Made by a program: the position numbers and the translations under genes | Source of the DNA: Arthrobacter silviterrae | GTDB lineage: Bacteria > Actinomycetota > Actinomycetes > Actinomycetales > Micrococcaceae | DNA length: 64,000 nucleotides | Assembly (NCBI RefSeq): GCF_011045165.1 | Contig: NZ_JAAKZI010000005.1 | Span: forward strand, 1 to 64,000 | Direction: 5' to 3' | Shown: one piece after another, positions 1 through 64,000 of the stretch | Layout: every line of letters begins with the position of its first letter | Position numbering within the stretch: position 1 is the stretch's first letter | Notes under the pieces: generated by a model | Seen by the model: only the letters and a program-made list of their open reading frames with translations | What the model was told of the DNA's origin: nothing | The model's database searches: none

Positions 1-103
1 GGGCAACATCCCCTCCCCACCCCTGCACCTCACCGTCTGGCGCGCCATCACCCGCAACTACGCCGACAACTGCAACCAAAACCCCACCGGCACCGGCTGC
101 TAA
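1..103 (+). CDS. C-terminal fragment of an unrecognised protein
   Basis: An open frame enters from the left edge in frame 2 and ends at TAA 101-103, giving 33 residues that end in NQNPTGTGC. The tail is rich in Asn, Thr and Pro and has two cysteines. No family can be named from so short a piece. It is followed directly by the tandem repeat at 132-220, and the next gene lies on the opposite strand. Whether the frame is coding is judged only from its position and good GC3 codons. Confidence 0.35.
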   Translation, partial: GNIPSPPLHLTVWRAITRNYADNCNQNPTGTGC

Positions 104-131
104 CCACGCACGCACCAACAACCGGGACAAC

Positions 132-220
132 CACGTCGTGATCTCCAACCTCAACGACCGGGCACGTGGTGATCTCCAACCTCAACGACCGGGACGTGGT
201 GATCTCCAACCTCGACCGGG
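132..220. repeat. 31-bp tandem repeat, three copies
   Basis: Three head-to-tail copies lie at 132-162, 163-193 and 194-220. The first two are 31 bp and differ at one base (CACGTCGTG against CACGTGGTG); the third is shortened. The shared core is GTGATCTCCAACCTC followed by a GACCGGG end. The array sits in the convergent gap between the partial gene at the left edge and the M20 peptidase gene, a usual place for dispersed intergenic repeats. Confidence 0.8.
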
Positions 221-238
221 GCCACCCGCGGGCGGTGT

Positions 239-1738
239 TTAGCCCAGGCTCTTGACCAGCTCGCGGTAAAAGACCACGCCGGCTCCCAGCGAGGAGATCC
301 GCACCTTCTCATTCACGGCGTGGAGGCTGGCGCGGTCGTCCACGTCCATCCAGAGCGGGGAAAAGCGGTAGACGGCCGGGCAGATGGCTGTGAAATTGCG
401 CGCGTCCGTAGCGCCGGTCTGCACATACGGGGTGACCACCGCCTGCGGGTAGGCGGCGGCGACGCTGCGGGTGATGAGGGCAAACTGTTCATTGCCCGAA
501 GCTGACACGGGCGACGGTTCATGGCCGCCGCGCACCCGCAGTTCAACGGAAGGGTCGTTGATGATCCGCCCAATCCGTTCCAAGGTCCCCTGCACGTTCT
601 CCCCCACTGCGATGCGGATGTTGGCATTGGCCCGGGCCGTTGAGGCCAATACATTGGCCCCGCGGCTGCCTTCCAGCTCTGTGATGGTTACGGTGGTCCG
701 AGTCATGGCGCGTGTCTCATCGCCCAACTTGTCAAAAAGCTTGGTCATCGGGGCCTTGAAGGCCCACATGTTGGACGTGACAAGGCGCAGCCCCAGACCG
801 CTGTGGGCGCCGATGCGCCGGAGCATTTCCACGATGGGTTCCGGCATGGCCTGCGGGAACGGCTTTGTTTCCAGCGCCACGATGGCCCGGGCCAGACGCG
901 CTGTGGCCCCCATTTTCGGCGGCGTGGACGCGTGCCCTCCGGCGCTGCGCGTCACCAGTTCCACGTCCAGGATGCCCTTTTCCGCAACCCCGACGACGGC
1001 GGCCGGCGGCTTCAGGCCCGGAAACGCGTCCTGGGCAACGGCGCCGCCCTCATCGAGGACCATCCACGGCGCCACCCCGCGGTCGTAGAGCAGTGCGGCA
1101 GCCGCAACGGCGCTGTCACCGGCCGTTTCTTCGTTGTTGCCGAACGACAGGTAAATGTCGTGTGACGGCGTGAAACCATCCTGCAGCAGGGACTCGACAG
1201 CTCCGAGAATGGCCACCAAGGCCCCCTTGTCATCCAGCGCACCGCGCCCCCACACATAGCCGCCATCCTGTACACCGGAAAATCCCGGATGAGTCCAGTT
1301 GTCGCGCTCGTCCACGGGAACCACGTCATAGTGGGCCATGAGCACCACCGGCCCGGCACCAGTTCCAGCATTGTTTCCCGTCCCCGGCCACGTGAAAAGC
1401 AGCGCGTGGCCGTTTACCAGCTCCCTTTCCAGGTGGGCATGGACCTGCGGATACAGGCGTTCCAGGGCATTGATGAGCCCGGTGAATTCATCCAGGTCAA
1501 TTTCATCGCGGCTGCGCGAAAAGACAGTGCGGAAGCGGATCAATTCGCTCAACCGGTCCGCCGCCGGCTGGGCAAATTCGGCACCGATGGCCTCTTGTGA
1601 CGGCCTTGGGCCCTCGGGTACCGCAGAGCTTCCCGCGCGGTGGGCACGAACGCCCATGACCGCAGCGGTTCCGGCAGCCCCGACTGCGAGCGCTGCAGCG
1701 ACTGCACGGTTGAGGGTTCTTGAGCTTCCTGCTTCCAT
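239..1738 (-). CDS. M20 family metallopeptidase (PM20D1/CPS1-like)
   Basis: Predicted zinc-dependent exopeptidase or amidohydrolase of the M20/M25/M40 family, 499 residues. An N-terminal hydrophobic segment at about residues 10-30 suggests a membrane anchor or signal. Family motifs follow: MAHYDVVPVD near residue 135 (first metal ligand and catalytic Asp), GRGALDDKG near 165 (bridging Asp) and FGNNEET near 200 (catalytic Glu pair). A dimerisation domain and a C-terminal metal-ligand region complete the usual length. ATG at 1738 is preferred to the upstream TTG because a TAGACT box ends 6 bases before it, fitting leaderless transcription. The substrate cannot be told. It stands alone between convergent and divergent neighbours. 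Confidence 0.88.
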   Translation of the reverse strand: MEAGSSRTLNRAVAAALAVGAAGTAAVMGVRAHRAGSSAVPEGPRPSQEAIGAEFAQPAADRLSELIRFRTVFSRSRDEIDLDEFTGLINALERLYPQVHAHLERELVNGHALLFTWPGTGNNAGTGAGPVVLMAHYDVVPVDERDNWTHPGFSGVQDGGYVWGRGALDDKGALVAILGAVESLLQDGFTPSHDIYLSFGNNEETAGDSAVAAAALLYDRGVAPWMVLDEGGAVAQDAFPGLKPPAAVVGVAEKGILDVELVTRSAGGHASTPPKMGATARLARAIVALETKPFPQAMPEPIVEMLRRIGAHSGLGLRLVTSNMWAFKAPMTKLFDKLGDETRAMTRTTVTITELEGSRGANVLASTARANANIRIAVGENVQGTLERIGRIINDPSVELRVRGGHEPSPVSASGNEQFALITRSVAAAYPQAVVTPYVQTGATDARNFTAICPAVYRFSPLWMDVDDRASLHAVNEKVRISSLGAGVVFYRELVKSLG

Positions 1739-1744
1739 GCCCAA

Positions 1745-1750
1745 AGTCTA
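1745..1750 (-). promoter_or_regulatory. Putative -10 box for leaderless M20 mRNA
   Basis: TAGACT on the minus strand is separated by 6 bases from the ATG at 1738, and no Shine-Dalgarno is present. Transcription would start at the A of the start codon. Confidence 0.5.
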
Positions 1751-1867
1751 GGACACGGTTATGGGGGCGGGCCCGGCGGCTGGAGCCGGAAGACGGCGTG
1801 CTGGTCATCAGCACCAATCCGGGTGAGAAGCGACACAGCAAGCCGCCGCAGGAGGTAGGATGTCCTC

Positions 1868-2701
1868 ATGACAGCAGCCCCGTACCGCCTTGCCCGTGTC
1901 CGCCCCAATGACGCCGTCCAGGGGCCGTTGCCCGAACAATTCTTTGTCCGCAACGACGCCCTGGACTTCGACAGTGCACAGGGCCGGCATTGGGTGCTCG
2001 TCAAAACACCCTTCCCTGCGTCTCCAGCCAACCAAAACAGCCCGGAGCGCGCAGGCTGGACCCTGGGCGGGGCTGTCACGGAGGAACAGTTCACTTTCCT
2101 GGCCCCGTGCGCCCCGGCCAATGTCTTTGGCATGGCACACAACACCGGAGCCCCGGGCCGCGCCCTGCCGCCGCAGGCATTCCACAAGGCCGCCAGCTCG
2201 GTGGTGGGACCCGGCGATGACATCGTGCTCAGCCCCGGCGTGGGGTACGTGGACCCGGAAGCCGAGCTGACCGTCGTCGTCGGCCGGGCGGCACGGAACC
2301 TGACGGTTGGCAATGCCCGCGAGGCCATACTGGGTTTTACCATCGGCAACGACGTGTCGGCCCGAGACGCCCAAAAGAGCGACGAACTGTGGATCAGCGC
2401 CAAGAGCCCCGACACCTTCACCCCGCTCGGTCCATGGATTGTGGTGGGCATGGAGGACCGTGGCGCGCCCATCAACATTGTGCACAACGGCACCGAGCTG
2501 CAGGGAGGCTCCACGGACGACCTCGGGTGGGGCGTGGAGGAGATCATGGTCTACCTGAGCGGATTCATGACTCTTCAGCCCGGTGACGTGATTCTTACCG
2601 GGTTCCCGGCCGAATGCCGCCGGATCAGGCCCGGTGATGAGGTGGCCTGCCGCATTGGCAGGATCGGCGAATTGCGCAACCCGGTCCGGGCCGGGCAGTA
2701 G
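1868..2701 (+). CDS. Fumarylacetoacetate hydrolase (FAH) family protein
   Basis: 277-residue enzyme of the FAH superfamily (2-hydroxyhepta-2,4-diene-1,7-dioate isomerase, acylpyruvase and oxaloacetate-processing types). The metal-binding triad is visible as E131, E133 and D162 in VGYVDPEAELTV and GNDVSARD, with the spacing typical of the family. NVFGMAHNTG near residue 86 opens the catalytic domain, and a short N-terminal domain precedes it. The start is well supported by GGAGGTAGGA at 1851-1860. No aromatic-degradation genes lie nearby, so the substrate is open; acylpyruvate hydrolase or oxaloacetate tautomerase/decarboxylase are the likeliest roles. Confidence 0.87.
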   Translation: MTAAPYRLARVRPNDAVQGPLPEQFFVRNDALDFDSAQGRHWVLVKTPFPASPANQNSPERAGWTLGGAVTEEQFTFLAPCAPANVFGMAHNTGAPGRALPPQAFHKAASSVVGPGDDIVLSPGVGYVDPEAELTVVVGRAARNLTVGNAREAILGFTIGNDVSARDAQKSDELWISAKSPDTFTPLGPWIVVGMEDRGAPINIVHNGTELQGGSTDDLGWGVEEIMVYLSGFMTLQPGDVILTGFPAECRRIRPGDEVACRIGRIGELRNPVRAGQ

Positions 2702-2796
2702 CGGCCGGCCGGGCAGTAAAGCCCCAGCAAATTCACAGCCTGCCCCCACCCTTTGTTTTGGGTTGTCCCACCCTCGGGTGGCAGTATTGGTTACCT

Positions 2797-3309
2797 ATGG
2801 CAACAGCGACTCCGGCCGAACCCGCGTCCCCGGTTCCCGACCCCGGCACAGACGGACTGGCACTGGCGGTCAAGCCGCCCGCGCTGCAGCGCCATGCAGT
2901 TTTGCTGAAGCAGCTGCGCGGATTTTGCGTGGTCGCCGTGATTTGCACCGCCACGTCCATGCTGATGTACGCGGGCCTGCGCCCCCTTGCCGGCACCCAG
3001 TGGGCCAACGCCATTTCGCTGATCCTGTGTTCCGTCCTGAACACCGACCTCAACCGCAGGATCAGCTTCGACGTCCATGAACGCCGCCTGTGGCTGGTGG
3101 ACCAGCGCCGCGGACTGTGGATCATGCTGCTGGCGCTGGCCATGACCAGCGGAAGCCTGTGGGTGCTGGGGCTGGTGAACCCGCATGCGTCCATCAAACT
3201 GGAACTGGCGGTCATCGTGCTCGGCAATGTCGCCTCCGCGGTGGCCCGCTTCCTGCTGCTGCGGTATTGGATCTTCCGCCGCCTGCGCGCCGGCCACGCC
3301 AAGTATTAG
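2797..3309 (+). CDS. GtrA family membrane protein
   Basis: 170-residue integral membrane protein. After a Pro/Ala-rich cytoplasmic start of about 45 residues come four hydrophobic segments (near residues 47-65, 72-88, 106-126 and 136-155) in the GtrA/DPMS arrangement. The conserved Asn-rich turn between the second and third segments is seen as LNTDLNRRISFDV. GtrA proteins are thought to flip or handle polyprenyl-phosphate-linked sugars for cell-envelope glycosylation. ATG at 2797 gives a typical length; a TTG at 2758 would add 13 unlikely residues. No Shine-Dalgarno is clear. The stop overlaps the stop of the convergent cysteine desulfurase gene. Confidence 0.8.
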   Translation: MATATPAEPASPVPDPGTDGLALAVKPPALQRHAVLLKQLRGFCVVAVICTATSMLMYAGLRPLAGTQWANAISLILCSVLNTDLNRRISFDVHERRLWLVDQRRGLWIMLLALAMTSGSLWVLGLVNPHASIKLELAVIVLGNVASAVARFLLLRYWIFRRLRAGHAKY

Positions 3310-4589
3310 CCCGGCAGCTGTTCCTGCGCAGCCCGCGGCTGCTGGGTGCCAAGGCGCTGGACACCCTCGACGGCGGCCGCCAGCTGGCCCGCCGCCGTCG
3401 CCAGATCTGCGGCCGAGACGTCCTGGCCAAAGCTGAACCGGAGCGCTGTTTGGGCCACCGTGCGTTCCACCCCCATGGCGGTCAGCACCTCGGAGGGCTC
3501 GTCCGAGCCCGCCGCGCAGGCCGAGCCGGACGAACAGAGAATGTCGCGGCGCTCCAGGTCGAGCAGCACTGACTCTCCGCTGGTCCCCGGCAGGCAGAAG
3601 GACGCGACGGACGGCAGCCGGCGGGTCCGGTGGCCCGTCAGGACGGCACCGGGCACCAGCTGGAGAACCTTGTCAATGAAGCCGTCGCGCACCGCGATAA
3701 CGCGGTCCGCGGTTGCCGCACGGGAGGATTCAGAGAGCCCGAGCGCCGTGGCCAGGGCCACGGCGAAGGCCACGTTTTCCGTCCCGGACCGGAGGCCGCG
3801 TTCCTGGCCGCCGCCGTGCACCAGCGGCTCGCACGGCACTCCACCCCGCAGGTACAGCAGGCCAACACCCTTGGGCGCCCCCACTTTGTGCCCGGAAATG
3901 CTCAGGGCGTCCACACCCAGCTCTTCCACGTTGAGCCGCAGCCAGCCGGCCGCCTGGACAGCGTCCGTGTGGAACGGGACGCCCATGCCGCGCGCTGCGG
4001 CGGCCAGCACCGGGATGTCCTGGACCGTCCCGACCTCGTTGTTGGCATACATGACGGAGGCCACTGCCACGTCGGAACCCGGCACCCAAGCGGCGGCCGG
4101 CAGGTCATGGTGCGGGCCGCCGTCGTCCGTGTCCTCCAGGGCCGGCTGCAGCGGCGCGTCAGCACCGCCGGCCAGTGTCCTGGCAAACACTGACGGGTCC
4201 ACCAAGGCGTCCGGGCCCACCGGCACCACGTCCACCGTGAAGCCGTGGACGCGGCGGAGATAGTCGGCTGACTCGGCAACGGCGGGATGTTCGATGGCAC
4301 TGATGACCACGCGGTTGCGGCGGGGATCCTCGGCGCGGCGGGCCAGTGCGATGCCCTTAAGGGCCAGGTTGTCCGCCTCCGTGCCACCGGAGGTGAAGGT
4401 GAGCTCCGCGGCATGGCAGCCCAACACGGCCGCAGCATCTTCGCGGGCGTTTTCGATGGCCAACGCCGCCCTTTCGCCCAGCTCGTGGTGGCTGGACGGG
4501 TTGCCGAACTGGTTGGTCAGGTAGGGGAACATGGCCTCGATCACCTCGCGGCGGACCGGGGTGGTGGCGGCGGCGTCGAGGAAAATCAC
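3306..4589 (-). CDS. Cysteine desulfurase of the NAD operon (NifS/IscS-like)
   Basis: PLP-dependent enzyme of 427 residues that releases sulfur from cysteine for Fe-S clusters. It shows TSGGTEADNLALKG (cofactor phosphate region), SISGHKVGAPKG with the Schiff-base Lys, and the persulfide Cys in DILCSSGSACAAGSDEP. It starts with GTG two bases after the nadC stop and is the last gene of nrtR-nadA-nadB-nadC. NadA needs an oxygen-sensitive [4Fe-4S] cluster, so a dedicated sulfur donor for NadA is the natural reading, as for NifS-like genes linked to nad operons elsewhere. A general IscS/SufS role cannot be excluded because the suf genes are not in view. Confidence 0.92.
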   Translation of the reverse strand: MIFLDAAATTPVRREVIEAMFPYLTNQFGNPSSHHELGERAALAIENAREDAAAVLGCHAAELTFTSGGTEADNLALKGIALARRAEDPRRNRVVISAIEHPAVAESADYLRRVHGFTVDVVPVGPDALVDPSVFARTLAGGADAPLQPALEDTDDGGPHHDLPAAAWVPGSDVAVASVMYANNEVGTVQDIPVLAAAARGMGVPFHTDAVQAAGWLRLNVEELGVDALSISGHKVGAPKGVGLLYLRGGVPCEPLVHGGGQERGLRSGTENVAFAVALATALGLSESSRAATADRVIAVRDGFIDKVLQLVPGAVLTGHRTRRLPSVASFCLPGTSGESVLLDLERRDILCSSGSACAAGSDEPSEVLTAMGVERTVAQTALRFSFGQDVSAADLATAAGQLAAAVEGVQRLGTQQPRAAQEQLPG

Positions 4590-4591
4590 GG

Positions 4592-5518
4592 TCAGGCTTC
4601 GATGGCGATGTCCAGGCCCAGGTCCAGGGCGCGCACGCTGTGGGTCAGGGCTCCCACGGAAATGATGTCCACGCCTGTGCGCGCGATGCCGGCAATCGTG
4701 GAAAGGCTGACGTTGCCGCTGGCCTCCACCAACGCCCGTCCGTTGACCAGCGCCACACCTTCGACGAGCTGGTCGTTGCTGAAATTGTCCAGCATGATGG
4801 TGTCCACCCCGGCTGCGAGCACCGGCTCGATCTGCTCAATGCTGTCCACTTCCACTTCAAAGTGGACGGTGTGCGGCAGCTGGGCCCTGACGCCGGCGAG
4901 CGCCTGGGTCAGCCTGGCCGGGTCGCCGCCGGTGAGCACGGCGAGGTGGTTGTCCTTGGCCAGCACGGCGTCTGAAAGGGAGAATCGGTGGTTGTGCCCG
5001 CCGCCACAGCGCACTGCGTAGCGTTCCAGGGCGCGCAGTCCGGGAGTGGTCTTGCGGGTGTCCGTGACGCGCGCGTTGGTGCCCTCGATCAGCCTCGCAT
5101 ATTCGGCGGTCTGGGTGGCAATGGCGCTCATCCGCTGCGTGAGGTTCAGCGCAATCCTTTCAGCCGTCAGCACGCCGCGGGCCAGACCGCTGACCCGCAT
5201 GATCCGCTCCCCCGCGGTGAAGGGCCGGCCGTCCGCGACCAGCTGTTCCACCTCGGCCGCCGGGTCCTGCATTTTCATGGCCGCGGTGAACACGTCGCCG
5301 CCGGAAAAGATGCCCGGTTCCCGCGCCACGAGCCACGCGGTGGCGTGCGCACCCGCAGGCAGGAGCGTGGCGGAGGTGATGTCGCCGTACGGTGCGTCCT
5401 CCACAAAGGCCGCCCGCAGGATGTTCTCCACAATTGCGCCCGGGAGCGTTGGCAGCGGGGCCTGCGCAGGGTGGACTGGATGGAGCGGGACGGGGCGGAC
5501 ATGGCCGACGGCGTTCAT
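4592..5518 (-). CDS. nadC: Nicotinate-nucleotide pyrophosphorylase (carboxylating)
   Basis: Quinolinate phosphoribosyltransferase, 308 residues, which converts quinolinate and PRPP to nicotinate mononucleotide, CO2 and pyrophosphate. Visible motifs are EDAPYGDITSATLLP near the N terminus, TRKTTPGLRALERYAV in the PRPP/quinolinate site, GGGHNHRFSLSDAVLAKDNH, and the barrel end VEASGNVSLSTI and ISVGALTHS. The N-terminal 25 residues are a family-variable extension. Its ATG overlaps the nadB stop (ATGA), so the two are translationally coupled. The operon context completes the pathway from aspartate to NaMN. Confidence 0.96.
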   Translation of the reverse strand: MNAVGHVRPVPLHPVHPAQAPLPTLPGAIVENILRAAFVEDAPYGDITSATLLPAGAHATAWLVAREPGIFSGGDVFTAAMKMQDPAAEVEQLVADGRPFTAGERIMRVSGLARGVLTAERIALNLTQRMSAIATQTAEYARLIEGTNARVTDTRKTTPGLRALERYAVRCGGGHNHRFSLSDAVLAKDNHLAVLTGGDPARLTQALAGVRAQLPHTVHFEVEVDSIEQIEPVLAAGVDTIMLDNFSNDQLVEGVALVNGRALVEASGNVSLSTIAGIARTGVDIISVGALTHSVRALDLGLDIAIEA

Positions 5519-7248
5519 ACTGTTTCGCTTTCAAGGACGGGAAGGCTGGTGGGCAAGTGGGCGGACCCTGCACTGGTGTCACGCACCCAGAGGTGCGGGC
5601 TCCGCCCGGTCCCCGGCGGTTCGGGGAAGTCACTGCGGAAGTGGCCGCCCACCGAGTTTTCGCGGGTCAGGGCCGCGTGCACCAAGAGCTCAGCCACTAA
5701 TAGTAGGTTGTCCAGCTCAGCTTCAGCCTGTGTCGCGGGACGTGGGCCGCCGGCCTCCGCAAATTCTTTGGAGGCCGCCTCCGCCTGTCGACGCCATGAG
5801 GCCAACTGGGCTGCTGCCTCGCCTAGTCCGGCGGCGTTGCGAACCACTCCGGCCCGGGCCCCCATGAGGCGGCGCAGTGATTCGCGGTCGAACCCAAGCA
5901 GGGAATCGCCGGGCGCTGCGCTGGAAACGGCGGGAACGACGGCTCCATCATCCAGGGTGGCCGCTTCCGGCCACGGGGTGCGGGTTTTCGCCCCGGTCCC
6001 GGGCCACAATCCGAAGCTGCCCGCGGTGAATGACTCCACGGCGCGGCGGCCAAAGACAAGGCCTTCCAGCAGCGAGTTGGAGGCCAGCCGGTTGGCACCG
6101 TGGACGCCCGTGCAGGCCGCCTCACCTGCGGCATAGAGGCCCGGAAGCGAGGTTTGGCCGTGGAGGTTGCTCGCGATGCCGCCCATCCAGTAGTGCGCGG
6201 CCGGGGTGACGGGCAGATATTCGCGGGTCCAGTCGAAGCCCAGTTCACGGGTTCGGGCATCAATAGTGGGGAATCTCCGGGCCAGGTAGCCGGCGCCGTG
6301 TGACGCCTCCACGCCGGTGGCGTCCAGGAACACGGTGGCCCCGGGTTCGGCGTGGAGGCTGCGAAGGTGGGCGGCGATGCTGCGGGAGACCACGTCCCGT
6401 GGCGCGAGGTCGCCTTCCGGGTGATAGCGCGCCATGAACGCCGTGCCGTGGCTGTCGCGCAGCACGGCGCCGGCTCCCCGCACGGCCTCGGATATCAGGA
6501 AGTTGCCGCCGACTGCCAGGGCGGTGGGATGGAACTGGAAGTATTCCAGATCTGCCACTGCGGCGCCGGCCCGCCAGGCGGCAGCCAGGCCGTCGGCGGT
6601 TGCCACGGAAGGGTTGGTGGTGAAGTCAAACAGCTGCCCGGCTCCCCCGCTGGCCAGCAGCACGGCGCCGGCTTCCAGTGTCCAGGGCCGGCCATCGGGG
6701 GCGAGCAGGGCCACCCCCGTGACCTGGCCGGCGTCGAGCACCAGGTCCCGGACGAAAGTATTCTCCAGGATCGTCACCGTCCCGAGGGCGGCGGCATCGC
6801 GGACGGCCCGGATCAGCCCGTCGGCAATTGCTGCGCCTGTCGCATCCCCTCCGGCGTGCAGGATCCGCGCCGCCGAATGGGCGCCCTCCAGGCCAAGGGC
6901 GCGCCGGCCGGTGTCGGCGTCGCGGTCGAAGACGACGCCGAAGCGTTCCAGGGCGCCGATGTCAGCGCAGGCCTCCTCGCACAGGATGCGCACGGCGTCG
7001 GGGTTGCACTGGCCGGCGCCGGCCTTGAGGGTGTCGGCGATGTGGGCCTCGACGGTGTCCCCGGGGGCGGCGTCTTCCGGGCCCAGCACGGCGCAAATGC
7101 CGCCCTGGGCGAAATGGGTGTTGCTCTGTGCCAGCGCCCCCTTGGTCACCAGGGTGACCCGCAGGCCTGCCTCTGCCGCCAGCAGGGTGCTGAACAGCCC
7201 GGCGATGCCGCTGCCCACCACCGCCAGGTGCGAGTTGCGCGTGCTCAT
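5515..7248 (-). CDS. nadB: L-aspartate oxidase
   Basis: FAD enzyme of 577 residues that oxidises L-aspartate to iminoaspartate, the substrate of NadA. The N terminus shows the dinucleotide-binding VVGSGIAGLFSTLLAA, then THFAQGGICAVL and the succinate dehydrogenase-like substrate region with GLEGAHSAARILHAGGDATG. DLAPRDVVSRSIAAHL lies mid-protein and ASNLHGQTSLPGLYAAGE plus GANRLASNSLLEGLVFG in the FAD-capping part. The C-terminal helical domain is of normal length. ATG at 7248 overlaps the nadA stop as ATGA; much longer readings upstream are read-through of the nadA region. Co-transcription with nadA and nadC is clear. Confidence 0.96.
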   Translation of the reverse strand: MSTRNSHLAVVGSGIAGLFSTLLAAEAGLRVTLVTKGALAQSNTHFAQGGICAVLGPEDAAPGDTVEAHIADTLKAGAGQCNPDAVRILCEEACADIGALERFGVVFDRDADTGRRALGLEGAHSAARILHAGGDATGAAIADGLIRAVRDAAALGTVTILENTFVRDLVLDAGQVTGVALLAPDGRPWTLEAGAVLLASGGAGQLFDFTTNPSVATADGLAAAWRAGAAVADLEYFQFHPTALAVGGNFLISEAVRGAGAVLRDSHGTAFMARYHPEGDLAPRDVVSRSIAAHLRSLHAEPGATVFLDATGVEASHGAGYLARRFPTIDARTRELGFDWTREYLPVTPAAHYWMGGIASNLHGQTSLPGLYAAGEAACTGVHGANRLASNSLLEGLVFGRRAVESFTAGSFGLWPGTGAKTRTPWPEAATLDDGAVVPAVSSAAPGDSLLGFDRESLRRLMGARAGVVRNAAGLGEAAAQLASWRRQAEAASKEFAEAGGPRPATQAEAELDNLLLVAELLVHAALTRENSVGGHFRSDFPEPPGTGRSPHLWVRDTSAGSAHLPTSLPVLESETV

Positions 7249-8624
7249 GCGCCCGGGGCCCCTGCGGCCGCCTGCCGCTCCGGGCGCTCCTTCGCTGACC
7301 GCGGCTTGGCTGCAAGCATCCGCTCGAGCGCCACGCGGGCGTGGACGGCGGTGGCCTCGGGGACCGTAATCTGGTTGAGCACCTCGCCGCGGACCAGTCC
7401 TTCCAGCACCCAGGCCAGGTAGCCGGGGTGAATCCGGTACATGGTTGAGCAGGGGCAAATCACCGGGTCCAAACAGAAGATGGTGTGCTGGGGGTACTGC
7501 GCGGCCAGCCGGTTGACCATGTTGATCTCGGTGCCGATGGCAAAGGTGGTGCCATCGGGGGCGGCCGCGACGGCCTTGAGGATGTAGTCGGTGGACCCTG
7601 ACTCGTCCGCGGCGTCCACCACTTCCATGGGGCATTCCGGGTGGACGATGACGCGCACGCCCGGGAAGTCGGCGCGGGCCTGGTCGATCTGGGCCGTGGT
7701 GAACCGCTTGTGCACGGAACAGAAGCCCTGCCACAGGACCACCTTGGCGTTCCGCATGACGTCCTCGCTGTTGCCGCCCAGAGGCTGGCGCGGATTCCAC
7801 AGCGGCATTTCCTCCAGGGGGATGCCCATGGCCTTAGCGGTGTTGCGACCCAGGTGCTGGTCGGGAAAGAACAGTACCCGCTGGCCACGCTCATAGGCCC
7901 ATTCCAGCACCGTGGCCGCGTTGGAGGAGGTGCAGACAATGCCACCGCGTTCCCCACAGAAGGCCTTAAGCGCGGCGGAGGAGTTCATGTAGGTGACGGG
8001 GATGACGGGGACACGGCCGTCGGCGTCGGGCTCCGTTCCGTAAAAGGCCTCGAGCTCGGCCCAGCACGCCTCCACGGAGGGCACGTCGGCCATGTCGGCC
8101 ATGGAGCAGCCGGCAGCCAGGTTGGGCAGGATCACGGACTGGTGGGCTCCGGAGAGCATGTCTGCCGTTTCAGCCATGAAGTGGACACCGCAAAACACAA
8201 TGGCCTCCGCCTCGCTGCGGGCCTTGGCGGCGTTAGCCAGTTGGAAGGAGTCACCCAGGAAATCGGCAAACCGCACCACCTCATCCCGCTGGTAAAAGTG
8301 GCCCATGACCACCACGCGATCGCCAAGTTCCGCCTTGGCGGCGAGGATGCGGGACGTGAGTTCCTCGTCGGACGCGTCCTTGTACTCCTGCGGCAGCTGG
8401 CCCTGCCGGGGGGTGGCGGCAGGGGCCGCGTCCTCGTTGGAGGCGCCGGGGCCGTAGCCGGGCGTGCCGGCAAGGGCCTCGGCCAGGTCAAATTCCCACG
8501 GTCCCTTGGCCAGGTCGTCGTCGCAGCTTTCCTGGGCGCGGCCGGGCTTGCCGATGAGGTGCGTGCCCTGTTGTTCGGCCTGTTCCCGGGTGATGAGCTG
8601 GATGGTGTTGTTCACGGAAGGCAT
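7245..8624 (-). CDS. nadA: Quinolinate synthase
   Basis: 459-residue [4Fe-4S] enzyme that condenses iminoaspartate with dihydroxyacetone phosphate to quinolinate. Cluster cysteines are visible in FCGVHFMAETADM, VHPECPMEVVDA and LDPVICPCSTMYRI, and FFPDQHLGRNTA and GTEINMVNRLA are family motifs. The first roughly 95 residues, including an acidic Gly/Ala/Pro linker, precede the usual core, so this is the long actinobacterial type. ATG at 8624 has GGAG 6 bases upstream. The gene is the second of the NAD operon; the gap to nrtR carries direct repeats at 8665-8740. Confidence 0.96.
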   Translation of the reverse strand: MPSVNNTIQLITREQAEQQGTHLIGKPGRAQESCDDDLAKGPWEFDLAEALAGTPGYGPGASNEDAAPAATPRQGQLPQEYKDASDEELTSRILAAKAELGDRVVVMGHFYQRDEVVRFADFLGDSFQLANAAKARSEAEAIVFCGVHFMAETADMLSGAHQSVILPNLAAGCSMADMADVPSVEACWAELEAFYGTEPDADGRVPVIPVTYMNSSAALKAFCGERGGIVCTSSNAATVLEWAYERGQRVLFFPDQHLGRNTAKAMGIPLEEMPLWNPRQPLGGNSEDVMRNAKVVLWQGFCSVHKRFTTAQIDQARADFPGVRVIVHPECPMEVVDAADESGSTDYILKAVAAAPDGTTFAIGTEINMVNRLAAQYPQHTIFCLDPVICPCSTMYRIHPGYLAWVLEGLVRGEVLNQITVPEATAVHARVALERMLAAKPRSAKERPERQAAAGAPGA

Positions 8625-8664
8625 GGTGTGCTCCAAGGGGTGGGACTGAAAAGTTGAAGAAAAG

Positions 8665-8740
8665 TGAGGGAGGGTTTGAGCTAATCGCCCATAATCTGAG
8701 GGAGGGTCAGCAAGGATGGCCCATAAGCTGAGGGAGGGTC
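8665..8740. repeat. Direct repeats between nrtR and nadA
   Basis: A 22-bp unit occurs at 8687-8708 and 8719-8740 with one mismatch (GCCCATAATCTG against GCCCATAAGCTG, then AGGGAGGGTC). The period is 32 bp. A partial third copy, TGAGGGAGGGT, lies at 8665-8675. The last copy touches the nrtR stop codon. Read on the transcript strand, the units begin GACCCTCCCTCAG right after the stop of nrtR. Confidence 0.8.
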
Positions 8741-9453
8741 TATGGCACGGGGGAATCCTCTGCCATGGTCCCGGTGTAGCGGTAGAGGCGGGGCGGGCGG
8801 TGCTTGCCGCCCTGCAGGTATTCCTCGGTCGCCTCGATGTGGGGAGTCTGCTTGAGCTGGCGCCGGAAGTTGGCAGGATCCACCGTGCGGTCCAGCACTG
8901 CCTCATAAACCTCCCGAACCTGGGCCAGCGTGAATTTCTCGCCCAGCAGGTGGTACGCAATGGAACCGTAGGCCATCTTGTTCCGCAGCCTCCACAATGC
9001 GTAGTCAACGATGTGGTTGTGGTCGAAGGCGAGCGTTTCCAGGCCGTCCGCCCGGAACCACTTCACGTTTTCCGACTCCTGCGCCATCTCCGCCTCCGTG
9101 GGCTGGACCATGGCCCAATACACAATTGAGACCACCCGCTGGCTCGGCGAGCGGTGCAGGCCGCCAAAGGCGTATAGCTGTTCCAGGTAGCTGGGAGCCA
9201 GCCCCGTGGTGTCGCGCAGGTTGCGCGCCGCCGCATCCAGGAGCGAATCCGCCTGGGTCAGCGGCCCTCCCGGCAGCGCCCACATGCCCCTGAACGGCTC
9301 ACGGATGCGGCGCACCAGTGGCAGCCAGAGGGTGGGCCGGCCGCTGGCTGCGCTGGGACGCAGGGCGAAAATGACGGTGGAGATGGCGAGTGCAGGGGGC
9401 TGCGCCAGGCGTTCGCTGACATTGGCCGCACTGGCAAATGGCTGCCGTTCCAT
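8740..9453 (-). CDS. nrtR: NrtR-type Nudix transcriptional regulator of NAD synthesis
   Basis: 237-residue protein with an N-terminal Nudix domain (about residues 20-150) and a C-terminal winged helix with the NrtR-type hallmark AYHLLGEKFTLAQVREVYE and NFRRQLKQTPHIE. The Nudix box is degenerate: after MWALPGGPL the catalytic Glu-rich REXXEE signature reads RNLRDTTG, so hydrolysis is unlikely, as expected for a sensor domain. Members of this family bind ADP-ribose and control NAD genes. It is the first gene of the nadA-nadB-nadC-desulfurase operon, and a palindrome lies at its transcription start, so it should repress its own operon. Confidence 0.9.
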   Translation of the reverse strand: MERQPFASAANVSERLAQPPALAISTVIFALRPSAASGRPTLWLPLVRRIREPFRGMWALPGGPLTQADSLLDAAARNLRDTTGLAPSYLEQLYAFGGLHRSPSQRVVSIVYWAMVQPTEAEMAQESENVKWFRADGLETLAFDHNHIVDYALWRLRNKMAYGSIAYHLLGEKFTLAQVREVYEAVLDRTVDPANFRRQLKQTPHIEATEEYLQGGKHRPPRLYRYTGTMAEDSPVP

Positions 9454-9475
9454 GCACTTTCACCCCGCTTCCCGA

Positions 9476-9498
9476 GTTAAAGTCAATTTGACTACAAC
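9476..9498. promoter_or_regulatory. Putative NrtR operator
   Basis: A 23-bp near-perfect palindrome: GTT, two bases, AGTCAA, central T, TTGACT, two bases, AAC. Eighteen of the 22 flanking positions pair symmetrically. It covers the expected start point of the nrtR-nadABC transcript, so bound protein would block initiation. Assignment to NrtR rests on position and the neighbouring regulator gene. Confidence 0.75.
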
Positions 9499-9500
9499 TA

Positions 9501-9529
9501 ATTCTACGACTCCCCGTCCCCCGTTACAA
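9501..9529 (-). promoter_or_regulatory. Promoter of the nrtR-nadABC operon
   Basis: On the minus strand TTGTAA (9524-9529) and TAGAAT (9501-9506) are separated by exactly 17 bp. The start point would fall near 9494, inside the palindrome at 9476-9498. Confidence 0.65.
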
Positions 9530-9729
9530 ATCTTTTACGCGAAAATCCCCCGGAAGCCGTCCCGCCGCCGTGTCACACATTCCAGCCCACGCACCAAGAG
9601 CCCCCAACCCCGGAGCCCGCCTACTTCTGGGTATGGATCGCCATGGGGGATAATTTGGCGGGGGAACTCACGCTTTGTCCCTGCCAACATGTCCACCAAA
9701 GCCCGCACCCCCAGAAGGCCACCTCCTCC

Positions 9730-11121
9730 ATGAGCACCCAGCAGTCCGCTGCCACCACCACGCCCGACGCAGCCGGGCTGGGCCATTCCCTCAAGCAGCG
9801 CCAGCTGACCATGATGGGGCTCGGCAGCGCCATCGGAGCCGGACTGTTCCTCGGCTCAGGCAAGGGCATCGAGGCTGCCGGACCGGCCGTCCTCATCTCC
9901 TACCTGGCTGCCGGCACGCTGATCATCCTCGTCATGTGGGCCCTCGGCGAGATGGCCGCCGCCAACCCCAATTCCGGGGCCTTTTCCGTGTATGCGCAAA
10001 AGGCGCTTGGCCCCGTGGCCGGGTCCACTGTCGGCTGGCTGTGGTGGCTGCAGCTGGTGGTGGTCATCGCGGCGGAGGCACTGGGTGCCGCCGGGCTGCT
10101 GGTCACCATTTGGCCCGTGCTGCCGGTGTGGGCACTGACGTTGATCTTCATGGTCGCGTTCACAGCCGTCAACCTGACCACCGTCAAGAACTACGGCGAA
10201 TTTGAGTTTTGGTTCGCCCTGCTGAAGGTGGCAGCGATCGTGCTGTTCCTGGCCTTCGGTGCCGCCCTCCTGCTGGGCTGGATACCGGGCGCCGCATCCC
10301 CCGGGTTGGCCAACTTCACCGGCAACGGCGGCTTTGCCCCGAACGGCATGGGCGGCATTGCCACGGCACTCTTCGTGGTGGTCTTTGCCTTTGGCGGAAC
10401 GGAAATTGTGGCCGTGGCCGCCGCCGAGACCGACAACCCGGAACGGAGCGTGGCCATCGCCATCCGCACAGTGGTGTGGCGAATCCTGGTGTTTTACATT
10501 GGCTCCATCTTCGTCATTGCCGCCGTGCTGCCGTGGAATTCCCCCGCCCTCGACTCCCCGTTCGCCGGCGTGCTCAATTCCGCCGGCATCAGCTGGGCCG
10601 GGACCGCCATCACCCTCGTCGCAGTGGCCGCCCTTCTCTCTGCACTCAATGCAAACCTGTACGGCGCCTCCCGCATGATCTACTCGCTGGCCGGCCGGGG
10701 CGAGGCACCACGGATCTTTTCCCGAACCAGCGGCTCCCGCGTGCCGGTTGCCGCCGTCGGCGTTTCCGTGCTCTTTGGTTTTGCCACGGTGGTCCTTGAG
10801 GTCCTCTTTCCCGGCCGGATCCTGGACATGCTGTTGAACCTGGTGGGCTCCACCTGCCTCGTGGTGTGGGGCACCACCCTCGTTTCACAGCTGGTCCTGC
10901 GCCGGCGGGCGGACCGGGAGGGAACTCCCCTGCCCCTGCGCATGAAGGGCTTCCCCGTGCTGAGCTGCGTGGGCCTGGTGCTGCTTGCCGCCATTTTCGC
11001 GGTGGGCTTCACAGGTGCGCAAAGCCGGGACCAGCTGTTCGGGACGTTCGCGCTGGTGGCGGGCATCGCGGCAGTCTGCGCCCTGTCCCGGCGGCGCCAG
11101 CGCAGCCCCGCCCGGGACTGA
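9730..11121 (+). CDS. APC family amino acid permease
   Basis: 463-residue transporter of the amino acid-polyamine-organocation superfamily, AAT (GabP/AroP/ProY-like) branch. About 12 membrane segments are seen. The first carries the family motif GLGSAIGAGLFLGSGKGI at about residues 31-48, and the sixth-segment region carries FAFGGTEIVAVAAAE and the following conserved DNPERSVAIA. The substrate cannot be fixed from sequence. ATG at 9730 fits family length; an earlier ATG at 9643 would add 29 residues without membrane features. It is transcribed away from the NAD operon. Confidence 0.9.
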   Translation: MSTQQSAATTTPDAAGLGHSLKQRQLTMMGLGSAIGAGLFLGSGKGIEAAGPAVLISYLAAGTLIILVMWALGEMAAANPNSGAFSVYAQKALGPVAGSTVGWLWWLQLVVVIAAEALGAAGLLVTIWPVLPVWALTLIFMVAFTAVNLTTVKNYGEFEFWFALLKVAAIVLFLAFGAALLLGWIPGAASPGLANFTGNGGFAPNGMGGIATALFVVVFAFGGTEIVAVAAAETDNPERSVAIAIRTVVWRILVFYIGSIFVIAAVLPWNSPALDSPFAGVLNSAGISWAGTAITLVAVAALLSALNANLYGASRMIYSLAGRGEAPRIFSRTSGSRVPVAAVGVSVLFGFATVVLEVLFPGRILDMLLNLVGSTCLVVWGTTLVSQLVLRRRADREGTPLPLRMKGFPVLSCVGLVLLAAIFAVGFTGAQSRDQLFGTFALVAGIAAVCALSRRRQRSPARD

Positions 11122-11271
11122 CCTCCCGGAATTGCTTCTTCCGCAAAAGGTGACTAGCGTCTCATGCGGACGGTGTGCCCAACGACGCGCATGCCGTTCC
11201 CCATTGGGGCCCGGCTTTCGCTAGTGTTGACGTACGACGGCGGCACGCGCCACCGCGGGAAAGGTCCGGTT

Positions 11272-12090
11272 ATGACTCCGCTTGGCAGGCACAGCGCACC
11301 CCAGCCCACGCACTCGATTGAGGGCGAAACGCCCGGACTCAGTGTAGCCGTGTTCGACCCCGATTCCCCGGCAGCCCTGCCTCCCGTCTTCCTCATCCAC
11401 GGCTTTGGCTCCTCCGTGGAACTCAACTGGGTCAAGACGGGCTGGGTCGCGGCGTTGACGCGGGCCGGCCGGCGCGTGCTCTCTGTCGACCTGCCCGGCC
11501 ATGGCAGGAGCTCCTCCCCCTACGACCTGGATTCGTATACGCCGGGCAAAATCCGCGCAGACCTGCTGCAGATCATCATCGACCAGGGCGTGCGGCCGCT
11601 GGCCGCCGGCGATCCCACCTCCGGCGTGGACCTGATCGGCTACTCGCTGGGGTCGCGCCTGGCCTGGGAGTTTGGCGCCACGCAGCCGGAGCTGGTCCGG
11701 CGGATGGTGCTGGGCGGGCCCAATCCCCGCGACCCGCTGGCGGACTTTGACCTGGCCGCCGCGCAGGACTTCCTCAATGACGGCACGCCCATCGCCGACG
11801 CGTCCACGGCCTGGCTCCTGAACATGGCGCAGGTGGTCCCCTCCAATGACATATTTGCGCTGCTGGCCCTGATCCAGGCCGTCAAGCTGGAACCGTTCGA
11901 CCCCACCGACGCCGTGCCCAAGATGCCCATTCTGCTGGTGGCCGGCGACCAGGACGAGCGCGCCAAGTCCATGACGCTGCTGGCGGAGCTCAGCGGCCGC
12001 GCACAAAGCCATGTGCTCCCCGGCCGAACGCATGAAAGCGCCGTGACCAGCCGCGAGTTCAAGGAAGCGGCCATCGCCTTCCTGGCGTAG
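11272..12090 (+). CDS. Alpha/beta-fold hydrolase
   Basis: 272-residue hydrolase. HGFGSS forms the oxyanion region near residue 43, the nucleophile elbow is GYSLGS near residue 122 and the likely catalytic His is in LPGRTHES near the C terminus; VAGDQDERA carries the probable acid. These are hallmarks of esterase/C-C hydrolase types, with no substrate clue. ATG 11272 follows GGGAAAGG and is preferred to 11164, whose extra 36 residues look non-native. Ten bases separate it from the phosphoribosyltransferase gene, so the two probably share a transcript. Confidence 0.85.
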   Translation: MTPLGRHSAPQPTHSIEGETPGLSVAVFDPDSPAALPPVFLIHGFGSSVELNWVKTGWVAALTRAGRRVLSVDLPGHGRSSSPYDLDSYTPGKIRADLLQIIIDQGVRPLAAGDPTSGVDLIGYSLGSRLAWEFGATQPELVRRMVLGGPNPRDPLADFDLAAAQDFLNDGTPIADASTAWLLNMAQVVPSNDIFALLALIQAVKLEPFDPTDAVPKMPILLVAGDQDERAKSMTLLAELSGRAQSHVLPGRTHESAVTSREFKEAAIAFLA

Positions 12091-12099
12091 GGGCAAGGC

Positions 12100-12897
12100 A
12101 TGGTCCGCTCCAGCGAATTCAGCGCCGAACCACTCCCATGGCTGCCGTTTCTGGACAGGCACGACGCCGGCACCCGGCTCGGGTGGGCCCTTTCAGCCCC
12201 AGCCCGGCCGGGACAAGACGCGCCGGGCGCTGCCGCCCCTGGCGGCGGCGGGCGGCTCAGCGCCGGCCGTGGGGATGCCGTGGTGCTGGGGCTGGCCAGG
12301 GGCGGCGTGCCCGTTGCCGCCGCGGTGGCACGGGAATTGGGACTTCCCCTGGGCCTGCTGGTGGTGCGGAAGCTGGGCGTGCCCGGTTCGCCCGAAGTGG
12401 CCTTTGGGGCCCTGGCCACGTACGCAGGGTCCACGGCCGCCGTCCATCTTGAACGCACGGTGCGCGCACTCCGGCGCCACGGTTACGACAGTGGCGCGCT
12501 GGAGCAGGTGGAGCGCGATGAGCGCGCCGAACTGGTGCGGCGCCAGGGGCTGTATGCCGGTGGGGCCCAGCCGCCGGTGGCCGGCAGCACGGTGCTGTTG
12601 TGCGACGACGGCCTGGCCACGGGGGCCACCCTGCGCGCCGCCGTCGCCGCCATGCGGGGCGCGGGGGCTGCCACCGTGGTGGCATGCGTGCCGGCCGGTC
12701 CGGCACATGCGTGCCTCGAGCTGGCAGCCGTTGCCGACCGCGTGGTGTGCCTGCAGCCGTGGACAACTTTCCACGCCGTCAGCGAGGCCTACCTGAATTT
12801 TCACCAGGTCGGTGACGGGGAAGTCCTGGCCCTGCTCGGCGGCGCAGGGCCACCCGACTCAGCAGCCGGAGGGCCCGGGCCGCTACCATGGCAGTAA
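12100..12897 (+). CDS. Phosphoribosyltransferase family protein
   Basis: 265-residue protein with a type I phosphoribosyltransferase fold. The PRPP-binding loop is VLLCDDGLATGATLRAAV at about residues 166-183, and GLARGGVPVAAAVA near 64 matches the family N-terminal loop. The first 55 residues, rich in Gly, Pro and Ala, are a variable extension. Such proteins resemble the Rv0571c type often fused to or near hydrolases; the substrate is unknown. It lies 10 bases after the hydrolase gene. High GC3 throughout, no sign of transfer. Confidence 0.83.
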   Translation: MVRSSEFSAEPLPWLPFLDRHDAGTRLGWALSAPARPGQDAPGAAAPGGGGRLSAGRGDAVVLGLARGGVPVAAAVARELGLPLGLLVVRKLGVPGSPEVAFGALATYAGSTAAVHLERTVRALRRHGYDSGALEQVERDERAELVRRQGLYAGGAQPPVAGSTVLLCDDGLATGATLRAAVAAMRGAGAATVVACVPAGPAHACLELAAVADRVVCLQPWTTFHAVSEAYLNFHQVGDGEVLALLGGAGPPDSAAGGPGPLPWQ

Positions 12898-12946
12898 ACC
12901 AACGGGCGGCCTGAAGCGGGCCGGCGCCACGATCGAGTTGGGAACG

Positions 12947-13570
12947 ATGCCAGAAATGTACGTCAAGATTTGCGGCCTGCGGACGGCGGAAACCGTTGCG
13001 GCAGCCGTGGCCGCCGGGGCCAGTGCCGTGGGTTTTGTCTTCGCCCCGGGCAGCTCGCGGACAGTGGACGTGGAGCTCGCGGCCACGCTGGTGGCCGGAG
13101 TTCCGGACGGCGTGGAGACCGTGGGCGTATTCCGGAACCAGCCCCTCGACGAGGTCCTGGGCACCGCCCGGCGGGCAGGCCTGACCACGGTCCAGCTGCA
13201 CGGCAGAGAGCCCCTGTCGGACATGGTGCGCCTTCGCGGGGAAGGCTTCCATGCCCTGCGGGCCTTTTCAGCCGCGGACTATGCCGCCCTGGACGCTGGC
13301 GAGAAACGTGCCTGGGAGCCGGAACGGATCCTGCTCGACGCCGTCGAACCAGGCGCGGGCGTGGCCTTCGACGCCGCAACCCTGCAAGGCGGGACACCGC
13401 CGGGCTTCTGGCTCCTGGCCGGCGGCCTCAATCCGGGCAACGTGGCCAGGCTGGCCGCCGCCCTGCACCCAAGCGGAGTGGACGTTTCCAGCGGCGTGGA
13501 ATCCAGCCGCGGCGTCAAGGATGCCGGGCTCATCCGCGACTTCATCGCGGCAGCCCGGCTGGCGGCCTAG
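12947..13570 (+). CDS. trpF: Phosphoribosylanthranilate isomerase
   Basis: 207-residue (beta/alpha)8 barrel that carries out the Amadori rearrangement in tryptophan synthesis. The catalytic Cys is in YVKICGLRTAETV at the first strand; VGFVFAPGSSR, VQLHGRE and the catalytic Asp in ILLDAVEPGAG follow, then LAGGLNPGNV and VDVSSGVESSRGVKD, the phosphate-binding end. Many actinobacteria use a bifunctional PriA instead, so a separate TrpF in this place away from other trp genes is noteworthy but fits Micrococcaceae. ATG 12947 gives MPEMYVKICG; 12956 is the alternative. The stop overlaps that of the convergent MFS gene. Confidence 0.93.
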   Translation: MPEMYVKICGLRTAETVAAAVAAGASAVGFVFAPGSSRTVDVELAATLVAGVPDGVETVGVFRNQPLDEVLGTARRAGLTTVQLHGREPLSDMVRLRGEGFHALRAFSAADYAALDAGEKRAWEPERILLDAVEPGAGVAFDAATLQGGTPPGFWLLAGGLNPGNVARLAAALHPSGVDVSSGVESSRGVKDAGLIRDFIAAARLAA

Positions 13571-14871
13571 GCCCGGGCCCGCCGCAGCACCACCGCGGTC
13601 ACGATGCCCAGGAGCAGGAGGGCCCCGGCGGAGGCCGCGGGGACTATGAACGCCACCTGGTAGCCGGCGGACTGGGCAAGGGAGCCGGCAATCGAGGAAC
13701 CCAACGCCGTTCCGGCGACGATGCCGCTGGCCAGCGCCGTCATGACCGTGCCCATCCATTGCGGCGGGGCAATGACGCTGCCCACGCTGAAAATCGTGAC
13801 CATGGTGGGACCCACAGGCACGCCGACCACCAGCAGCACCACGATCATGGCACCCAGGTTCCCGGGGAGGAAGAACGCGGCCGAGGCTGCCGCCATGAGA
13901 GCCGCTGTCAGCACCCAGCGCCAGGCGTGGGTGAAAGATGCCGGCCAGTAGGCCACGGAGAGTGCGGCGATTGCGGAACTGGCACCCATGGCGGCGTACA
14001 TGAGGCCCGCCTGGTCCACCGAGCCATGGACACCCGTGAACGCCGTCAGCGCCGTCTGGGATGACCCAAAGAACGTTCCCATGCACAGCATGCCCGCGAC
14101 GGGGACGGCCACCTTGAACCAGTTGACCGACTCCTCCGGGACATAGCCGGCATTGCCGGAGGAGGCCGCCCTGCGGGTTCCCACAGCGGCCTGCGTGGGG
14201 TGGATGGCAAACAGCGTAACCAGCACCAGCGTCATTCCGGCCGCAAGCACCAGGGGAAGCCACGGCGCCACCAGCGATGCCAGCAACCCAACCAGCGCCG
14301 GCCCCAGGACGAAGGTGACCTCGTCTGCCGTGCCTTCCAGGGACAGGGCCGTGTCGACCACGGCGCCGCGCTGTTCCCTGGGCAGCTTCCGGCTCAGGGC
14401 CATCCAGCGCACGCGTGACAGCGGGCCCACCTGCGGCGACGTGAGACCTGCCAGGAAGGTGGTGCCGAGGACGGCCCAGGTGGCGGCGGGGGTGAACTGC
14501 TCCGTGGCGTACACCAGCACCACGGCAGCCCCCACGATCAGCGCATTGGCCACGGCTGCGACGATCAGCACCGGCTTTTGGCCCAGCCGGTCGGCCAGGT
14601 AGCCGAGCAGGGGGGAGCCTATCGCGGCCCCGACACCCACTGAACCGGCAGCAAAGCCGCCGATGGCGTACGAGGTGCTGACGGCTGTCACCAGGGTGAG
14701 GACCCCAATGGTCAGCATCGCGAGCGGGACGCGGGCGAAGAGCCCCAAGGGGATGTACGAATTGCCGGCCAGGCGGGGCAGCATGCCGTAGCGGCCCACT
14801 TGTTTGGCGGGTGCGGCGCCGGCCCCGGGCGCGTTCGCGGTGTCCGTCGAGGTGGAATTGCGGGTGGTCAT
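13567..14871 (-). CDS. MFS transporter
   Basis: 434-residue major facilitator with about 12 membrane segments. The loop between segments 2 and 3 carries GYLADRLGQKPVL, the usual MFS motif. A long central loop between the halves (about residues 215-240) is soluble. Relatives are drug or sugar efflux carriers; no substrate can be set. The N-terminal 40 residues are Thr/Ala-rich and cytoplasmic. It faces sbcC codirectionally at a distance and is convergent with trpF. Confidence 0.85.
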   Translation of the reverse strand: MTTRNSTSTDTANAPGAGAAPAKQVGRYGMLPRLAGNSYIPLGLFARVPLAMLTIGVLTLVTAVSTSYAIGGFAAGSVGVGAAIGSPLLGYLADRLGQKPVLIVAAVANALIVGAAVVLVYATEQFTPAATWAVLGTTFLAGLTSPQVGPLSRVRWMALSRKLPREQRGAVVDTALSLEGTADEVTFVLGPALVGLLASLVAPWLPLVLAAGMTLVLVTLFAIHPTQAAVGTRRAASSGNAGYVPEESVNWFKVAVPVAGMLCMGTFFGSSQTALTAFTGVHGSVDQAGLMYAAMGASSAIAALSVAYWPASFTHAWRWVLTAALMAAASAAFFLPGNLGAMIVVLLVVGVPVGPTMVTIFSVGSVIAPPQWMGTVMTALASGIVAGTALGSSIAGSLAQSAGYQVAFIVPAASAGALLLLGIVTAVVLRRARA

Positions 14872-14983
14872 TATTTATCCGGTCAACAAAGTGGTGTGCA
14901 CCGTCCCTGCCACCCGGTGCACCCAACCCAAATACGACTCCCAGTCTACCGGGAAGGCCAACGTTGCGCCTGCCGGAAGCCCC

Positions 14984-17900
14984 TCACCGCTCCCCCAGGG
15001 CCAGCGTTGAGCCGTTGCGGCCCTTGGTGACCTGCAGGTGGACGGGAATGCGCGTCTTCATCTCCGCGACATGGCTGACCAGCCCCACCACCCGGCCGCC
15101 GTCGCGCAATCCCTCGAGCGCATCCATGACCTGGTCCAGGGACTCTTCATCAAGGCTGCCGAAGCCCTCGTCCACGAACAGCGTTTCGATGTCCAGGCCG
15201 CCTGATTCCTGCTGCACCACGTCCGCCAGCCCCAAGGCCAGCGACAATGAGGCCATGAAGGATTCCCCGCCGGACAGTGTGGAGGTGTCCCGGCTCTGCT
15301 GGGTCCATTCATCCACCACTTCAAGCCCAAGGCCCGATTTCCGGTTTCCGCCGGCCTTGGCGTCCGTGTGGCTGAGCGTATACCGCCCACCGCTCATGGT
15401 GGCCAGGCGCAGCGATGCAGCGGCAGCCACCTGCTCCAGGCGCGCCGCGAGAACGTAGCTGGTGAGGGTCATTTTCAGCCGGTTGTCCCCTCCGCCCCGG
15501 ACAGCCTCGGCCAGGCCCGCCACCAGCACCGCCCTGTCCCGCAGCGGTGTCACGAGTTCCTCGCGGGCCTCGAATTCAAGCGCGGCTCCGGCCACCTTCT
15601 CCGCCGCCTGCCGTGCCAGGCCCAGCCGCAGGGCAGCGTCACGGGCGGCAGTGCCCCGGCTCTGGGCCTCCTGCCGGAGGCCTTCCAGGTCCCCTGCCGA
15701 GGGGGCGGCGAAACCCTGGGATGCCTCCAACCCTGCCAGCGCCACCTCCTCGCGTTCCAGCTGGGCGCCGTTCAGCGTGCAGTCGCGGTCAAAGGCGGCC
15801 AGCCGCTCCCGCCGCACCGTCACCTCCGAGTCTTCCAGCAGCGCCTCGCGTACCTCCTTGGCATCGGCAAAAGTGCTTTCCGAGATCGCCTCGGCCAGGG
15901 CGGAGGCTGCCTCCGCGGCAGCCCCGGCCGCCGATTCCTCGCGGCGCAGCGCCTCCAACAGGCCCGTCGTGGCCTGCTGGGCGGCCTCGATGGCCTGTCG
16001 CCGCTCCTCCAGTGATCTGTGACCCGCCCGGGCCTCGGCCAAGCCGTCCTCGAGCCGCGCGGCTTCGTGGGCCAGCGCAGCATTCCCCGCCGCCAGCGAG
16101 GCAAGCTGCTGTGTGCCTTCCAGCAACGCCGCCTGCGCCCGGGCCACGGCAGCCTCCAGTGAGTCTGTCTCCGCCGAGAGTGCAGCCAGCCGTGCCGCTG
16201 CCGCGATAGCGGCTTCCAGCGACTCCCCTGCCTGCACGACGGCGGCTGCCGCCTGCCCTGCCTCGCCGTCGCCACCGCGCCCGGCCAGGACGGCCAGTGC
16301 CTGCCGGCCAAGGGACAGCTCGGAATGCGACTGGGCCGCAAGCTTGTCCGCCGTGTCGCTGGCAGCCTTGGCAGCCTTCTCCACCCGGGCGGCGTCGGTG
16401 CCGGAGCCGGCCAGTTCCGACGGGGCCGGGTGGACCGTGCTGCCGCACACTTGGCACGGTTCCCCGTCCACCAAAAGGGCGGCGAGCTCGCCCGCTGCCA
16501 GGGAGTGGCGGCGTTCCACTGCGTCCAGCCACGCCTGCTTCGCGGCGACGGCAGCCTCGCGCCGCTCGAGGTCGGTGGCGGCGAGCAGTTCCACCCCGGC
16601 TGACTGTTCGGCATGCCGGGCAATGCCGGCCACCAGCTGTTCGGCGGCCCGGTGGCGTTCCGCGGCCTGTTCCACGGGCACGGCAGTTCCGCGAAGTTCG
16701 GAAAACTCGGCCTTGAGCTCCACCAGCCTGGCCTTGCCAACGGATTCGGCGCGGCCGCGTTCCGCAAGCTGCGCCGTCACGGCCTCCAGGGCTTTTTCAC
16801 CAGTGGCAAGTTCAGCCGCGGCATGGGCCAGCCGCTGTTCCCCCGGCATGGCGGCCGTGACCGCGGCCAGTTGCCCGGCCAGGGTTTTTTCCACGCTTGC
16901 CAGCTGTGGCAAGCCCGGGCTTGTGCCGCCGCCGTCCACGGCCGGGGCAGCCGGCGCCAAACCGGACGCCAGGGTGTTGGACGCAAAAGTGGTGCGGGCC
17001 AGCCCGGTTGCTGCCTGTGCTGCCTTGAGGGTTCGTGCAGTGCCTGCCCCGGCAGCCACCACCGCTGCAAGCACCTGCGCCTCTTGGTGGCGCTGCAGCG
17101 AGCGGCGCCACCGGCCGGCGTCGCCCGTGAGCTCAGCCAGGCGCTGCTGTTCGGCCAGCGCCGCGTCCCGCAGCACGTGCCGGTCCCGGCGTCGCTGGGC
17201 CTCGGCGAGAACTTCGGCTGCCTCGCGGGCGGCCTGGTCGGCAGCGGCGTCAGCGGCGGAGGCGTCCACGACGGCCTGGCCCAACGCCGCTGCCAGCCAG
17301 GCAAAAAGCTCCGAGCCTGAAGATTCGGCTCCGACTGCCCCGGCTTCCGCCCCGTTCGGCGGAGCCGAATCTTCGAGCGGAGTCGTATTCTCGATCGCAG
17401 CCGAATCCTCGAGCACGGCCGACGCCTGGCTGCGGGCCAGCCGTTCCAGCCCGGCCAGCTCCGCCACGCCTGCGGCCACCTGGTTGGCGGCCTCCTTGGC
17501 TTCAGCGTTGAGGCGTGATTCCAGGTCTTGGTAAATTGCGGTGCCAAACAGCTTCTCCAGCAGTTCCTCCCGGTCCTTGGCGCTGGCGCGCAGGAACGCG
17601 GCAAATTCGCCCTGGGCAAGGAGGATGACCTTGGTGAACTGGTCCATGTTCATGCCCAGCAGCCGTTGGATCTCGCTGGCGGCCTCGTCGTTGCGCTGGG
17701 ACAGCGGCACCCAGCTGCCGTCAATCCTTTCCCGCAACTGAGTGCTTGCCTGCTCCCGGGTGGTGCCCCCGCCGCGTTTGGCCGGCCGCATCCATTCCGG
17801 GCTGCGGCGCACCTCCAGCCGGCGGCCCCCGGCGCTGAATTCACACACCACTTCCGGACCCACCCCGTCGGTGGCGTGGTGGCTGCGCAGGCTCTTGATG

Positions 17901-18088
17901 GAGTCGTTGCGCGCCCCCGGGATCCTGCCGTACAGGGCGTACGCCACGGCGTCCAGCACGCTGGTCTTGCCCGCCCCCGTGGGCCCGTTGAGCAGAAAGA
18001 GGCCCTGCGCCCCCAAGGTGTCGAAGTCAACGATTTCATGCCCGGCGAAGGGGCCGAACGCCTGCATTTCCAAACGGTGGATCCTCAC
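14984..18088 (-). CDS. sbcC: DNA double-strand-break repair ATPase SbcC
   Basis: 1034-residue SMC-like ATPase (Rad50 type), partner of SbcD nuclease in cutting hairpins and processing DNA ends. Walker A is NGPTGAGKTS at about residues 34-43. Long coiled coils flank the zinc hook GEPCQVCGSTVHP in the middle. The C-terminal part has the ABC signature LSGGESFMASLSLALGLA and Walker B TLFVDEGFGSLDEESL. The coil near residues 230-260 carries an acidic low-complexity insertion with LEDSA twice, encoded by an inverted repeat (17319-17374). GTG at 18088 overlaps the sbcD stop by four bases, so the pair is coupled. Confidence 0.96.
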   Translation of the reverse strand: MRIHRLEMQAFGPFAGHEIVDFDTLGAQGLFLLNGPTGAGKTSVLDAVAYALYGRIPGARNDSIKSLRSHHATDGVGPEVVCEFSAGGRRLEVRRSPEWMRPAKRGGGTTREQASTQLRERIDGSWVPLSQRNDEAASEIQRLLGMNMDQFTKVILLAQGEFAAFLRASAKDREELLEKLFGTAIYQDLESRLNAEAKEAANQVAAGVAELAGLERLARSQASAVLEDSAAIENTTPLEDSAPPNGAEAGAVGAESSGSELFAWLAAALGQAVVDASAADAAADQAAREAAEVLAEAQRRRDRHVLRDAALAEQQRLAELTGDAGRWRRSLQRHQEAQVLAAVVAAGAGTARTLKAAQAATGLARTTFASNTLASGLAPAAPAVDGGGTSPGLPQLASVEKTLAGQLAAVTAAMPGEQRLAHAAAELATGEKALEAVTAQLAERGRAESVGKARLVELKAEFSELRGTAVPVEQAAERHRAAEQLVAGIARHAEQSAGVELLAATDLERREAAVAAKQAWLDAVERRHSLAAGELAALLVDGEPCQVCGSTVHPAPSELAGSGTDAARVEKAAKAASDTADKLAAQSHSELSLGRQALAVLAGRGGDGEAGQAAAAVVQAGESLEAAIAAAARLAALSAETDSLEAAVARAQAALLEGTQQLASLAAGNAALAHEAARLEDGLAEARAGHRSLEERRQAIEAAQQATTGLLEALRREESAAGAAAEAASALAEAISESTFADAKEVREALLEDSEVTVRRERLAAFDRDCTLNGAQLEREEVALAGLEASQGFAAPSAGDLEGLRQEAQSRGTAARDAALRLGLARQAAEKVAGAALEFEAREELVTPLRDRAVLVAGLAEAVRGGGDNRLKMTLTSYVLAARLEQVAAAASLRLATMSGGRYTLSHTDAKAGGNRKSGLGLEVVDEWTQQSRDTSTLSGGESFMASLSLALGLADVVQQESGGLDIETLFVDEGFGSLDEESLDQVMDALEGLRDGGRVVGLVSHVAEMKTRIPVHLQVTKGRNGSTLALGER
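17319..17374. repeat. Perfect inverted repeat inside sbcC
   Basis: Two 14-bp arms, GAAGATTCGGCTCC (17319-17332) and its exact complement (17361-17374), are separated by 28 bp. A direct repeat of the right-arm region, GCCGAATCYTCGAG, recurs at 17364-17377 and 17400-17413. The segment encodes the low-complexity insertion of SbcC. Confidence 0.85.
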
Positions 18089-19254
18089 AGGGCCGCCTCC
18101 TGCGCATGGACGGCGGCCAGCGCCTGGCGCAGCACGTCCTGTTCGCCACGGTCCGCCGGCCGGTGCCGCACGTGGTCCAGGAAGCCGCAGCACAGGTCAA
18201 GTTCGTCCACGGCGGCGGAGACCCTCTGGCTATACGAACGTGACGCTGCGTCACGGGCATTTTCCGGCTCAAACAGGAGCACCAGCGTGTTGGGGAAACG
18301 CGTGCGCAGCCGCTCCATGGCGTTCGCCGGGCGGTCGTCGTCCGTCAGGGTCACCTGGCAGTAGTGCGACTCCGCCTGCTGCCATTGCGGGTCCTCCAGC
18401 AGCTGCGCCAGCTCGCCGCGCAGCACCGACAGGGGGCGCTCCACCGGCCAGTCGATGCGGCTGGCTTCCTTGAGGCCGTCCTGCGTGATTTCCACCAGCC
18501 AGGCACCCTTGGTGTGGGCGGCTTCGGAAAAGGAGTACGGGAGCGGCGAGCCGGAGTACCTGACGGATTCGCTGAGCATCTGCCGGCCGTGCAGGTGCCC
18601 CAATGCCGTGTACGCGAACCCGTCAAAGAGGTCCAGGGGCACCGCGCCCACCCCGCCAACGGCGAGATCGCGTTCACTGGCGGAGGTGACGCCCCCGCTG
18701 GCGAAGGTGTGCGCCAGCACGACGGCGGCCGTCCCGTCCGCGCGACCGGCCAGGTCCGCGCGGATCAGCTCCACGGCGGCCTCGGTGACGGCGAAATGGG
18801 AGGCGGGTTCGGCTGAGAGTTCCTCCGCGACAAGCCGCGGCTCCAGGTAGGGGATGCCGTAAACGGCCAGCTGGGCGCCGCCGGGCGTGGCCGGGTCAAG
18901 GGGAAACAGCACGGGGGTGGCGAGGTCCGCCACCCGGGTGCGCAGGTGCACGCCTGCGCGTTCCATGATGCGTCCGCCGAAGCCCAGCCTGGTGGCCGAA
19001 TCGTGGTTGCCGCTGGTGATGACAATGGGCACCCCGGCGGCGTTGAGGCGGGCCAGGATGTCGTCAAAGAGGTTCACCACATCCACATTGGGCAGCGCAC
19101 GGTCATAGACGTCCCCTGCCAGCAGCACCACGTCCACTCCTTCGGCCTCGACGGTGGCCAGCAGTTGGTCGGCAAAGCGCCGCTGGGCCGCCAGTGTCCC
19201 CACTCCGTGGAACGACCTGCCCAAATGCCAATCCGAGGTATGCAACAGCTTCAT
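18085..19254 (-). CDS. sbcD: Exonuclease SbcD (Mre11-like)
   Basis: 389-residue manganese-dependent nuclease subunit. The calcineurin-type motifs appear in order: HTSDWHLGR at residue 5, LLAGDVYDRA near 44, TSGNHDSATRLG near 80 and TALGHLHGRQ near 215. A C-terminal capping domain follows. The gene is directly upstream of and overlaps sbcC. ATG 19254 has no Shine-Dalgarno; TAGCTT ends 6 bases before it, which predicts a leaderless transcript. Confidence 0.95.
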   Translation of the reverse strand: MKLLHTSDWHLGRSFHGVGTLAAQRRFADQLLATVEAEGVDVVLLAGDVYDRALPNVDVVNLFDDILARLNAAGVPIVITSGNHDSATRLGFGGRIMERAGVHLRTRVADLATPVLFPLDPATPGGAQLAVYGIPYLEPRLVAEELSAEPASHFAVTEAAVELIRADLAGRADGTAAVVLAHTFASGGVTSASERDLAVGGVGAVPLDLFDGFAYTALGHLHGRQMLSESVRYSGSPLPYSFSEAAHTKGAWLVEITQDGLKEASRIDWPVERPLSVLRGELAQLLEDPQWQQAESHYCQVTLTDDDRPANAMERLRTRFPNTLVLLFEPENARDAASRSYSQRVSAAVDELDLCCGFLDHVRHRPADRGEQDVLRQALAAVHAQEAAL

Positions 19255-19260
19255 GGTTCA

Positions 19261-19266
19261 AAGCTA
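19261..19266 (-). promoter_or_regulatory. Putative -10 box of leaderless sbcDC mRNA
   Basis: TAGCTT on the minus strand, 6 bases before the sbcD ATG. Confidence 0.45.
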
Positions 19267-19311
19267 TCGGAGACGCCCGACATTTTTCGCCGCTGCCGCC
19301 CGGCCTGTGGA

Positions 19312-20142
19312 TTACGGGGCGCAGGCAGGCAGCGATTCGGTGGGCGCGAGGAACTTGACGGAATTGATGAAGGCATCCCAGGCCGGCAGTTCGGGCTCCA
19401 ACGCCACGATGGCCACGGCATAGTAATGCGTTCCGGCCACGGCGGAGACATATCGGCCCTTCATGGTTCTTGACCCGACGGTCATGGTGAAGTCGGATTG
19501 GATGCCGGGGTGGCCGTCCACGTCGCGGCCCGTGGTCGAGAGCACCTTGGAAGTCCCGTTCAGGGACTTGGCTCCGGCGTCAATGCCCGTGCTGGTGGCT
19601 TCCTCCAGGGCGGATTGGACCTGGGCGTCGGCAAGCTGGCAGTTCAGCGGCACCGACGTGACTGTGTAATTTTGGATGCCGTCGCCACCGGCAAAGGCCT
19701 CCGTTCCCGGGACCAGCCCGGGCGAAGCAGCCACCGGCATCTTCTTTGCAGCGGTGGGGAACTGGGCGCTGAAGCCGGCCGAGGCCGAGCTGAAGCGCGG
19801 CACGCCGGCCGGGGGCGCTGCGGGAGTGGCGTACGGCTCCGCTGCCCCTGCCGACGACGGCGTCGCGCCGCCTGCCGACTCCGGGCCCGGCTCCGGGGCC
19901 GACGGTGTCGGGCCGGCGTCGGCCGCGACTGGCCGGGCGGCCTCGACTGGCCGGGCGGCTGCGGGAAACAAGACCTTGTCCAACAGGGCCGGCAGCACCA
20001 GCAGGGAACCTGCCAGGGCCAGGCCCACGGCCACCGTCATGGCCAGGACGGGAATCAGCCAGCGCGGCCTTCCCCTGCGTGGCGGAGGCGGAATGGACGG
20101 CGGAGGATACGAAGGTGGTGCGGGCAGGCTTTGATCGCTCAT
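19312..20142 (-). CDS. Membrane-anchored protein of unknown function
   Basis: 276 residues. A Pro-rich cytoplasmic start (PPSYPPPSIPPPPRRGRPR) leads into one membrane span at about residues 29-52. An external Ala/Pro/Gly linker of about 65 residues follows, then a compact C-terminal domain of about 140 residues with two Cys that could form a disulfide (PLNCQL and the last residues LPACAP). The layout is typical of actinobacterial surface sensor or lipoprotein-like proteins; no family is recognised. ATG 20142 has a GAGGGGG upstream and is preferred to 20169. Confidence 0.7.
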   Translation of the reverse strand: MSDQSLPAPPSYPPPSIPPPPRRGRPRWLIPVLAMTVAVGLALAGSLLVLPALLDKVLFPAAARPVEAARPVAADAGPTPSAPEPGPESAGGATPSSAGAAEPYATPAAPPAGVPRFSSASAGFSAQFPTAAKKMPVAASPGLVPGTEAFAGGDGIQNYTVTSVPLNCQLADAQVQSALEEATSTGIDAGAKSLNGTSKVLSTTGRDVDGHPGIQSDFTMTVGSRTMKGRYVSAVAGTHYYAVAIVALEPELPAWDAFINSVKFLAPTESLPACAP

Positions 20143-20260
20143 GTGTCCCCCTCGGTCATTGACGCTCATTCGCCACCCGTCAGGTGGAGTGAGTTGACTC
20201 TAAACCCCGGGGACCGGGCAGGGGAAGACCGGCGCCCCCTGTGGAGGTGCAGGCCGGGCG

Positions 20261-21205
20261 CTAGTTCTTGGGCGAGTCGAAGAAGTCCTGTGCGTCGCTC
20301 TTCCCGGACGAAGTGGCAACCGCGGGTTCAGCCGCGGCTTGTGGCGCGTCATTGGCCGGCGACGCAGGAACGGGAGCCGGAAGGGCTTCCCCGGCAGCCG
20401 CGCCCACCCCTTCGTCACCTTCCTCGGAAGAAGCATCGGCGCTGTCCCCTCCCAGGGAGGCGGCGGCGTCGTCCGCGGGAAGCGGTGCTACAGGCTGGAA
20501 GGTGCGGTAGATGGCGGCGGCCAGGGCGGCACCGAACAGCGGCGCCAGCCAGAACAGCCACAGCTGGCCGATGGCCCAGGAATCGGAGAGGAAGACCACG
20601 GAGGTGGCGCGGGCGGGGTTCAGCGAACCATTGGACATGGGAAGCATGATGGTCATGGCCACGCCAAAGGACAGGCCGATGGCCAGCGGCGCCATGGAGG
20701 TGTTGTTGCGCGCGGACGTGGCGCCAAGGACCACGGCGGCGAGGATGGCCATGGCCGCGATTTCCACAATCAGCACCCCGATCATGGGCACCTGGGACGG
20801 CGAATGCGAGTCGTAGCCATTGGCCAGGGTGGCGAAAATCTTGGAAACACCGCTGGTGGCGCTGCTGGGCATCACCTTGACCAGGCCATAGAGCACCACG
20901 GCCGACAGCAGTGCGCCCACAGTCTGGGCCACAACGTAGAACAGGGCCGGCAACCACTTGATGCGCCCGGCCACTGCCAGGGCCACGGTGAACGCTGGGT
21001 TGAAGTAGCCGCGGGAGACATGGCCAAAGGCCGTAAGCGCGCCCACCATGGCCAGCCCGTAGGAAAACGCCACGGCCGAAGCGGAGGAGCTGAACAACGC
21101 CGTCGCCAGGCCTGCGAACACAATGAAGAAACTCCCCAGTGCCTCAATCGCGATGCGGGTGCTGAGCGGGTAGGGCTGTGTCGGAGCCGTGCCGGATGTC
21201 GTCAT
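20261..21205 (-). CDS. Aquaporin / MIP family channel
   Basis: 314-residue major intrinsic protein with six membrane segments and two half-helices. The two NPA boxes are GYFNPAFTVALA near residue 66 and GSLNPARATS near 195. The Phe/Ala surroundings and a non-GlpF spacing fit a water channel of the AqpZ type better than a glycerol facilitator. The last 70 residues are an unusual acidic Ala/Pro/Glu-rich tail ending in DAQDFFDSPKN, presumably cytoplasmic. Divergent from the ADP-ribosylglycohydrolase gene. Confidence 0.87.
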   Translation of the reverse strand: MTTSGTAPTQPYPLSTRIAIEALGSFFIVFAGLATALFSSSASAVAFSYGLAMVGALTAFGHVSRGYFNPAFTVALAVAGRIKWLPALFYVVAQTVGALLSAVVLYGLVKVMPSSATSGVSKIFATLANGYDSHSPSQVPMIGVLIVEIAAMAILAAVVLGATSARNNTSMAPLAIGLSFGVAMTIMLPMSNGSLNPARATSVVFLSDSWAIGQLWLFWLAPLFGAALAAAIYRTFQPVAPLPADDAAASLGGDSADASSEEGDEGVGAAAGEALPAPVPASPANDAPQAAAEPAVATSSGKSDAQDFFDSPKN

Positions 21206-21399
21206 GGTGAAGAGAGTCCTTCGCTAGTTTGTTGGTGGCCACAAGGCTGGGCAAGGTGCCGCCGCCTGCCTGCCCAGGGAGGCGGCGCCAGCGGCTGCAA
21301 CAGCCAGAGCCACTATAGCGGCCGATGCTGTACGAATTGTAAGTGCCGGGGATGCAGGGCCTGGCTCCCGACAGGGCGCCGGACCGGTAAATTGGTGCC
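21206..21399. other. Divergent intergenic region, aquaporin and ADP-ribosylglycohydrolase
   Basis: 194 bp holding both promoters. For the plus-strand gene a TAAATT box lies at 21388-21393, 6 bases before its ATG. For the aquaporin gene an AAGGA about 12 bases before the start may be the ribosome site. No gene is seen. Confidence 0.5.
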
Positions 21400-22503
21400 A
21401 TGACGATCCCTGCGGACACCACCAATGCTCCCCCCGCCGACTTTGCTTCCCGGGTCCAGGGAACGCTCATGGGCGGGGCGTTGGGGGATTCCCTCGGCTA
21501 CCTCGTGGAATTCGACACCCTGGCTGCCATCCATGCCACTTACGGCCCCGCCGGGCTGCTGGACCTGTCACAGGCGCGCGGGCCCGTCCACTTTTCCGAT
21601 GACACCCAAATGAGTCTCTACACCCTGGACGGACTGCTCGAGGTCCTGGAGTGGGCCAATGATGGCGTGGGCGCCGACATCAACGCGTGCCAGTGGCTGG
21701 CCTACCTGCGCTGGCTCAAGACCCAGGGCATTGCGGCAGCCGGCGCCCCCCAGCCGCCGCCGCGCTGGATTGATGCCCAAAGCGTCCTTCACCACCAGCG
21801 CCACCCGGGCAACGCGTGCGTCTCCGGGCTGGCGACCGGGGAAATGGGCACCATTTTCCGCCCCGTCAACCCCAATTCCAAGGGCTGCGGAACCGTGATG
21901 CGCTCAGCCCCGTACGGCCTGCTGCCCAACATTCCCGCCGAAACCGTCTACAAGATGAGTTCCGACGCGGCGTCTCTGACCCACGGCCACCCAGCCGCGC
22001 GGCAGTCCTCGGGCGCCTTCAGCTGGCTGATCCATTGCCTGGCAGTGCAGGGGCTGGACCTTCGGGCGGCCGCCGAATCCACCCGTGCACGGGCTGCCGC
22101 CGAACCTTCCGCCGACCCTGCTCTGCTGGCCCGCCTGGAGGCGGCCATGGAGCTTTCCACGCCAACCGCCATGTCCAAGGACGACGGCGTTCCCCTCCAC
22201 GGCGCGTCCCTCACCGCCGCGCTGGGCCAGGGTTGGGTGGCCGAGGAGGCGCTCGCCGTCGCGCTTTACGCCGTGCTGGCCACTGCCGCTGCGGCGTCTC
22301 CGGTGGAGCACTACCTGGCCGCCGTTCGCCTTGCCGTCAACCACGACGGCGACAGCGACTCCACGGGTGCCATCGCCGGCAACATCCTGGGCGCCCTTTA
22401 CGGGGAAGCTGCGCTTCCCCCGGCCTGGTTGGCCCTGTGCGAGGCCCCGCAGCTGATCCGCCACCTGGGGGCTGAATTCGTCAAGCTGACGACAGGTGCT
22501 TGA
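21400..22503 (+). CDS. ADP-ribosylglycohydrolase family protein
   Basis: 367-residue protein of the DraG/ARH family, which removes ADP-ribose from proteins or small molecules using two Mg ions. The metal motifs are visible: MGGALGDSLGY near residue 24, FSDDTQMSLYTLDGLL near 64 and NHDGDSDSTGAIAGNILGAL near 305. The natural substrate is not evident. No ADP-ribosyltransferase is nearby. The start is leaderless-like (TAAATT, 6 bases, ATG). Confidence 0.92.
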   Translation: MTIPADTTNAPPADFASRVQGTLMGGALGDSLGYLVEFDTLAAIHATYGPAGLLDLSQARGPVHFSDDTQMSLYTLDGLLEVLEWANDGVGADINACQWLAYLRWLKTQGIAAAGAPQPPPRWIDAQSVLHHQRHPGNACVSGLATGEMGTIFRPVNPNSKGCGTVMRSAPYGLLPNIPAETVYKMSSDAASLTHGHPAARQSSGAFSWLIHCLAVQGLDLRAAAESTRARAAAEPSADPALLARLEAAMELSTPTAMSKDDGVPLHGASLTAALGQGWVAEEALAVALYAVLATAAAASPVEHYLAAVRLAVNHDGDSDSTGAIAGNILGALYGEAALPPAWLALCEAPQLIRHLGAEFVKLTTGA

Positions 22504-22527
22504 CCCCGCCGCCCGGCAGTTGCGGCG

Positions 22528-23073
22528 CTAGCCCTTTCGGGGCGAGAAGGCGGCGCATTCCTCGCACACGCTGGCGGGAATGATGCCCCGGCGCTGCAGC
22601 ACACCGAAAATGAGGCAGCCAAGGCACAGCCCAATAAAGGACTCAAGGGACGCGGCAACAATAAGCAGCACAATCAAGGTCCAGCCGGCCAGGGGCAGCC
22701 CGGAAAGCAGCAGGGCAAAGGCTGCAAGGGAAAGGACAGCGCCAATCCCCTGGGCAAAGCGCTTTGGCGGCCCGGGCACCAGCTTCGCTGGGCCCAGCCG
22801 GGGAGCCAGAACCTTGACCGACAGGATCGCGGCAGGGGAAATACGGGGTCCAAAGGCCAGCCGCAGCACAAACCCCACGGCAATCAAGCCCACCAGCCAG
22901 GCCTGGCCGCTCACCACTGCAATCAGGGAGAGAACCACCACAATGCCGGCCGTAAACCGTGCGGCGTACTCATTGACCGGGTTGGGGAAGGCGAAGAACC
23001 TCCGCAGGGCGCCGGGGCCCGGCGCCTGAATGAATTCGGTGGCGGCGGGGATGCGGTCGGTTAGCTGGCTCAT
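22528..23073 (-). CDS. DUF4395 domain membrane protein
   Basis: 181 residues with four hydrophobic segments in two pairs. The family features are FPNPVNEYAARFTA near the N terminus and LESFIGLCLGCLIFGVLQRRGIIP near the C terminus, with the conserved Cys pair. A short soluble tail follows with CEEC. Function is unknown; relatives often sit near thioredoxin or sulfur-carrier genes, but none is here. It is convergent with the ADP-ribosylglycohydrolase. A TACTCT box ends 6 bases before the ATG. Confidence 0.85.
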   Translation of the reverse strand: MSQLTDRIPAATEFIQAPGPGALRRFFAFPNPVNEYAARFTAGIVVVLSLIAVVSGQAWLVGLIAVGFVLRLAFGPRISPAAILSVKVLAPRLGPAKLVPGPPKRFAQGIGAVLSLAAFALLLSGLPLAGWTLIVLLIVAASLESFIGLCLGCLIFGVLQRRGIIPASVCEECAAFSPRKG

Positions 23074-23079
23074 GCCCCC

Positions 23080-23085
23080 AGAGTA
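23080..23085 (-). promoter_or_regulatory. Putative -10 box for DUF4395 gene
   Basis: TACTCT on the minus strand with 6 bases to the ATG at 23073. A run of G in those 6 bases could alternatively serve as a weak ribosome site. Confidence 0.35.
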
Positions 23086-23140
23086 GGACCGGCGGCGGCC
23101 CGAACTAAAGGATTGTTGCGCAGCGTGACGAAATCACGCC

Positions 23141-23199
23141 GCAGAAAGTGATGCCGCGTCGAGGAAAATACAGCAGAAAATGATGCCGCGTCGGGGAGG
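23141..23199. repeat. Two-copy direct repeat, 32-bp period
   Basis: GCAGAAARTGATGCCGCGTC followed by GRGG occurs at 23141-23164 and again at 23173-23196, with two transitions between copies. The array abuts the stop codon of the exonuclease gene (23201). Position and period match the array between nrtR and nadA. Confidence 0.75.
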
Positions 23200-23200
23200 G

Positions 23201-24196
23201 TCAGCCAATCATTTGCATGAATTCACCCTCGGAGAGGACCTCGATGCCCTGCCCGCGGCGCTGCAGTTCCAACACCCGCTGTGCCTTGGACGTCAGCCGG
23301 CCGTGGCGGAGGTCGCTGGCGGCGAACCCGCTGCCCACCACCAGCACTGTGGTTTTTCGGGTCACGCTGCTGGCACATTGCGCCCCGTACTGTGCCGCCC
23401 GCAGCTTTGCCTCCGGCCGGGCCAGCGAGATGTCCCCCGTGAACACCAGTGTCTGCCCGTACAGCGGATGCGTTGGGTCAGCAGAGGCGTTGGGGAGGGG
23501 GTTGGGCCCCTCCGTCGACCAGCTGGAGCGGCCGCCACGCGGGGTGCCGGCGGCGCCTTCCGGGGCCTCCCCCATCTTCCCCAGCGCCGACCTGGTGGCC
23601 TTCGACATTTCGTCAAGCCCCGGTACGTAGGCGTCAATGTGCGGCATGGCCAGCTTCATCGACCGGAAAACGCCACGGAGCGAATCGGAACCTTGCCTGC
23701 GCGCAATGTCCACCATGATCCCGGCGCAGGCGCGGGCATCCTCGGTGGCGTCGTGGTGGTTGAGCAGCGGCACTCCCGCAGCCTCCGCAACAAACGGCAG
23801 CGAATAGGACGGCAGGGAATAGTTCTTTCGCGAAAGCACCACGGTGCAGGCGTAGTCAAAGGCCGGCGAAGGCATCCCGGACACTTCGGAGGCGGAGCGG
23901 ATCACGCCAATGTCGAAGGCTGCATTGTGCGCCACCAGCGGGTCATCGCCAATGAAGGCATGAATTTCGGGGAAGACGTCCTTGAAGCGCGGGGCCGTGA
24001 GAACGTCGTCGGGGGTGATGCCGTGGATGGTGATGTTGCGCGAGTCAAAGTGGTCGTGGCCTTCCGGCGGGCGCATGAGCCAGTAGCCCTCATTCACCAC
24101 CACTCCGTCACGGACTTTCGTCAGGCCCACCGAACAGGGCGATCCCCGAAATCCGTTGGCGGTTTCAAAATCAATTGCAGTAAAGTCCACAGGCAC
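23201..24196 (-). CDS. DEDDh 3'-5' exonuclease with C-terminal BRCT domain
   Basis: 331 residues. The N-terminal DnaQ-like domain (to about residue 170) has AIDFETANG with the first Asp/Glu pair, VAHNAAFDIGVI with the second Asp, and HHDATEDARACA with the His/Asp of the DEDDh type. A linker of about 65 residues leads to a BRCT domain (about residues 245-331) beginning GQTLVFTGDISLARPEA. Such epsilon-like proteins trim DNA ends, with BRCT for DNA or protein binding. GTG start at 24196, with TAGCCT 6 bases before it. Divergent from dedA. Confidence 0.9.
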   Translation of the reverse strand: MPVDFTAIDFETANGFRGSPCSVGLTKVRDGVVVNEGYWLMRPPEGHDHFDSRNITIHGITPDDVLTAPRFKDVFPEIHAFIGDDPLVAHNAAFDIGVIRSASEVSGMPSPAFDYACTVVLSRKNYSLPSYSLPFVAEAAGVPLLNHHDATEDARACAGIMVDIARRQGSDSLRGVFRSMKLAMPHIDAYVPGLDEMSKATRSALGKMGEAPEGAAGTPRGGRSSWSTEGPNPLPNASADPTHPLYGQTLVFTGDISLARPEAKLRAAQYGAQCASSVTRKTTVLVVGSGFAASDLRHGRLTSKAQRVLELQRRGQGIEVLSEGEFMQMIG

Positions 24197-24202
24197 GCTT
24201 CA

Positions 24203-24263
24203 AGGCTACCGCCCGCCGCGGCGGCAGGGCGACGGATCCTTGGCGCGGCGCATACCGTAACCT
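24203..24263. promoter_or_regulatory. Divergent leaderless promoters, exonuclease and DedA
   Basis: On the minus strand TAGCCT (24203-24208) ends 6 bases before the exonuclease GTG. On the plus strand TAACCT (24258-24263) ends 6 bases before the DedA GTG. Neither start has a usable Shine-Dalgarno. Confidence 0.5.
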
Positions 24264-24269
24264 TGAGGA

Positions 24270-24980
24270 GTGATAATTTCAGCTCTGAGTGACTTCGCCG
24301 CGCCCGCACTGGTGGGCCACGGCTCGGCCCCGATGGGCTTTCTGCCGCCGTGGCTGGACCCCATCCACATCCTCGACAACCCCGCACTCGGCTTTTGGGT
24401 GGTGGTCATAGCCTGTTCCATCATTTTCGCCGAAACCGGCCTGCTGGTGGGATTCTTCCTCCCCGGCGACTCCCTCCTGTTCACCGCCGGATTGTTGACC
24501 AGCACCGGAAAATTGCCCGTCAACATTGGCGTGCTGCTCATCCTGCTGATAGTTTGCGCGTTCATTGGCAACCAGGTGGGCTATGTGATCGGCGCCAAGG
24601 CCGGTCCGGCCATCTTCAACAAGCCCGATTCGCGGCTGTTCAAGAGGGAGCACGTGGAGCACGCACACGCCTTCTTTGAAAAGCACGGCGGCAAGGCCCT
24701 GGTGCTGGCACGCTTTGTGCCCATTGTGCGAACTTTTGTCCCCGTCATTGTTGGCGTGGCGCGGATGAACATGCGCCACTTCGTCATCTTCAACGCCATC
24801 GGAGCCGTCTTGTGGGCTGGCGGCGTCACCCTTCTGGGCTTCATCCTCGGCGACCGCTTCCCCTGGGTGCAGAAGAACCTGGACATCATCTTCATCGTGA
24901 TCGTCCTGCTCTCGGTGATCCCGATCATTGTCGAATTCACCAAGGCGTTCCTGGCCAACCGCAGGGCCCGGAAGGCCTAA
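24270..24980 (+). CDS. DedA family membrane protein
   Basis: 236-residue member of the DedA/SNARE-associated family, implicated in recycling undecaprenyl phosphate and in membrane-lipid flipping. It shows the conserved ETGLLVGFFLPGDSLLFTAG near residue 52 and the signature FEKHGGKALVLARFVPIVRTFVPVIVG near 130-160 with the essential Arg residues. Four to five membrane segments. GTG start; an internal ATG at 24333 would remove the first 21 residues. The strong hairpin at 24996-25029 ends the unit. Confidence 0.9.
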   Translation: MIISALSDFAAPALVGHGSAPMGFLPPWLDPIHILDNPALGFWVVVIACSIIFAETGLLVGFFLPGDSLLFTAGLLTSTGKLPVNIGVLLILLIVCAFIGNQVGYVIGAKAGPAIFNKPDSRLFKREHVEHAHAFFEKHGGKALVLARFVPIVRTFVPVIVGVARMNMRHFVIFNAIGAVLWAGGVTLLGFILGDRFPWVQKNLDIIFIVIVLLSVIPIIVEFTKAFLANRRARKA

Positions 24981-24995
24981 GCCCATCGCGCACGA

Positions 24996-25029
24996 CGGCG
25001 GTCCCCGGCACACAGGCCGGGGGCCGCCG
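24996..25029. terminator. Bidirectional hairpin terminator
   Basis: A 14-bp GC-rich stem (CGGCGGTCCCCGGC with its partner, one G-T pair) and a loop of 6 bases lie between the convergent dedA and NCS1 genes. No T run follows, as is common in this group. Confidence 0.65.
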
Positions 25030-25049
25030 CGGTGCGTGGCCTGTGGGAA

Positions 25050-26603
25050 TCAGTGGGTGCTGGCCACGGCGATCGGCTCGCCGGAGACATCCTCAAACCG
25101 CCGGTTCCGCCCGGCCAGGAAGTAGTAGAGCACGGCTGCGATGCCGGCGCCGAAGAACCAGGAGAAGTCCGCGATGTTGTGGAAGAACGGCACCAGGCCG
25201 AACACAATGGAGATGACGGCGGCGGGAACGAAGGCGACGATGGCCCGGGGATTGACGCCCTGCTGGTAGAAGTACGGGCTGGAATCCTGCAGCGTGTAGA
25301 GGGCCGGAACATTGACCTGGGCCTTGCGGATAAGCCAATAGTCCACCATGATGATGCCGAACAGCGGCCCCAGCAGGGCACCGAGCCCGCCCAGGAAATA
25401 CAGGATGACCACGGGGTTGTTGTACAGGTTCCAGGGCAGGATCACCAGTCCGATGACGGCGGAAATCAGGCTGGCCCGGGCAAAGTTGAGGTGCTTGGGG
25501 AAGAAGTTGTTCAGGGCATACACCGGTGCCACAAAGTTGGCCATCATGTTCACCGCGATGGTCAGCACCAGCAGGGCGAGGCTGGCCAACAGCACCAGAA
25601 CCGTGTTGGGGATGGCCTCGACCACGTCCGACGGGCTGGTGATGATGTGGCCGTTGATCTTGAACTGGGCCCCGGCCATGACCACGGCGATGATGCCGAA
25701 GAGCATGGTGTTGACAGGTATCCCCCAGAGGTTGCCCCGGACGATGGACCCGCGTGACTTGGACGCGCGGGTGAAGTCACAGAAGTTGAGCACGAAGGTG
25801 CCGTAGATGGTCACCCAAAGGGCCGCGCCGCCGAAGATGCTGCGCCACATGGCTCCCCCGGCAAGGGGCTTGTTCGTGGAGAAGGAAATGGACATCCCGG
25901 CCTGGAAGAACATCCACACCGCCAGGGCAATCAGCGTGAACAGGACCACGGGCCCGGCAAAGACTTCGTACTTGCGGATCATGTCCATGCCGTAGCGGAC
26001 AATCACCACCTGGATGATCCACAGGACGATGAAGGAGATCCAGCCAAGCGTCGACAGGCCCAGGAACGAGTTGTGGTCCAGCCGCCCCAGGCCCGGGTCA
26101 ACGGCAATCACCATGACGCGCAGCACCAGCGTGGCCAGGTAGGTCTGGATGCCAAACCAGACGACGGCGACGGCTCCGCGGATGGCCGCCGGAAGCTGGG
26201 CGCCGCGGATGCCGAAGGCGATCCGGCTCATGACGGGGAACGGCACCCCTGTCTTGTGCCCCATGAAGCCCGAATATGTCAGCAGGAAGAACAGCAGCGT
26301 GGCGCCAATGGCCAGTGCGAGCAGGACCTGCCACGCCCCGAGGCCAAGGGCAAAGAGGCCCAGGATGAAGCCGTAGTTCCCCAGGCTGTGCACGTCGTTG
26401 GCCCAGAGGGCAAAGATGCTGTAGGACGTCCAGTGCCGCCCTTCCCTCTTGGTCGGCGCCAGGTCCTGGTTGTAGAGGGTGGCACTGATCCGGGGCAGTC
26501 CGGGAACTTCGCCGCTGGGCGGATAGTGGAGGATGTGGTCCACGTGGTGGTGGCCGTGGCCGTCGTCCTTTTGCTGCAGGGGGGCGGCAGGTTCGTTTTT
26601 CAT
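25050..26603 (-). CDS. NCS1 family cytosine/allantoin/hydantoin-type transporter
   Basis: 517-residue nucleobase-cation symporter-1 protein with 12 membrane segments. The N terminus is His-rich (DGHGHHHVDHILHYPP). Family features include LYNQDLAPTKREGRHW before segment 1, ALWANDVHSLGNYGF in segment 1 and the FCDFTRASKS loop. NCS1 members bring in uracil, cytosine, allantoin, hydantoins or thiamine; which one cannot be told here. ATG 26603 is chosen over a GTG at 26621; neither has a Shine-Dalgarno. The upstream AT-rich region has nested inverted repeats and is the likely regulator site. Confidence 0.9.
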   Translation of the reverse strand: MKNEPAAPLQQKDDGHGHHHVDHILHYPPSGEVPGLPRISATLYNQDLAPTKREGRHWTSYSIFALWANDVHSLGNYGFILGLFALGLGAWQVLLALAIGATLLFFLLTYSGFMGHKTGVPFPVMSRIAFGIRGAQLPAAIRGAVAVVWFGIQTYLATLVLRVMVIAVDPGLGRLDHNSFLGLSTLGWISFIVLWIIQVVIVRYGMDMIRKYEVFAGPVVLFTLIALAVWMFFQAGMSISFSTNKPLAGGAMWRSIFGGAALWVTIYGTFVLNFCDFTRASKSRGSIVRGNLWGIPVNTMLFGIIAVVMAGAQFKINGHIITSPSDVVEAIPNTVLVLLASLALLVLTIAVNMMANFVAPVYALNNFFPKHLNFARASLISAVIGLVILPWNLYNNPVVILYFLGGLGALLGPLFGIIMVDYWLIRKAQVNVPALYTLQDSSPYFYQQGVNPRAIVAFVPAAVISIVFGLVPFFHNIADFSWFFGAGIAAVLYYFLAGRNRRFEDVSGEPIAVASTH

Positions 26604-26677
26604 GGATGGTGGACCAATCACTCGCGGGAGGCCTCGACATTGAGGCTACACAAAAGTGTAAGACGCATCACTAACTT

Positions 26678-26711
26678 TTCGCAATAAGATATTCCATTTT
26701 CATATCGCGAA
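26678..26711. promoter_or_regulatory. Nested inverted repeat upstream of NCS1 gene
   Basis: TTCGC (26678-26682) pairs with GCGAA (26707-26711), and GATAT (26688-26692) with ATATC (26702-26706). The segment is markedly AT-rich against its surroundings. It lies about 75 bases before the transporter start and probably binds a local or pathway regulator. Confidence 0.55.
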
Positions 26712-26744
26712 ATAAGTTGTTCCGCGGACGCTGCCGCCACACCG

Positions 26745-27368
26745 TCAGGCGGAGAGTGCCTTGACGATGTGCGGCAGGAGCGCCCGGAAGGCATGGCCGC
26801 GGTGGCTGATGGCGTTCTTTTCCGCTGGCGTCAGTTCGGCGCAGGAGACATCCATGCCCAGCGGCTGCACAATGGGGTCGTAGCCGAAACCGCCGGCGCC
26901 GCGCGGCTCCGCCAACAGGGTACCCTCCAGGAAGCCCTCCTCCACTGCGTCGTGGCTCCCGTCCGGGCTGGCCAGCGCGGCGGCGCAGACAAACCGTGCA
27001 CCGCGGTGGGCGGGACCGATGTCGGACAGCTGGGCCAGCAGCAGTTCCAGGTTCGCCGCGTCGTTGCCGTGTTTCCCGGCCCAGCGGGCGGAGAAGATGC
27101 CGGGAGCGCCTCCCAGGACGTCGACGGCCAGGCCGGAGTCGTCCGCAATGGCCAGGACCCCGGTGAATCGTGCCACCTCGTGCGCCTTCAGCCGCGCATT
27201 CTCGGCGAAGGTGACCCCTGTTTCGGCGACGTCGGGCGCCTGGAGTGCACCGGCGTCGACCACGTCCGTGTCCACGTCCAGGCCCGGCACCTGGCCGCGG
27301 AGCAGTTCCCGCAGCTCCCGCAGTTTGCCCTGGTTGTGTGTGGCCAGGACCAGTTTCGGCGCGGGCAT
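26745..27368 (-). CDS. rdgB: dITP/XTP pyrophosphatase (RdgB/HAM1)
   Basis: 207-residue house-cleaning enzyme that hydrolyses deaminated purine nucleoside triphosphates such as dITP and XTP to monophosphates. It starts with the substrate loop LATHNQGKLRELRELL, carries ADDSGLAVDVLGGAPGIFSARWAG near residue 75 and ends with ISHRGHAFRALLP. Length is normal. Its ATG overlaps the rph stop by one base (TAATG), so the two are coupled; rph-rdgB pairing is widely conserved. Confidence 0.95.
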   Translation of the reverse strand: MPAPKLVLATHNQGKLRELRELLRGQVPGLDVDTDVVDAGALQAPDVAETGVTFAENARLKAHEVARFTGVLAIADDSGLAVDVLGGAPGIFSARWAGKHGNDAANLELLLAQLSDIGPAHRGARFVCAAALASPDGSHDAVEEGFLEGTLLAEPRGAGGFGYDPIVQPLGMDVSCAELTPAEKNAISHRGHAFRALLPHIVKALSA

Positions 27369-28114
27369 TATGCCCCGAGCGTTTCGCGCTGGATCTGCGC
27401 CAGCTGCGACGTGCCGATCAGGGCCAGGTCCAGCAGCTTGTTGAGTTCCTCGCGGTCAAACGGGGCGCCTTCGGCCGTGCCCTGGACCTCCACAAACTTG
27501 CCGGAGCCGGTGACCACCACGTTCATGTCGGTTTCGGCGCGCACGTCCTCCACATAGGGCAGGTCCAGCATGGGGACGCCGTCGATGATGCCCACGGAGA
27601 TGGCGGAGACCGTGTCAATGAGGGGCTCGGCATTCTTGGCGATGAGCTTGTGCTCCTTCGCATAGCGGACGGCGTCGGCCAGGGCCACATAGGCTCCGGT
27701 GATCGCGGCCGTGCGGGTGCCGCCGTCGGCCTGGAGGACATCGCAGTCCAGCACAATGGTGTTCTCGCCCAGCGCCTTGGTGTCGATGATGGAGCGAAGG
27801 GAGCGGCCGATCAGGCGGGAGATCTCGTGGGTGCGCCCGCCGATCTTGCCCTTGACGGATTCGCGCGAGTTGCGGGTGTTGGTGGCCCGGGGCAGCATGG
27901 CGTACTCGGCGGTGACCCAGCCCGTGCCCTCACCCTTGAGCCAGCGCGGAACACCGGCGGTCAGCGAGGCGGTGCACAGCACACGGGTGTTGCCGAACTC
28001 GATCAAGGCCGAGCCCTCGGCCTGCTTGGACCAGCCGCGGGTGATGGAGATGTCGCGCAGTTGGTCGGTGGCGCGGCCGTCGGCGCGCTGGATTGCAGTC
28101 TCGCTAGTAGTCAT
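27368..28114 (-). CDS. rph: Ribonuclease PH
   Basis: 248-residue phosphorolytic 3'-5' exoribonuclease that trims tRNA 3' ends. Visible features: [19 protein letters not shown] at the N terminus, [11 protein letters not shown], the phosphate-site region RGSMA-like [54 protein letters not shown], and the C-terminal [24 protein letters not shown] box ends 6 bases before the ATG at 28114, so the rph-rdgB message may be leaderless. Confidence 0.96.
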
Positions 28115-28120
28115 GGTCTA

Positions 28121-28126
28121 AGCGTA
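28121..28126 (-). promoter_or_regulatory. Putative -10 box of rph-rdgB
   Basis: TACGCT on the minus strand, 6 bases before the rph ATG; no Shine-Dalgarno. Confidence 0.4.
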
Positions 28127-28146
28127 GACGCAAAACAGGTGCCGCC

Positions 28147-28169
28147 CCGGCGGTGGGAGGAGCCGCCGG
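28147..28169 (-). terminator. Hairpin after the small membrane protein gene
   Basis: CCGGCGG and CCGCCGG form a 7-bp stem around a 9-base loop just past the stop of the gene ending at 28178. Confidence 0.4.
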
Positions 28170-28177
28170 GCGGGGCG

Positions 28178-28717
28178 TCAGCGGCCCTTGTTGGCCAGCT
28201 TGTATGCCTTCGTGTCTGCAAAGTACCGGGAACCGGGCTGGATGAAGCACAGGATGATCGCGGCAATGCCGGCCAGCACCTGCAGGATGGTGAAGATGCC
28301 CGCGGGCATGCTCATGTTGGCCAGCTGCGTGAGTGAAACCACCGCCAGGACCAGGCCGGTGATCCGCGCCCAGCCGGCTCCCTTGTTGATGAACAGGCCG
28401 ATGATCACATAGAGGACCACGGCGACGACGGCGACAGCTATGGCCACACCAATGGCGGTGGCGATCCCGATCGACACCATGTCCGTGGCGTTCGTGCCTG
28501 CCGGCAGCTTCTGCTTGGCAATGGTGTCCGACATGGTCTGGCGGAACGTGCCTGAGGAAAAGTTGACTATCCCGAAGGCCACGGAGATGAGCTGCAGCAC
28601 GGCGGCGGCCAGGATGAGCTGGAAGGCCCAGCCCACCTGCTTGGGTTTAACGGGCGCGGGAACCGCGGGCTGCTGCGACCACTGGGGGTTGTAGCTGGGC
28701 ATTGGATAGTTGCTCAT
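28178..28717 (-). CDS. Four-segment membrane protein of unknown function
   Basis: 179 residues. The N terminus is Pro/Gln/Tyr-rich (YPMPSYNPQWSQQPAVPAP), as in many actinobacterial small membrane proteins. Four hydrophobic segments follow near residues 32-55, 85-110, 118-135 and 140-165. No enzyme motif is seen. ATG 28717 has AAGGA 8 bases upstream. The upstream gap to the MBL gene on the same strand suggests its own promoter. Confidence 0.7.
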   Translation of the reverse strand: MSNYPMPSYNPQWSQQPAVPAPVKPKQVGWAFQLILAAAVLQLISVAFGIVNFSSGTFRQTMSDTIAKQKLPAGTNATDMVSIGIATAIGVAIAVAVVAVVLYVIIGLFINKGAGWARITGLVLAVVSLTQLANMSMPAGIFTILQVLAGIAAIILCFIQPGSRYFADTKAYKLANKGR

Positions 28718-28869
28718 GATCCTCATCCTTCGAGGGAATTCGCTCGGCGGTGCCGCCACTGCATGCGCGGCACCGCCGAACACCCCCAATCCTCGTGCAT
28801 CGACAGTTCCGACACTATCGGAGCGTGGGCCAATCCAACATGATCATTTTGGATGATTCTGCAATGCCT

Positions 28870-29667
28870 TTAGATGGTGTAGTGCACGCCTGCCACTGCG
28901 GCGGACACGTCCCCCGCATAGCTTTCACGGGCTTCCGCCACCACCGTGTTGGTGTCGGTCCACACGGGGATGTGGGTCAGGAGCAGCCGCCGGACGTTGG
29001 CGCGGCTCGCGGCCTCGCCGGCCCGCTTGCCCGTCAGGTGCACGTCCTTGATGTGGTCGTCCCGCCCTTCCTCGAAGGCAGCCTCGCACAGGAACAGGTG
29101 GGCGTCCCGTGCTGCATCTTCCAGCCCCTGGCAGGCGTCGGTGTCCCCCGAATAGGCAAGCGTGATGGAGCGGTCCACGCCGGTGCCGTCAAATTCGGTG
29201 ACTTCCACCCGCAGGGCGTAGGCCTCCGGGATGGGGTGGTTGACGGAGATTGGTGTCACCTTGAAGGGGCCCACCGTCACGGGTTCGCGTTCCTGCCAAA
29301 GCTGGAAGTCAAATTCCTCGCGCATTCCGGGGTCCAGGTCAAGGCCGTAGGCGGTGGCGAGCCTGTCCGCCGTTGCGGCCGGTCCCCACACGGGGATTCG
29401 CCCGCGGTGCCAGCCGTGGGGGTTCCAGCGCACGGCCACGTGCAGGCCGCACAGGTCCATGCAATGGTCCGGGTGCAGGTGGCTGAGGAAGATCGCGTCG
29501 ATGTCTTCCAGGTCCATGTACTTTTGCACGGATCCCAGCGCCCCGCTGCCCAGGTCGATAAGCACCCGCCAGGGGCGGGTGCCGTCGTGGGCCGTGAGCA
29601 GGTAGCAGGACGCAGGCGATGCAGGCCCGGGAAAGGACCCGCTGCACCCCACTATGGTCAACTTCAT
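28870..29667 (-). CDS. MBL-fold metallohydrolase (cAMP phosphodiesterase/RNase Z-like)
   Basis: 265-residue metallo-beta-lactamase-fold enzyme. It begins [21 protein letters not shown], has the metal motif [11 protein letters not shown] near residue 60, later ligands in [10 protein letters not shown] and AYSGDTDAC, and a final His in LLLTHIPVW. The start and layout match the actinobacterial class linked to murI, related to RNase Z-like and cyclic-nucleotide phosphodiesterases. Its ATG overlaps the murI stop (ATGA). The substrate is unproven. Confidence 0.87.
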
Positions 29668-30674
29668 GTGCGTTCCCCCGTTGCATTGCCCGAAACAGCC
29701 AGTTTGCCGACACTTTCGCGCAAAACAAAATTGGAGATGTGCCGGGCTCCGCCGCCGGAGCGGGCAGCCTCGATCATCTCTGGGGTGATCCGTGCAATGG
29801 AACCGGTGGGATAGTGTGCCGAAACGTGGGTCACCTGCTCCACGCCGCGCACCTCCGGCCCCAGGAAGCGGCGCGCCAGCACGCCAAACTGCCCGGCGTC
29901 GCCGGTGGAAAGGAAGTTGTGGGAGGGGGGGTCGGTAGAAAGGCGCTCCAGGTCGTGGCTGACCAGGGCCTTGTACACGTCCTTGGCCGTTTCCTCGGCG
30001 CTGGAGACCAGGGTGACCGAATCGCCCATGACGTAGGAGATGACGCCGGTCAGCAGCGGATAGTGGGTGCAGCCCAGCACCAGCGTGTCCACGTGGGCGG
30101 CCTTCAGGGGCGCCAGGTACCGTTCGGCGGTGGAAAGCAGCTCGGGGCCGGCCGTGATGCCGGATTCCACGAAGCGCACAAAGTCCGGGCAGGCGGCCGA
30201 GGTGATGTGCAGGTTTGGTGCCGCAGCGAAAGTGTCCTCATAGGCCCGGGAGCCCACTGTCGCCTCCGTGCCGATCACCCCCACCCTGCCGGTCCGGGTG
30301 GCGGCCACAGCCCTTCGCACGGCCGGCAGGATGACTTCAATGACGGGAATGCCGTAGCGGGCCGTGTACCGTTCACGGGCGTCGCGGAGCACGGCGGCGG
30401 AGGCGGAATTGCAGGCGATGACCAGGAGCTTCACGCCGGCGTCGACCAGCTCGTCCATGACGCCGAGGGCGTTGGCCCGCACCTCGGCAATGGGCAGCGG
30501 GCCGTAGGGGCTGTTGGCGGTGTCGCCCACGTACAGGATGGATTCGTTGGGCAGCTGGTCGATGACCGCCCGGGCCACCGTCAGTCCGCCCACGCCTGAG
30601 TCAAAGATGCCGATGGCCCGTTCCGCCATGGCCTGCGGGGCGGCGGGGCTGGAGTCCGCGGGAGTTGTGCTCAT
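29664..30674 (-). CDS. murI: Glutamate racemase
   Basis: 336-residue cofactor-independent racemase that makes D-glutamate for peptidoglycan. Motifs: [30 protein letters not shown], first catalytic Cys in [12 protein letters not shown], and second in [11 protein letters not shown]. The N-terminal 15 residues and a C-terminal extension of about 60 residues lengthen it beyond the usual 260-290. ATG 30674 follows GGGA. It heads a murI-MBL unit, and murI, rph and rdgB cluster as in other actinobacteria. Confidence 0.95.
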
Positions 30675-30739
30675 GATCGTCCCAGAATAGAAGCCTGGGC
30701 GGACGGGCGGGTGCATTTGGCCCCGTCTGTTTTGTCACA

Positions 30740-30764
30740 GGCGCCCGGGCGGGGCGTGGGCGCC
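30740..30764 (-). terminator. Hairpin after the clpS-DUF2017 unit
   Basis: GGCGCCC and GGGCGCC form a perfect 7-bp stem with an 11-base GC loop, 4 bases past the DUF2017 stop. Confidence 0.45.
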
Positions 30765-30768
30765 GCCA

Positions 30769-31335
30769 TTACTTGCGGCTCTTCAGGCCCACCAGCATGG
30801 CCTGGACCAGGCTTTCCTGGAGCCAGGAGACGAAGTTGTAGACCAGGGAAAGGTAACTTTCGACGTCGTCGGCGTCGCCCCAGTCCTGGACCAGGTGGAC
30901 CCTGTCCGCGTCCTGTTCGTCGCGGATCTCCAGCCTTTCGGCGAGCACCAGCCGCACGTCGTTGAGGGCCATGGACCACAGGCGGGCGCGGTCCGCGTCC
31001 AGCACCACCTTGTCATGGTCCAGGTCCAGCGAGGCCGCCCGGAGGGCGCCAATCTTGTTTTCTCGCAGCGAGCGCTCGGTGAGCTGGCGAAACTCAAGGG
31101 CGGCACCGGCGTCGTTCTTGACTGCGTCCGGCAGCAGCCGCAACAGGGCCGGGTCCGTGGGGACGGTGGCGTCCATGTCGAGGCCGATCAACGCGGCAAG
31201 CGGGTCCTCGTGGGCCGGGGTGTCAGGTTCGAGCATGGTGATGATGTCCGCGAACAGCTTGCGCAGCAGGTCACGCTCCGCCCCTTCGAGAATGCCGGTG
31301 ATGCCCCGGCGCCCGGCAATGAAGGCCTTAGCCAC
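30769..31335 (-). CDS. DUF2017 family protein
   Basis: 188-residue soluble, helical, charged protein of the actinobacterial DUF2017 family, encoded with clpS throughout the phylum. The C terminus is hydrophobic (SYLSLVYNFVSWLQESLVQAMLVG). GTG 31335 overlaps the clpS stop by 8 bases, so translation is coupled. Context suggests a role with ClpS or the Clp protease, but no function is established from sequence. Confidence 0.88.
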   Translation of the reverse strand: MAKAFIAGRRGITGILEGAERDLLRKLFADIITMLEPDTPAHEDPLAALIGLDMDATVPTDPALLRLLPDAVKNDAGAALEFRQLTERSLRENKIGALRAASLDLDHDKVVLDADRARLWSMALNDVRLVLAERLEIRDEQDADRVHLVQDWGDADDVESYLSLVYNFVSWLQESLVQAMLVGLKSRK

Positions 31336-31633
31336 GTCCGCCGCCCTTCTGCACCGTGGCCCACAGGCCAAATCCATGCATGGCCACCACGTGGGCTTCC
31401 ATTTTCTCCTTGGCACCGCTGGCCACGGCCGACTTTCCCTCCTGGTGCACCTGCATCATCAACTTCGACGCCTTGGCCTCCGAATATCCAAAGTAGCTTT
31501 GAAAAACGTAACTGACATAGCTCATCAAGTTCACGGGATCGTTCCACACAATCAGTTCCCAGGGGACGTCCGCGGAGATGAGCTCATGCGACGAAGGGGC
31601 CCGGTCCGTTTCCGGGGCTGTGCTGACACTCAT
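31328..31633 (-). CDS. clpS: ATP-dependent Clp protease adaptor ClpS
   Basis: 101-residue N-recognin that hands N-degron proteins to the Clp unfoldase. The core shows PWELIVWNDPVNLMSYVSYVFQ with the conserved Asn-Asp, then SKLMMQVHQEGKSAV with the ligand-pocket Met and His, and EAHVVAMHGFGLWATVQK. The N-terminal 24 residues are disordered, as usual. ATG 31633 has no Shine-Dalgarno; TAGAAT lies 6 bases before it. Divergent from pncB with only 37 bases between. Confidence 0.95.
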   Translation of the reverse strand: MSVSTAPETDRAPSSHELISADVPWELIVWNDPVNLMSYVSYVFQSYFGYSEAKASKLMMQVHQEGKSAVASGAKEKMEAHVVAMHGFGLWATVQKGGGRG

Positions 31634-31639
31634 GTGTCC

Positions 31640-31663
31640 ATTCTAGTGTGGCCCCGATACAGT
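31640..31663. promoter_or_regulatory. Overlapping divergent leaderless promoters, clpS and pncB
   Basis: TAGAAT on the minus strand (31640-31645) ends 6 bases before the clpS ATG. TACAGT on the plus strand (31658-31663) ends 7 bases before the pncB GTG. Any -35 elements must overlap the other gene's promoter, so the two genes should interfere. Confidence 0.55.
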
Positions 31664-31670
31664 AAATCCC

Positions 31671-33014
31671 GTGACTACCGCATCCGGCTGGGGCCAGCCC
31701 CGCACCTCCCTGTTCACGGACCACTATGAGCTGACCATGCTCCAGGCCGCGCTTCATTCCGGCGCCGCGCACCGCCGCAGCGTCTTCGAGGCCTTCGCCC
31801 GGAGGCTGCCGGACGGCCGCCGTTACGGGGTTGTGGGGGGAACCGGCCGCCTGCTGGAGGGCCTGGAGCGGTTTCGTTTTGGCGCCCAGGAACTGGATTT
31901 TTTGGCCCGAAACGCGGTGGTGAATGACGAAACCCTGGCGTGGCTAGCCGATTTCAAGTTCTCAGGAAACGTGTACGGATATGCGGAGGGCGAACTGTAT
32001 TTCCCCAATTCCCCCATCCTTTCCATCGAATCAACCTTTGCCGAGGCCTGCATCCTGGAGACCTACGTGCTCTCCGTGCTCAACCACGACTCCGCCATCG
32101 CCTCCGCCGCATCCCGCATGATCACTGCTGCCGGTTCACGCCCCTGCATCGAGATGGGGTCCCGGCGCACCCACGAGGAATCCGCCGTGGCCGCCTCGCG
32201 TGCCGCCGTCATCGCCGGCTTCCACAGCACCTCCAACCTTGAGTGCGGCCTGCGGTATGGCGTGCTGACCCAGGGCACCGCGGCACACTCGTTTACGCTG
32301 CTGCACAACACCGAGGAGGACGCCTTCCGCGCCCAGGTGGCCTCCATGGGATCCGGCACCACGCTGCTGGTTGACACGTACGACGTCGAAGCGGCCGTCC
32401 GGAAGGCCGTCGAGATCGCGGGTCCGTCCCTGGGCGGCGTCAGGCTGGATTCCGGCGACCTGCTGGCCCAGGCGCATGAGGTCCGGGCCCTGCTCGATTC
32501 CCTCGGCAACGTCAACACCCGCATCACCGTCACCTCCGACCTTGACGAGTTTGCCATTGCCGCCCTGGCGGCGGCCCCGGTTGATTCCTACGGCGTGGGG
32601 ACGTCCCTGGTCACCGGGTCCGGGGCGCCAACGGCGTCGATGGTCTACAAGCTGGTCTCCCGCGAGGGCGACGACGGCGAATTTGTCTCCGTGGCAAAGT
32701 CCGCCAAGAACAAGGCAAGCGTTGGCGGGAAAAAGCAGGCCCTGCGCCGCCTGAACGCCCGCGGAATCGCCACTGCGGAGCTGGTGGGCATTGGCACCAT
32801 GCCTGAAAGCGACGGAAACGACAGGCCGCTGATTCAGGAGTTCATGGCCGGCGGCGTCCTGGCTCCCGGTTGGACGGGGCGCGAAGGCGTGGAGCGCGCC
32901 ACGGAACGCCATGCGGCGTCCATGGCCGAAATGCCAGGAGCCGCCCGCCGCCTCCAGCGCGGTGAGCCCGTCATCCCCACAGAATATTTTCAAGCCGCAG
33001 CTGCCCCGAACTAG
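31671..33014 (+). CDS. pncB: Nicotinate phosphoribosyltransferase
   Basis: 447-residue enzyme making nicotinate mononucleotide from nicotinate and PRPP in NAD salvage. Visible: FTDHYELTMLQAAL near the N terminus, MGSRRTHEESAVAASRAA, the GTAAHSF region that holds the autophosphorylated His in this family, VRLDSGDLLAQAHEVR and VTSDLDEFAI, and the phosphate-site end YGVGTSLVTG. GTG start; leaderless promoter. pncA follows after 49 bases on the same strand, giving a nicotinamide salvage unit that complements nadABC. Confidence 0.95.
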   Translation: MTTASGWGQPRTSLFTDHYELTMLQAALHSGAAHRRSVFEAFARRLPDGRRYGVVGGTGRLLEGLERFRFGAQELDFLARNAVVNDETLAWLADFKFSGNVYGYAEGELYFPNSPILSIESTFAEACILETYVLSVLNHDSAIASAASRMITAAGSRPCIEMGSRRTHEESAVAASRAAVIAGFHSTSNLECGLRYGVLTQGTAAHSFTLLHNTEEDAFRAQVASMGSGTTLLVDTYDVEAAVRKAVEIAGPSLGGVRLDSGDLLAQAHEVRALLDSLGNVNTRITVTSDLDEFAIAALAAAPVDSYGVGTSLVTGSGAPTASMVYKLVSREGDDGEFVSVAKSAKNKASVGGKKQALRRLNARGIATAELVGIGTMPESDGNDRPLIQEFMAGGVLAPGWTGREGVERATERHAASMAEMPGAARRLQRGEPVIPTEYFQAAAAPN

Positions 33015-33063
33015 CCCAGCCCCACCAACACAGCAATCCAGCCAATCACCGAAGGAGCACACC

Positions 33064-33684
33064 ATGGCCAAGGCACTGATCATTGTGGACGTCCAGAACG
33101 ACTTCTGCGAAGGAGGCTCGCTGGCCGTTGACGGCGGAGCCGAGCTGGCCTCGGAGATTTCCGAGCACATCAACGAAACGGCGGACTACGACTTCATTGT
33201 GGCGACGCAGGACTGGCACATTGATCCGGGAAGCCACTTCTCCGACACCCCCGACTTCATCAATAGCTGGCCCGTGCACTGTGTTGCCGGCTCCAAGGGC
33301 GCGGCCCTGCACCGAAACCTGGACACCGAGGACATCGACGCCTACTTCCGCAAGGGGCGGTACGACGCTGCGTACTCGGGCTTTGACGGGCTGTTGGCAC
33401 CGGAGGATGAAGTCATGCCGGGTGAGAGGGAAGCCCACGAGGCCGCCAACCCGGACGACGGCGAGGCTCCCGTCAGCCTGGACGACTGGCTGCGCGAGAA
33501 CGACGTCGAGGACGTGGTGGTGGTGGGAATCGCCACCGACTTCTGCGTCCGGGCCACCGCCCTGGACGCCGTCAATGCCGGCTACAACACAACAGTGTTG
33601 CGCGACTACGTGGCTGGCGTGGACGAAGACGCCAGCGAAGCGGCCCTGGACGAACTCGAGGACGCCGGCGTGGAGGTCAAGTAG
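33064..33684 (+). CDS. pncA: Nicotinamidase
   Basis: 206-residue isochorismatase-fold amidase that turns nicotinamide into nicotinate, the PncB substrate. The catalytic Asp is in IIVDVQNDFCEGGSL, metal ligands are in QDWHIDPGSHF, the Lys in FRKGRYDAAYSGF and the nucleophile Cys in GIATDFCVRATALDA. ATG 33064 has AAGGAG 8 bases upstream. Immediately after the stop begins the left REP-like repeat array. Confidence 0.95.
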   Translation: MAKALIIVDVQNDFCEGGSLAVDGGAELASEISEHINETADYDFIVATQDWHIDPGSHFSDTPDFINSWPVHCVAGSKGAALHRNLDTEDIDAYFRKGRYDAAYSGFDGLLAPEDEVMPGEREAHEAANPDDGEAPVSLDDWLRENDVEDVVVVGIATDFCVRATALDAVNAGYNTTVLRDYVAGVDEDASEAALDELEDAGVEVK

Positions 33685-33688
33685 CCGC

Positions 33689-33791
33689 GGACCGTCGGGC
33701 AGCGGGCGAGACCCGGTGGCCGGCAGCGAGCCCAGCGAGCGCGTCGAGACCCGGTGGTCGGGCAGCGAACCCCGCGAGCGCGCCGAGACCC
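33689..33791 (-). repeat. REP-like repeat array, left of the GIY-YIG gene
   Basis: Three tandem copies of a roughly 40-bp palindromic unit: a shortened one at 33689-33713, then 33714-33752 and 33752-33791. Each runs from CGGTGGYCGG through GCAGCGA and GCGAGCGCG to GAGACCC. They are in the opposite orientation to the copies at 34222-34318. The innermost end, GAGACCCTGG (33785-33794), is the exact complement of CCAGGGTCTC at 34221-34230. Confidence 0.85.
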
Positions 33792-33840
33792 TGGATTCCT
33801 TCGCGCCCCAAAGCTGGTAAGCACTACCTCTGGTGGCAAT

Positions 33841-33876
33841 CCGGGCCCGTTATCCACAATTCTGAAATTGGCCCGG
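33841..33876. promoter_or_regulatory. Hairpin with DnaA-box-like sequence before the GIY-YIG gene
   Basis: CCGGGCC (33841-33847) pairs with GGCCCGG (33870-33876), and CAATT with AATTG inside it. The left side of the loop contains TTATCCACA (33850-33858), an exact match to the classic DnaA box. The structure ends 26 bases before the GTG start. Function unknown. Confidence 0.45.
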
Positions 33877-33902
33877 AAAATAGGTCGTCCGGCAACGACA
33901 AT

Positions 33903-34202
33903 GTGAACATGCCACATGTATATATCTTGAAATGCAATGACTGCTCCTACTACGTCGGAAGCACGTGGAATTTGGAACGCAGGTTAGCCCAGCACAACGC
34001 CGGAGAAGGTGCGACGTACACGCGCAGGCGCAAACCCGTCGAACTGGTGTGGGCTCAAGAACACGACCGCGTGGACACGGCATTCGCACTGGAGCAGCAG
34101 ATACAAGGCTGGAGCCGCGCCAAGCGCGAGGCCCTCATAGAGGGACGGCTGATGGACCTGCCGGGCTTGTCCGAGGCCAAGTCTCGGCAAATACGATCGT
34201 GA
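33903..34202 (+). CDS. Small GIY-YIG nuclease domain protein (UPF0213/YhbQ-like)
   Basis: 99 residues, almost only the GIY-YIG catalytic fold: VYILKCNDCSYYVGSTWNLE near the N terminus (VYI for GIY, YVG for YIG), the catalytic Arg in LERRLAQHNAG, and the metal-site Glu in ALEQQIQGWSRAKREALI. Single-domain proteins of this class nick or cut DNA, and their roles are poorly known. Codon use differs from the surroundings: TTA, three ATA and CAA codons in a GC-rich genome point to recent arrival. The start may be GTG 33903 or ATG 33909; no strong ribosome site is seen. Inverted REP-like repeats flank it on both sides. Confidence 0.85.
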   Translation: MNMPHVYILKCNDCSYYVGSTWNLERRLAQHNAGEGATYTRRRKPVELVWAQEHDRVDTAFALEQQIQGWSRAKREALIEGRLMDLPGLSEAKSRQIRS

Positions 34203-34221
34203 CGGTATCAACCTAAACAGC

Positions 34222-34318
34222 CAGGGTCTCGACGCGCTCGCAGAACTCGCTGCTCGACCACCGGCGCGTGTGTCCCAGGGTCTCGACGCGCTCGCAGAAC
34301 TCGCTGCTCGACCACCGG
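34222..34318 (+). repeat. REP-like repeat pair, right of the GIY-YIG gene
   Basis: Two identical 43-bp copies at 34222-34264 and 34276-34318, 54 bp apart start to start. Each runs CAGGGTCTCGACGCG, then CTCGCAGAACTCGC and TGCTCGACCACCGG. The ends are imperfectly self-complementary (GGTCTCGA against TCGACCACC), as in REP elements. They are inverted relative to the array at 33689-33791. Confidence 0.9.
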
Positions 34319-34342
34319 TATCGCTGCTCTGCTACCTGGCTG

Positions 34343-36118
34343 CTATTTGCGGCCGAGGAACCAGTCCTGGAGCTTCTTGAGCCGCTGGTGGAGCTGGGGT
34401 TCGTTCGCCTGTGCCACGGCGGGTCCGCCGCAGATGCGCCGCAGCTCGCTGTGGACCATGCCGTGGGGCATGCCGGAGCGCGCGCTCCACGCCGAGACGT
34501 TCTTGGCCAGTTCGTGGCGCAGGTCCATCAGCATACGGTGGTCCACCACGGCAGCGGCCTCCGGCTCCGGTTCGGGTGCACTAGCCCCCTTGCCGCGCCG
34601 CCGGGTTTGCTGGGCAGCCTGGCGCTGGCGCAGCAGGACCCCCACTTGGTCGGCGTCGAGCAGGCCCGGGATGCCCAGGAAGTCGAGCTCGTCATCGCTG
34701 CCGATCTCGCCGCCGGTGCCGAATTCGCCGCCGTCGAACAATACCTTGTCAAAGGAGGCCTGGGACTCCAGCGCCTCAAACTTGAACTTTTCCAGCGTGT
34801 CAGACGCCTTTTCCTCGCGGTTGGCCTCCTCCATCTCGGCATCGTCAATAAAACCGTCTGGGTCCTTGTCCGGGCGGTCCAGGGCGTGGTCGCGCTCGAG
34901 TTCAAGCTGGTTGGCCAGTTCCATGAGGTTTGGCACCGACGGCAGGAAAACCGACGCCGTTTCGCCACGTTTCCGGGCGCGCACAAAGCGGCCGATCGCC
35001 TGGGCGAAAAACAGCGGCGTTGCCGTGGACGTCGCATAGACGCCAACTGCCAGCCGCGGCACGTCAACGCCTTCGGAAACCATCCGCACCGCCACCATCC
35101 AGCGCTTCTCCCCCGCGGAAAATGTGTCGATCTTGTCCGAGGCCTTGGCATCGTCGGACAGAATCACAGTGGGCGACTCCCCCGTGATCTTCTTCAGCTG
35201 GCCGGCATAGGCGCGGGCGTCGTCATGGTCGGTGGCGATGACCAGCCCGCCGGCGTCAGGCACGGCACGGCGCACCTCGGTGAGGCGCTTGTCGGCAGCG
35301 GCCAGCACGGCGGGGATCCACTCGCCCGCAGGGTTCAGCGCGGTGCGCCAGGCCTGGGAGGTGATGTCCTTGGTGACCGGGGCGCCCAGGGTGGCCGCCA
35401 TTTCCTCACCGGCACTGGTGCGCCAGCGCATCTGGCCGGAGTAGGCCATGAACATGACGGGGCGCACCACGTGGTCCTTGAGCGCCTCCCCGTAGCCGTA
35501 GGTGTAGTCGGCCTTGGAGCGGCGGATGCCGTCGCCATCCTCCACGTAGTCCACAAAGGGAATCGGGGCAGTGTCGGAACGGAAGGGCGTTCCGGTCAGG
35601 GCCAGGCGCCGGGCTGCCGGGTCGAATGCTTCACGGATGCCGTCGCCCCAGGACAACGCATCGCCGCCGTGGTGGATCTCGTCCATGATGACCAGCGTGC
35701 GGGCGGCTTCGGTCTTGGCCCGGTGCAAGAGCGGCTTGCTGGCCACCTGGGCGTACGTGACGGCCACGCCGATGAAGCCCTTGCCGTGGCGGCCGTCGGC
35801 ATTCTTGAAGTTCGGGTCGATGGAAATGCCAACCCGTGCCGCTGCGTCCGCCCATTGTCGCTTGAGGTGGTCCGTGGGGGTGACGATGGTGATCCGGTTG
35901 ATGGTGCCCCGGGCTATCAGCTGGGTCGCCACATGCAGGGCAAACGTGGTCTTGCCGGCACCGGGCGTGGCCACGGCCAGAAAATCGCGGGGGCCGGCCG
36001 AAAAGTACTTTTCCATGGCCTCGGTCTGCCACGCCCGCAGCTTTTGGGCCGTGCCCCATGCCGCCCGCTCAGGGTAGGCCGGAGGCAGGGACGGTCCGCC
36101 AAACAATGTTTCCGTCAC
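34343..36118 (-). CDS. DEAD/DEAH box helicase (superfamily 2)
   Basis: 591-residue SF2 ATPase. Motif I is ATPGAGKTTFALHVATQL near residue 55, motif II MDEIHHGG, motif III LTGTPFRSD, and the C-terminal motifs V/VI MVSEGVDVPRLAVGVYAT and FFAQAIGRFVRARKRG. A charged linker and a C-terminal helical region of about 200 residues follow (RRRGKGASAPEPEPEAAA), ending in a domain that may bind DNA or a partner. The type resembles actinobacterial UvrB/XPB-like helicases encoded next to DUF3039. GTG 36118 is the likeliest start; upstream ATGs are in low-quality sequence. The nucleic-acid role is unknown. Confidence 0.87.
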   Translation of the reverse strand: MTETLFGGPSLPPAYPERAAWGTAQKLRAWQTEAMEKYFSAGPRDFLAVATPGAGKTTFALHVATQLIARGTINRITIVTPTDHLKRQWADAAARVGISIDPNFKNADGRHGKGFIGVAVTYAQVASKPLLHRAKTEAARTLVIMDEIHHGGDALSWGDGIREAFDPAARRLALTGTPFRSDTAPIPFVDYVEDGDGIRRSKADYTYGYGEALKDHVVRPVMFMAYSGQMRWRTSAGEEMAATLGAPVTKDITSQAWRTALNPAGEWIPAVLAAADKRLTEVRRAVPDAGGLVIATDHDDARAYAGQLKKITGESPTVILSDDAKASDKIDTFSAGEKRWMVAVRMVSEGVDVPRLAVGVYATSTATPLFFAQAIGRFVRARKRGETASVFLPSVPNLMELANQLELERDHALDRPDKDPDGFIDDAEMEEANREEKASDTLEKFKFEALESQASFDKVLFDGGEFGTGGEIGSDDELDFLGIPGLLDADQVGVLLRQRQAAQQTRRRGKGASAPEPEPEAAAVVDHRMLMDLRHELAKNVSAWSARSGMPHGMVHSELRRICGGPAVAQANEPQLHQRLKKLQDWFLGRK

Positions 36119-36213
36119 GAAATCGCTGCCATCCTTGTCACTTCTTTCCCGTGCGCCCCTTGTTTTCAGGCACGCCAATTGCCGGCACTGATGCCGTGCG
36201 CCATTGCCGTTTG

Positions 36214-36537
36214 TTACTTCTTGGGGTTCTTCGGGCCCTTGCCCTTGCCGCCGGTGGGGTTCATGCCTTCGTAAATGGCCTTGCACTCGGGGCACACGGG
36301 GAACTTTTGCGGGTCACGCCCGGGCGTCCACACCTTTCCGCACAGGGCCACCACGGGCTCGCCGGTCAGGGCGGATTCCATGATCTTTTCCTTGCGGACG
36401 TAGTGCGAGAACCGCTCGCTGTCCCCCGGTTCCACCTCCTGGCGCAGTTCCTGGCGCTCGATGACGGCCGTGGAACCGCCGCTGCTGCCGGGGTTGAAAC
36501 GGGGATCGTTTTCGAAGGGGTCTGGTGGCAAGCTCAT
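36214..36537 (-). CDS. DUF3039 zinc-ribbon protein
   Basis: 107 residues. A disordered start (MSLPPDPFENDPRFNPGSS) leads to an acidic segment and then FSHYVRKEKIMESALTGEPV and a probable zinc site with VALCGKVW and PVCPECKAIYE, ending in a Lys/Gly-rich tail. DUF3039 is an actinobacterial family of unknown role, here directly upstream of the helicase, a conserved pairing. ATG 36537 lies 7 bases after TAGAAT, so the message is probably leaderless; ATG 36546 is an alternative. Confidence 0.85.
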   Translation of the reverse strand: MSLPPDPFENDPRFNPGSSGGSTAVIERQELRQEVEPGDSERFSHYVRKEKIMESALTGEPVVALCGKVWTPGRDPQKFPVCPECKAIYEGMNPTGGKGKGPKNPKK

Positions 36538-36544
36538 GGTGTCC

Positions 36545-36550
36545 ATTCTA
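36545..36550 (-). promoter_or_regulatory. Putative -10 box, DUF3039 gene
   Basis: TAGAAT on the minus strand, followed by GGACACC and the ATG at 36537. The same TAGAATGGACAC string precedes clpS. Confidence 0.5.
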
Positions 36551-36634
36551 GCCGGTTTCGTTTTTCGACTCGCCGTGAAGGCTCGACGGCGGCGGGCGGG
36601 TTTCGTGCCCGGCCCGCCCGCCACCGTCCCCGGC

Positions 36635-37417
36635 TTAGAGTCCCTGCCACTCCGGCTTGTTGTCGTAGGCGTGGCGGTACGTGGCGGCGCCGGCCAGCTG
36701 GGCTGCGGCAGCCTCGTCAACCAGGATGGTGGCGTGGGGGTGGAACTGCAGCACCGAAGCCGGGCAGCTCGCCGTGACGGGGCCTTCGACAAAGTCACGC
36801 ACTGCCGCGGCCTTGCCTGCCCCAAATGCCACCAGCACCACGTGCCTGGCAGCCATGATGGTGCCCAGGCCCTGGGTCACCACGTGGTGGGGCACCTGGT
36901 CAATGGTGTCGAAGAACCGTGCATTGTCCTGGCGCGTCTGGTCCGCCAGCGTCTTGATGCGTGTCCGCGAGGCCAGCGAGGAGCCGGGCTCATTGAAGCC
37001 GATGTGGCCGTTGGTGCCCACCCCAAGGATCTGCAGGTCCACACCCCCAGCAGCCTTGATGGCCTCCTCATAACCCAGGCAGGCAGCCTGGATGTCGGCG
37101 GCCGAGCCGTCGGGCCCGTGGACATTGTCGGGGGCCACATCCACGCGGTTGGTGAATTCACGGCGAATGACTTCCCGGTATGACTCGGGGTGTCCCACGG
37201 GGAGTCCCACGTATTCGTCCAGGGCAAAGCCGTGTGCTTGGGTGAAACTCAGGCCATCCTGGTCGTGGCGGCGGGCCAGCTCGTCATAGATGGGCAAGGG
37301 GGAAGAGCCTGTTGCCAGGCCCAGGACGGCGGCCGGCTTGGTGCGAACCAGTTCCTCAATGGCGTCTGCGGCGAGAGCGCCGATTTCCTTGCTGCTGGGG
37401 AGGATGATGACCTCCAT
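36635..37417 (-). CDS. nagB: Glucosamine-6-phosphate deaminase
   Basis: 260-residue enzyme that converts glucosamine-6-phosphate to fructose-6-phosphate and ammonia. Motifs: VLGLATGSSPLPIYDEL near residue 35, FALDEYVGLPVGHPESY near 64, LGVGTNGHIGFNEPGSSL near 130 with the catalytic Asp/His/Glu set, and HHVVTQGLGTIMAA. AAGGA precedes the ATG. Its pathway partner nagA lies 9.5 kb away at 46882 on the other strand, so they are not an operon here. Confidence 0.95.
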   Translation of the reverse strand: MEVIILPSSKEIGALAADAIEELVRTKPAAVLGLATGSSPLPIYDELARRHDQDGLSFTQAHGFALDEYVGLPVGHPESYREVIRREFTNRVDVAPDNVHGPDGSAADIQAACLGYEEAIKAAGGVDLQILGVGTNGHIGFNEPGSSLASRTRIKTLADQTRQDNARFFDTIDQVPHHVVTQGLGTIMAARHVVLVAFGAGKAAAVRDFVEGPVTASCPASVLQFHPHATILVDEAAAAQLAGAATYRHAYDNKPEWQGL

Positions 37418-37509
37418 GAAACACGTTCCTTTCGGGATTGCACGTGAGGGGCGGCGGCCAGGGCCGGGCCGCCGGTGAAACCGGCGCGCCTTCTCAACCT
37501 TAGCGATTG

Positions 37510-39093
37510 TCAGCGGTCCGCCGAAACCGCCAGCAACAGCTCGGGCGCACGGCGGTCATAAAGGCGGGCGCCAATGCGGAGGCCGGCTGCCAGGAACACG
37601 GCGCCGAGGACTGCTCCGGTGGCCAGCGAGATCCACCCCAGTGCCGGCCGGTTGCCGGCCAGGGCAATGGTGGTCAGCACCAGCTCCGGCACCACCAGCA
37701 CGCCCACGCCGGCAAATCCGGAAAACTGGACCACCATGGCGGAAAAGTTGTTGCCCGGCTTCGACTTGAGGGGGCTGTCGCCGGGCAGCGGGGCATTCAT
37801 CGTGAAGCGGGCTGAAAAGACACTCGCCAGCCCCAGCCCGCTTCCGACGGCGCCGATAGTCAGTCCCAGCGTGGCCGGAAGCAGCGCCCACGAACCGGAA
37901 ATCACCGCCCCTGCCAGCGCATAGAGGATGCCCAGCGCCAGTGCCAAGATGCCCGCTGCGGCCGCACGGCCGGCCCGGTCCGCCGCCCCCGGGACACCGG
38001 CACCCAGATGCAGTGCGAAGGCTGTGTTGTCATAGGAGATGTCGGAGGAGATGCTCCACACCACCAGAAACGCCGCCAGCGCCCCGCCAAGCCCCAGGAC
38101 GACGCCGGTGGACCCACCGCCGGCTGCCTGTGAGCTGGCAAAAACAAACACCAGCGGCAGCAGCGGTGCGATGATGAGGCCCGCGCTGTAGCGCGGGTCC
38201 CGGAACCAGTACGTCAGGCTGCGGGCGGCGACGGCTCCGGCCGGGCTGGCAGCGAACAAGCGGAAGAATCCCAAGTTGCCGGCACTGCGGCGTAGGTTTC
38301 CTGCATGGGGCGGGGTGACCAGCGCCTTGGCCAGGCAGGCCTTCCAGATCCAGGTCAGGACAGCCAGGGCCGCCAGTGCAATGGCGAGCTTTCCGCCCGC
38401 CGCGGCCCACTGGCCTGCTGCCACAGCTGCGGGTACGGCCCAGACCGCGCCGAGCGGCGTCCAGGAAAGGGTGTTGGCCAAATCCGGCAGGTAGTCCCGG
38501 ACCCCCTGGACACCCGCCGTAAGGCTGGTGGTGATCGGTCCGAGGAGGACCAGCGGGACCAGCAGCACCACGCCGCTCAAGTCCTTGAACTTGCGGGAGG
38601 AGGCCAGGCTGGCGCTGGCCGCCGTAATGGCCCGGGAGGCCACCACGCACGTCAGGGCCGCCACGGCGCCACAGAACAGTGCCACTGCCGCGGCACCCGG
38701 GTGCTGCCACCACGCTGCTGCGGTTCCCATTGAGGCCAGGAGTGTGATGGCTCCGGGGATGCCAATGAAGCCGGACAGCGCCAGGCCGGCAAGGAGCTGG
38801 CGCATGGGGATGGAATAGGTACTGAACCGGGCAGGGTCCAGTGTCATGTCCAGCCCGGAGGCCACCACGGGAATGATGAGCCAGCCCAGGAACAGCGCTG
38901 ACCCCGCGAGCACAAGGACCGTGCCCACGACTTCCGGGCCCTGCGTGCCCAGCACCGCCAGGCCCACCAGCGCGGTGCCCAGGATGCCCAGCCCGTAAAG
39001 GGCACCAATGGCCAGGCCCACCAGTTGCATGGTGCTGCGCCGCAGCGAATTGCGCAGCAGCGCTATTTTTAGCCTTAGGAGGTGCGCAACCAT
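37510..39093 (-). CDS. ABC transporter permease (ABC-2 type exporter)
   Basis: 527-residue integral membrane protein with about 12 hydrophobic segments in two similar halves, partner of the ATPase encoded upstream. No known substrate motif is seen. ATG 39093 (MVAHLLRLKIALL) lies inside the last codons of the ATPase gene, a 19-base overlap, so the two are coupled. A 6-bp hairpin past the stop (CGCCGG/CCGGCG) may end the unit before nagB. Confidence 0.82.
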   Translation of the reverse strand: MVAHLLRLKIALLRNSLRRSTMQLVGLAIGALYGLGILGTALVGLAVLGTQGPEVVGTVLVLAGSALFLGWLIIPVVASGLDMTLDPARFSTYSIPMRQLLAGLALSGFIGIPGAITLLASMGTAAAWWQHPGAAAVALFCGAVAALTCVVASRAITAASASLASSRKFKDLSGVVLLVPLVLLGPITTSLTAGVQGVRDYLPDLANTLSWTPLGAVWAVPAAVAAGQWAAAGGKLAIALAALAVLTWIWKACLAKALVTPPHAGNLRRSAGNLGFFRLFAASPAGAVAARSLTYWFRDPRYSAGLIIAPLLPLVFVFASSQAAGGGSTGVVLGLGGALAAFLVVWSISSDISYDNTAFALHLGAGVPGAADRAGRAAAAGILALALGILYALAGAVISGSWALLPATLGLTIGAVGSGLGLASVFSARFTMNAPLPGDSPLKSKPGNNFSAMVVQFSGFAGVGVLVVPELVLTTIALAGNRPALGWISLATGAVLGAVFLAAGLRIGARLYDRRAPELLLAVSADR

Positions 39094-39878
39094 TGCAGCC
39101 CCGCCGTCTGGTTCCGACCGCCGACGAGTTCCACGAACCTGTCCTCCAGGCTCAGGTCCCCGCGCACCTGGTCCACCGTGCCTGCTGCCAGGACGGTGCC
39201 GGCGGCGATGACTGCCACGTGGTCGCACATGCGCTGCACCAGGTCCATGACGTGGCTGGAGACGATGACGGTTCCGCCGGAGGCCACGTAGTCGTGCAGA
39301 ATGTCGCGGATGTTGGCCGCGGAGACGGGGTCCACGGATTCGAAGGGCTCATCGAGCACCAGGAGCCGGGGTGCATGTATCAGGGCAGCCGCCAAGGCGA
39401 TCTTCTTGGTCATGCCTGCGGAATAGTCCACCACCAGGGTCCCGGCATCCTTGGCCAGGTCCAGCGCCGCCAATAGGTCATGGACGCGATGGGCCACTGT
39501 GTCCCTGTCCATGCCACGCAGCAGGCCCGCATAGGTCACCAGCTGTTCGCCGGAAAGCCTGTCAAAGAGGCGCACGCCGTCAGGCAGCAGCCCCATGAGC
39601 CGCTTGGCTTCGAGTTGGTGGGCCCAAACGTCGACGCCGTGCACCCACACCTGTCCGGCGTCCGGGCGCAACAATCCCGTGGCCATGGAGAGGGATGTGG
39701 TCTTGCCTGCGCCGTTGGGGCCGACCAGCCCGTAAAAGGAGCCGGCAGGCACATCCAAGTTGATCCCGTTCACCGCAGCCTTGGAGCCAAACGCCTTTGC
39801 CAGACCGCGGATGGCCAGGGCGGCCGGCTGTTGCGGGGCAGCCGGCACGGTGGTGGCGTGTGCCGAAAAGTCAGTCAT
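39075..39878 (-). CDS. ABC transporter ATP-binding protein
   Basis: 267-residue ATPase. Walker A is VGPNGAGKTTSLSMATGLL near residue 53, the signature is DYSAGMTKKIALAAALIH (SAGM in place of SGGQ, a divergent form), and Walker B LLVLDEPFESVDP. The D-loop and His switch (VIVSSHVMDLVQ) follow. It pairs with the overlapping permease as an exporter, by similarity to ABC-2 drug or polymer exporters. TAGTGT ends 6 bases before the ATG, indicating a leaderless transcript. Confidence 0.9.
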   Translation of the reverse strand: MTDFSAHATTVPAAPQQPAALAIRGLAKAFGSKAAVNGINLDVPAGSFYGLVGPNGAGKTTSLSMATGLLRPDAGQVWVHGVDVWAHQLEAKRLMGLLPDGVRLFDRLSGEQLVTYAGLLRGMDRDTVAHRVHDLLAALDLAKDAGTLVVDYSAGMTKKIALAAALIHAPRLLVLDEPFESVDPVSAANIRDILHDYVASGGTVIVSSHVMDLVQRMCDHVAVIAAGTVLAAGTVDQVRGDLSLEDRFVELVGGRNQTAGLQWLRTS

Positions 39879-39884
39879 GACGCC

Positions 39885-39890
39885 ACACTA
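39885..39890 (-). promoter_or_regulatory. Putative -10 box of the ABC exporter operon
   Basis: TAGTGT on the minus strand, 6 bases before the ATPase ATG at 39878. Confidence 0.4.
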
Positions 39891-39973
39891 ACAAGCGGCC
39901 CACAGCATATTCACCATCCGAAAGGATGACTTGGGGCGGGCGGCCCGGGCAGGACGGGTGCCCGTTTCGCCGC

Positions 39974-40909
39974 CTAGAACAACGCGCGCGCCAACGCCTG
40001 GCGGGAGGCGCTCACGCGGGGGTCCGCAACGCCGACCACCTCGTAAAGCTCCAGCAGCCGCACGCGCGCCGTTTCGCGTTCGGGGCCAAAGTGCAGGGAA
40101 ATGAAGGAGACAATGCGGGCAAAGGCATCTTCAACGTGCCCGCCCGTCACGTCCAGGTCCGCCACGGCAAGCTGCGCCTCGACGTCGTCGGCATCGCCCG
40201 CGGCCCGCGCCCTCAGCACCTCGGCGGCAGCCACGTCAATGTCTGCCGCGCGGCGCATGAGGTGCACCTGTGCCAGCCCAACCTTGGCGTCGGCGTCGTT
40301 CGGTTTCTCCGCCAGGGCCTTCTCGTAGGCTGCCTGCGCAGCCGCCAAGTCCCCCGATTCGATGGCGTCATGGGCCGCCTGGTGCAGCGGCGGAAGGGGC
40401 GGCTCCTCCGCGGCCTGTGCATCCGGTGCGCCGCCGAGATTGCCGGTGACGCCGTTGCTGGCCGCCACCTTGAGCAGTTCATCCAGGAACGACTTGATCT
40501 GGTCCTCCGGCATGTCCCCCTCAAACAAGGGGACGGGCTGGCCCTTGATGAGGGCCACCGTGGTGGGCACCGCCGTCACTCCAAACGCCTGGGCAATGCC
40601 GGGGCTGGTGTCCGTGTCGACCCGTCCCAGGGCAAGGCTGCCGCCAAAGTCATTCATGAGCTTTTCCAGCACGCCTGCCAGCATGGCTGACTGATTGGAG
40701 CGCGCCGATCCCAGCAGGACCACCACGGGCACAGTCTGGGACAACCCCACGAATTCCTGGAAGCTTTGTTCGTTGACGTCCACCGCGTAGGGCGATCCCG
40801 GGCCGGGCGCAGGTGCCGTGGCCCGGTTTTTCAGGGCGGAAAGGTCGACGGCGCCGCGCAGGTTGATCCCCGGCAGGGGGTTGGCGGGCGTGGAACTGGG
40901 GTTGCTCAT
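39974..40909 (-). CDS. Thioredoxin-fold/TPR co-chaperone-like protein (YbbN/CnoX-type)
   Basis: 311 residues. The N-terminal 45 residues are low complexity. A thioredoxin fold follows (about residues 48-155) with FQEFVGLSQTVPVVVLLGS, then TSPGIAQAFGVTAVPTTVALIKGQPV with the cis-Pro. The redox CXXC is absent: SARSNQSAML stands in its place. The C-terminal half has TPR-like helices (AQAAYEKALAEKPNDADAKV and further repeats). The layout matches YbbN/CnoX, a chaperone-holdase rather than an oxidoreductase. ATG 40909 has GGAG 7 bases before it. Confidence 0.88.
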   Translation of the reverse strand: MSNPSSTPANPLPGINLRGAVDLSALKNRATAPAPGPGSPYAVDVNEQSFQEFVGLSQTVPVVVLLGSARSNQSAMLAGVLEKLMNDFGGSLALGRVDTDTSPGIAQAFGVTAVPTTVALIKGQPVPLFEGDMPEDQIKSFLDELLKVAASNGVTGNLGGAPDAQAAEEPPLPPLHQAAHDAIESGDLAAAQAAYEKALAEKPNDADAKVGLAQVHLMRRAADIDVAAAEVLRARAAGDADDVEAQLAVADLDVTGGHVEDAFARIVSFISLHFGPERETARVRLLELYEVVGVADPRVSASRQALARALF

Positions 40910-40989
40910 TGATTCACTCCAACTTGTGCTGTGCCCGCGGCGCGTTGCCTCGCGCCGCGGACGAAAATTGCCGCCGATAAGGCCCGGCG

Positions 40990-43278
40990 CTACTTGATCT
41001 TGGCGCTGACCAGGAAGTTGTTGGCCGAGAAGATGTCAATCTGGGTGCCTGCCCCGGCCGGCGGGATGTACATGACCACGGGCTCGGCGTAGCTGACCAC
41101 AAAGCCCTTCTTGGACTCGCTGCCCCCAGCCAATGCTATGACGGATTTGTCGGTGAGGTTGTTCGTGGCGTCGGACTTGGTGGTGTAGTCAATTCCGAAC
41201 GTTGAGGACACCACCACCATGGCGCCGCCGTCGGCCGTTCGGAAGGCGATGGTCGCCTTGGGATCGGGCGTGTGGGTGAATACCACGGTGGAATCCTTGG
41301 CGTCGGCCAGGGCCTTCTTTTGGTAGGAGTCCACGGACGAGATGTACACGCTGTCCTTGAAGGACGCCTTCCATTTGCTGTCCGTCTTGGTGAGCCGGTC
41401 CGTCAGGGCGGCAATGGCGTCCTTGGGGCTCATTAGCAGGCCTGCGGCATCGGCAGCGGGAACCGGGGCGGCGCCTTCCTTGTCCACCTCGGGGAACGTC
41501 TGCCCTGGCAGGAGGGGTGTTGCCTGGACCAGCTTGTACTGCTCCCGGGCGCTGGCCTGCACCAGGGTCAACAGCTGCGGCAGCTTGTTGGTGTCGCCCT
41601 GGGTGACGAGCATGGCCGAACGGGGCCACGAATCCGCAGTCGAGACCACCTTGGCAAGGAGCTTGGTGGAACTGACGGCGTCAAGGGCTGCCTGGCTGGA
41701 CACCTTCGAGCGGATCTTGTAGTTGGCCTCGCGGACCTGCAGCGCGGTGCCGGCAACCCTGGAGACCAGCTCCTTGGCGTTCTTGGCGCTGTCCCCGGAG
41801 GACACCACTGTGGCAAGATCGGCGGCGATCCGCTGCACCTGGCTGTCCAGGAGCACGGGAAGGCCCGGGGTCGCGGCAGGGCTGGTTGTCGGAGATCCCG
41901 ACGCCGTGGGGCTGGTGGAGGCTGTCGCCGCGCCGGTGGGTGCGGGGGTGGTCTGGTCCGCTGCCACGGCGGGGCCGATGCTGCCGGCCACCAGGACTGC
42001 GGCCAAGGCGGCACCCCACCGGGCCTTGGCGGAACGAAGGGCGGTGAACCCCCTCTTGCCGCCGGACTTGCCGCCATTATCGCCCTTTGCGCCGCCGCCG
42101 GACTTGCCGCCGTCAGCCGCGCTGCCAGACTTGCCGCCATCAGCCGCGCCGCCGGGCTTGCCGCCGTCAGCCGCGCCGCCAGGCTTGCCGCCAGGCTTGC
42201 CCGTACCGTCGCCAAAATTGTCGTCGTTCCCGTCGCGACCCTTGCCGGCCTCCTTGCCGGCCTTTTTGCCAGCCTCCTTGCCGGTGGCCTCGCCGGTCGC
42301 ATCGCTGGTCGAGCTGTCGGTAGCATCGGCGGCCGAAGCGCCGGTCGAATCGCCGTCGGCATCCTTCGCGGCAAGGGGTTCAAATACTGTCTTCGGCAGC
42401 GCCACTGTGGCGTCGGGGACGGCGGGTCCTTCCCCCGGGGCTGCAGCCCCGTCGTCAGAGGTACCGCCGGCACCTTCCACCGGACGCGGGTTGGCGCGGT
42501 TGATCTCAGCGATCGTCTTCGCCGCGGCCCCAGCCGCAGCCGCAGCCTTGGCCGCCTGCTGCCGGGCAGCCACAAGCTTCTCCACCTCGACGGCGCCCGT
42601 CGCCGAGTCAGTCGGCGCACGGCCGGCTGCCCGCCGTCCGGGCACGGCCGCAACGGCGGCGCTGCGCGGCTTTCGGGGAGACATCCAAAAGAGCAGCGCG
42701 GCCAGGGCCAGCATGATCGAGCCAAGGATCATCAGCGGGACGGCCCAGGGAGTGCTGGTGTCATTGGCGGTGGTCATGGTGATGTTGGTGGGCGCCGGTG
42801 CGGTCCCGTCGGAGGAGACCAGCAGCGCCCAGGTGCCATGGCCCGGCGCCTGCCAGGTGTAGGACAGCTCGCCGCTGGCCTTGTCCTCGCTGACCCACAT
42901 GTCGGAGCCTGCGGGGTTGGGAACCTTTTGCGCGCCCTGCTTGCTTTCCGTGGTCAGTGCGGAAAAATCGCCGTTGACGCCGGTGACGTTGGTGTAGGCG
43001 GCATCGCCCACCCAGCCCATGACGTCGCGCTGCTGCCCCACGGCCACCTGGATGGGGCCGGTGGACTTGATGGTCAGCGTGAACTGGCCGCCCTTGGCTG
43101 CGAGCACATCCGGCCCGATAACGGTCAGCGGAGCGGGCGCCACAGTCCCTTCCACGCCGGCCGTGACGGTGGCTGGCGGGAGCCATACGGTGCGCTGGCC
43201 AATCCCCAATCCGAGGACGACCAGGCCCAAAATGGCCAGGACAAGTGCAATCTTTGAACGCAAGTACATACCTAACAT
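40990..43278 (-). CDS. Large membrane protein with Gly/Lys-rich repeats
   Basis: 762 residues, family not recognised. A membrane span near residues 10-28 is followed by an extracellular domain (to about 175), a second span near 178-200, and a long cytoplasmic, Ala-rich then Lys/Gly-rich stretch with repeats: GKEAGKKAGKEAGKG, then a 9-residue unit GGKPGGAAD repeated about three times. A third hydrophobic segment (GAALAAVLVAGSIGPAVA) comes before a C-terminal extracellular domain of about 300 residues. TAGTTT ends 7 bases before ATG 43278, supporting that start over 43269. Possibly a cell-envelope protein; no enzyme motif is seen. Confidence 0.75.
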   Translation of the reverse strand: MLGMYLRSKIALVLAILGLVVLGLGIGQRTVWLPPATVTAGVEGTVAPAPLTVIGPDVLAAKGGQFTLTIKSTGPIQVAVGQQRDVMGWVGDAAYTNVTGVNGDFSALTTESKQGAQKVPNPAGSDMWVSEDKASGELSYTWQAPGHGTWALLVSSDGTAPAPTNITMTTANDTSTPWAVPLMILGSIMLALAALLFWMSPRKPRSAAVAAVPGRRAAGRAPTDSATGAVEVEKLVAARQQAAKAAAAAGAAAKTIAEINRANPRPVEGAGGTSDDGAAAPGEGPAVPDATVALPKTVFEPLAAKDADGDSTGASAADATDSSTSDATGEATGKEAGKKAGKEAGKGRDGNDDNFGDGTGKPGGKPGGAADGGKPGGAADGGKSGSAADGGKSGGGAKGDNGGKSGGKRGFTALRSAKARWGAALAAVLVAGSIGPAVAADQTTPAPTGAATASTSPTASGSPTTSPAATPGLPVLLDSQVQRIAADLATVVSSGDSAKNAKELVSRVAGTALQVREANYKIRSKVSSQAALDAVSSTKLLAKVVSTADSWPRSAMLVTQGDTNKLPQLLTLVQASAREQYKLVQATPLLPGQTFPEVDKEGAAPVPAADAAGLLMSPKDAIAALTDRLTKTDSKWKASFKDSVYISSVDSYQKKALADAKDSTVVFTHTPDPKATIAFRTADGGAMVVVSSTFGIDYTTKSDATNNLTDKSVIALAGGSESKKGFVVSYAEPVVMYIPPAGAGTQIDIFSANNFLVSAKIK
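42101..42193. repeat. 27-bp in-frame coding repeat
   Basis: Copies at 42101-42127, 42128-42154 and 42155-42181, with a partial fourth, encode the Gly/Lys/Ala/Asp unit of the large membrane protein. They share CTTGCCGCC and CAGCCGCG blocks and differ by single bases, so copy number is probably variable between strains. Confidence 0.75.
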
Positions 43279-43285
43279 CGGCGGA

Positions 43286-43291
43286 AAACTA
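43286..43291 (-). promoter_or_regulatory. Putative -10 box, large membrane protein gene
   Basis: TAGTTT on the minus strand, 7 bases before ATG 43278. The divergent gap to the AI-2E family gene is 238 bp. Confidence 0.4.
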
Positions 43292-43516
43292 CTTTGATCG
43301 TTTGTTCAAGGGTAACCGAACCGTTATCTAAGAGGGGCTTCCGCGAGGCCAATCTCACTCTCAGCGATATGGCCGGCCACCCCTGGAACCGGGCCGCGCG
43401 CCCCATCTTTCTGCGGCAAATGGGCTGCCGCCGCGGCCCGCGCTGATAATGTCAAGTCACCAGTTACCGGTGGGGCCACGCCCCGCTCCCGCCCCCGGAC
43501 ACAAAGGCAGCCCTCC

Positions 43517-44902
43517 GTGAGCCCCTCCCCAACACCAGACGCCACCGATCCCGCAGCAGCGGGGAATAACGACGCCGGACCCTCGGCCCAGGTGCCCCGG
43601 CCCGACGCAACTGGCGGGGAACCCGTGGCGGCTGCCGCGGGCAGCGACAAGGCCGGCAAGGCACACGGTGCCGGCGCCCCAGGCGAAGCGGCCGCCGCAC
43701 ACCAGGCTGCGGGGGGCGTCCGCTCATGGGTGGTCAGGAAATTCACCCAGCCGCTCCCAGGCGCCCAGCCGCGCGTCCGCTTTGACCTGCCTTCCGAATC
43801 GGAGCCGCCGGCGCTTGGGGAAGCCGGCGCCCAGGAAGCGGCTGTGGGGGCGGCAAGCGCGGCAGGCATGTTCCGGCACCCCATTTACTTCGGCTTCATG
43901 GGCACCGTGGGCGTGGGCATTGCCTTGTTCCTCAACTACATCATGGCCAACACCTCCCAGCTCCTGCTGTGGATTGTCACTGCCATGTTCATTGCCCTGG
44001 GCCTTGACCCGGTGGTGCGCTGGCTGGAAAATCGCCGGGTGCCGCGGCCGCTGGGCATAGTGCTGGTGCTGGCGGCGCTGCTGGGCCTGGTGGCAATATT
44101 CTTCGCCACCCTCATTCCCACCATCGTGGAGCAGACCACTCAATTGGTGAACAAGGCCCCGGGGTGGATCACCGACTTCCTGAACTCGGATCTGTTCCGC
44201 ACACTTGACGTCCAGTACCACGTCATCGACACCATCAACCAGCAGGTTGCCAAGTTCTTCCAGAACGCGCAGGCCGTGGGCGGAATCTTTGGCGGCGTGG
44301 TGGGCGTCGGCACCTCCATCGCCAACGGCCTGTTCGGCACCCTGATTGTGCTAGTCCTCAGCCTGTACTTCCTGGCGTCGCTGCCCTCCATGAAGAAGTG
44401 GGGCTACCGCCTGGCACCGCGCTCCAGGCGGGCCCGCGTGGAGGAACTGAGTGAGGAGATCACCCGGGGCGTGGGCAACTACGTGATCGGGCAGGTCTGC
44501 GTGGCAGTGCTCAACGCCACCTTCGCCTTCATTGTCATGAGCATCCTGCACGTCCCGTTCAGCGTCCTGCTGGCGTTTGTGGTGGCCCTGCTGGCGTTCA
44601 TCCCGCTGGTGGGGGGCATGCTTGCCGCCGTGGTGGTCATTGCGGTCAGCCTGACGGGCGGCTGGCAGATGGCCCTCATTTACGCCATCTGCTACTTCGC
44701 CTACCTGCAGTTTGAGGCGTATTTCATCTCCCCGCGGATCATGGAAAAGGCCGTGGCCGTGCCGGGGGCCGTGGCCGTCATCTCCGTCATCGCCGGCGGC
44801 AGCCTCCTGGGCGTGTTGGGGGCCCTCATTGCCATTCCGACGGCGGCCGCCGTCATGCTGCTGGTCAAGGAAGTGTTCATCCTGCGCCAGGACAAGCACT
44901 GA
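43517..44902 (+). CDS. AI-2E family transporter (PF01594-like)
   Basis: 461 residues. The first 115 are hydrophilic, Ala/Pro/Gly-rich and probably disordered. About eight membrane segments follow, with the family features FIALGLDPVVRWLENRRVPR after segment 3, the soluble helical domain FLNSDLFRTLDVQYHVIDTI, and QFEAYFISPRIMEKAVAVPG in the C-terminal part. Members export small solutes or quorum signals, or act as sodium/proton antiporters; the name does not prove AI-2 export. GTG 43517 is the probable start. Confidence 0.88.
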   Translation: MSPSPTPDATDPAAAGNNDAGPSAQVPRPDATGGEPVAAAAGSDKAGKAHGAGAPGEAAAAHQAAGGVRSWVVRKFTQPLPGAQPRVRFDLPSESEPPALGEAGAQEAAVGAASAAGMFRHPIYFGFMGTVGVGIALFLNYIMANTSQLLLWIVTAMFIALGLDPVVRWLENRRVPRPLGIVLVLAALLGLVAIFFATLIPTIVEQTTQLVNKAPGWITDFLNSDLFRTLDVQYHVIDTINQQVAKFFQNAQAVGGIFGGVVGVGTSIANGLFGTLIVLVLSLYFLASLPSMKKWGYRLAPRSRRARVEELSEEITRGVGNYVIGQVCVAVLNATFAFIVMSILHVPFSVLLAFVVALLAFIPLVGGMLAAVVVIAVSLTGGWQMALIYAICYFAYLQFEAYFISPRIMEKAVAVPGAVAVISVIAGGSLLGVLGALIAIPTAAAVMLLVKEVFILRQDKH

Positions 44903-44917
44903 CACGTCCTGCGGGTG

Positions 44918-45709
44918 TCAGGCCGGGGGCGCCGCCACGGGGCCATTCCATTCCGTGGGCAGCTCCACCGGGCGCCCCAGCACAGTGGACGCAATCTCAT
45001 TGAGGGCCCGTGCGGCATACTTCTCCCCCACCCACAAGTGCCGGGCGCCCTCCACGGGCACCAGGCGTGCCTGGGGAACCGCCATGAAGCGCTCGCGTGC
45101 CGCGTCCGGTCGCAGGTAGTCGTCCAGCTCCGGCACCAGCACGGCCAGCGGCTTCCCGGCAGCGGCCCACAAGGCGAGGTCCGCGTCGCCTGCGCGGTGC
45201 AGCGGCGGCGAAAGCAGCACGGCACCTTCCACCTGGCGGCCCACCGGGTCAAGTGCACCGTATTTCAGGGCCAGCTCCGTGCCAAAGGACCAGCCCACCA
45301 GCCATCGGTTCGGCAGCCCGCGGTCCACCGCAAACTGCACGGCGGCGGCCACATCGGCCCGCTCGCCCACGCCATCGCTGAAGGCGCCGTCACTCGTCCC
45401 CCGGGGGGAGGACGTGCCGCGTGTGTTGAAGCGCAGCACGGCAATCCCGGCGAGCGCAGGCAGCCGGTAGGAAGCCTTCTTGAACACATGGGAGTCCATG
45501 AATCCGCCGTGGGTGGGCAGGGGGTGCAGGGTGATCAGCGTCCCGCGGATGTCGCCGTCGGCCGGCAGTGCCAGCTCGCCGAGCAGGGTGAGGCCGTCCG
45601 CCGTCGTAAACTCAATGTTTTCCCTCACGGCCGGGAGAATGGTGGCCGCGCGGACGGGCACGGGGGCACCGGGGTCGGCAAAATCTAGCAGGGCTGGGTC
45701 AAAAACCAT
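44918..45709 (-). CDS. Alpha/beta hydrolase (dienelactone hydrolase/esterase-like)
   Basis: 263 residues. HPLPTHGGFMDSHVF is the oxyanion loop, FNTRGTSSPRG a typical post-strand motif, and the nucleophile elbow is GWSFGTELALKY. Asp in PELDDYLRP and His in GARHLWVGE complete the triad. Such single-domain hydrolases act on short acyl esters or thioesters. ATG 45709 lies 7 bases after TAGGCT, whose TAG is also the stop of the upstream zinc-protein gene; it may be leaderless or reinitiated. Confidence 0.85.
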   Translation of the reverse strand: MVFDPALLDFADPGAPVPVRAATILPAVRENIEFTTADGLTLLGELALPADGDIRGTLITLHPLPTHGGFMDSHVFKKASYRLPALAGIAVLRFNTRGTSSPRGTSDGAFSDGVGERADVAAAVQFAVDRGLPNRWLVGWSFGTELALKYGALDPVGRQVEGAVLLSPPLHRAGDADLALWAAAGKPLAVLVPELDDYLRPDAARERFMAVPQARLVPVEGARHLWVGEKYAARALNEIASTVLGRPVELPTEWNGPVAAPPA

Positions 45710-45719
45710 GGTGTCCAGC

Positions 45720-46076
45720 CTATCTGTACCAGTAGCTGCGCCCGCGCCAGCAGTTGTTGTGCCAGTGCCGGCGGTCCCGCAGCCCTGCCTCGGCACCGAA
45801 CATATCGTCCTCCCGCCAGACCACCAGGTGGGGCGTGCCGGGCTGGACCGGGCGGTGGCAGCCCGGGCAGGTGTACACCTTTTGGGCGTTGCGGGCGGTA
45901 ATGGTGCGCACGGCCCATTCCCCGTCCGGAGCCGATTCGCGCTGCGGAATGCCCAGGCGGGCGCGGTCAAGGTCCAGGTCTTCTTCGCCTGCTGCCCCGG
46001 GCCCGCCGGCCGCCTTCCCACCCGTCCTTCCGCCGTTGGCTGGCGTTCGGCGGCGGGGATGGTTTGAACGGGGCAT
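45720..46076 (-). CDS. Small zinc-binding protein of unknown function
   Basis: 118 residues. The N-terminal half is Arg/Gly/Pro-rich and basic; the second half has a probable zinc site: [16 protein letters not shown], then [24 protein letters not shown], i.e. Cys-x2-Cys and a later His/Cys. Similar short proteins occur across actinobacteria with misleading ATP/GTP-binding names. The stop is 8 bases from the next gene's start. It is divergent from nucS. Confidence 0.72.
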
Positions 46077-46137
46077 GCAACCATTGTGCCGCAGGTGCCG
46101 GGCCCGGGGCCAAATCGGGGCGGACCGCCGCACCGGC

Positions 46138-46143
46138 TATTGT
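46138..46143 (+). promoter_or_regulatory. Putative -10 box, nucS
   Basis: TATTGT, 7 bases before the nucS GTG. The spacer GGAAGGC could also act as a ribosome site. Confidence 0.35.
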
Positions 46144-46150
46144 GGAAGGC

Positions 46151-46846
46151 GTGCGTTTAGTCATTGCCAAGTGCTCCGTCGACTATGTCGGCCGCCTCAA
46201 AGCCCATCTTCCCCTGGCCGTCCGGCTCCTGTTGGTCAAGGCCGACGGTTCCGTGCTGGTCCATTCCGACGGCGGCTCCTACAAGCCGCTGAACTGGATG
46301 AGCCCCCCGGCCACCCTGCGTACCGTGGCCGCCTCCGACAGCGAGCTGGAAGAAGGCGTGCTGGAACAGTGGGTGGTCCAGTCCACCAAGCAGGATGACA
46401 AGCTCATCATCAACATCTATGAGCACATCCATGAGTCCACGCATGATCTGGGCACGGACCCTGGGCTTATCAAGGATGGAGTGGAAGCGGACCTGCAGCG
46501 CCTGCTGGCAGCCCAAATCGAACTGCTGGGCACCGGCTATACGCTGATCCGGCGCGAGTACTTCACGGCCATTGGCCCTGTGGACATCCTGGCCCGCGAT
46601 GCCAAGGGCGCCACCGTGGCCATTGAGCTCAAGCGCCGCGGGGACATCGACGGGGTCGAGCAGCTGACGCGCTACCTGGAACTCCTCAACCGCGACCCCC
46701 TGCTCGCTCCCGTGCGGGGCGTCTTCGCCGCCCAGCAGATCAAGCCCCAGGCGAGGGTGCTTGCCGAGGACCGGGGGATTGAATGCAGGACCCTCGACTA
46801 TGACGCAATGCGCGGAGTCGATGACAGCGCCTCGCGACTCTTCTAG
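46151..46846 (+). CDS. nucS: Mismatch endonuclease NucS (EndoMS)
   Basis: 231-residue nuclease that takes the place of MutS/MutL mismatch repair in many actinobacteria and archaea, cutting at G-T and similar mismatches with help from the sliding clamp. The N-terminal DNA-binding domain begins [20 protein letters not shown]. The catalytic C-terminal domain has [23 protein letters not shown] with the Asp-Glu-x-Lys nuclease residues and [10 protein letters not shown]. The final residues DSASRLF fit a clamp-interacting tail. GTG start. Its presence agrees with actinobacterial origin. Confidence 0.95.
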
Positions 46847-46868
46847 GCCGCTGCCGCGCCGTCCTCGC

Positions 46869-46874
46869 TAGACT
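46869..46874 (+). promoter_or_regulatory. Putative -10 box, nagA
   Basis: TAGACT, then AAAGGGC and the ATG at 46882. Confidence 0.4.
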
Positions 46875-46881
46875 AAAGGGC

Positions 46882-48126
46882 ATGACTTCCCCCCACGACG
46901 CGGCCGCTCCGGCTCCCGCCAAGAAACTCATCCACGGATCCATCGCGACGGACCGCGGCATCGTCCAGGACGGGCTGTTGGCCGTCTCCGGGGACAGAAT
47001 TGTGTATGCCGGACGCGCCGACCACTTTGACGAACCGGGGTTCGAGGACGTTGACGCCGCCAACGTGATTTCCCTGCCTGCGGGCCACCATGTTCTCCCC
47101 GGGCTGGTGGATGTCCACAACCACGGCGGCAACGGCGGGGACTTCCCCAGTGGCGACGAATCCTCCGCCCGCAAGGCCATTGACTTCCTGCACCGTGCCG
47201 GCACCACCACCCTGCTGGCCAGCATGGTGACGGCGTCCCCGGAGGACCTGTTGGCCGGGATCGGCGTCCACGCCAAACTAACCGGCGAGGGACTGCTGGC
47301 CGGCATCCACCTGGAGGGGCCGTTCCTTTCCCATGCCCGCTGCGGGGCCCAAAACCCGGCCTTCCTGCTTGACCCCGACGTGGAACTCGCGGCTCGGCTG
47401 ATCGAGGCGGGGCAGGGACACATCGCCACCATGACATATGCCCCGGAACTGCCGGGCGCCGACGAACTGGTGGATCTTCTCACCTCTCACGGCATCACCC
47501 CTTCCGTGGGCCACACCGCGTGCGACACCCGCACGGCCTGGGACTCCCTGGAACAGGCCCGAGAGGGCCTGGACTCCACCGGCTTCGACGGTACCTCGGG
47601 CCGCCCCACCGTCACCCACCTGTTCAACGGCATGCCGCCGCTGCACCACCGCTCCCCCGGCCCCGTCGCGGCCTGCCTCCGGGCTGCGGCGGCCGGGCAT
47701 GCCGCCGTCGAACTCGTCGCGGACAACACCCACCTGGACCCGGAGACCGTCAAAATGGTGTTTTCGCTGGTGGGTGCCGGCAACATCCTGCTGGTCACCG
47801 ATTCCATGGCCGCGGCGGGACTGGCCGACGGCCAGTACATGCTGGGGCCATCCCCCGTAACCGTCACGAAGGGCGTGGCCACGCTGGACGCCACGGGCTC
47901 CATTGCCGGAGGCACCGCCACCTTGCTGGACGTGGTGCGCCGCACCGTGCAGGCCGGGGTGAAGCTGCACGACGCCGTCCTGTCGGCCAGTGCCGTTCCA
48001 GCCGCAGTGCTGGGGCTCACGGACGAGGTGGGTGCCCTGCGCCGCGGGCTGCGGGCCGACGCCCTGGTGGTGGACTCCGAATTGGGCCTCAAGCGCGTGC
48101 TCCGGGCCGGCACCTGGCTCAACTAG
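46882..48126 (+). CDS. nagA: N-acetylglucosamine-6-phosphate deacetylase
   Basis: 414-residue amidohydrolase-fold deacetylase that feeds glucosamine-6-phosphate to NagB. Visible: LPGLVDVHNHGGNGGDF near residue 72 with the first metal His pair, HLEGPFLSHARCGAQNP near 145, SVGHTACD, VTHLFNGMPPLHHRSPG and LVTDSMAAAGLADGQY with the catalytic Asp. Length is normal. It is alone in its unit; cspA follows with its own promoter. Confidence 0.95.
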   Translation: MTSPHDAAAPAPAKKLIHGSIATDRGIVQDGLLAVSGDRIVYAGRADHFDEPGFEDVDAANVISLPAGHHVLPGLVDVHNHGGNGGDFPSGDESSARKAIDFLHRAGTTTLLASMVTASPEDLLAGIGVHAKLTGEGLLAGIHLEGPFLSHARCGAQNPAFLLDPDVELAARLIEAGQGHIATMTYAPELPGADELVDLLTSHGITPSVGHTACDTRTAWDSLEQAREGLDSTGFDGTSGRPTVTHLFNGMPPLHHRSPGPVAACLRAAAAGHAAVELVADNTHLDPETVKMVFSLVGAGNILLVTDSMAAAGLADGQYMLGPSPVTVTKGVATLDATGSIAGGTATLLDVVRRTVQAGVKLHDAVLSASAVPAAVLGLTDEVGALRRGLRADALVVDSELGLKRVLRAGTWLN

Positions 48127-48170
48127 CAGGCAGCTGTGCCCATAATTATTGCGAAACGGCCGGTGCCTCG

Positions 48171-48199
48171 TTGACCTCCTTTGTGATGCATGCCATGCT
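48171..48199 (+). promoter_or_regulatory. cspA promoter
   Basis: TTGACC (48171-48176), 17 bases, and CATGCT (48194-48199) with TGC just before it as an extended -10. The start point would be near 48206, giving a leader of about 37 bases with GAGGAG before the ATG. Confidence 0.45.
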
Positions 48200-48242
48200 G
48201 AGTGCTGTTCTTGCAAAGCAGCACGTTGATTGAGGAGAAACA

Positions 48243-48446
48243 ATGGCACAGGGAACCGTCAAGTGGTTCAATGCTGAAAAGGGCTTCGGCTTCATCACCC
48301 CGGACAATGCCGACGGTGATGTGTTCGTCCACTACTCGGAAATCCAGGGCAACGGTTTCAAGTCCCTCGACGAAAACGCCCGGGTGGAATTTGAAATTGG
48401 CGAAGGAACCAAGGGCCCCCAGGCCACTGGCGTGACCACGCTCTAG
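48243..48446 (+). CDS. cspA: Cold-shock protein, CspA family
   Basis: 67-residue single-strand nucleic-acid-binding OB fold. RNP1 is KGFGFI and RNP2 VFVHYSEI; it starts [16 protein letters not shown], as in the actinobacterial CspA family. GAGGAGAAACA precedes the ATG. The leader is short compared with the long regulatory leaders of enterobacterial cspA. A 22-bp perfect stem terminator follows directly. Confidence 0.96.
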
Positions 48447-48459
48447 ATTCCCCTCTTCC

Positions 48460-48507
48460 GGCACAAAGAAGACCCCCGGCAGCGATGCCGGGGGTCTTCT
48501 TTGTGCC
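48460..48507. terminator. Perfect 22-bp stem terminator after cspA
   Basis: Arms 48460-48481 and 48486-48507 are exactly complementary around a GCGA loop. The stem has an inner GC half and an outer half with AAAGAA/TTCTTT, so it can stop transcription from both cspA and the convergent mprF-like gene. Confidence 0.9.
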
Positions 48508-48538
48508 TTTGTCTTGGCGCCACTGCCCGGGAGGTGCC

Positions 48539-51106
48539 CTAGGCCTTTCGCAGCAGTCTGGCCAGCTGCCTGACGGAGACGTTGGGCATGTAGGCCTCCC
48601 CCACCGCACGGCCAATGGACGGCAGGGAAAGCGGGTCCTGGTACACCATGTAAAGGGTCCGGTGCCTGGGCTGGAAGCGCTTCTTGAAGTTCGCCAGCGA
48701 CGCAAAGCCGTATACGGGTTCCAGGGTGCGGCCGACGAGGGCCAGGATGCGCGCCATCGAGGTGCCCTCCAGTGCGGCCAGGGGGTGCTGCGCAACAGCC
48801 GATGGGGAATGCCGCGAATCGGAGGGACCGGCAGGACCCGATTCCCCGCCCCGCGCCACCTGTTCCGAAACTTCGGCGTGTTCCGGTGCGGGTTCGGTGG
48901 ACAGCGGCGTGCCCGACAGGGAAATGGTGGGCACCTGGCCCTTGAAGTGCAGCACGGCCTGGGCAATCAGGAATTCCATGACGCCGTTGAACGCATTAGT
49001 GTTGCGCCGCATGAAGTCCAGGGTCCACCCCTTCTCCACACCGCCTTCGTAAACCGGCAGCCAGCTGGTGATCCCGTGGATGCGGCCATCGCCGTCCACC
49101 GCCAGGCAGAGCTGGACGGCGTCGTCCTTGAGTTCCTCGACGCCACCGAGTGTGAAGCCCATTTCGGGCAGCGGCTTTTCCGAGACCCATTCCTCGGAAA
49201 TTTCATGGATCTGGGTCCGCTGGCCGGTGGTCAGGGCCGAGTACCGGCTCCAGAGGGTGGTGATGCCCAGCTTGGCGGCCTTGTTCAGTGCAGTGCGGAC
49301 GTTTTGCCACTCTTTGCCCTTGAATTCCATGCTGTCAACGTCCAGCAACGTTTCCGAGGCAACCTGTGCCCGCCTGAAGCCGCGCGCCTGAAGCACGTCC
49401 CACTGGCCGTCCGTGACGGAGTAAAAGCAGGGCACCAACGACTGCGCCGCACAGTAGTCCAGGAACTCCACGGCGGCGGAGTCAAACTCGCCGGGGTCCC
49501 CGAACGGCCCGCCCACCGTGACAGCCACACCGGCATGGGCCTGGTACGCGATGGCCGCCGTGCCCCGGGCGTTGAACCAGTAGTTGTTGCCGCGCCACTG
49601 CGACATCCAGGACAGCGAGTCCCCGCCGCGGCGCACCAGCTCCGCGGCCGCAGCCCTGTCCGCCGAGACGGCGCCGCGGGCCCGGCGGCTCAGGAACAGG
49701 CCAAACACACTGAGCACGCTCACCAGCCAAAACACGGCGCCGCCCATGCTGAACAGCAACGTTGAAAACAGGCCATGGGGGTACACGGAAGCACCATAGC
49801 CAAAGGGGAAAGGATACGGCAGCAGGATGCGAGGCAGCCCGGCCAGAAGCCCTACGAAGCCATACGGGCCGGATGCGTTGCCCTCCACGAACCACACGGC
49901 GGCGTACAGCACCACGAAGCCGCCAAGCAGCAGCGGCATCACCACAAATGTCCGTCGGCGCAGGACCGGGCTGGGGTCGATGTGGAAGTGACGCCGGAAA
50001 ATGAGCAGCAGCGCCGCGATCAGGAAGGGCACCAGCACCACGGGCAGCACTTCCCACAGAGTGGAGGAGATGCTCAGCACCCGGCGCCCGCGAAGCAGCG
50101 GCATGCCGAAGCCGGCAAAGAGCTGGAGGTAGATGGCGCTCATGACGCCAATGACCAGGTGCAGGTAGACGGCCACCCACAGCGCCATCCGGTTTCCGCG
50201 GCGCAGGCCTTCCGCACACGCCAGCAGCAACAGCATGGGCACCAGCGCCAGGAGGTGCCCTCCGGGTCCGAGGATCCCGGCACTGTGCATGATGTCGCTG
50301 CAGGCCTTGATGGCACTGCTACAGCTGCCTTCAAGCTGCAGGGCCGACGGCACCGGGTTGACGATGATGTTCTGCAGCTTGGACAGCGGCCCCACAGGGA
50401 CGTGTGCCAGGGCGGAAAAAAGCGGGCCCAGGGCGAAGACCGCCACCACGATGGCAAGGTTGGTGCGGACCTCTCGGCTGGTGGAGCGTGCCACCGGCAT
50501 CGGGTGCCTTGCCGGAAGCACGGCCATGCCAATCACCAGGCCCACCAGGGCGCCCAGCAGCATGAACAGGTTCTGGGCGTGGCCCACATAGAGGAGCAGC
50601 ATGAGCGCGGCCCCAAGGGTCAGCGCCCTGACCCGCCGCCGCCACAGCAGGCTGATCATCCGGCTGGCTGCCATCAGGGCGCCCACGCTGGCGGCGTAGG
50701 GTCCCAGGAGGGTCGCCGGGCGCATGTCGGCGAGCCATTCAAGGTCGAGCGCCGCACCCACCTCCACCACCAGGGTAAAGAGCACGACGGCGGCCAGTTG
50801 GGTTGCCCAGAAGATGACTACGGTACGCCAGGTCCCCAGTGTGATTTCGGCCAGGCCCAGCACGCCGACCAGTATGACGGCGGACAACAGCAGTGCAACG
50901 GGGTGCACGGCAAGGAAGGCCGTGGTGGCGACGGTCCACCAGTCCCCGTGCCACACGTCACCGGCCTGGTAGCCGGTCCAGGCAATTTCCGCTGCCATTT
51001 GGTGGCGCCACACGGTCTCCGACGCCACAAGGACCACAATTGAACCTGCAAGCATTGCCAGCGCGAAGGGGGTGCGCCGGACCCAGCCCGCCAACGCTGC
51101 GATCAC
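48539..51106 (-). CDS. Aminoacyl-phospholipid synthase-like membrane protein (MprF/DUF2156 type)
   Basis: 855 residues. About the first 470 form a multi-span membrane domain with at least 12 hydrophobic segments; its start resembles a rhomboid-like module. The C-terminal 330 residues carry the DUF2156 (phosphatidylglycerol lysyltransferase-type) GNAT-like domain: LSWMSQWRGNNYWF, GGPFGDPGEFDSAAVEF and MEFKGKEWQNVRTALNKAAKLG, then YMVYQDPLSLPSI. A 40-residue disordered insertion (APEHAEVSEQVARGGES onwards) splits the late part of that domain. Such proteins put amino acids from tRNA onto lipids. GTG start overlaps the stop of the upstream esterase gene, so the two are coupled. Confidence 0.87.
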   Translation of the reverse strand: MIAALAGWVRRTPFALAMLAGSIVVLVASETVWRHQMAAEIAWTGYQAGDVWHGDWWTVATTAFLAVHPVALLLSAVILVGVLGLAEITLGTWRTVVIFWATQLAAVVLFTLVVEVGAALDLEWLADMRPATLLGPYAASVGALMAASRMISLLWRRRVRALTLGAALMLLLYVGHAQNLFMLLGALVGLVIGMAVLPARHPMPVARSTSREVRTNLAIVVAVFALGPLFSALAHVPVGPLSKLQNIIVNPVPSALQLEGSCSSAIKACSDIMHSAGILGPGGHLLALVPMLLLLACAEGLRRGNRMALWVAVYLHLVIGVMSAIYLQLFAGFGMPLLRGRRVLSISSTLWEVLPVVLVPFLIAALLLIFRRHFHIDPSPVLRRRTFVVMPLLLGGFVVLYAAVWFVEGNASGPYGFVGLLAGLPRILLPYPFPFGYGASVYPHGLFSTLLFSMGGAVFWLVSVLSVFGLFLSRRARGAVSADRAAAAELVRRGGDSLSWMSQWRGNNYWFNARGTAAIAYQAHAGVAVTVGGPFGDPGEFDSAAVEFLDYCAAQSLVPCFYSVTDGQWDVLQARGFRRAQVASETLLDVDSMEFKGKEWQNVRTALNKAAKLGITTLWSRYSALTTGQRTQIHEISEEWVSEKPLPEMGFTLGGVEELKDDAVQLCLAVDGDGRIHGITSWLPVYEGGVEKGWTLDFMRRNTNAFNGVMEFLIAQAVLHFKGQVPTISLSGTPLSTEPAPEHAEVSEQVARGGESGPAGPSDSRHSPSAVAQHPLAALEGTSMARILALVGRTLEPVYGFASLANFKKRFQPRHRTLYMVYQDPLSLPSIGRAVGEAYMPNVSVRQLARLLRKA

Positions 51107-52482
51107 TGCAGGCCCAACTGGGTGCCCAGATAGGACAATGCGGAAGGCATGGCCTCGGTGACCATGATCCAGGAGTGCCCGCCGGGGAAGGTGGTGCGTT
51201 CCAGCTTCATCCCCGCCCTGGCACCCGCCCTTTCCAGCGCGACGGCGTAATTGGTGTAGCGGGCGTCCTGGGCACCGGTGGCCAGCCAGCCGTGGATTTC
51301 GGGGTAGCTGCGCTCGGACAACAAGGTCATGGGCACCACCGCGTTGAATGCTGCCGTGTTGCCGTGGAAGGCCCGCTCAACGGTGACAGCCCTGTTCGCT
51401 GTCAGGGCAGGTTCCAACTCGGATGAGATGGCGGCGAAGGTGGGGTAAACGAAGGGGTGGCGCGTCACCATCTGCATGGCACAGGTGCCGCCATAGGAAA
51501 AGCCTGCAATGGCCCAATGCTTGTGGTTGGTGTCAACGTTCAGCGTGGACGTGATCCAATTGGGCACGTCCACCGACATGTAGGTGTCCACCTTGCCGAG
51601 CGCCGAATTCATGCACATCGTGTTGGCTTCCTGCGCCCCGTTGGGATCGGGTATGACCACCACGGGCGCCAACCCCTTGTGGGCGCGGGCGAAGCTGTCG
51701 AGCGCCTGGCCCAGATGGCCGGCCTGCAGCCAGTCCCCCGGCGATCCCGGCTGTCCGGTCACCAGCACGACGACGGGGAGAACGGGCGGGTTCTTCGTAA
51801 AGTAGGCCGGGGGGAGGTAGACGATCCCGTTGCGCGCGTGAAAACCGGACACCTTGCCGGGAATGGCCACAGAACGAAACTGGCCAGCGGTCACCATGGC
51901 CTTGGGCGGGATCCATGACTCCGCGGCTGGTTCCGTGCGATAGCGGACTATGTCCTTCTTTTGCAGGAAGTGCGGAATGCCCGTGGCCAACGCAGGCGAA
52001 CCATGAACCAGGCTTCCAACGGTTGGAAACTCGCCAAAGTACGCATTGATCTCGACCGCGCTGGCAAACACGATCGCCAGCGTCGCCGCAACGGCGACCA
52101 GGCGGCGTGGCGTGGAGGCCGTGGACCCACGGGGTGCGCCGCCGTCGTGCTGGCCAAGGCGCGCTCCACCATTCCCCCGAATCAGCCTTTGCAACCCGAG
52201 AAGCGCCGTGGCAAGCCCAAGCACCAGGCCCCACAACGCGAAGCCCACACAGATGATGACAGTGGCCGGCAGGTCCTCAGGCCACCAGTACCAGGCATAA
52301 ATGACCGCCCAGCCCAGGGCCGTGGCTGCAGCCGCGCTCAACACGCCAGTGATGGCGCAGAACAGCCACCAGCGCCGCGAGCGGCGGATCAGCAGGAACG
52401 CGAGGGCAAGTACACCCAGACCCAAGGCAACTGCGGGAATAACGCCGGTCGCCAGGCTCTGTGCGTAAATCCACTTCAACAC
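51103..52482 (-). CDS. Membrane-anchored esterase paired with the lipid synthase
   Basis: About 459 residues from GTG 52482 (TTG 52506 is an alternative). Four N-terminal membrane spans lead to an external alpha/beta esterase of the esterase-D type: PVVVLVTGQPGSPGDW, PVVVIPDPNG, the nucleophile elbow AGFSYGGTCAMQM, SELEPAL, and the His in FPGGHSWIMV. The four-base overlap with the mprF-like gene means coupled production. A matched synthase and hydrolase would let the cell add and remove aminoacyl groups on membrane lipids. Confidence 0.83.
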   Translation of the reverse strand: MLKWIYAQSLATGVIPAVALGLGVLALAFLLIRRSRRWWLFCAITGVLSAAAATALGWAVIYAWYWWPEDLPATVIICVGFALWGLVLGLATALLGLQRLIRGNGGARLGQHDGGAPRGSTASTPRRLVAVAATLAIVFASAVEINAYFGEFPTVGSLVHGSPALATGIPHFLQKKDIVRYRTEPAAESWIPPKAMVTAGQFRSVAIPGKVSGFHARNGIVYLPPAYFTKNPPVLPVVVLVTGQPGSPGDWLQAGHLGQALDSFARAHKGLAPVVVIPDPNGAQEANTMCMNSALGKVDTYMSVDVPNWITSTLNVDTNHKHWAIAGFSYGGTCAMQMVTRHPFVYPTFAAISSELEPALTANRAVTVERAFHGNTAAFNAVVPMTLLSERSYPEIHGWLATGAQDARYTNYAVALERAGARAGMKLERTTFPGGHSWIMVTEAMPSALSYLGTQLGLQ

Positions 52483-52588
52483 GTCATCACTTGCCCTTAT
52501 CAACAAATCCCGCGGTTTTCGACGGGCAACAACGCAATTTTATCCATGGCCGCTGAGAGGAAACTGAAAGAATGTTATGTGCAGGCCG

Positions 52589-53020
52589 TTAGCGCCACGT
52601 CCCAATCCCCACCACGGGTCCGGCTTCCAGCCAGGAGGAAAGCCCCGCATAGGCGCCAAACTTCATGGCGAGCAGCACCTGCTCGCCATGGTATTCCAAG
52701 GTCACAATCACCACATCGGGCGGCACCCTGGTTACTTCCGCCTCGGTGGGTTGGCGGCGTCCCACCAGGACAATGGAGCTGCGCGTCATCCGAAGGTGCG
52801 GGAGGGGGCTTAACGAAAGAAGCCGGAACCATTCAAGCTCCGACTCCTGATAACGGCAAACCCCCATCTGCCAGCGGTGTGATGCCGAGCAAATGGAGGC
52901 GTCCACCGTGCCCAGGGCACGCCGCAGTTGAAAGCGGCGCACCCCGAGCAGGCACAGTGCAATGACGACCAGCAGGAATAAGGCTGCCAGGACGATGAAC
53001 GGGATGCCGGGTTCGTTCAT
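52589..53020 (-). CDS. DUF2550 family membrane protein
   Basis: 143 residues. One N-terminal membrane span (about residues 8-28) and a cytoplasmic basic domain with GVCRYQESELEWFRLLSLSP and RMTRSSIVLVGRRQPTEAE, then a beta-rich end. The family has no known function but follows atpC in many actinobacteria, as here with a 10-base gap. No Shine-Dalgarno precedes the ATG 53020, so it is presumably read from the atp message by coupling. Confidence 0.87.
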   Translation of the reverse strand: MNEPGIPFIVLAALFLLVVIALCLLGVRRFQLRRALGTVDASICSASHRWQMGVCRYQESELEWFRLLSLSPLPHLRMTRSSIVLVGRRQPTEAEVTRVPPDVVIVTLEYHGEQVLLAMKFGAYAGLSSWLEAGPVVGIGTWR

Positions 53021-53030
53021 CAATTGCTAG

Positions 53031-53321
53031 CTAGCGGGTCCCTGCGTTTGACGCTGCGCCGTCTTGCAACTGCGCATTGTCGGCAACGATGACCACCCGG
53101 TCCTTGTCAACCGAGAAGAAGCCGCCGTCCACGGTGACTGCCATGCGGCTGCCGTTGACGGGCTCAATGGCCAGTTCGCCCTCGGCCAGGATCGCCAACA
53201 GGGGCGAGTGTCCCGGGAGGATGCCGATCTCGCCGTCGGAGGTGCGCGCCTTGACCATCTTCGCCGCACCGGCCCACACGTGGTGGTCCGCCGCTACGAT
53301 TTCAACTTCCAGTTCCGCCAT
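53031..53321 (-). CDS. atpC: ATP synthase epsilon subunit (F1)
   Basis: 96 residues. The beta-sandwich domain is complete (LEVEIVAADHHVWAGAAKMV, then IGILPGHSPLLAIL). The C-terminal helical hairpin found in longer epsilon subunits is missing, as in other Micrococcaceae; the protein ends soon after the sandwich. It regulates and couples rotation between F1 and Fo. ATG 53321 is two bases after atpD. Confidence 0.95.
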   Translation of the reverse strand: MAELEVEIVAADHHVWAGAAKMVKARTSDGEIGILPGHSPLLAILAEGELAIEPVNGSRMAVTVDGGFFSVDKDRVVIVADNAQLQDGAASNAGTR

Positions 53322-53323
53322 GG

Positions 53324-54826
<1,503 letters not shown>

Positions 54827-54872
54827 TCAGGAACCGTGCCGGCGGGGGGCCGGCACCGGAACGTGGCGTGGG

Positions 54873-55766
54873 CTAGGACGCGCTCAGCGCGTCTGCACCT
54901 GCCACAATCTCGGACAGTTCCTGGGTGATTTCGGCCTGACGGGCCGTATTGCGCAGTCGTGTGTACTTCTTGATCAAGTCCGAAGCGTTGTCGCCTGCGG
55001 ACTTCATGGCCCGCTGGCGTGCTGCAAGTTCACTTGCGGCAGCCTGGAGGAGCGCGTTGAAAATGCGGGATTCGATGTACCGCGGCAGCAGCGTGTCCAG
55101 CACCTGCGCCGGCTCGGGCTCGAATTCGTACAACGGAAGAAGGTCAGACTCACTTGTTGCCTGCTCCTCCACCACTTCAAGCGGCAGAAGGCGGACAACC
55201 TGCGGAACCTGCACGACCATCGACTGGAAGCGTGTGGACACGATGTGGATTTCATCCACGCCGCCCTTTTCGTATTCCGTGGCGAATGCTTCAAGGACTG
55301 CCTTGGCAATGTCCTTGGCGGTGCCAAACTCGGGGGCATCCGTGCCACCGGTCCAGACTCGCGCATAGCTGCGGTCACGGAAGTCGAAGTACGCCTGTGC
55401 CTTGCGGCCGACCAGGAAGTAGGAAACTTCCTTGCCTTCCGAGCCCAGGAGCTCGGCAAGCTGCTCGGCCTGCTTGAGGACACTGGCGGAATAGGAACCC
55501 GCAAGGCCTCGGTCGGAGGCAACAATGACCACGGCGGCCCGGCGGACCTGCTCCGGTGTTGTCACCAACGGGTGGTCGATGACACTCTGCGATGCCACAG
55601 CAGAAACGGCACGGGTAATGGCGTTCGAGTAGGGCAAGGATGCCGCCACACGGGTGCGCGCCTTACCGATGCGCGAGGTGGCGATCAGTTCCATCGCCTT
55701 GAAGATTTTGCGCATCGAGGTGGTCGATGCGATCTTCTGGCGGTAGACCCGGATCTGGGCTCCCAT
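54873..55766 (-). CDS. atpG: ATP synthase gamma subunit (F1, central stalk)
   Basis: 297 residues. It starts [36 protein letters not shown] (conserved first helix) in family style, with [20 protein letters not shown] in the middle and the C-terminal helix [20 protein letters not shown] and [20 protein letters not shown]. It is the rotating shaft joining the c ring to the beta subunits. Read within the atp operon between atpA and atpD. Confidence 0.97.
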
Positions 55767-55837
55767 ACTTTTCCTTTCCTAAATTCGACGGTGGCCGGTC
55801 CTGCCGGGGCGTGCCCGGCAGGACCAACCGACGCAGG

Positions 55838-57475
55838 TCAGCGCTTCTGCTTGACGATCTTCTCTTGGTCGACGTCAGAGCCGGCCAGGGCGTCATGCTC
55901 TTCGTGCCCGGCATCCACCAGCTTGCTGCCGCCGACACCGAAGAAGCCTGCCTTGAAGCCCGTGATGGCGGTCTTGAGCGCATCAACGGTTTCATCGGCC
56001 ATGACGTTGGTCTGGGCGAGAGTGGTCAGGATGGACGTGCCGTGGCGCAGGTGTTCCAGGAATTCCTTCTCAAAGCGCGAGACATCCTGGACCGGGACAT
56101 CATCAAGGTAGCCGTTGGTGCCGGCCCAGATGGAGACAACCTGGTCTTCCACCGGGAACGGTGCGTACTGGCCCTGCTTGAGGAGTTCCATGAGGCGGGC
56201 ACCGCGGGTCAGCTGCTGCTTGGAAGCGGCGTCCAGGTCCGAGGCAAACATGGCAAACGCCTGCATGTCGCGGTACTGGGCCAATTCCAGCTTCAACGTA
56301 CCGGAAACCTTCTTCATCGACTTCACCTGCGCGGCACCGCCGACACGGGAGACGGAAACGCCGACGTCGACAGCGGGACGCTGGTTGGCGTTGAAGAGGT
56401 CCGACTGGAGGAAGATCTGGCCATCGGTAATGGAGATCACGTTCGTCGGAATGTAGGCGGAAACGTCGTTTGCCTTCGTTTCGATAATCGGCAGGCCGGT
56501 CATCGAGCCGGCACCGAGCTCATCGGAGAGCTTGGCACAACGCTCCAGCAGGCGGGAGTGCAGGTAGAACACGTCGCCCGGGTATGCCTCGCGGCCCGGC
56601 GGGCGGCGCAGCAGCAGGGACACTGCACGGTAGGCCTCGGCCTGCTTGGACAGGTCGTCGAAGACCACCAGGACGTGCTTGCCCTGGTACATCCAGTGCT
56701 GGCCAATGGCGGAACCGGCGTACGGTGCCAGGTACTTGAAGCCTGCGGGGTCGGAGGCCGGGGACGCCACGATGGTGGTGTACTCCAGCGCGCCGTGGTC
56801 TTCCAGGGTCTGGCGGACGGCGGCGATGGTGGACGCCTTCTGGCCGATGGCGACGTAGACGCAGCGGACCTGCTTGGTCTCGTCCTTGGAGGCCCAGTTG
56901 GCCTTCTGGTTGATGATCGTGTCAACAGCCAGTGCGGTCTTGCCCGTCTGGCGGTCACCAATGATCAGCTGGCGCTGGCCGCGGCCGATCGGGATCATGG
57001 CGTCGATGGCCTTCAGGCCAGTCTGCATGGGCTCGTGGACGCTCTTGCGCTCCGTCACGCCGGGCGCCTGAAGTTCCAGGGCACGGGTGGTCTCGGCAAC
57101 AATGTCGCCCAGGTCGTCGATGGGGGCACCCAGCGGGTCCACCACGCGGCCCAGGAAGGCGTCGCCCACGGGGACGGACAGGATCTCACCGGTGCGGTGA
57201 ACCTCCTGGCCTTCTTCAATGCCGGTGAAGTCACCAAGGATGATGACACCGATCTCGCGGACGTCAAGGTTCTGGGCCAGGCCCAGGGTGCCGTCTTCGA
57301 AGCGAAGCAGCTCATTGGCCATAACGGAGGGAAGTCCCTCCACACGGGCAATGCCATCGCCGGCAGTGGTAACCCGGCCAACCTCGACGCGTTCGGCGTT
57401 GCCCGGTTCGTAGGACGCCGCGAAGTCATTCAACGCACTACGGACGTCGTCGGCGTTGATGGTCAATTCGGCCAT
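55838..57475 (-). CDS. atpA: ATP synthase alpha subunit (F1)
   Basis: 545 residues. P-loop [18 protein letters not shown] near residue 170, family block [20 protein letters not shown] near 285 and [19 protein letters not shown] near 370. A C-terminal extension of about 30 residues ([20 protein letters not shown]) goes beyond the typical end; such tails are known in actinobacteria. It forms the non-catalytic part of the hexamer. Confidence 0.97.
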
Positions 57476-57592
57476 CTGCAGTCCCTGCTCTCCTATTTCG
57501 CGATCACCGCAAATTGGCGATGACCTAGCTTTCGCACCATTCCCGACCTGTGTGGGCGGGCGGTTTGGTTTCTTACTGATAATGCTTTGTGG

Positions 57593-58435
57593 CTATCCAG
57601 CCAACTGGCGGCGCAATTCGCCCAGCCGGGCCATGACCGAGGCATCCACGACCTCGTCACCCACCCGGACACGTACTCCGCCGATGAGGGCGGGGTCAAC
57701 GCGGACGTTGATGTTCAGTTCACGCCCATAAAGGGAGTTGAGCCCTCGCTGCAGCCGGGCAAGCTGTCCATCCTGCATCGGGCGGCTTACCGTGACTTCG
57801 GCAATCCAGCGCTGCTGGCGTGCCGCTGCCAAGTTGGCAAAACGCTCGATGAGCTTGACTGTCTTGAGTCCGCGCGGATTGACAACAGCCTGGCGGATCA
57901 AGGCCTGAGCTTCGCCGCTTGCGCCGGGAACCAGTTTGATCGCCAAGTCCAACTTGGCGGACTCGCTTGCCTGCGGCTCCACCAAGGCGCGCTGCACCTC
58001 GTGGCTGGAATCAACGGCCTGGGAAAAGGAGAACAGTTCGCTCTCCAGCGATGCCAGGCCGCCAAGGCCGGAAACGGAGTTGCCGGAACTTGCAGACGTG
58101 TTCCGATTTTCTGCAACGGCAATGACCACTGTTGCGGCCACGGTCTCGAGTGCATCGCCAAGGTCACGTGCATCGCTCCAGCGCGCTGCAGCCAAACGGC
58201 CAACTATCGCTTCTGCTTCCGCAGAAACCTTGCCCTTGACCAGTGAGGAAACCAGTGCGGACTTTTCAGCGCCCGTGCGGGATGGGTCAGTGAGCGAGCG
58301 GCGCAAGCCGGCCGAGCTGTCCAGAACCGCAAGGATGGAAAAAAGCTCCTGAGCCAACGACAGCGACGCCGTGGGAAGCGAGGCTTCCAACTGGCCCAAT
58401 GCTGTGGTCAGCGATTCGCTCGATACACCTGCCAT
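57593..58435 (-). CDS. atpH: ATP synthase delta subunit (F1, peripheral stalk)
   Basis: 280 residues, longer than the usual 180 as in other actinobacteria. The C-terminal OSCP-like end is recognisable: ALIRQAVVNPRGLKTVKLIER, QRWIAEVTVSRPMQDGQLAR and NVRVDPALIGGVRVRVGDEV. It links the b dimer to the top of F1. The atpF stop overlaps this ATG by one base (TAATG). Confidence 0.94.
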   Translation of the reverse strand: MAGVSSESLTTALGQLEASLPTASLSLAQELFSILAVLDSSAGLRRSLTDPSRTGAEKSALVSSLVKGKVSAEAEAIVGRLAAARWSDARDLGDALETVAATVVIAVAENRNTSASSGNSVSGLGGLASLESELFSFSQAVDSSHEVQRALVEPQASESAKLDLAIKLVPGASGEAQALIRQAVVNPRGLKTVKLIERFANLAAARQQRWIAEVTVSRPMQDGQLARLQRGLNSLYGRELNINVRVDPALIGGVRVRVGDEVVDASVMARLGELRRQLAG

Positions 58436-58995
58436 TACTTCGCTGCACCTTCGCTCTGCTTGTCCAGCTCAGCCAGGAAACGGTCCACGACACGGCTGGC
58501 GCGGGCGTCGTCGTCCAGCGACTCGCCCACAATGCGACCGGCCAGCGTGGTGGCCAGCGAGCCGACCTCGGAACGGAGCGAGACAACAGCGGCCTGGCGT
58601 TCGGCGGCAATGGCCGTCTGCGCCTGTTCCGTGATGCGCGCAGACTCGGAAGCGGCCTTCTCCTTCAGGTCTGCCAGGATCTGGGCACCTTCGGCGCGGG
58701 CTTCCTCACGGATGCGGTTTGCTTCCGTACGTGCTTCAACCAGCTGCTGCTTGTACTCACCGAGTGCAGCCGAGGCCTCGGCCTGGGCCTTCTCAGCCTT
58801 CGCAATGCCGCCTTCAATGGCTTCAGTGCGGTCGGCGTAGGTCTTCTCAAACATCGGGACAACGAACTTGACCACGATGAACATGAGAATGGCGAAGCCG
58901 ACAGCCACAACCAGTACTTCAGACCAGCTGACAGCCAGCGGGCTGGGCGCAGCATCCGCCGCATTGGCGGAGGCTAAAACCATGAGGTTATTCAT
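58435..58995 (-). CDS. atpF: ATP synthase b subunit (Fo, peripheral stalk)
   Basis: 186 residues. One membrane span near residues 22-44 (EVLVVAVGFAILMFIVVKF) and a long charged helix that forms the stalk dimer (KAEKAQAEASAALGEYKQQL, then TEANRIREEARAEG). Normal length. Overlap with atpH shows coupled translation. Confidence 0.95.
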   Translation of the reverse strand: MNNLMVLASANAADAAPSPLAVSWSEVLVVAVGFAILMFIVVKFVVPMFEKTYADRTEAIEGGIAKAEKAQAEASAALGEYKQQLVEARTEANRIREEARAEGAQILADLKEKAASESARITEQAQTAIAAERQAAVVSLRSEVGSLATTLAGRIVGESLDDDARASRVVDRFLAELDKQSEGAAK

Positions 58996-59043
58996 ATTTC
59001 ACCCGTCCTTTTCTACTCGTATGTTGAAGGTTCGTAATTCTCT

Positions 59044-59262
59044 TTACTTGAGAACGAACGCAAACACGAGGCCGAGGATGGCGAGTGCTTCGGTCAGCGC
59101 CAGGCCCAGGAAGGCGAGGGGCTGGAGCACGCGCTGTGCTTCCGGCTGGCGTGCAACGCCGTTGATGTAGGCGGCGAAGACCAGGCCCACGCCAATGGCA
59201 CCACCAATCGCAGACAGACCGTAACCGATGAGGTTCAGCGAGCCGTTGATATTTCCCGTCAT
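59044..59262 (-). CDS. atpE: ATP synthase c subunit (Fo ring)
   Basis: 72 residues, two membrane helices joined by the RQPEAQRVL loop. The proton-binding Glu is in [16 protein letters not shown] in the second helix. No sodium-type Gln/Ser/Glu signature is obvious, so it should be proton driven. ATG 59262 has AAGGAAA 5 bases upstream. Confidence 0.97.
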
Positions 59263-59338
59263 TGTGTTTCCTTTCAAGATGCCCGAAGGCAGGTTGTTTG
59301 GTTCAAGTTATCCCCCGCGGGGAATTCTTTTGGTGTGT

Positions 59339-60133
59339 TTAGTGGCTGTCCGCGTGGACAGCACCTTCAATGTAAATTGCTGTCAGCAGGACAAAGACAT
59401 AGGCCTGGAGGACCATGATCAGGGCCTCAAGCATGTACATGGCCGTGGCACCGGCCAGGATCAGGATGGAAGTGCCCTTCAGCAGCCAGCTCTCCTGTGC
59501 GATCAGGAACTCAATGCCCGAACCGGCAATCAGGACAATCAGGTGCCCGGCCAGCATGGTCGCAAACAGACGCAGGCTGTGCGTCATGGGGCGGACCACG
59601 AAGTTCGAGATGATTTCGATCGGCACCACGAGCGGCAGGATGTACCACGGAACGCCGGAGGGAACCACGGCCAGCTTGAAGTAGCGGATGCCGTTGACCT
59701 TCACGCCAACGCCGATCCAGACCACGTACACCAGCAGCGCAAGCACGTAGGCGCCCGAGACGTGGGAGAAGCTGGGGAGCTGGATGAACGGGATGGTGCC
59801 GTAAAGGTTGTTCAGCAGGATGAAGAAGAACAGCGAGAACAGCAGCGGCACGTACTTCTTGTAGTCCTTGGCACCGATGACGTCCTTGCCAACGGAGTTG
59901 CGCACAAAGCCATAGGCCATCTCGCCCACGAATTGCAGCCTGCCGGGAACCAGCTGGCCCTTGCGGGCTGCCGCTACGAAGAACCAGGCGATGATCACAA
60001 CGGAAAGCAGCACCAGCGCCATCTGCTTGGTGAATTCAAACCCGCCGATCGTGAAGAACGGGGTCAAGTGGGTTTCGACGCTGGGCGGGGTAAAGCTTCC
60101 ACCATCTTGGGCGGGGAGCATAAGCGCGATCAA
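59339..60133 (-). CDS. atpB: ATP synthase a subunit (Fo)
   Basis: 264 residues, 5-6 membrane segments. The essential Arg is in HSLRLFATMLAGHL, with IPFIQLPSFSHVSGAY and LVVPIEIISNFVVRP before it and a C-terminal LEALIMVLQAYVFVLLTAIYI. A TTG at 60133 with GAGAGG 7 bases before it is chosen over ATG 60121, which has no ribosome site; the difference is four residues. It forms the proton channel with the c ring. Confidence 0.96.
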   Translation of the reverse strand: MIALMLPAQDGGSFTPPSVETHLTPFFTIGGFEFTKQMALVLLSVVIIAWFFVAAARKGQLVPGRLQFVGEMAYGFVRNSVGKDVIGAKDYKKYVPLLFSLFFFILLNNLYGTIPFIQLPSFSHVSGAYVLALLVYVVWIGVGVKVNGIRYFKLAVVPSGVPWYILPLVVPIEIISNFVVRPMTHSLRLFATMLAGHLIVLIAGSGIEFLIAQESWLLKGTSILILAGATAMYMLEALIMVLQAYVFVLLTAIYIEGAVHADSH

Positions 60134-60240
60134 CGCGTTTCCTCTCTGCAGAGTCCATAATTGGGCTGGATTTCGGGGACCGGGGAGCACATTGCCCCGA
60201 AGCCCCCAACGTTATTAAAAAAATGTGATATCACTGATGC

Positions 60241-60546
60241 TCAGTCCCTTTGCCGCCGGCTGCGTTTGGTGTTCCCATCCGCTTTCTTCGACCCGGTCGG
60301 TCCAAAGCGGCGGGCAAAGGACAGGTAGAAACCGCCGGCGAGTCCTGTGAATGCCCCGGCCAGAACAATCCAATGCGTTCTGAGCAAAATATCCAGAACC
60401 CACCCTATCAAACTCCAGACAACAATTCCGCCAATAATGTAGCTAAAGACGATCATCCCGGAATTGTAGCCGCCGTTGTTGTTGGCATTTTTGGGGTTGC
60501 CTGAAGCGGCCGAATACCGATCTTCCGGACCCGGGCCGGTGCTCAT
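60241..60546 (-). CDS. AtpZ/AtpI-like small membrane protein
   Basis: 101 residues with two membrane segments (near 30-52 and 58-78) and a basic tail KKADGNTKRSRRQRD. It matches the position and form of AtpZ/AtpI family assembly proteins at the head of atp operons. Its start overlaps the previous gene's stop. It may help c-ring assembly or be a Mg/Ca carrier; sequence alone does not say. Confidence 0.82.
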   Translation of the reverse strand: MSTGPGPEDRYSAASGNPKNANNNGGYNSGMIVFSYIIGGIVVWSLIGWVLDILLRTHWIVLAGAFTGLAGGFYLSFARRFGPTGSKKADGNTKRSRRQRD

Positions 60547-61055
60547 TTGGTGTCCCCGGCGGAGCCTGTCGAATCCTGCGGTTCAGCAGGGTCGTTGTAG
60601 AGCAGCAGGCGCTGCCTGCTGAAGGTGACCACCTCGGTGGCCTGCCACAACACAACCACCACGACGCCGGCCGCAGCGAACCATGGACCGTTCAGCCAGG
60701 TGGGGGTGCCCAGGGTGAAGAGTATGACGGCGAAGCCCACCACCTTGACCAGGTAGGTCACCATGAAGACGCCGATGGCCCCCGACGGGTTTTTCCGGCC
60801 GTAAATGTGGCCAACCAGCAGGCTGAGGCCGAAGAATACGACCACCACGGCGGAGCCAAAGGCCACACTGCCCACTCCCGCCCAGCCGCTGACCACCAGT
60901 GCCGCAACGGCCAGTGCGGCCGTCGCTGCGGAGGCTATCAGCAGGCATTTCTTGAGAATGTTCAGCCAGGGGGTCGCTGAAGGGCCGGAGGCCGGAAACG
61001 GCTCCTGTGCAGCACCGTTCAAGGCACCTTTGTCCTTCAATAGAATCTCCATCAT
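60543..61055 (-). CDS. atpI: AtpI-like protein, ATP synthase operon head
   Basis: 170 residues with four membrane segments in pairs, an N-terminal soluble part (KDKGALNGAAQEPFPASGP) and HIYGRKNPSGAIGVFMVTYL between them. It is the first atp operon gene, where AtpI (needed for c-ring assembly) is usual. ATG 61055 or 61052 may be used; no Shine-Dalgarno is seen. A TAGAAT is present on the minus strand at about 61112-61117. Confidence 0.78.
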   Translation of the reverse strand: MMEILLKDKGALNGAAQEPFPASGPSATPWLNILKKCLLIASAATAALAVAALVVSGWAGVGSVAFGSAVVVVFFGLSLLVGHIYGRKNPSGAIGVFMVTYLVKVVGFAVILFTLGTPTWLNGPWFAAAGVVVVVLWQATEVVTFSRQRLLLYNDPAEPQDSTGSAGDTK

Positions 61056-61162
61056 GAGGGGCGCGTTCGGATTGAAAGCCACGGGAGCGCCACGGCGAGA
61101 ACCGCCAAGGATAATTCTACATGAGATAGAACTGCACGCCGACAGGAACCATCCACGGAACG

Positions 61163-62236
61163 CTACTCCCCCGCTACCCCGCCGGCCGCGCCGTTGCCCG
61201 GCGCATGGGCTGCCTTGTGGCGGAAGTACCGCTGGAACAGGGTGGGTGTGCGCAGGTACAGCAGCACCACGGCAAGGCAGAGCGCGGTGGCACTGATCTG
61301 CATGGCGCTGTTTCCCTGCGCGGCAATGATGCCAAGGACACTGACCACCACGGTGGCCGTGCTGACCACCGCCGTGGCCTGCAGGTGGCCCAGCCCCACA
61401 ATGTTCAGCCGCTGGTAGACGTGCTGGCGGTGCGAGGCGTACCACCGCTCCCCCGCCAGCAGGCGCCGCAGGAAGGTCACAAAGGTGTCCACGAGGTAGA
61501 TGAGCACCGGCGAGAATATGTATTCCACGGGGACTTTGGCCAGGAAGGCCGCCATGGCCGTGACCGAGATGGAAGCCCCCAGCAGGTAGCTGCCGACGTC
61601 GCCCATGAATACCTTCCGCCGCCCCAGGTTCCACGGCAGGAAGCCGGCAAAGGCGGCCGCAATCGCCACACCGGCAAAAACCAGCCAGTCATGGCCGGTG
61701 ACCACGCCGGCGTATGCGTAGAAGCCACCAACCAGCAGTCCGTGCATGCCGGAAATGCCGTTGATGCCGTCCATGAAGTTGGAAACGTTGATATAGGCGG
61801 CCACCGCAATGGCGCCGGCCGGGATCCACCACATCTGCTGGGCGCCCGGGTCGATGACGGCCACGGCGCCCGTGGCCACGGCTCCCACGGCCAGCTGCAA
61901 CCCGGCCCTGAGTGCAATGGGCAGGCCCCTGATGTCCTCCACCCAGCCAATGGCGGCGGCAGCCACGGCAACCAGCAGAACCACCACCAGCGTTGCCTGC
62001 GCCTGGCCGGCAGCCACACGGCCTTGCGGCAGGAAGATCGCGGTAAGCAGGCCTGCGGACAGGGCCACCGCCGTCGTAATTCCCATGCCTCGGATGGTGG
62101 GCGTCTGGTGCGAGGACCTGGCGTTGGGTACGTCAAGGACGCCTGCACGGACCAGGAGGGGCCGGGCCGCCAGGGGCAGGACCAGTGCCAGCACCAGTGC
62201 CACGGCACCAACCGTGAGCGCAGCGCCGGGCATCAT
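61163..62236 (-). CDS. Undecaprenyl-phosphate GlcNAc-1-phosphate transferase-like (WecA/TagO type)
   Basis: 357-residue polyprenyl-phosphate N-acetylhexosamine-1-phosphate transferase with about 10-11 membrane segments. Catalytic loops are visible: WVEDIRGLP, YINVSNFMDGINGI, the Asp-rich FMGDVGSYLLGA, and SHRQHVYQRLN, the His-rich sugar loop. It starts lipid-linked glycan synthesis for wall polymers or exopolysaccharide. Its ATG overlaps the stop of the CapD-like gene (ATGA). Confidence 0.93.
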   Translation of the reverse strand: MMPGAALTVGAVALVLALVLPLAARPLLVRAGVLDVPNARSSHQTPTIRGMGITTAVALSAGLLTAIFLPQGRVAAGQAQATLVVVLLVAVAAAAIGWVEDIRGLPIALRAGLQLAVGAVATGAVAVIDPGAQQMWWIPAGAIAVAAYINVSNFMDGINGISGMHGLLVGGFYAYAGVVTGHDWLVFAGVAIAAAFAGFLPWNLGRRKVFMGDVGSYLLGASISVTAMAAFLAKVPVEYIFSPVLIYLVDTFVTFLRRLLAGERWYASHRQHVYQRLNIVGLGHLQATAVVSTATVVVSVLGIIAAQGNSAMQISATALCLAVVLLYLRTPTLFQRYFRHKAAHAPGNGAAGGVAGE

Positions 62237-64000
62237 CGCGCTTCCGCCGCTATGTCGCCGTCGGACTCGTCAATGCTGGGCAGCTCCGGGCCGGACTCGT
62301 CGCGGCAGCGCTGCAGCCACAGTTCCAGGCTCAGCTCGGCGGGGTCCAGGGGGCGTGCGTGCGTGTGTGAAATCTTCGGGTGGCCGTCAGGGTCCTTGAT
62401 TTCGTCGTCGCCCGTGAGCTGTTCGTGGAGCTTCTCGGAGGGGCGAAGGCCGGTGATCTTGATCTCAACCTTTTTGCCCGACATGGCGATCATGCGCTCG
62501 GCCACGTCCATGATGCGCACGGGATCGCCCATGTCCAGAATCAGCACGTCGCCGCCGTGGCCGATGGCGCCGGCCTGGATGACCAGCTGGCATGCCTCCG
62601 GGATGGTCATGAAGAAGCGGGTGACGTCCGGGTGGGTGACCGTGACGGGGCCGCCATTGTTGATCTGGTCGGTGAACAGCGGGAGCATGGAGCCGCGGCT
62701 GCCGATGACATTGCCAAAACGGACGGAAACGTAGCGCTTGCCCGTTTCGCCCGCCATCCAGGACGTGATCTTCTCCGCCGCGCGCTTGGAGTGCCCCAGG
62801 GCCGTGGTTGGGCTCGCCGCCTTGTCGGTGGAGACATTGACAAAGGTCTCCACGCCCACGCTGCGGGCTGCGGCCAGCACGTTGAGGGAGCCCAGCACAT
62901 TGGTCTGCCAGCCTTCCTTGGGGAACATCTGCAGCAGCGGCGCGTGCTTGAGTGCGGCCGCATGGAACACCACCTCTGGGCGGCGCCTGGCAAATATGCC
63001 CATGAGCGTCTCGGCGTCGCGGATGTCAGCCAGCACGGTGGTGTCGTCATTGAGCAGGCCGTGGCCCAGGATGGAAAACTGCGTGTGTTGCAGGCCTGTT
63101 TCGTCGCGGTCCAGCATGATCAGCTCGGCCGGGTCGAAACCGTGCAGCTGGCGGCAGAGCTCGGAGCCGATGGAGCCGCCTGCACCCGTGACCAGGACGC
63201 GCTTGCCGGTGACGTAGCTGGCGATCTGTTCCACCTTGATGTCCACCGGGCGGCGGCCGATCAAGTCTTCCACGTCAATTTCGCGGAAGTCGGTGAGGCC
63301 ACCCTTGTTGTCCCGGTTGGTGTCGGGAGTGAGCATTTCCTGCAGAGGGGGCAGCACCAGGACCTTGATGCCCAGGCCGGAGACACTGTCCGAGATCTCC
63401 CGGATGCGTTTGGCCTCCAGGTGTGCGATGGCCAGCACCACCACCGTGGACTTGGTGCGGCGGATAATTTCCGGCAGTTCGTCCCCGCGCCCCAGCACGC
63501 CCACCGAGCTCAGCCGCAGGTGCTTCTTGGTGGTGTCGTCATCGATGAGCCCCACGGGCACGTACGGGGATTCCGGGTCCTGGATCATGCGCGTCACGAG
63601 GGAGTTGCCCAGGAACCCGGCTCCGTAGATGAGGGTCTTTTGGGCCTGCTCCCCAAACGTGGGCTTACCCTCTACGTAAAGGCGCTTGAGGTAGCGGACG
63701 GCCGCCATCAGCAGGGCGGCAAACGGGAAGGCAATGGCGCTGACGGAGCGGGCAATGTGGATTTCCTGGACGGTCAGGAACAGGAACACGCTGGTCACTG
63801 CGGCCACAATCAAGGTGGCGGCAATGAGCACCCTCGCCTCCTGGATGCTGCCGAAGGTGTAGCGCCCCCGGTAAAGGGCCAGCGACCAGCCCGCAATGAG
63901 CTGGGTGGCAATGGCCACGCCGATCAGCAGGACCAGGCCGCCCACGTTGATGAGCCGGACGTCCAGCTCATACCGCAGCAGGACGGCCAGCAGCAGTGCC
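62233..64000 (-). CDS. CapD/WbpM-like nucleotide-sugar dehydratase/epimerase, cut at right edge
   Basis: At least 589 residues; the frame runs open to position 64000, so the N terminus lies outside. Membrane segments near the N terminus (LLIGVAIATQLIAG and others) lead to a first Rossmann domain, LIYGAGFLGNSLVTRMIQD, and the catalytic SDR domain with RVLVTGAGGSIGSELCRQL, DRDETGL, NVLGSLNVLAAA and TDKAASPTTALGHSKRAAE (Lys active-site type). Members make UDP-sugars with 4,6-dehydratase or epimerase activity. It pairs with the WecA-like transferase in glycan synthesis. Confidence 0.93.
   Translation of the reverse strand, partial: ALLLAVLLRYELDVRLINVGGLVLLIGVAIATQLIAGWSLALYRGRYTFGSIQEARVLIAATLIVAAVTSVFLFLTVQEIHIARSVSAIAFPFAALLMAAVRYLKRLYVEGKPTFGEQAQKTLIYGAGFLGNSLVTRMIQDPESPYVPVGLIDDDTTKKHLRLSSVGVLGRGDELPEIIRRTKSTVVVLAIAHLEAKRIREISDSVSGLGIKVLVLPPLQEMLTPDTNRDNKGGLTDFREIDVEDLIGRRPVDIKVEQIASYVTGKRVLVTGAGGSIGSELCRQLHGFDPAELIMLDRDETGLQHTQFSILGHGLLNDDTTVLADIRDAETLMGIFARRRPEVVFHAAALKHAPLLQMFPKEGWQTNVLGSLNVLAAARSVGVETFVNVSTDKAASPTTALGHSKRAAEKITSWMAGETGKRYVSVRFGNVIGSRGSMLPLFTDQINNGGPVTVTHPDVTRFFMTIPEACQLVIQAGAIGHGGDVLILDMGDPVRIMDVAERMIAMSGKKVEIKITGLRPSEKLHEQLTGDDEIKDPDGHPKISHTHARPLDPAELSLELWLQRCRDESGPELPSIDESDGDIAAEAR

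Follow-up and report, generated by a model that had tools for sequence, protein, structure and literature searches.

A small GIY-YIG nuclease gene paired with inverted REP-like repeats in Arthrobacter silviterrae and its relatives

In a 64,000-nucleotide stretch of Arthrobacter silviterrae DNA (the window), a gene for a small GIY-YIG nuclease lies between two arrays of a dispersed REP-like repeat that face each other in opposite orientation. As an association, this RAYT-like pairing of gene and repeat is well supported across relatives; among the loci examined it is restricted to one clade of the enzyme, and the presence of the gene is linked to the copy number of the repeat. We consider it probable, if far from settled, that the gene encodes a dedicated nuclease of the repeat family and that the repeats derive from the element to which the gene belongs.

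Results

The nuclease gene

The gene (positions 33903–34202, plus strand) encodes 99 residues from a GTG at 33903 or 97 residues from an ATG at 33909; because Met3 is invariant in an alignment of 11 relatives, the true start is probably the ATG. The product matches the Pfam GIY-YIG family PF01541 (E 1.5e-19, 70.5 bits), and its Pfam matches comprise GIY-YIG and T5orf172 models only, with no HUH tyrosine transposase domain. The conserved tyrosines, arginine, histidine and glutamate of the superfamily are present. Y7, Y17, G19, R27, H31 and E64 are invariant in the 11 aligned rows, and we presume that the catalytic roles lie among Y7, Y17, R27, H31 and E64. The GC content of the gene is 58.3%, as against 66.3% for the window, and its GC3 is 71%, as against 81–82% for the neighboring genes. 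Its nearest named protein relatives are from Arthrobacter wenxiniae (87%) and Specibacter cremeus (79%), and the 4.29-Mb genome that contains the window (G000) holds just one other PF01541 match, within a 666-aa frame.

An AF2 model of the protein, built with nine sequences in the input alignment, reached a pLDDT of 83. The best PDB match of this model in Foldseek was 1ZG2 (UPF0213; E 1.6e-5, TM 0.54), followed by 1YWL and then by UvrC and Slx1 GIY-YIG domains at E > 0.01. Sequence comparison with solved structures likewise returned 1ZG2 (E 6.6e-19) and 1YWL, and UPF0213 (BH0048, 1ZG2; EF2693, 1YWL; B. subtilis YazA) is thus nearest among solved structures by sequence and by fold.

The repeat arrays at the window locus

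The gene and its arrays sit between an open reading frame at 32911–33684 (plus strand; true start likely further in), which we take to encode a pncA-type nicotinamidase, and a presumed helicase-type gene at 34343–36295 (minus strand); the first marks the left edge of the site found empty in other genomes, and the second, whose 3′ end was matched in 23 of 23 genus genomes, marks the right edge. The left array reads on the plus strand and contains copy 2 (33715–33751, GGTGG...GAGACC), identified from the sequence and by repeat comparison, copy 3 (33753–33790), and a further copy read from the sequence at 33694–33713; the sequence-only reading had counted three left copies, but only two are full and the one at 33694–33713 is shortened. 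The right array reads on the minus strand and contains copies at 34225–34262 and 34279–34316, which are identical over 44 nt (34221–34264 and 34275–34318). Positions 33751–33794 around left copy 3 are 86% complementary to the right copies, and at the inner ends GAGACCCTGG (33785–33794) is the exact complement of CCAGGGTCTC (34221–34230). The Pfam match and the repeat comparison therefore agree with the layout first described: a single-domain GIY-YIG gene, two identical right copies opposed to the left ones, and inner ends that are exact 10-bp complements.

The right copies carry a full w-GA...TCGA-w′ signature, in which w is an arm (GGTC) and w′ its complement, whereas the left copies do not. 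The units have no GTAG tag as read from the sequence, nor do they have the terminal CGTC tag, 8–9 bp stem and CCA tail of CGTC REPs. The core GGTCTCGACN{5,30}CGACCACC matches twice in the window, with 0 matches expected from shuffles, and the related core GGTCTCGACN{4,30}TCGACCACC matches 34 times genome-wide and 0 times when the pattern is read backwards. Random placement of 34 copies would put at least two within 1.3 kb of the gene with a P of about 5e-5, a value qualified by the clustering of copies elsewhere too, which makes the 34 not independent.

Association of the repeats with the gene in relatives

The protein was found in 9 of 118 genomes in a search of relatives and in 39 of 394 genomes at the level of the class. 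A genome scan gave eight relatives, and by eye each of them had repeat copies on both sides of the gene, in some (L040) just one copy; the repeat sequences differed between species. Sixty-eight loci were then pooled (L033–L041, L044–L049 and L057–L109; duplicates L042, L043 and L056 dropped), among which no two genes have identical DNA. Inverted similarity of the 600-bp flanks exceeded the 95th percentile of 65 distal controls at 58 of the 68 loci and the maximum of the controls at 22. The other 10 genes were not above the 95th-percentile mark, and to that extent the absence of flanking repeats, named beforehand as counter-evidence, was partly encountered. At seven loci examined over 20 kb, the GIY position scored above all 85–86 control positions. 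Repeat-end motifs at the 68 loci numbered 676 within 450 bp, versus 101 at 900–1350 bp, and the predicted clustering of repeat copies at GIY-YIG genes is borne out for this clade. Chance and local base composition are ruled out by the window shuffles, the distal controls and the control positions of the 20-kb loci; the backwards pattern also gave 0 matches in all 23 genus genomes.

The orientation of the innermost copies had been expected to be shared. The tail of the innermost upstream end faces the gene at 43 of the 68 loci (no motif at 6), and the same holds downstream at 32 (no motif at 15); inner-end orientation is a tendency, not a rule.

BLASTN of the distal flanks sorted the 68 loci into 48 contexts, of which the largest comprises 10 loci; 48 is an upper figure, since sequence divergence can split true contexts. 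In genomes with 2–5 paralogs, the repeat next to one gene differs from that next to another, as judged by eye for five genes in one genome and three in a second, and repeat similarity within 23 same-genome paralog pairs was 0.09–0.40. Across 2212 non-syntenic between-genome pairs, the Spearman correlation of repeat similarity with protein identity was 0.195, a value reached in 0 of 1000 permutations. One reciprocal pair from two genomes (L086/L089) combined 79% protein identity with a repeat similarity of 0.75; for the other 23 of the 25 listed paralogs, repeat similarity with the nearest protein elsewhere was 0.50 or less. Tight matching of protein and repeat by simple similarity was accordingly set aside, the correlation being weak and the extraction of units coarse. 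At two loci (L107 and L108) the repeat around the GIY gene is of another sort, with GTTCGCC/GGCGAAC-type arms and no GA-bulge signature.

A shared repeat plan with paired arms

The arms of the repeat vary together across loci. In GGT-Y-GA...TCGA-R-ACC units the variable positions were C-G in 195 and T-A in 75, compared with T-G in 1 and C-A in 2; the same pairs numbered 124, 48, 1 and 2 over distinct units and 34, 16, 1 and 2 by locus. Other arms also occur with their complements, GATC at 7 loci and CCCT at 5. The 4-bp w-GA...TCGA-w′ unit was present in the proximal regions of 61 of the 68 loci versus 24 of 68 distal regions, and complementary arms made up 300 of 4555 proximal versus 29 of 2779 distal arm pairs. 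With 5-bp arms, 33 loci were positive proximally versus 5 distally (shuffle mean 4.65, maximum 9). Three alphaproteobacterial loci (L050–L052) follow the w-GA...TCGA-w′ plan too, with arms GGCT, CCCT and TCCT, and single signature matches were seen at 2 of 13 UPF0213-like controls and 1 of 9 Neisseria-type (family-B) loci.

We read this plan as a stem with a GA bulge. The strong hairpin that might be expected was not found for single units: DNA folding of the four window units gave z values of +0.2 to +1.0 relative to shuffles, so support for paired arms comes from cross-locus co-variation only. The earlier description of the unit as an imperfect palindrome thus holds for arms that co-vary between loci, but not for the folding of individual units, each of which is a weak palindrome. 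The TTCGACAAGCTCA-type repeats said to be common presumably follow the same plan.

A conserved box upstream of the gene

The interval from the left array to the gene holds a TTATCCACA box (33850–33858, plus strand) containing a TCCACA element that we take to resemble a DnaA box. TCCACA or TGTGGA occurs within 160 nt upstream of the domain at 61 of the 68 loci, compared with a shuffle mean of 4.1 (maximum 9 of 68), 4 of 68 downstream and 5 of 68 distally, and the box starts 46–60 nt before the domain at 55 of the 68. The element is also near 6 of the 28 other repeat loci of G000. By eye, it was not seen in the alphaproteobacterial flanks inspected.

Repeat copy number follows gene presence

The genus set comprised 23 genomes, seven carrying the gene and sixteen not by the E cut-off used. 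Matches of GGTCTCGACN{4,30}TCGACCACC numbered 34, 75, 128, 3, 352, 46 and 20 in the carriers and 0, 0, 10, 0, 0, 1, 0, 1, 1, 1, 0, 0, 11, 6, 0 and 0 in the non-carriers (exact permutation P 2.9e-5, kinship ignored). The carrier with 3 matches (G009) has a gene with changes in the motif (Y7H, Y17S and H31D) and a tandem insertion, and its gene and repeats (L046) are likely a decaying pair.

Across the class, at least five matches of GGTTTCGAN{4,34}CTCAACCA were present in 15 of 39 carriers versus 6 of 355 other genomes (Fisher 1.9e-12, kinship ignored), with non-carrier status set by the E cut-off and at most 13 candidates scored per genome. The remaining 24 of the 39 carriers had fewer than five matches of this one counted pattern and likely contain other repeat types. 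Nine genomes, six from the class and three genus members (the latter with 6–11 matches), have 5–28 pattern matches and no gene of this GIY family. Their GIY matches lie in frames of at least 555 aa with two exceptions, one of which (L147) matches weakly (E 0.007) within a frame of 242 aa and has no repeat ends nearby. The second (L148, in repeat-bearing genome G430) is a different sort of GIY-YIG protein, 262 aa long. These nine genomes rule out a strict dependence of the repeats on the gene, and repeat-rich genomes without the gene, which had been named as a finding that would count against the pairing, exist to this degree.

Turnover of the gene and its arrays

The comparison of pncA-helicase loci that the sequence-only reading had called for was informative. 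The gene and repeats occupy this site in six of the seven genus carriers; G010 has repeats here and its gene elsewhere. In 11 of the 16 non-carriers the gap is short, about 90–160 bp, and has no array (minus-strand gaps corrected by hand). One of the gaps (G003) contains a repeat-like remnant, those of G004 and G012 are longer and hold unrelated sequence, and no usable gap was available for G013 (more than 1 kb) or for G015 and G019 (no pncA match). Because the short gaps lack arrays as well as the gene, gene and repeats appear mostly to come and go together. In G021 the gene-and-array unit is inverted at this site. At L047 and L049 the unit is inverted relative to its neighbors, as compared with the window. 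The inversions in G021 and L049 are likely by-products of the inverted repeats.

Ten G000 arrays were compared with four relatives, and seven of the ten had at least one aligned site. Orthologous sites were empty in both aligned relatives at L024 and in three of four at L010, and were occupied in all three aligned relatives at L017. Arrays that are present at an orthologous site in some genomes and absent from it in others amount to turnover, whether through gain or through loss. The left flank of L003 (query bases 1–148) has many matches in all four relatives searched, which marks it as another dispersed repeat of the genus. A further repeat type (GGGCCCACGAGCGCGAGGG and related sequences) was seen in the gaps of G018 and G021, with a related form in G006 (L177, L193 and L116), and in G012 the pncA-helicase gap (L118), which lacks a GIY gene, contains short repeated units (GGCGGGATCGGCGTCATT).

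UPF0213-like and Neisseria-type relatives

Of 27 UPF0213-like matches in a collection of plasmid records, 16 loci were fetched. Those nearest to our protein (50–56% identity), one from Sphingomonas (L050) and two from Methylobacterium (L051 and L052), have inverted flanks above controls, with L050 only slightly so (16.5 versus 14.0). The UPF0213-like loci outside our clade differ in this respect: none of the 13, which include B. subtilis YazA and of which ten had 7–8 control positions, has inverted flanks above control.

In the plasmid collection, 31 records matched a Neisseria-type GIY-YIG probe, and nine were fetched. At eight of the nine genes the flanks hold inverted repeats that exceed the control and were judged by eye to be CGTC-type (CGTC, TGTC or CCTC tags); these loci (L159–L165 and L167) are from Azospirillum, Novosphingobium, Sinorhizobium, Rhizobium, Planktothrix, Shinella, Sphingobium and Neisseria, and the exception is from Photobacterium (L166). 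One CGTC repeat was folded and gave a strong hairpin (z -4.6). Alignment of our protein with the Neisseria-type protein of L167, which we take to be Ssn, by hhalign gave 99.5% with 32% identity over 81 columns. In a tree of 92 columns, in which the bootstrap had not settled, six Neisseria-type rows formed a clade of their own (100/99) with ours outside it, 11 of 12 UPF0213-like rows formed a separate clade (100/98), and L053 was placed beside the Neisseria-type clade (91/78).

Discussion

The enzyme likely acts on the repeat, and we infer that the GIY-YIG protein cuts it on a single strand. The full element would consist of the gene with its inverted flanking repeats, and the scattered repeats would be gene-less derivatives, standing to it as REPs do to RAYT genes. 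A repeat might become single-stranded at a replication fork, in repair or in incoming DNA; its arms would then pair (GGTY with RACC, GA with TC) and leave a two-base GA bulge. The GIY-YIG enzyme could recognize the bulged form and cut in or beside the repeat, and repair of the cut from another copy would keep the copies alike and occasionally place one at a new site. That cutting spreads the repeat is a conceivable but doubtful part of this scheme.

GIY-YIG enzymes include homing nucleases, and the gene could itself be the mobile part, landing in or moving between arrays that something else maintains. The 68 loci in 48 contexts (a number that divergence alone can inflate), the repeats of G010 at a site from which its gene is absent, and the nine genomes with repeats and no gene of this family are all compatible with such a history, but repeat copy number follows the gene, paralogs of one genome lie among different repeats, and the innermost copies tend to face one way (43/68 upstream and 32/68 downstream, tail to gene). 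We regard homing-like movement as unlikely.

Unlikely, too, is a role in controlling DNA uptake, in which the enzyme would tune recombination by cutting single-stranded DNA at the repeats as it enters the cell, with host selection, not spreading, preserving the repeats. Ssn of Neisseria is said to do just this, and the profile match to the Neisseria-type clade (99.5%, 32% identity over 81 columns) together with the CGTC repeats around the Neisseria-type gene lend this possibility some weight; against it, one genus member has 352 matches and about eight others have 0, a spread that looks more like bursts than host design. A wholly fortuitous arrangement, in which REP-rich intergenic DNA gathers terminator-like repeats and a small nuclease gene with no functional link, would accommodate the dispersal of the repeats, the folding of single units no better than chance and the weak protein-repeat matching (Spearman 0.195), but is made very improbable by the flank controls, the seven 20-kb loci, the motif counts, the copy-number link in genus and class, and the 0 of 13 other UPF0213-like genes with inverted flanks above control. 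An invertible promoter or pure terminator was set aside as the main reading because copies flank both sides and follow the gene to different contexts.

A dedicated nuclease of the repeat family therefore remains our preferred reading. The RAYT/REP-like pairing proposed from the sequence, in which a GIY-YIG enzyme replaces the HUH transposase, draws support from the clustering, the copy-number link and the lack of inverted flanks outside the clade (0/13), but is tempered by the nine gene-less repeat genomes and the 10 of 68 genes below the control mark. For the proposal that the nuclease maintains or mobilizes the repeats, the association speaks in favor, but the presence and absence of arrays shows turnover and not its direction.

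The sequence-only reading knew of no description of such a system. For the kind of system this probably fails: a 2025 paper in Nature Communications reportedly describes Ssn, a family of site-specific GIY-YIG single-strand nucleases with repeats of their own (NTS in Neisseria) that are said to occur in many copies and beside the gene. Like our protein, Ssn is reportedly a small single-domain GIY-YIG protein, and ours has 99.5% profile similarity to Neisseria-type proteins. The latter differ in forming their own clade (100/99) and in lying among CGTC-type repeats at 8 of 9 loci, whereas ours has another repeat plan. Given the Neisseria-type homologues among CGTC-type repeats and the reported Ssn family, the system is not categorically new and its kind is probably already known; what looks new is the variant formed by the actinobacterial clade and the repeat plan peculiar to it. 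Among the matches listed in the open-licence literature, no title or abstract joins GIY-YIG with REP-like repeats, and in the accessible part of one paper (PMC9465073) the two terms stand apart and unconnected in a list of Moraxella genes.

RAYT genes with GTAG REPs (REPtrons) are comparable in having one gene between inverted repeats of a genome-dispersed family, as set out in Di Nocera et al., 2013 (PMC3733652); they differ in that the RAYT enzyme is an HUH tyrosine transposase, while the window has a GIY-YIG nuclease and units without a GTAG tag. CGTC REPs are also short and dispersed and lie beside a GIY-YIG gene at 8 of 9 loci (type assigned by eye), but are distinguished by a terminal CGTC tag, a short stem of 8–9 bp and a CCA tail, as characterized in the same source (PMC3733652), and by a strong hairpin that our units lack.

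We tentatively suggest, as a proposal that could well prove wrong, that GIY-YIG enzymes form another major class of REP keepers alongside the HUH RAYTs, with at least two clades that differ in repeat plan: CGTC REPs in the Neisseria-type clade and GA-bulge repeats in the actinobacterial and alphaproteobacterial one. As part of the same proposal, the DnaA-box-like TCCACA element that precedes the gene in actinobacteria may tie synthesis of the nuclease to replication, when the repeats are single-stranded, and the Neisseria-type clade may supply the CGTC REP enzyme that was said in 2013 to be missing (PMC3733652).

Many bacteria have short dispersed palindromic repeats, some large groups of which, such as the CGTC REPs of PMC3733652, have had no enzyme named for them. 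With a 97-residue nuclease that accompanies its own repeat type, at times as more than one pair per genome, the question of what keeps these repeats could be put to a direct test in laboratory actinobacteria. Should the enzymes cut their own repeats, they would constitute small nucleases whose likely targets can be read from the gene flanks, with potential use in single-strand DNA tools and in the study of protein-site co-evolution. CGTC REPs lack a dedicated transposase according to Di Nocera et al., 2013 (PMC3733652), a statement on which the location of eight of nine Neisseria-type genes among CGTC-type repeats bears.
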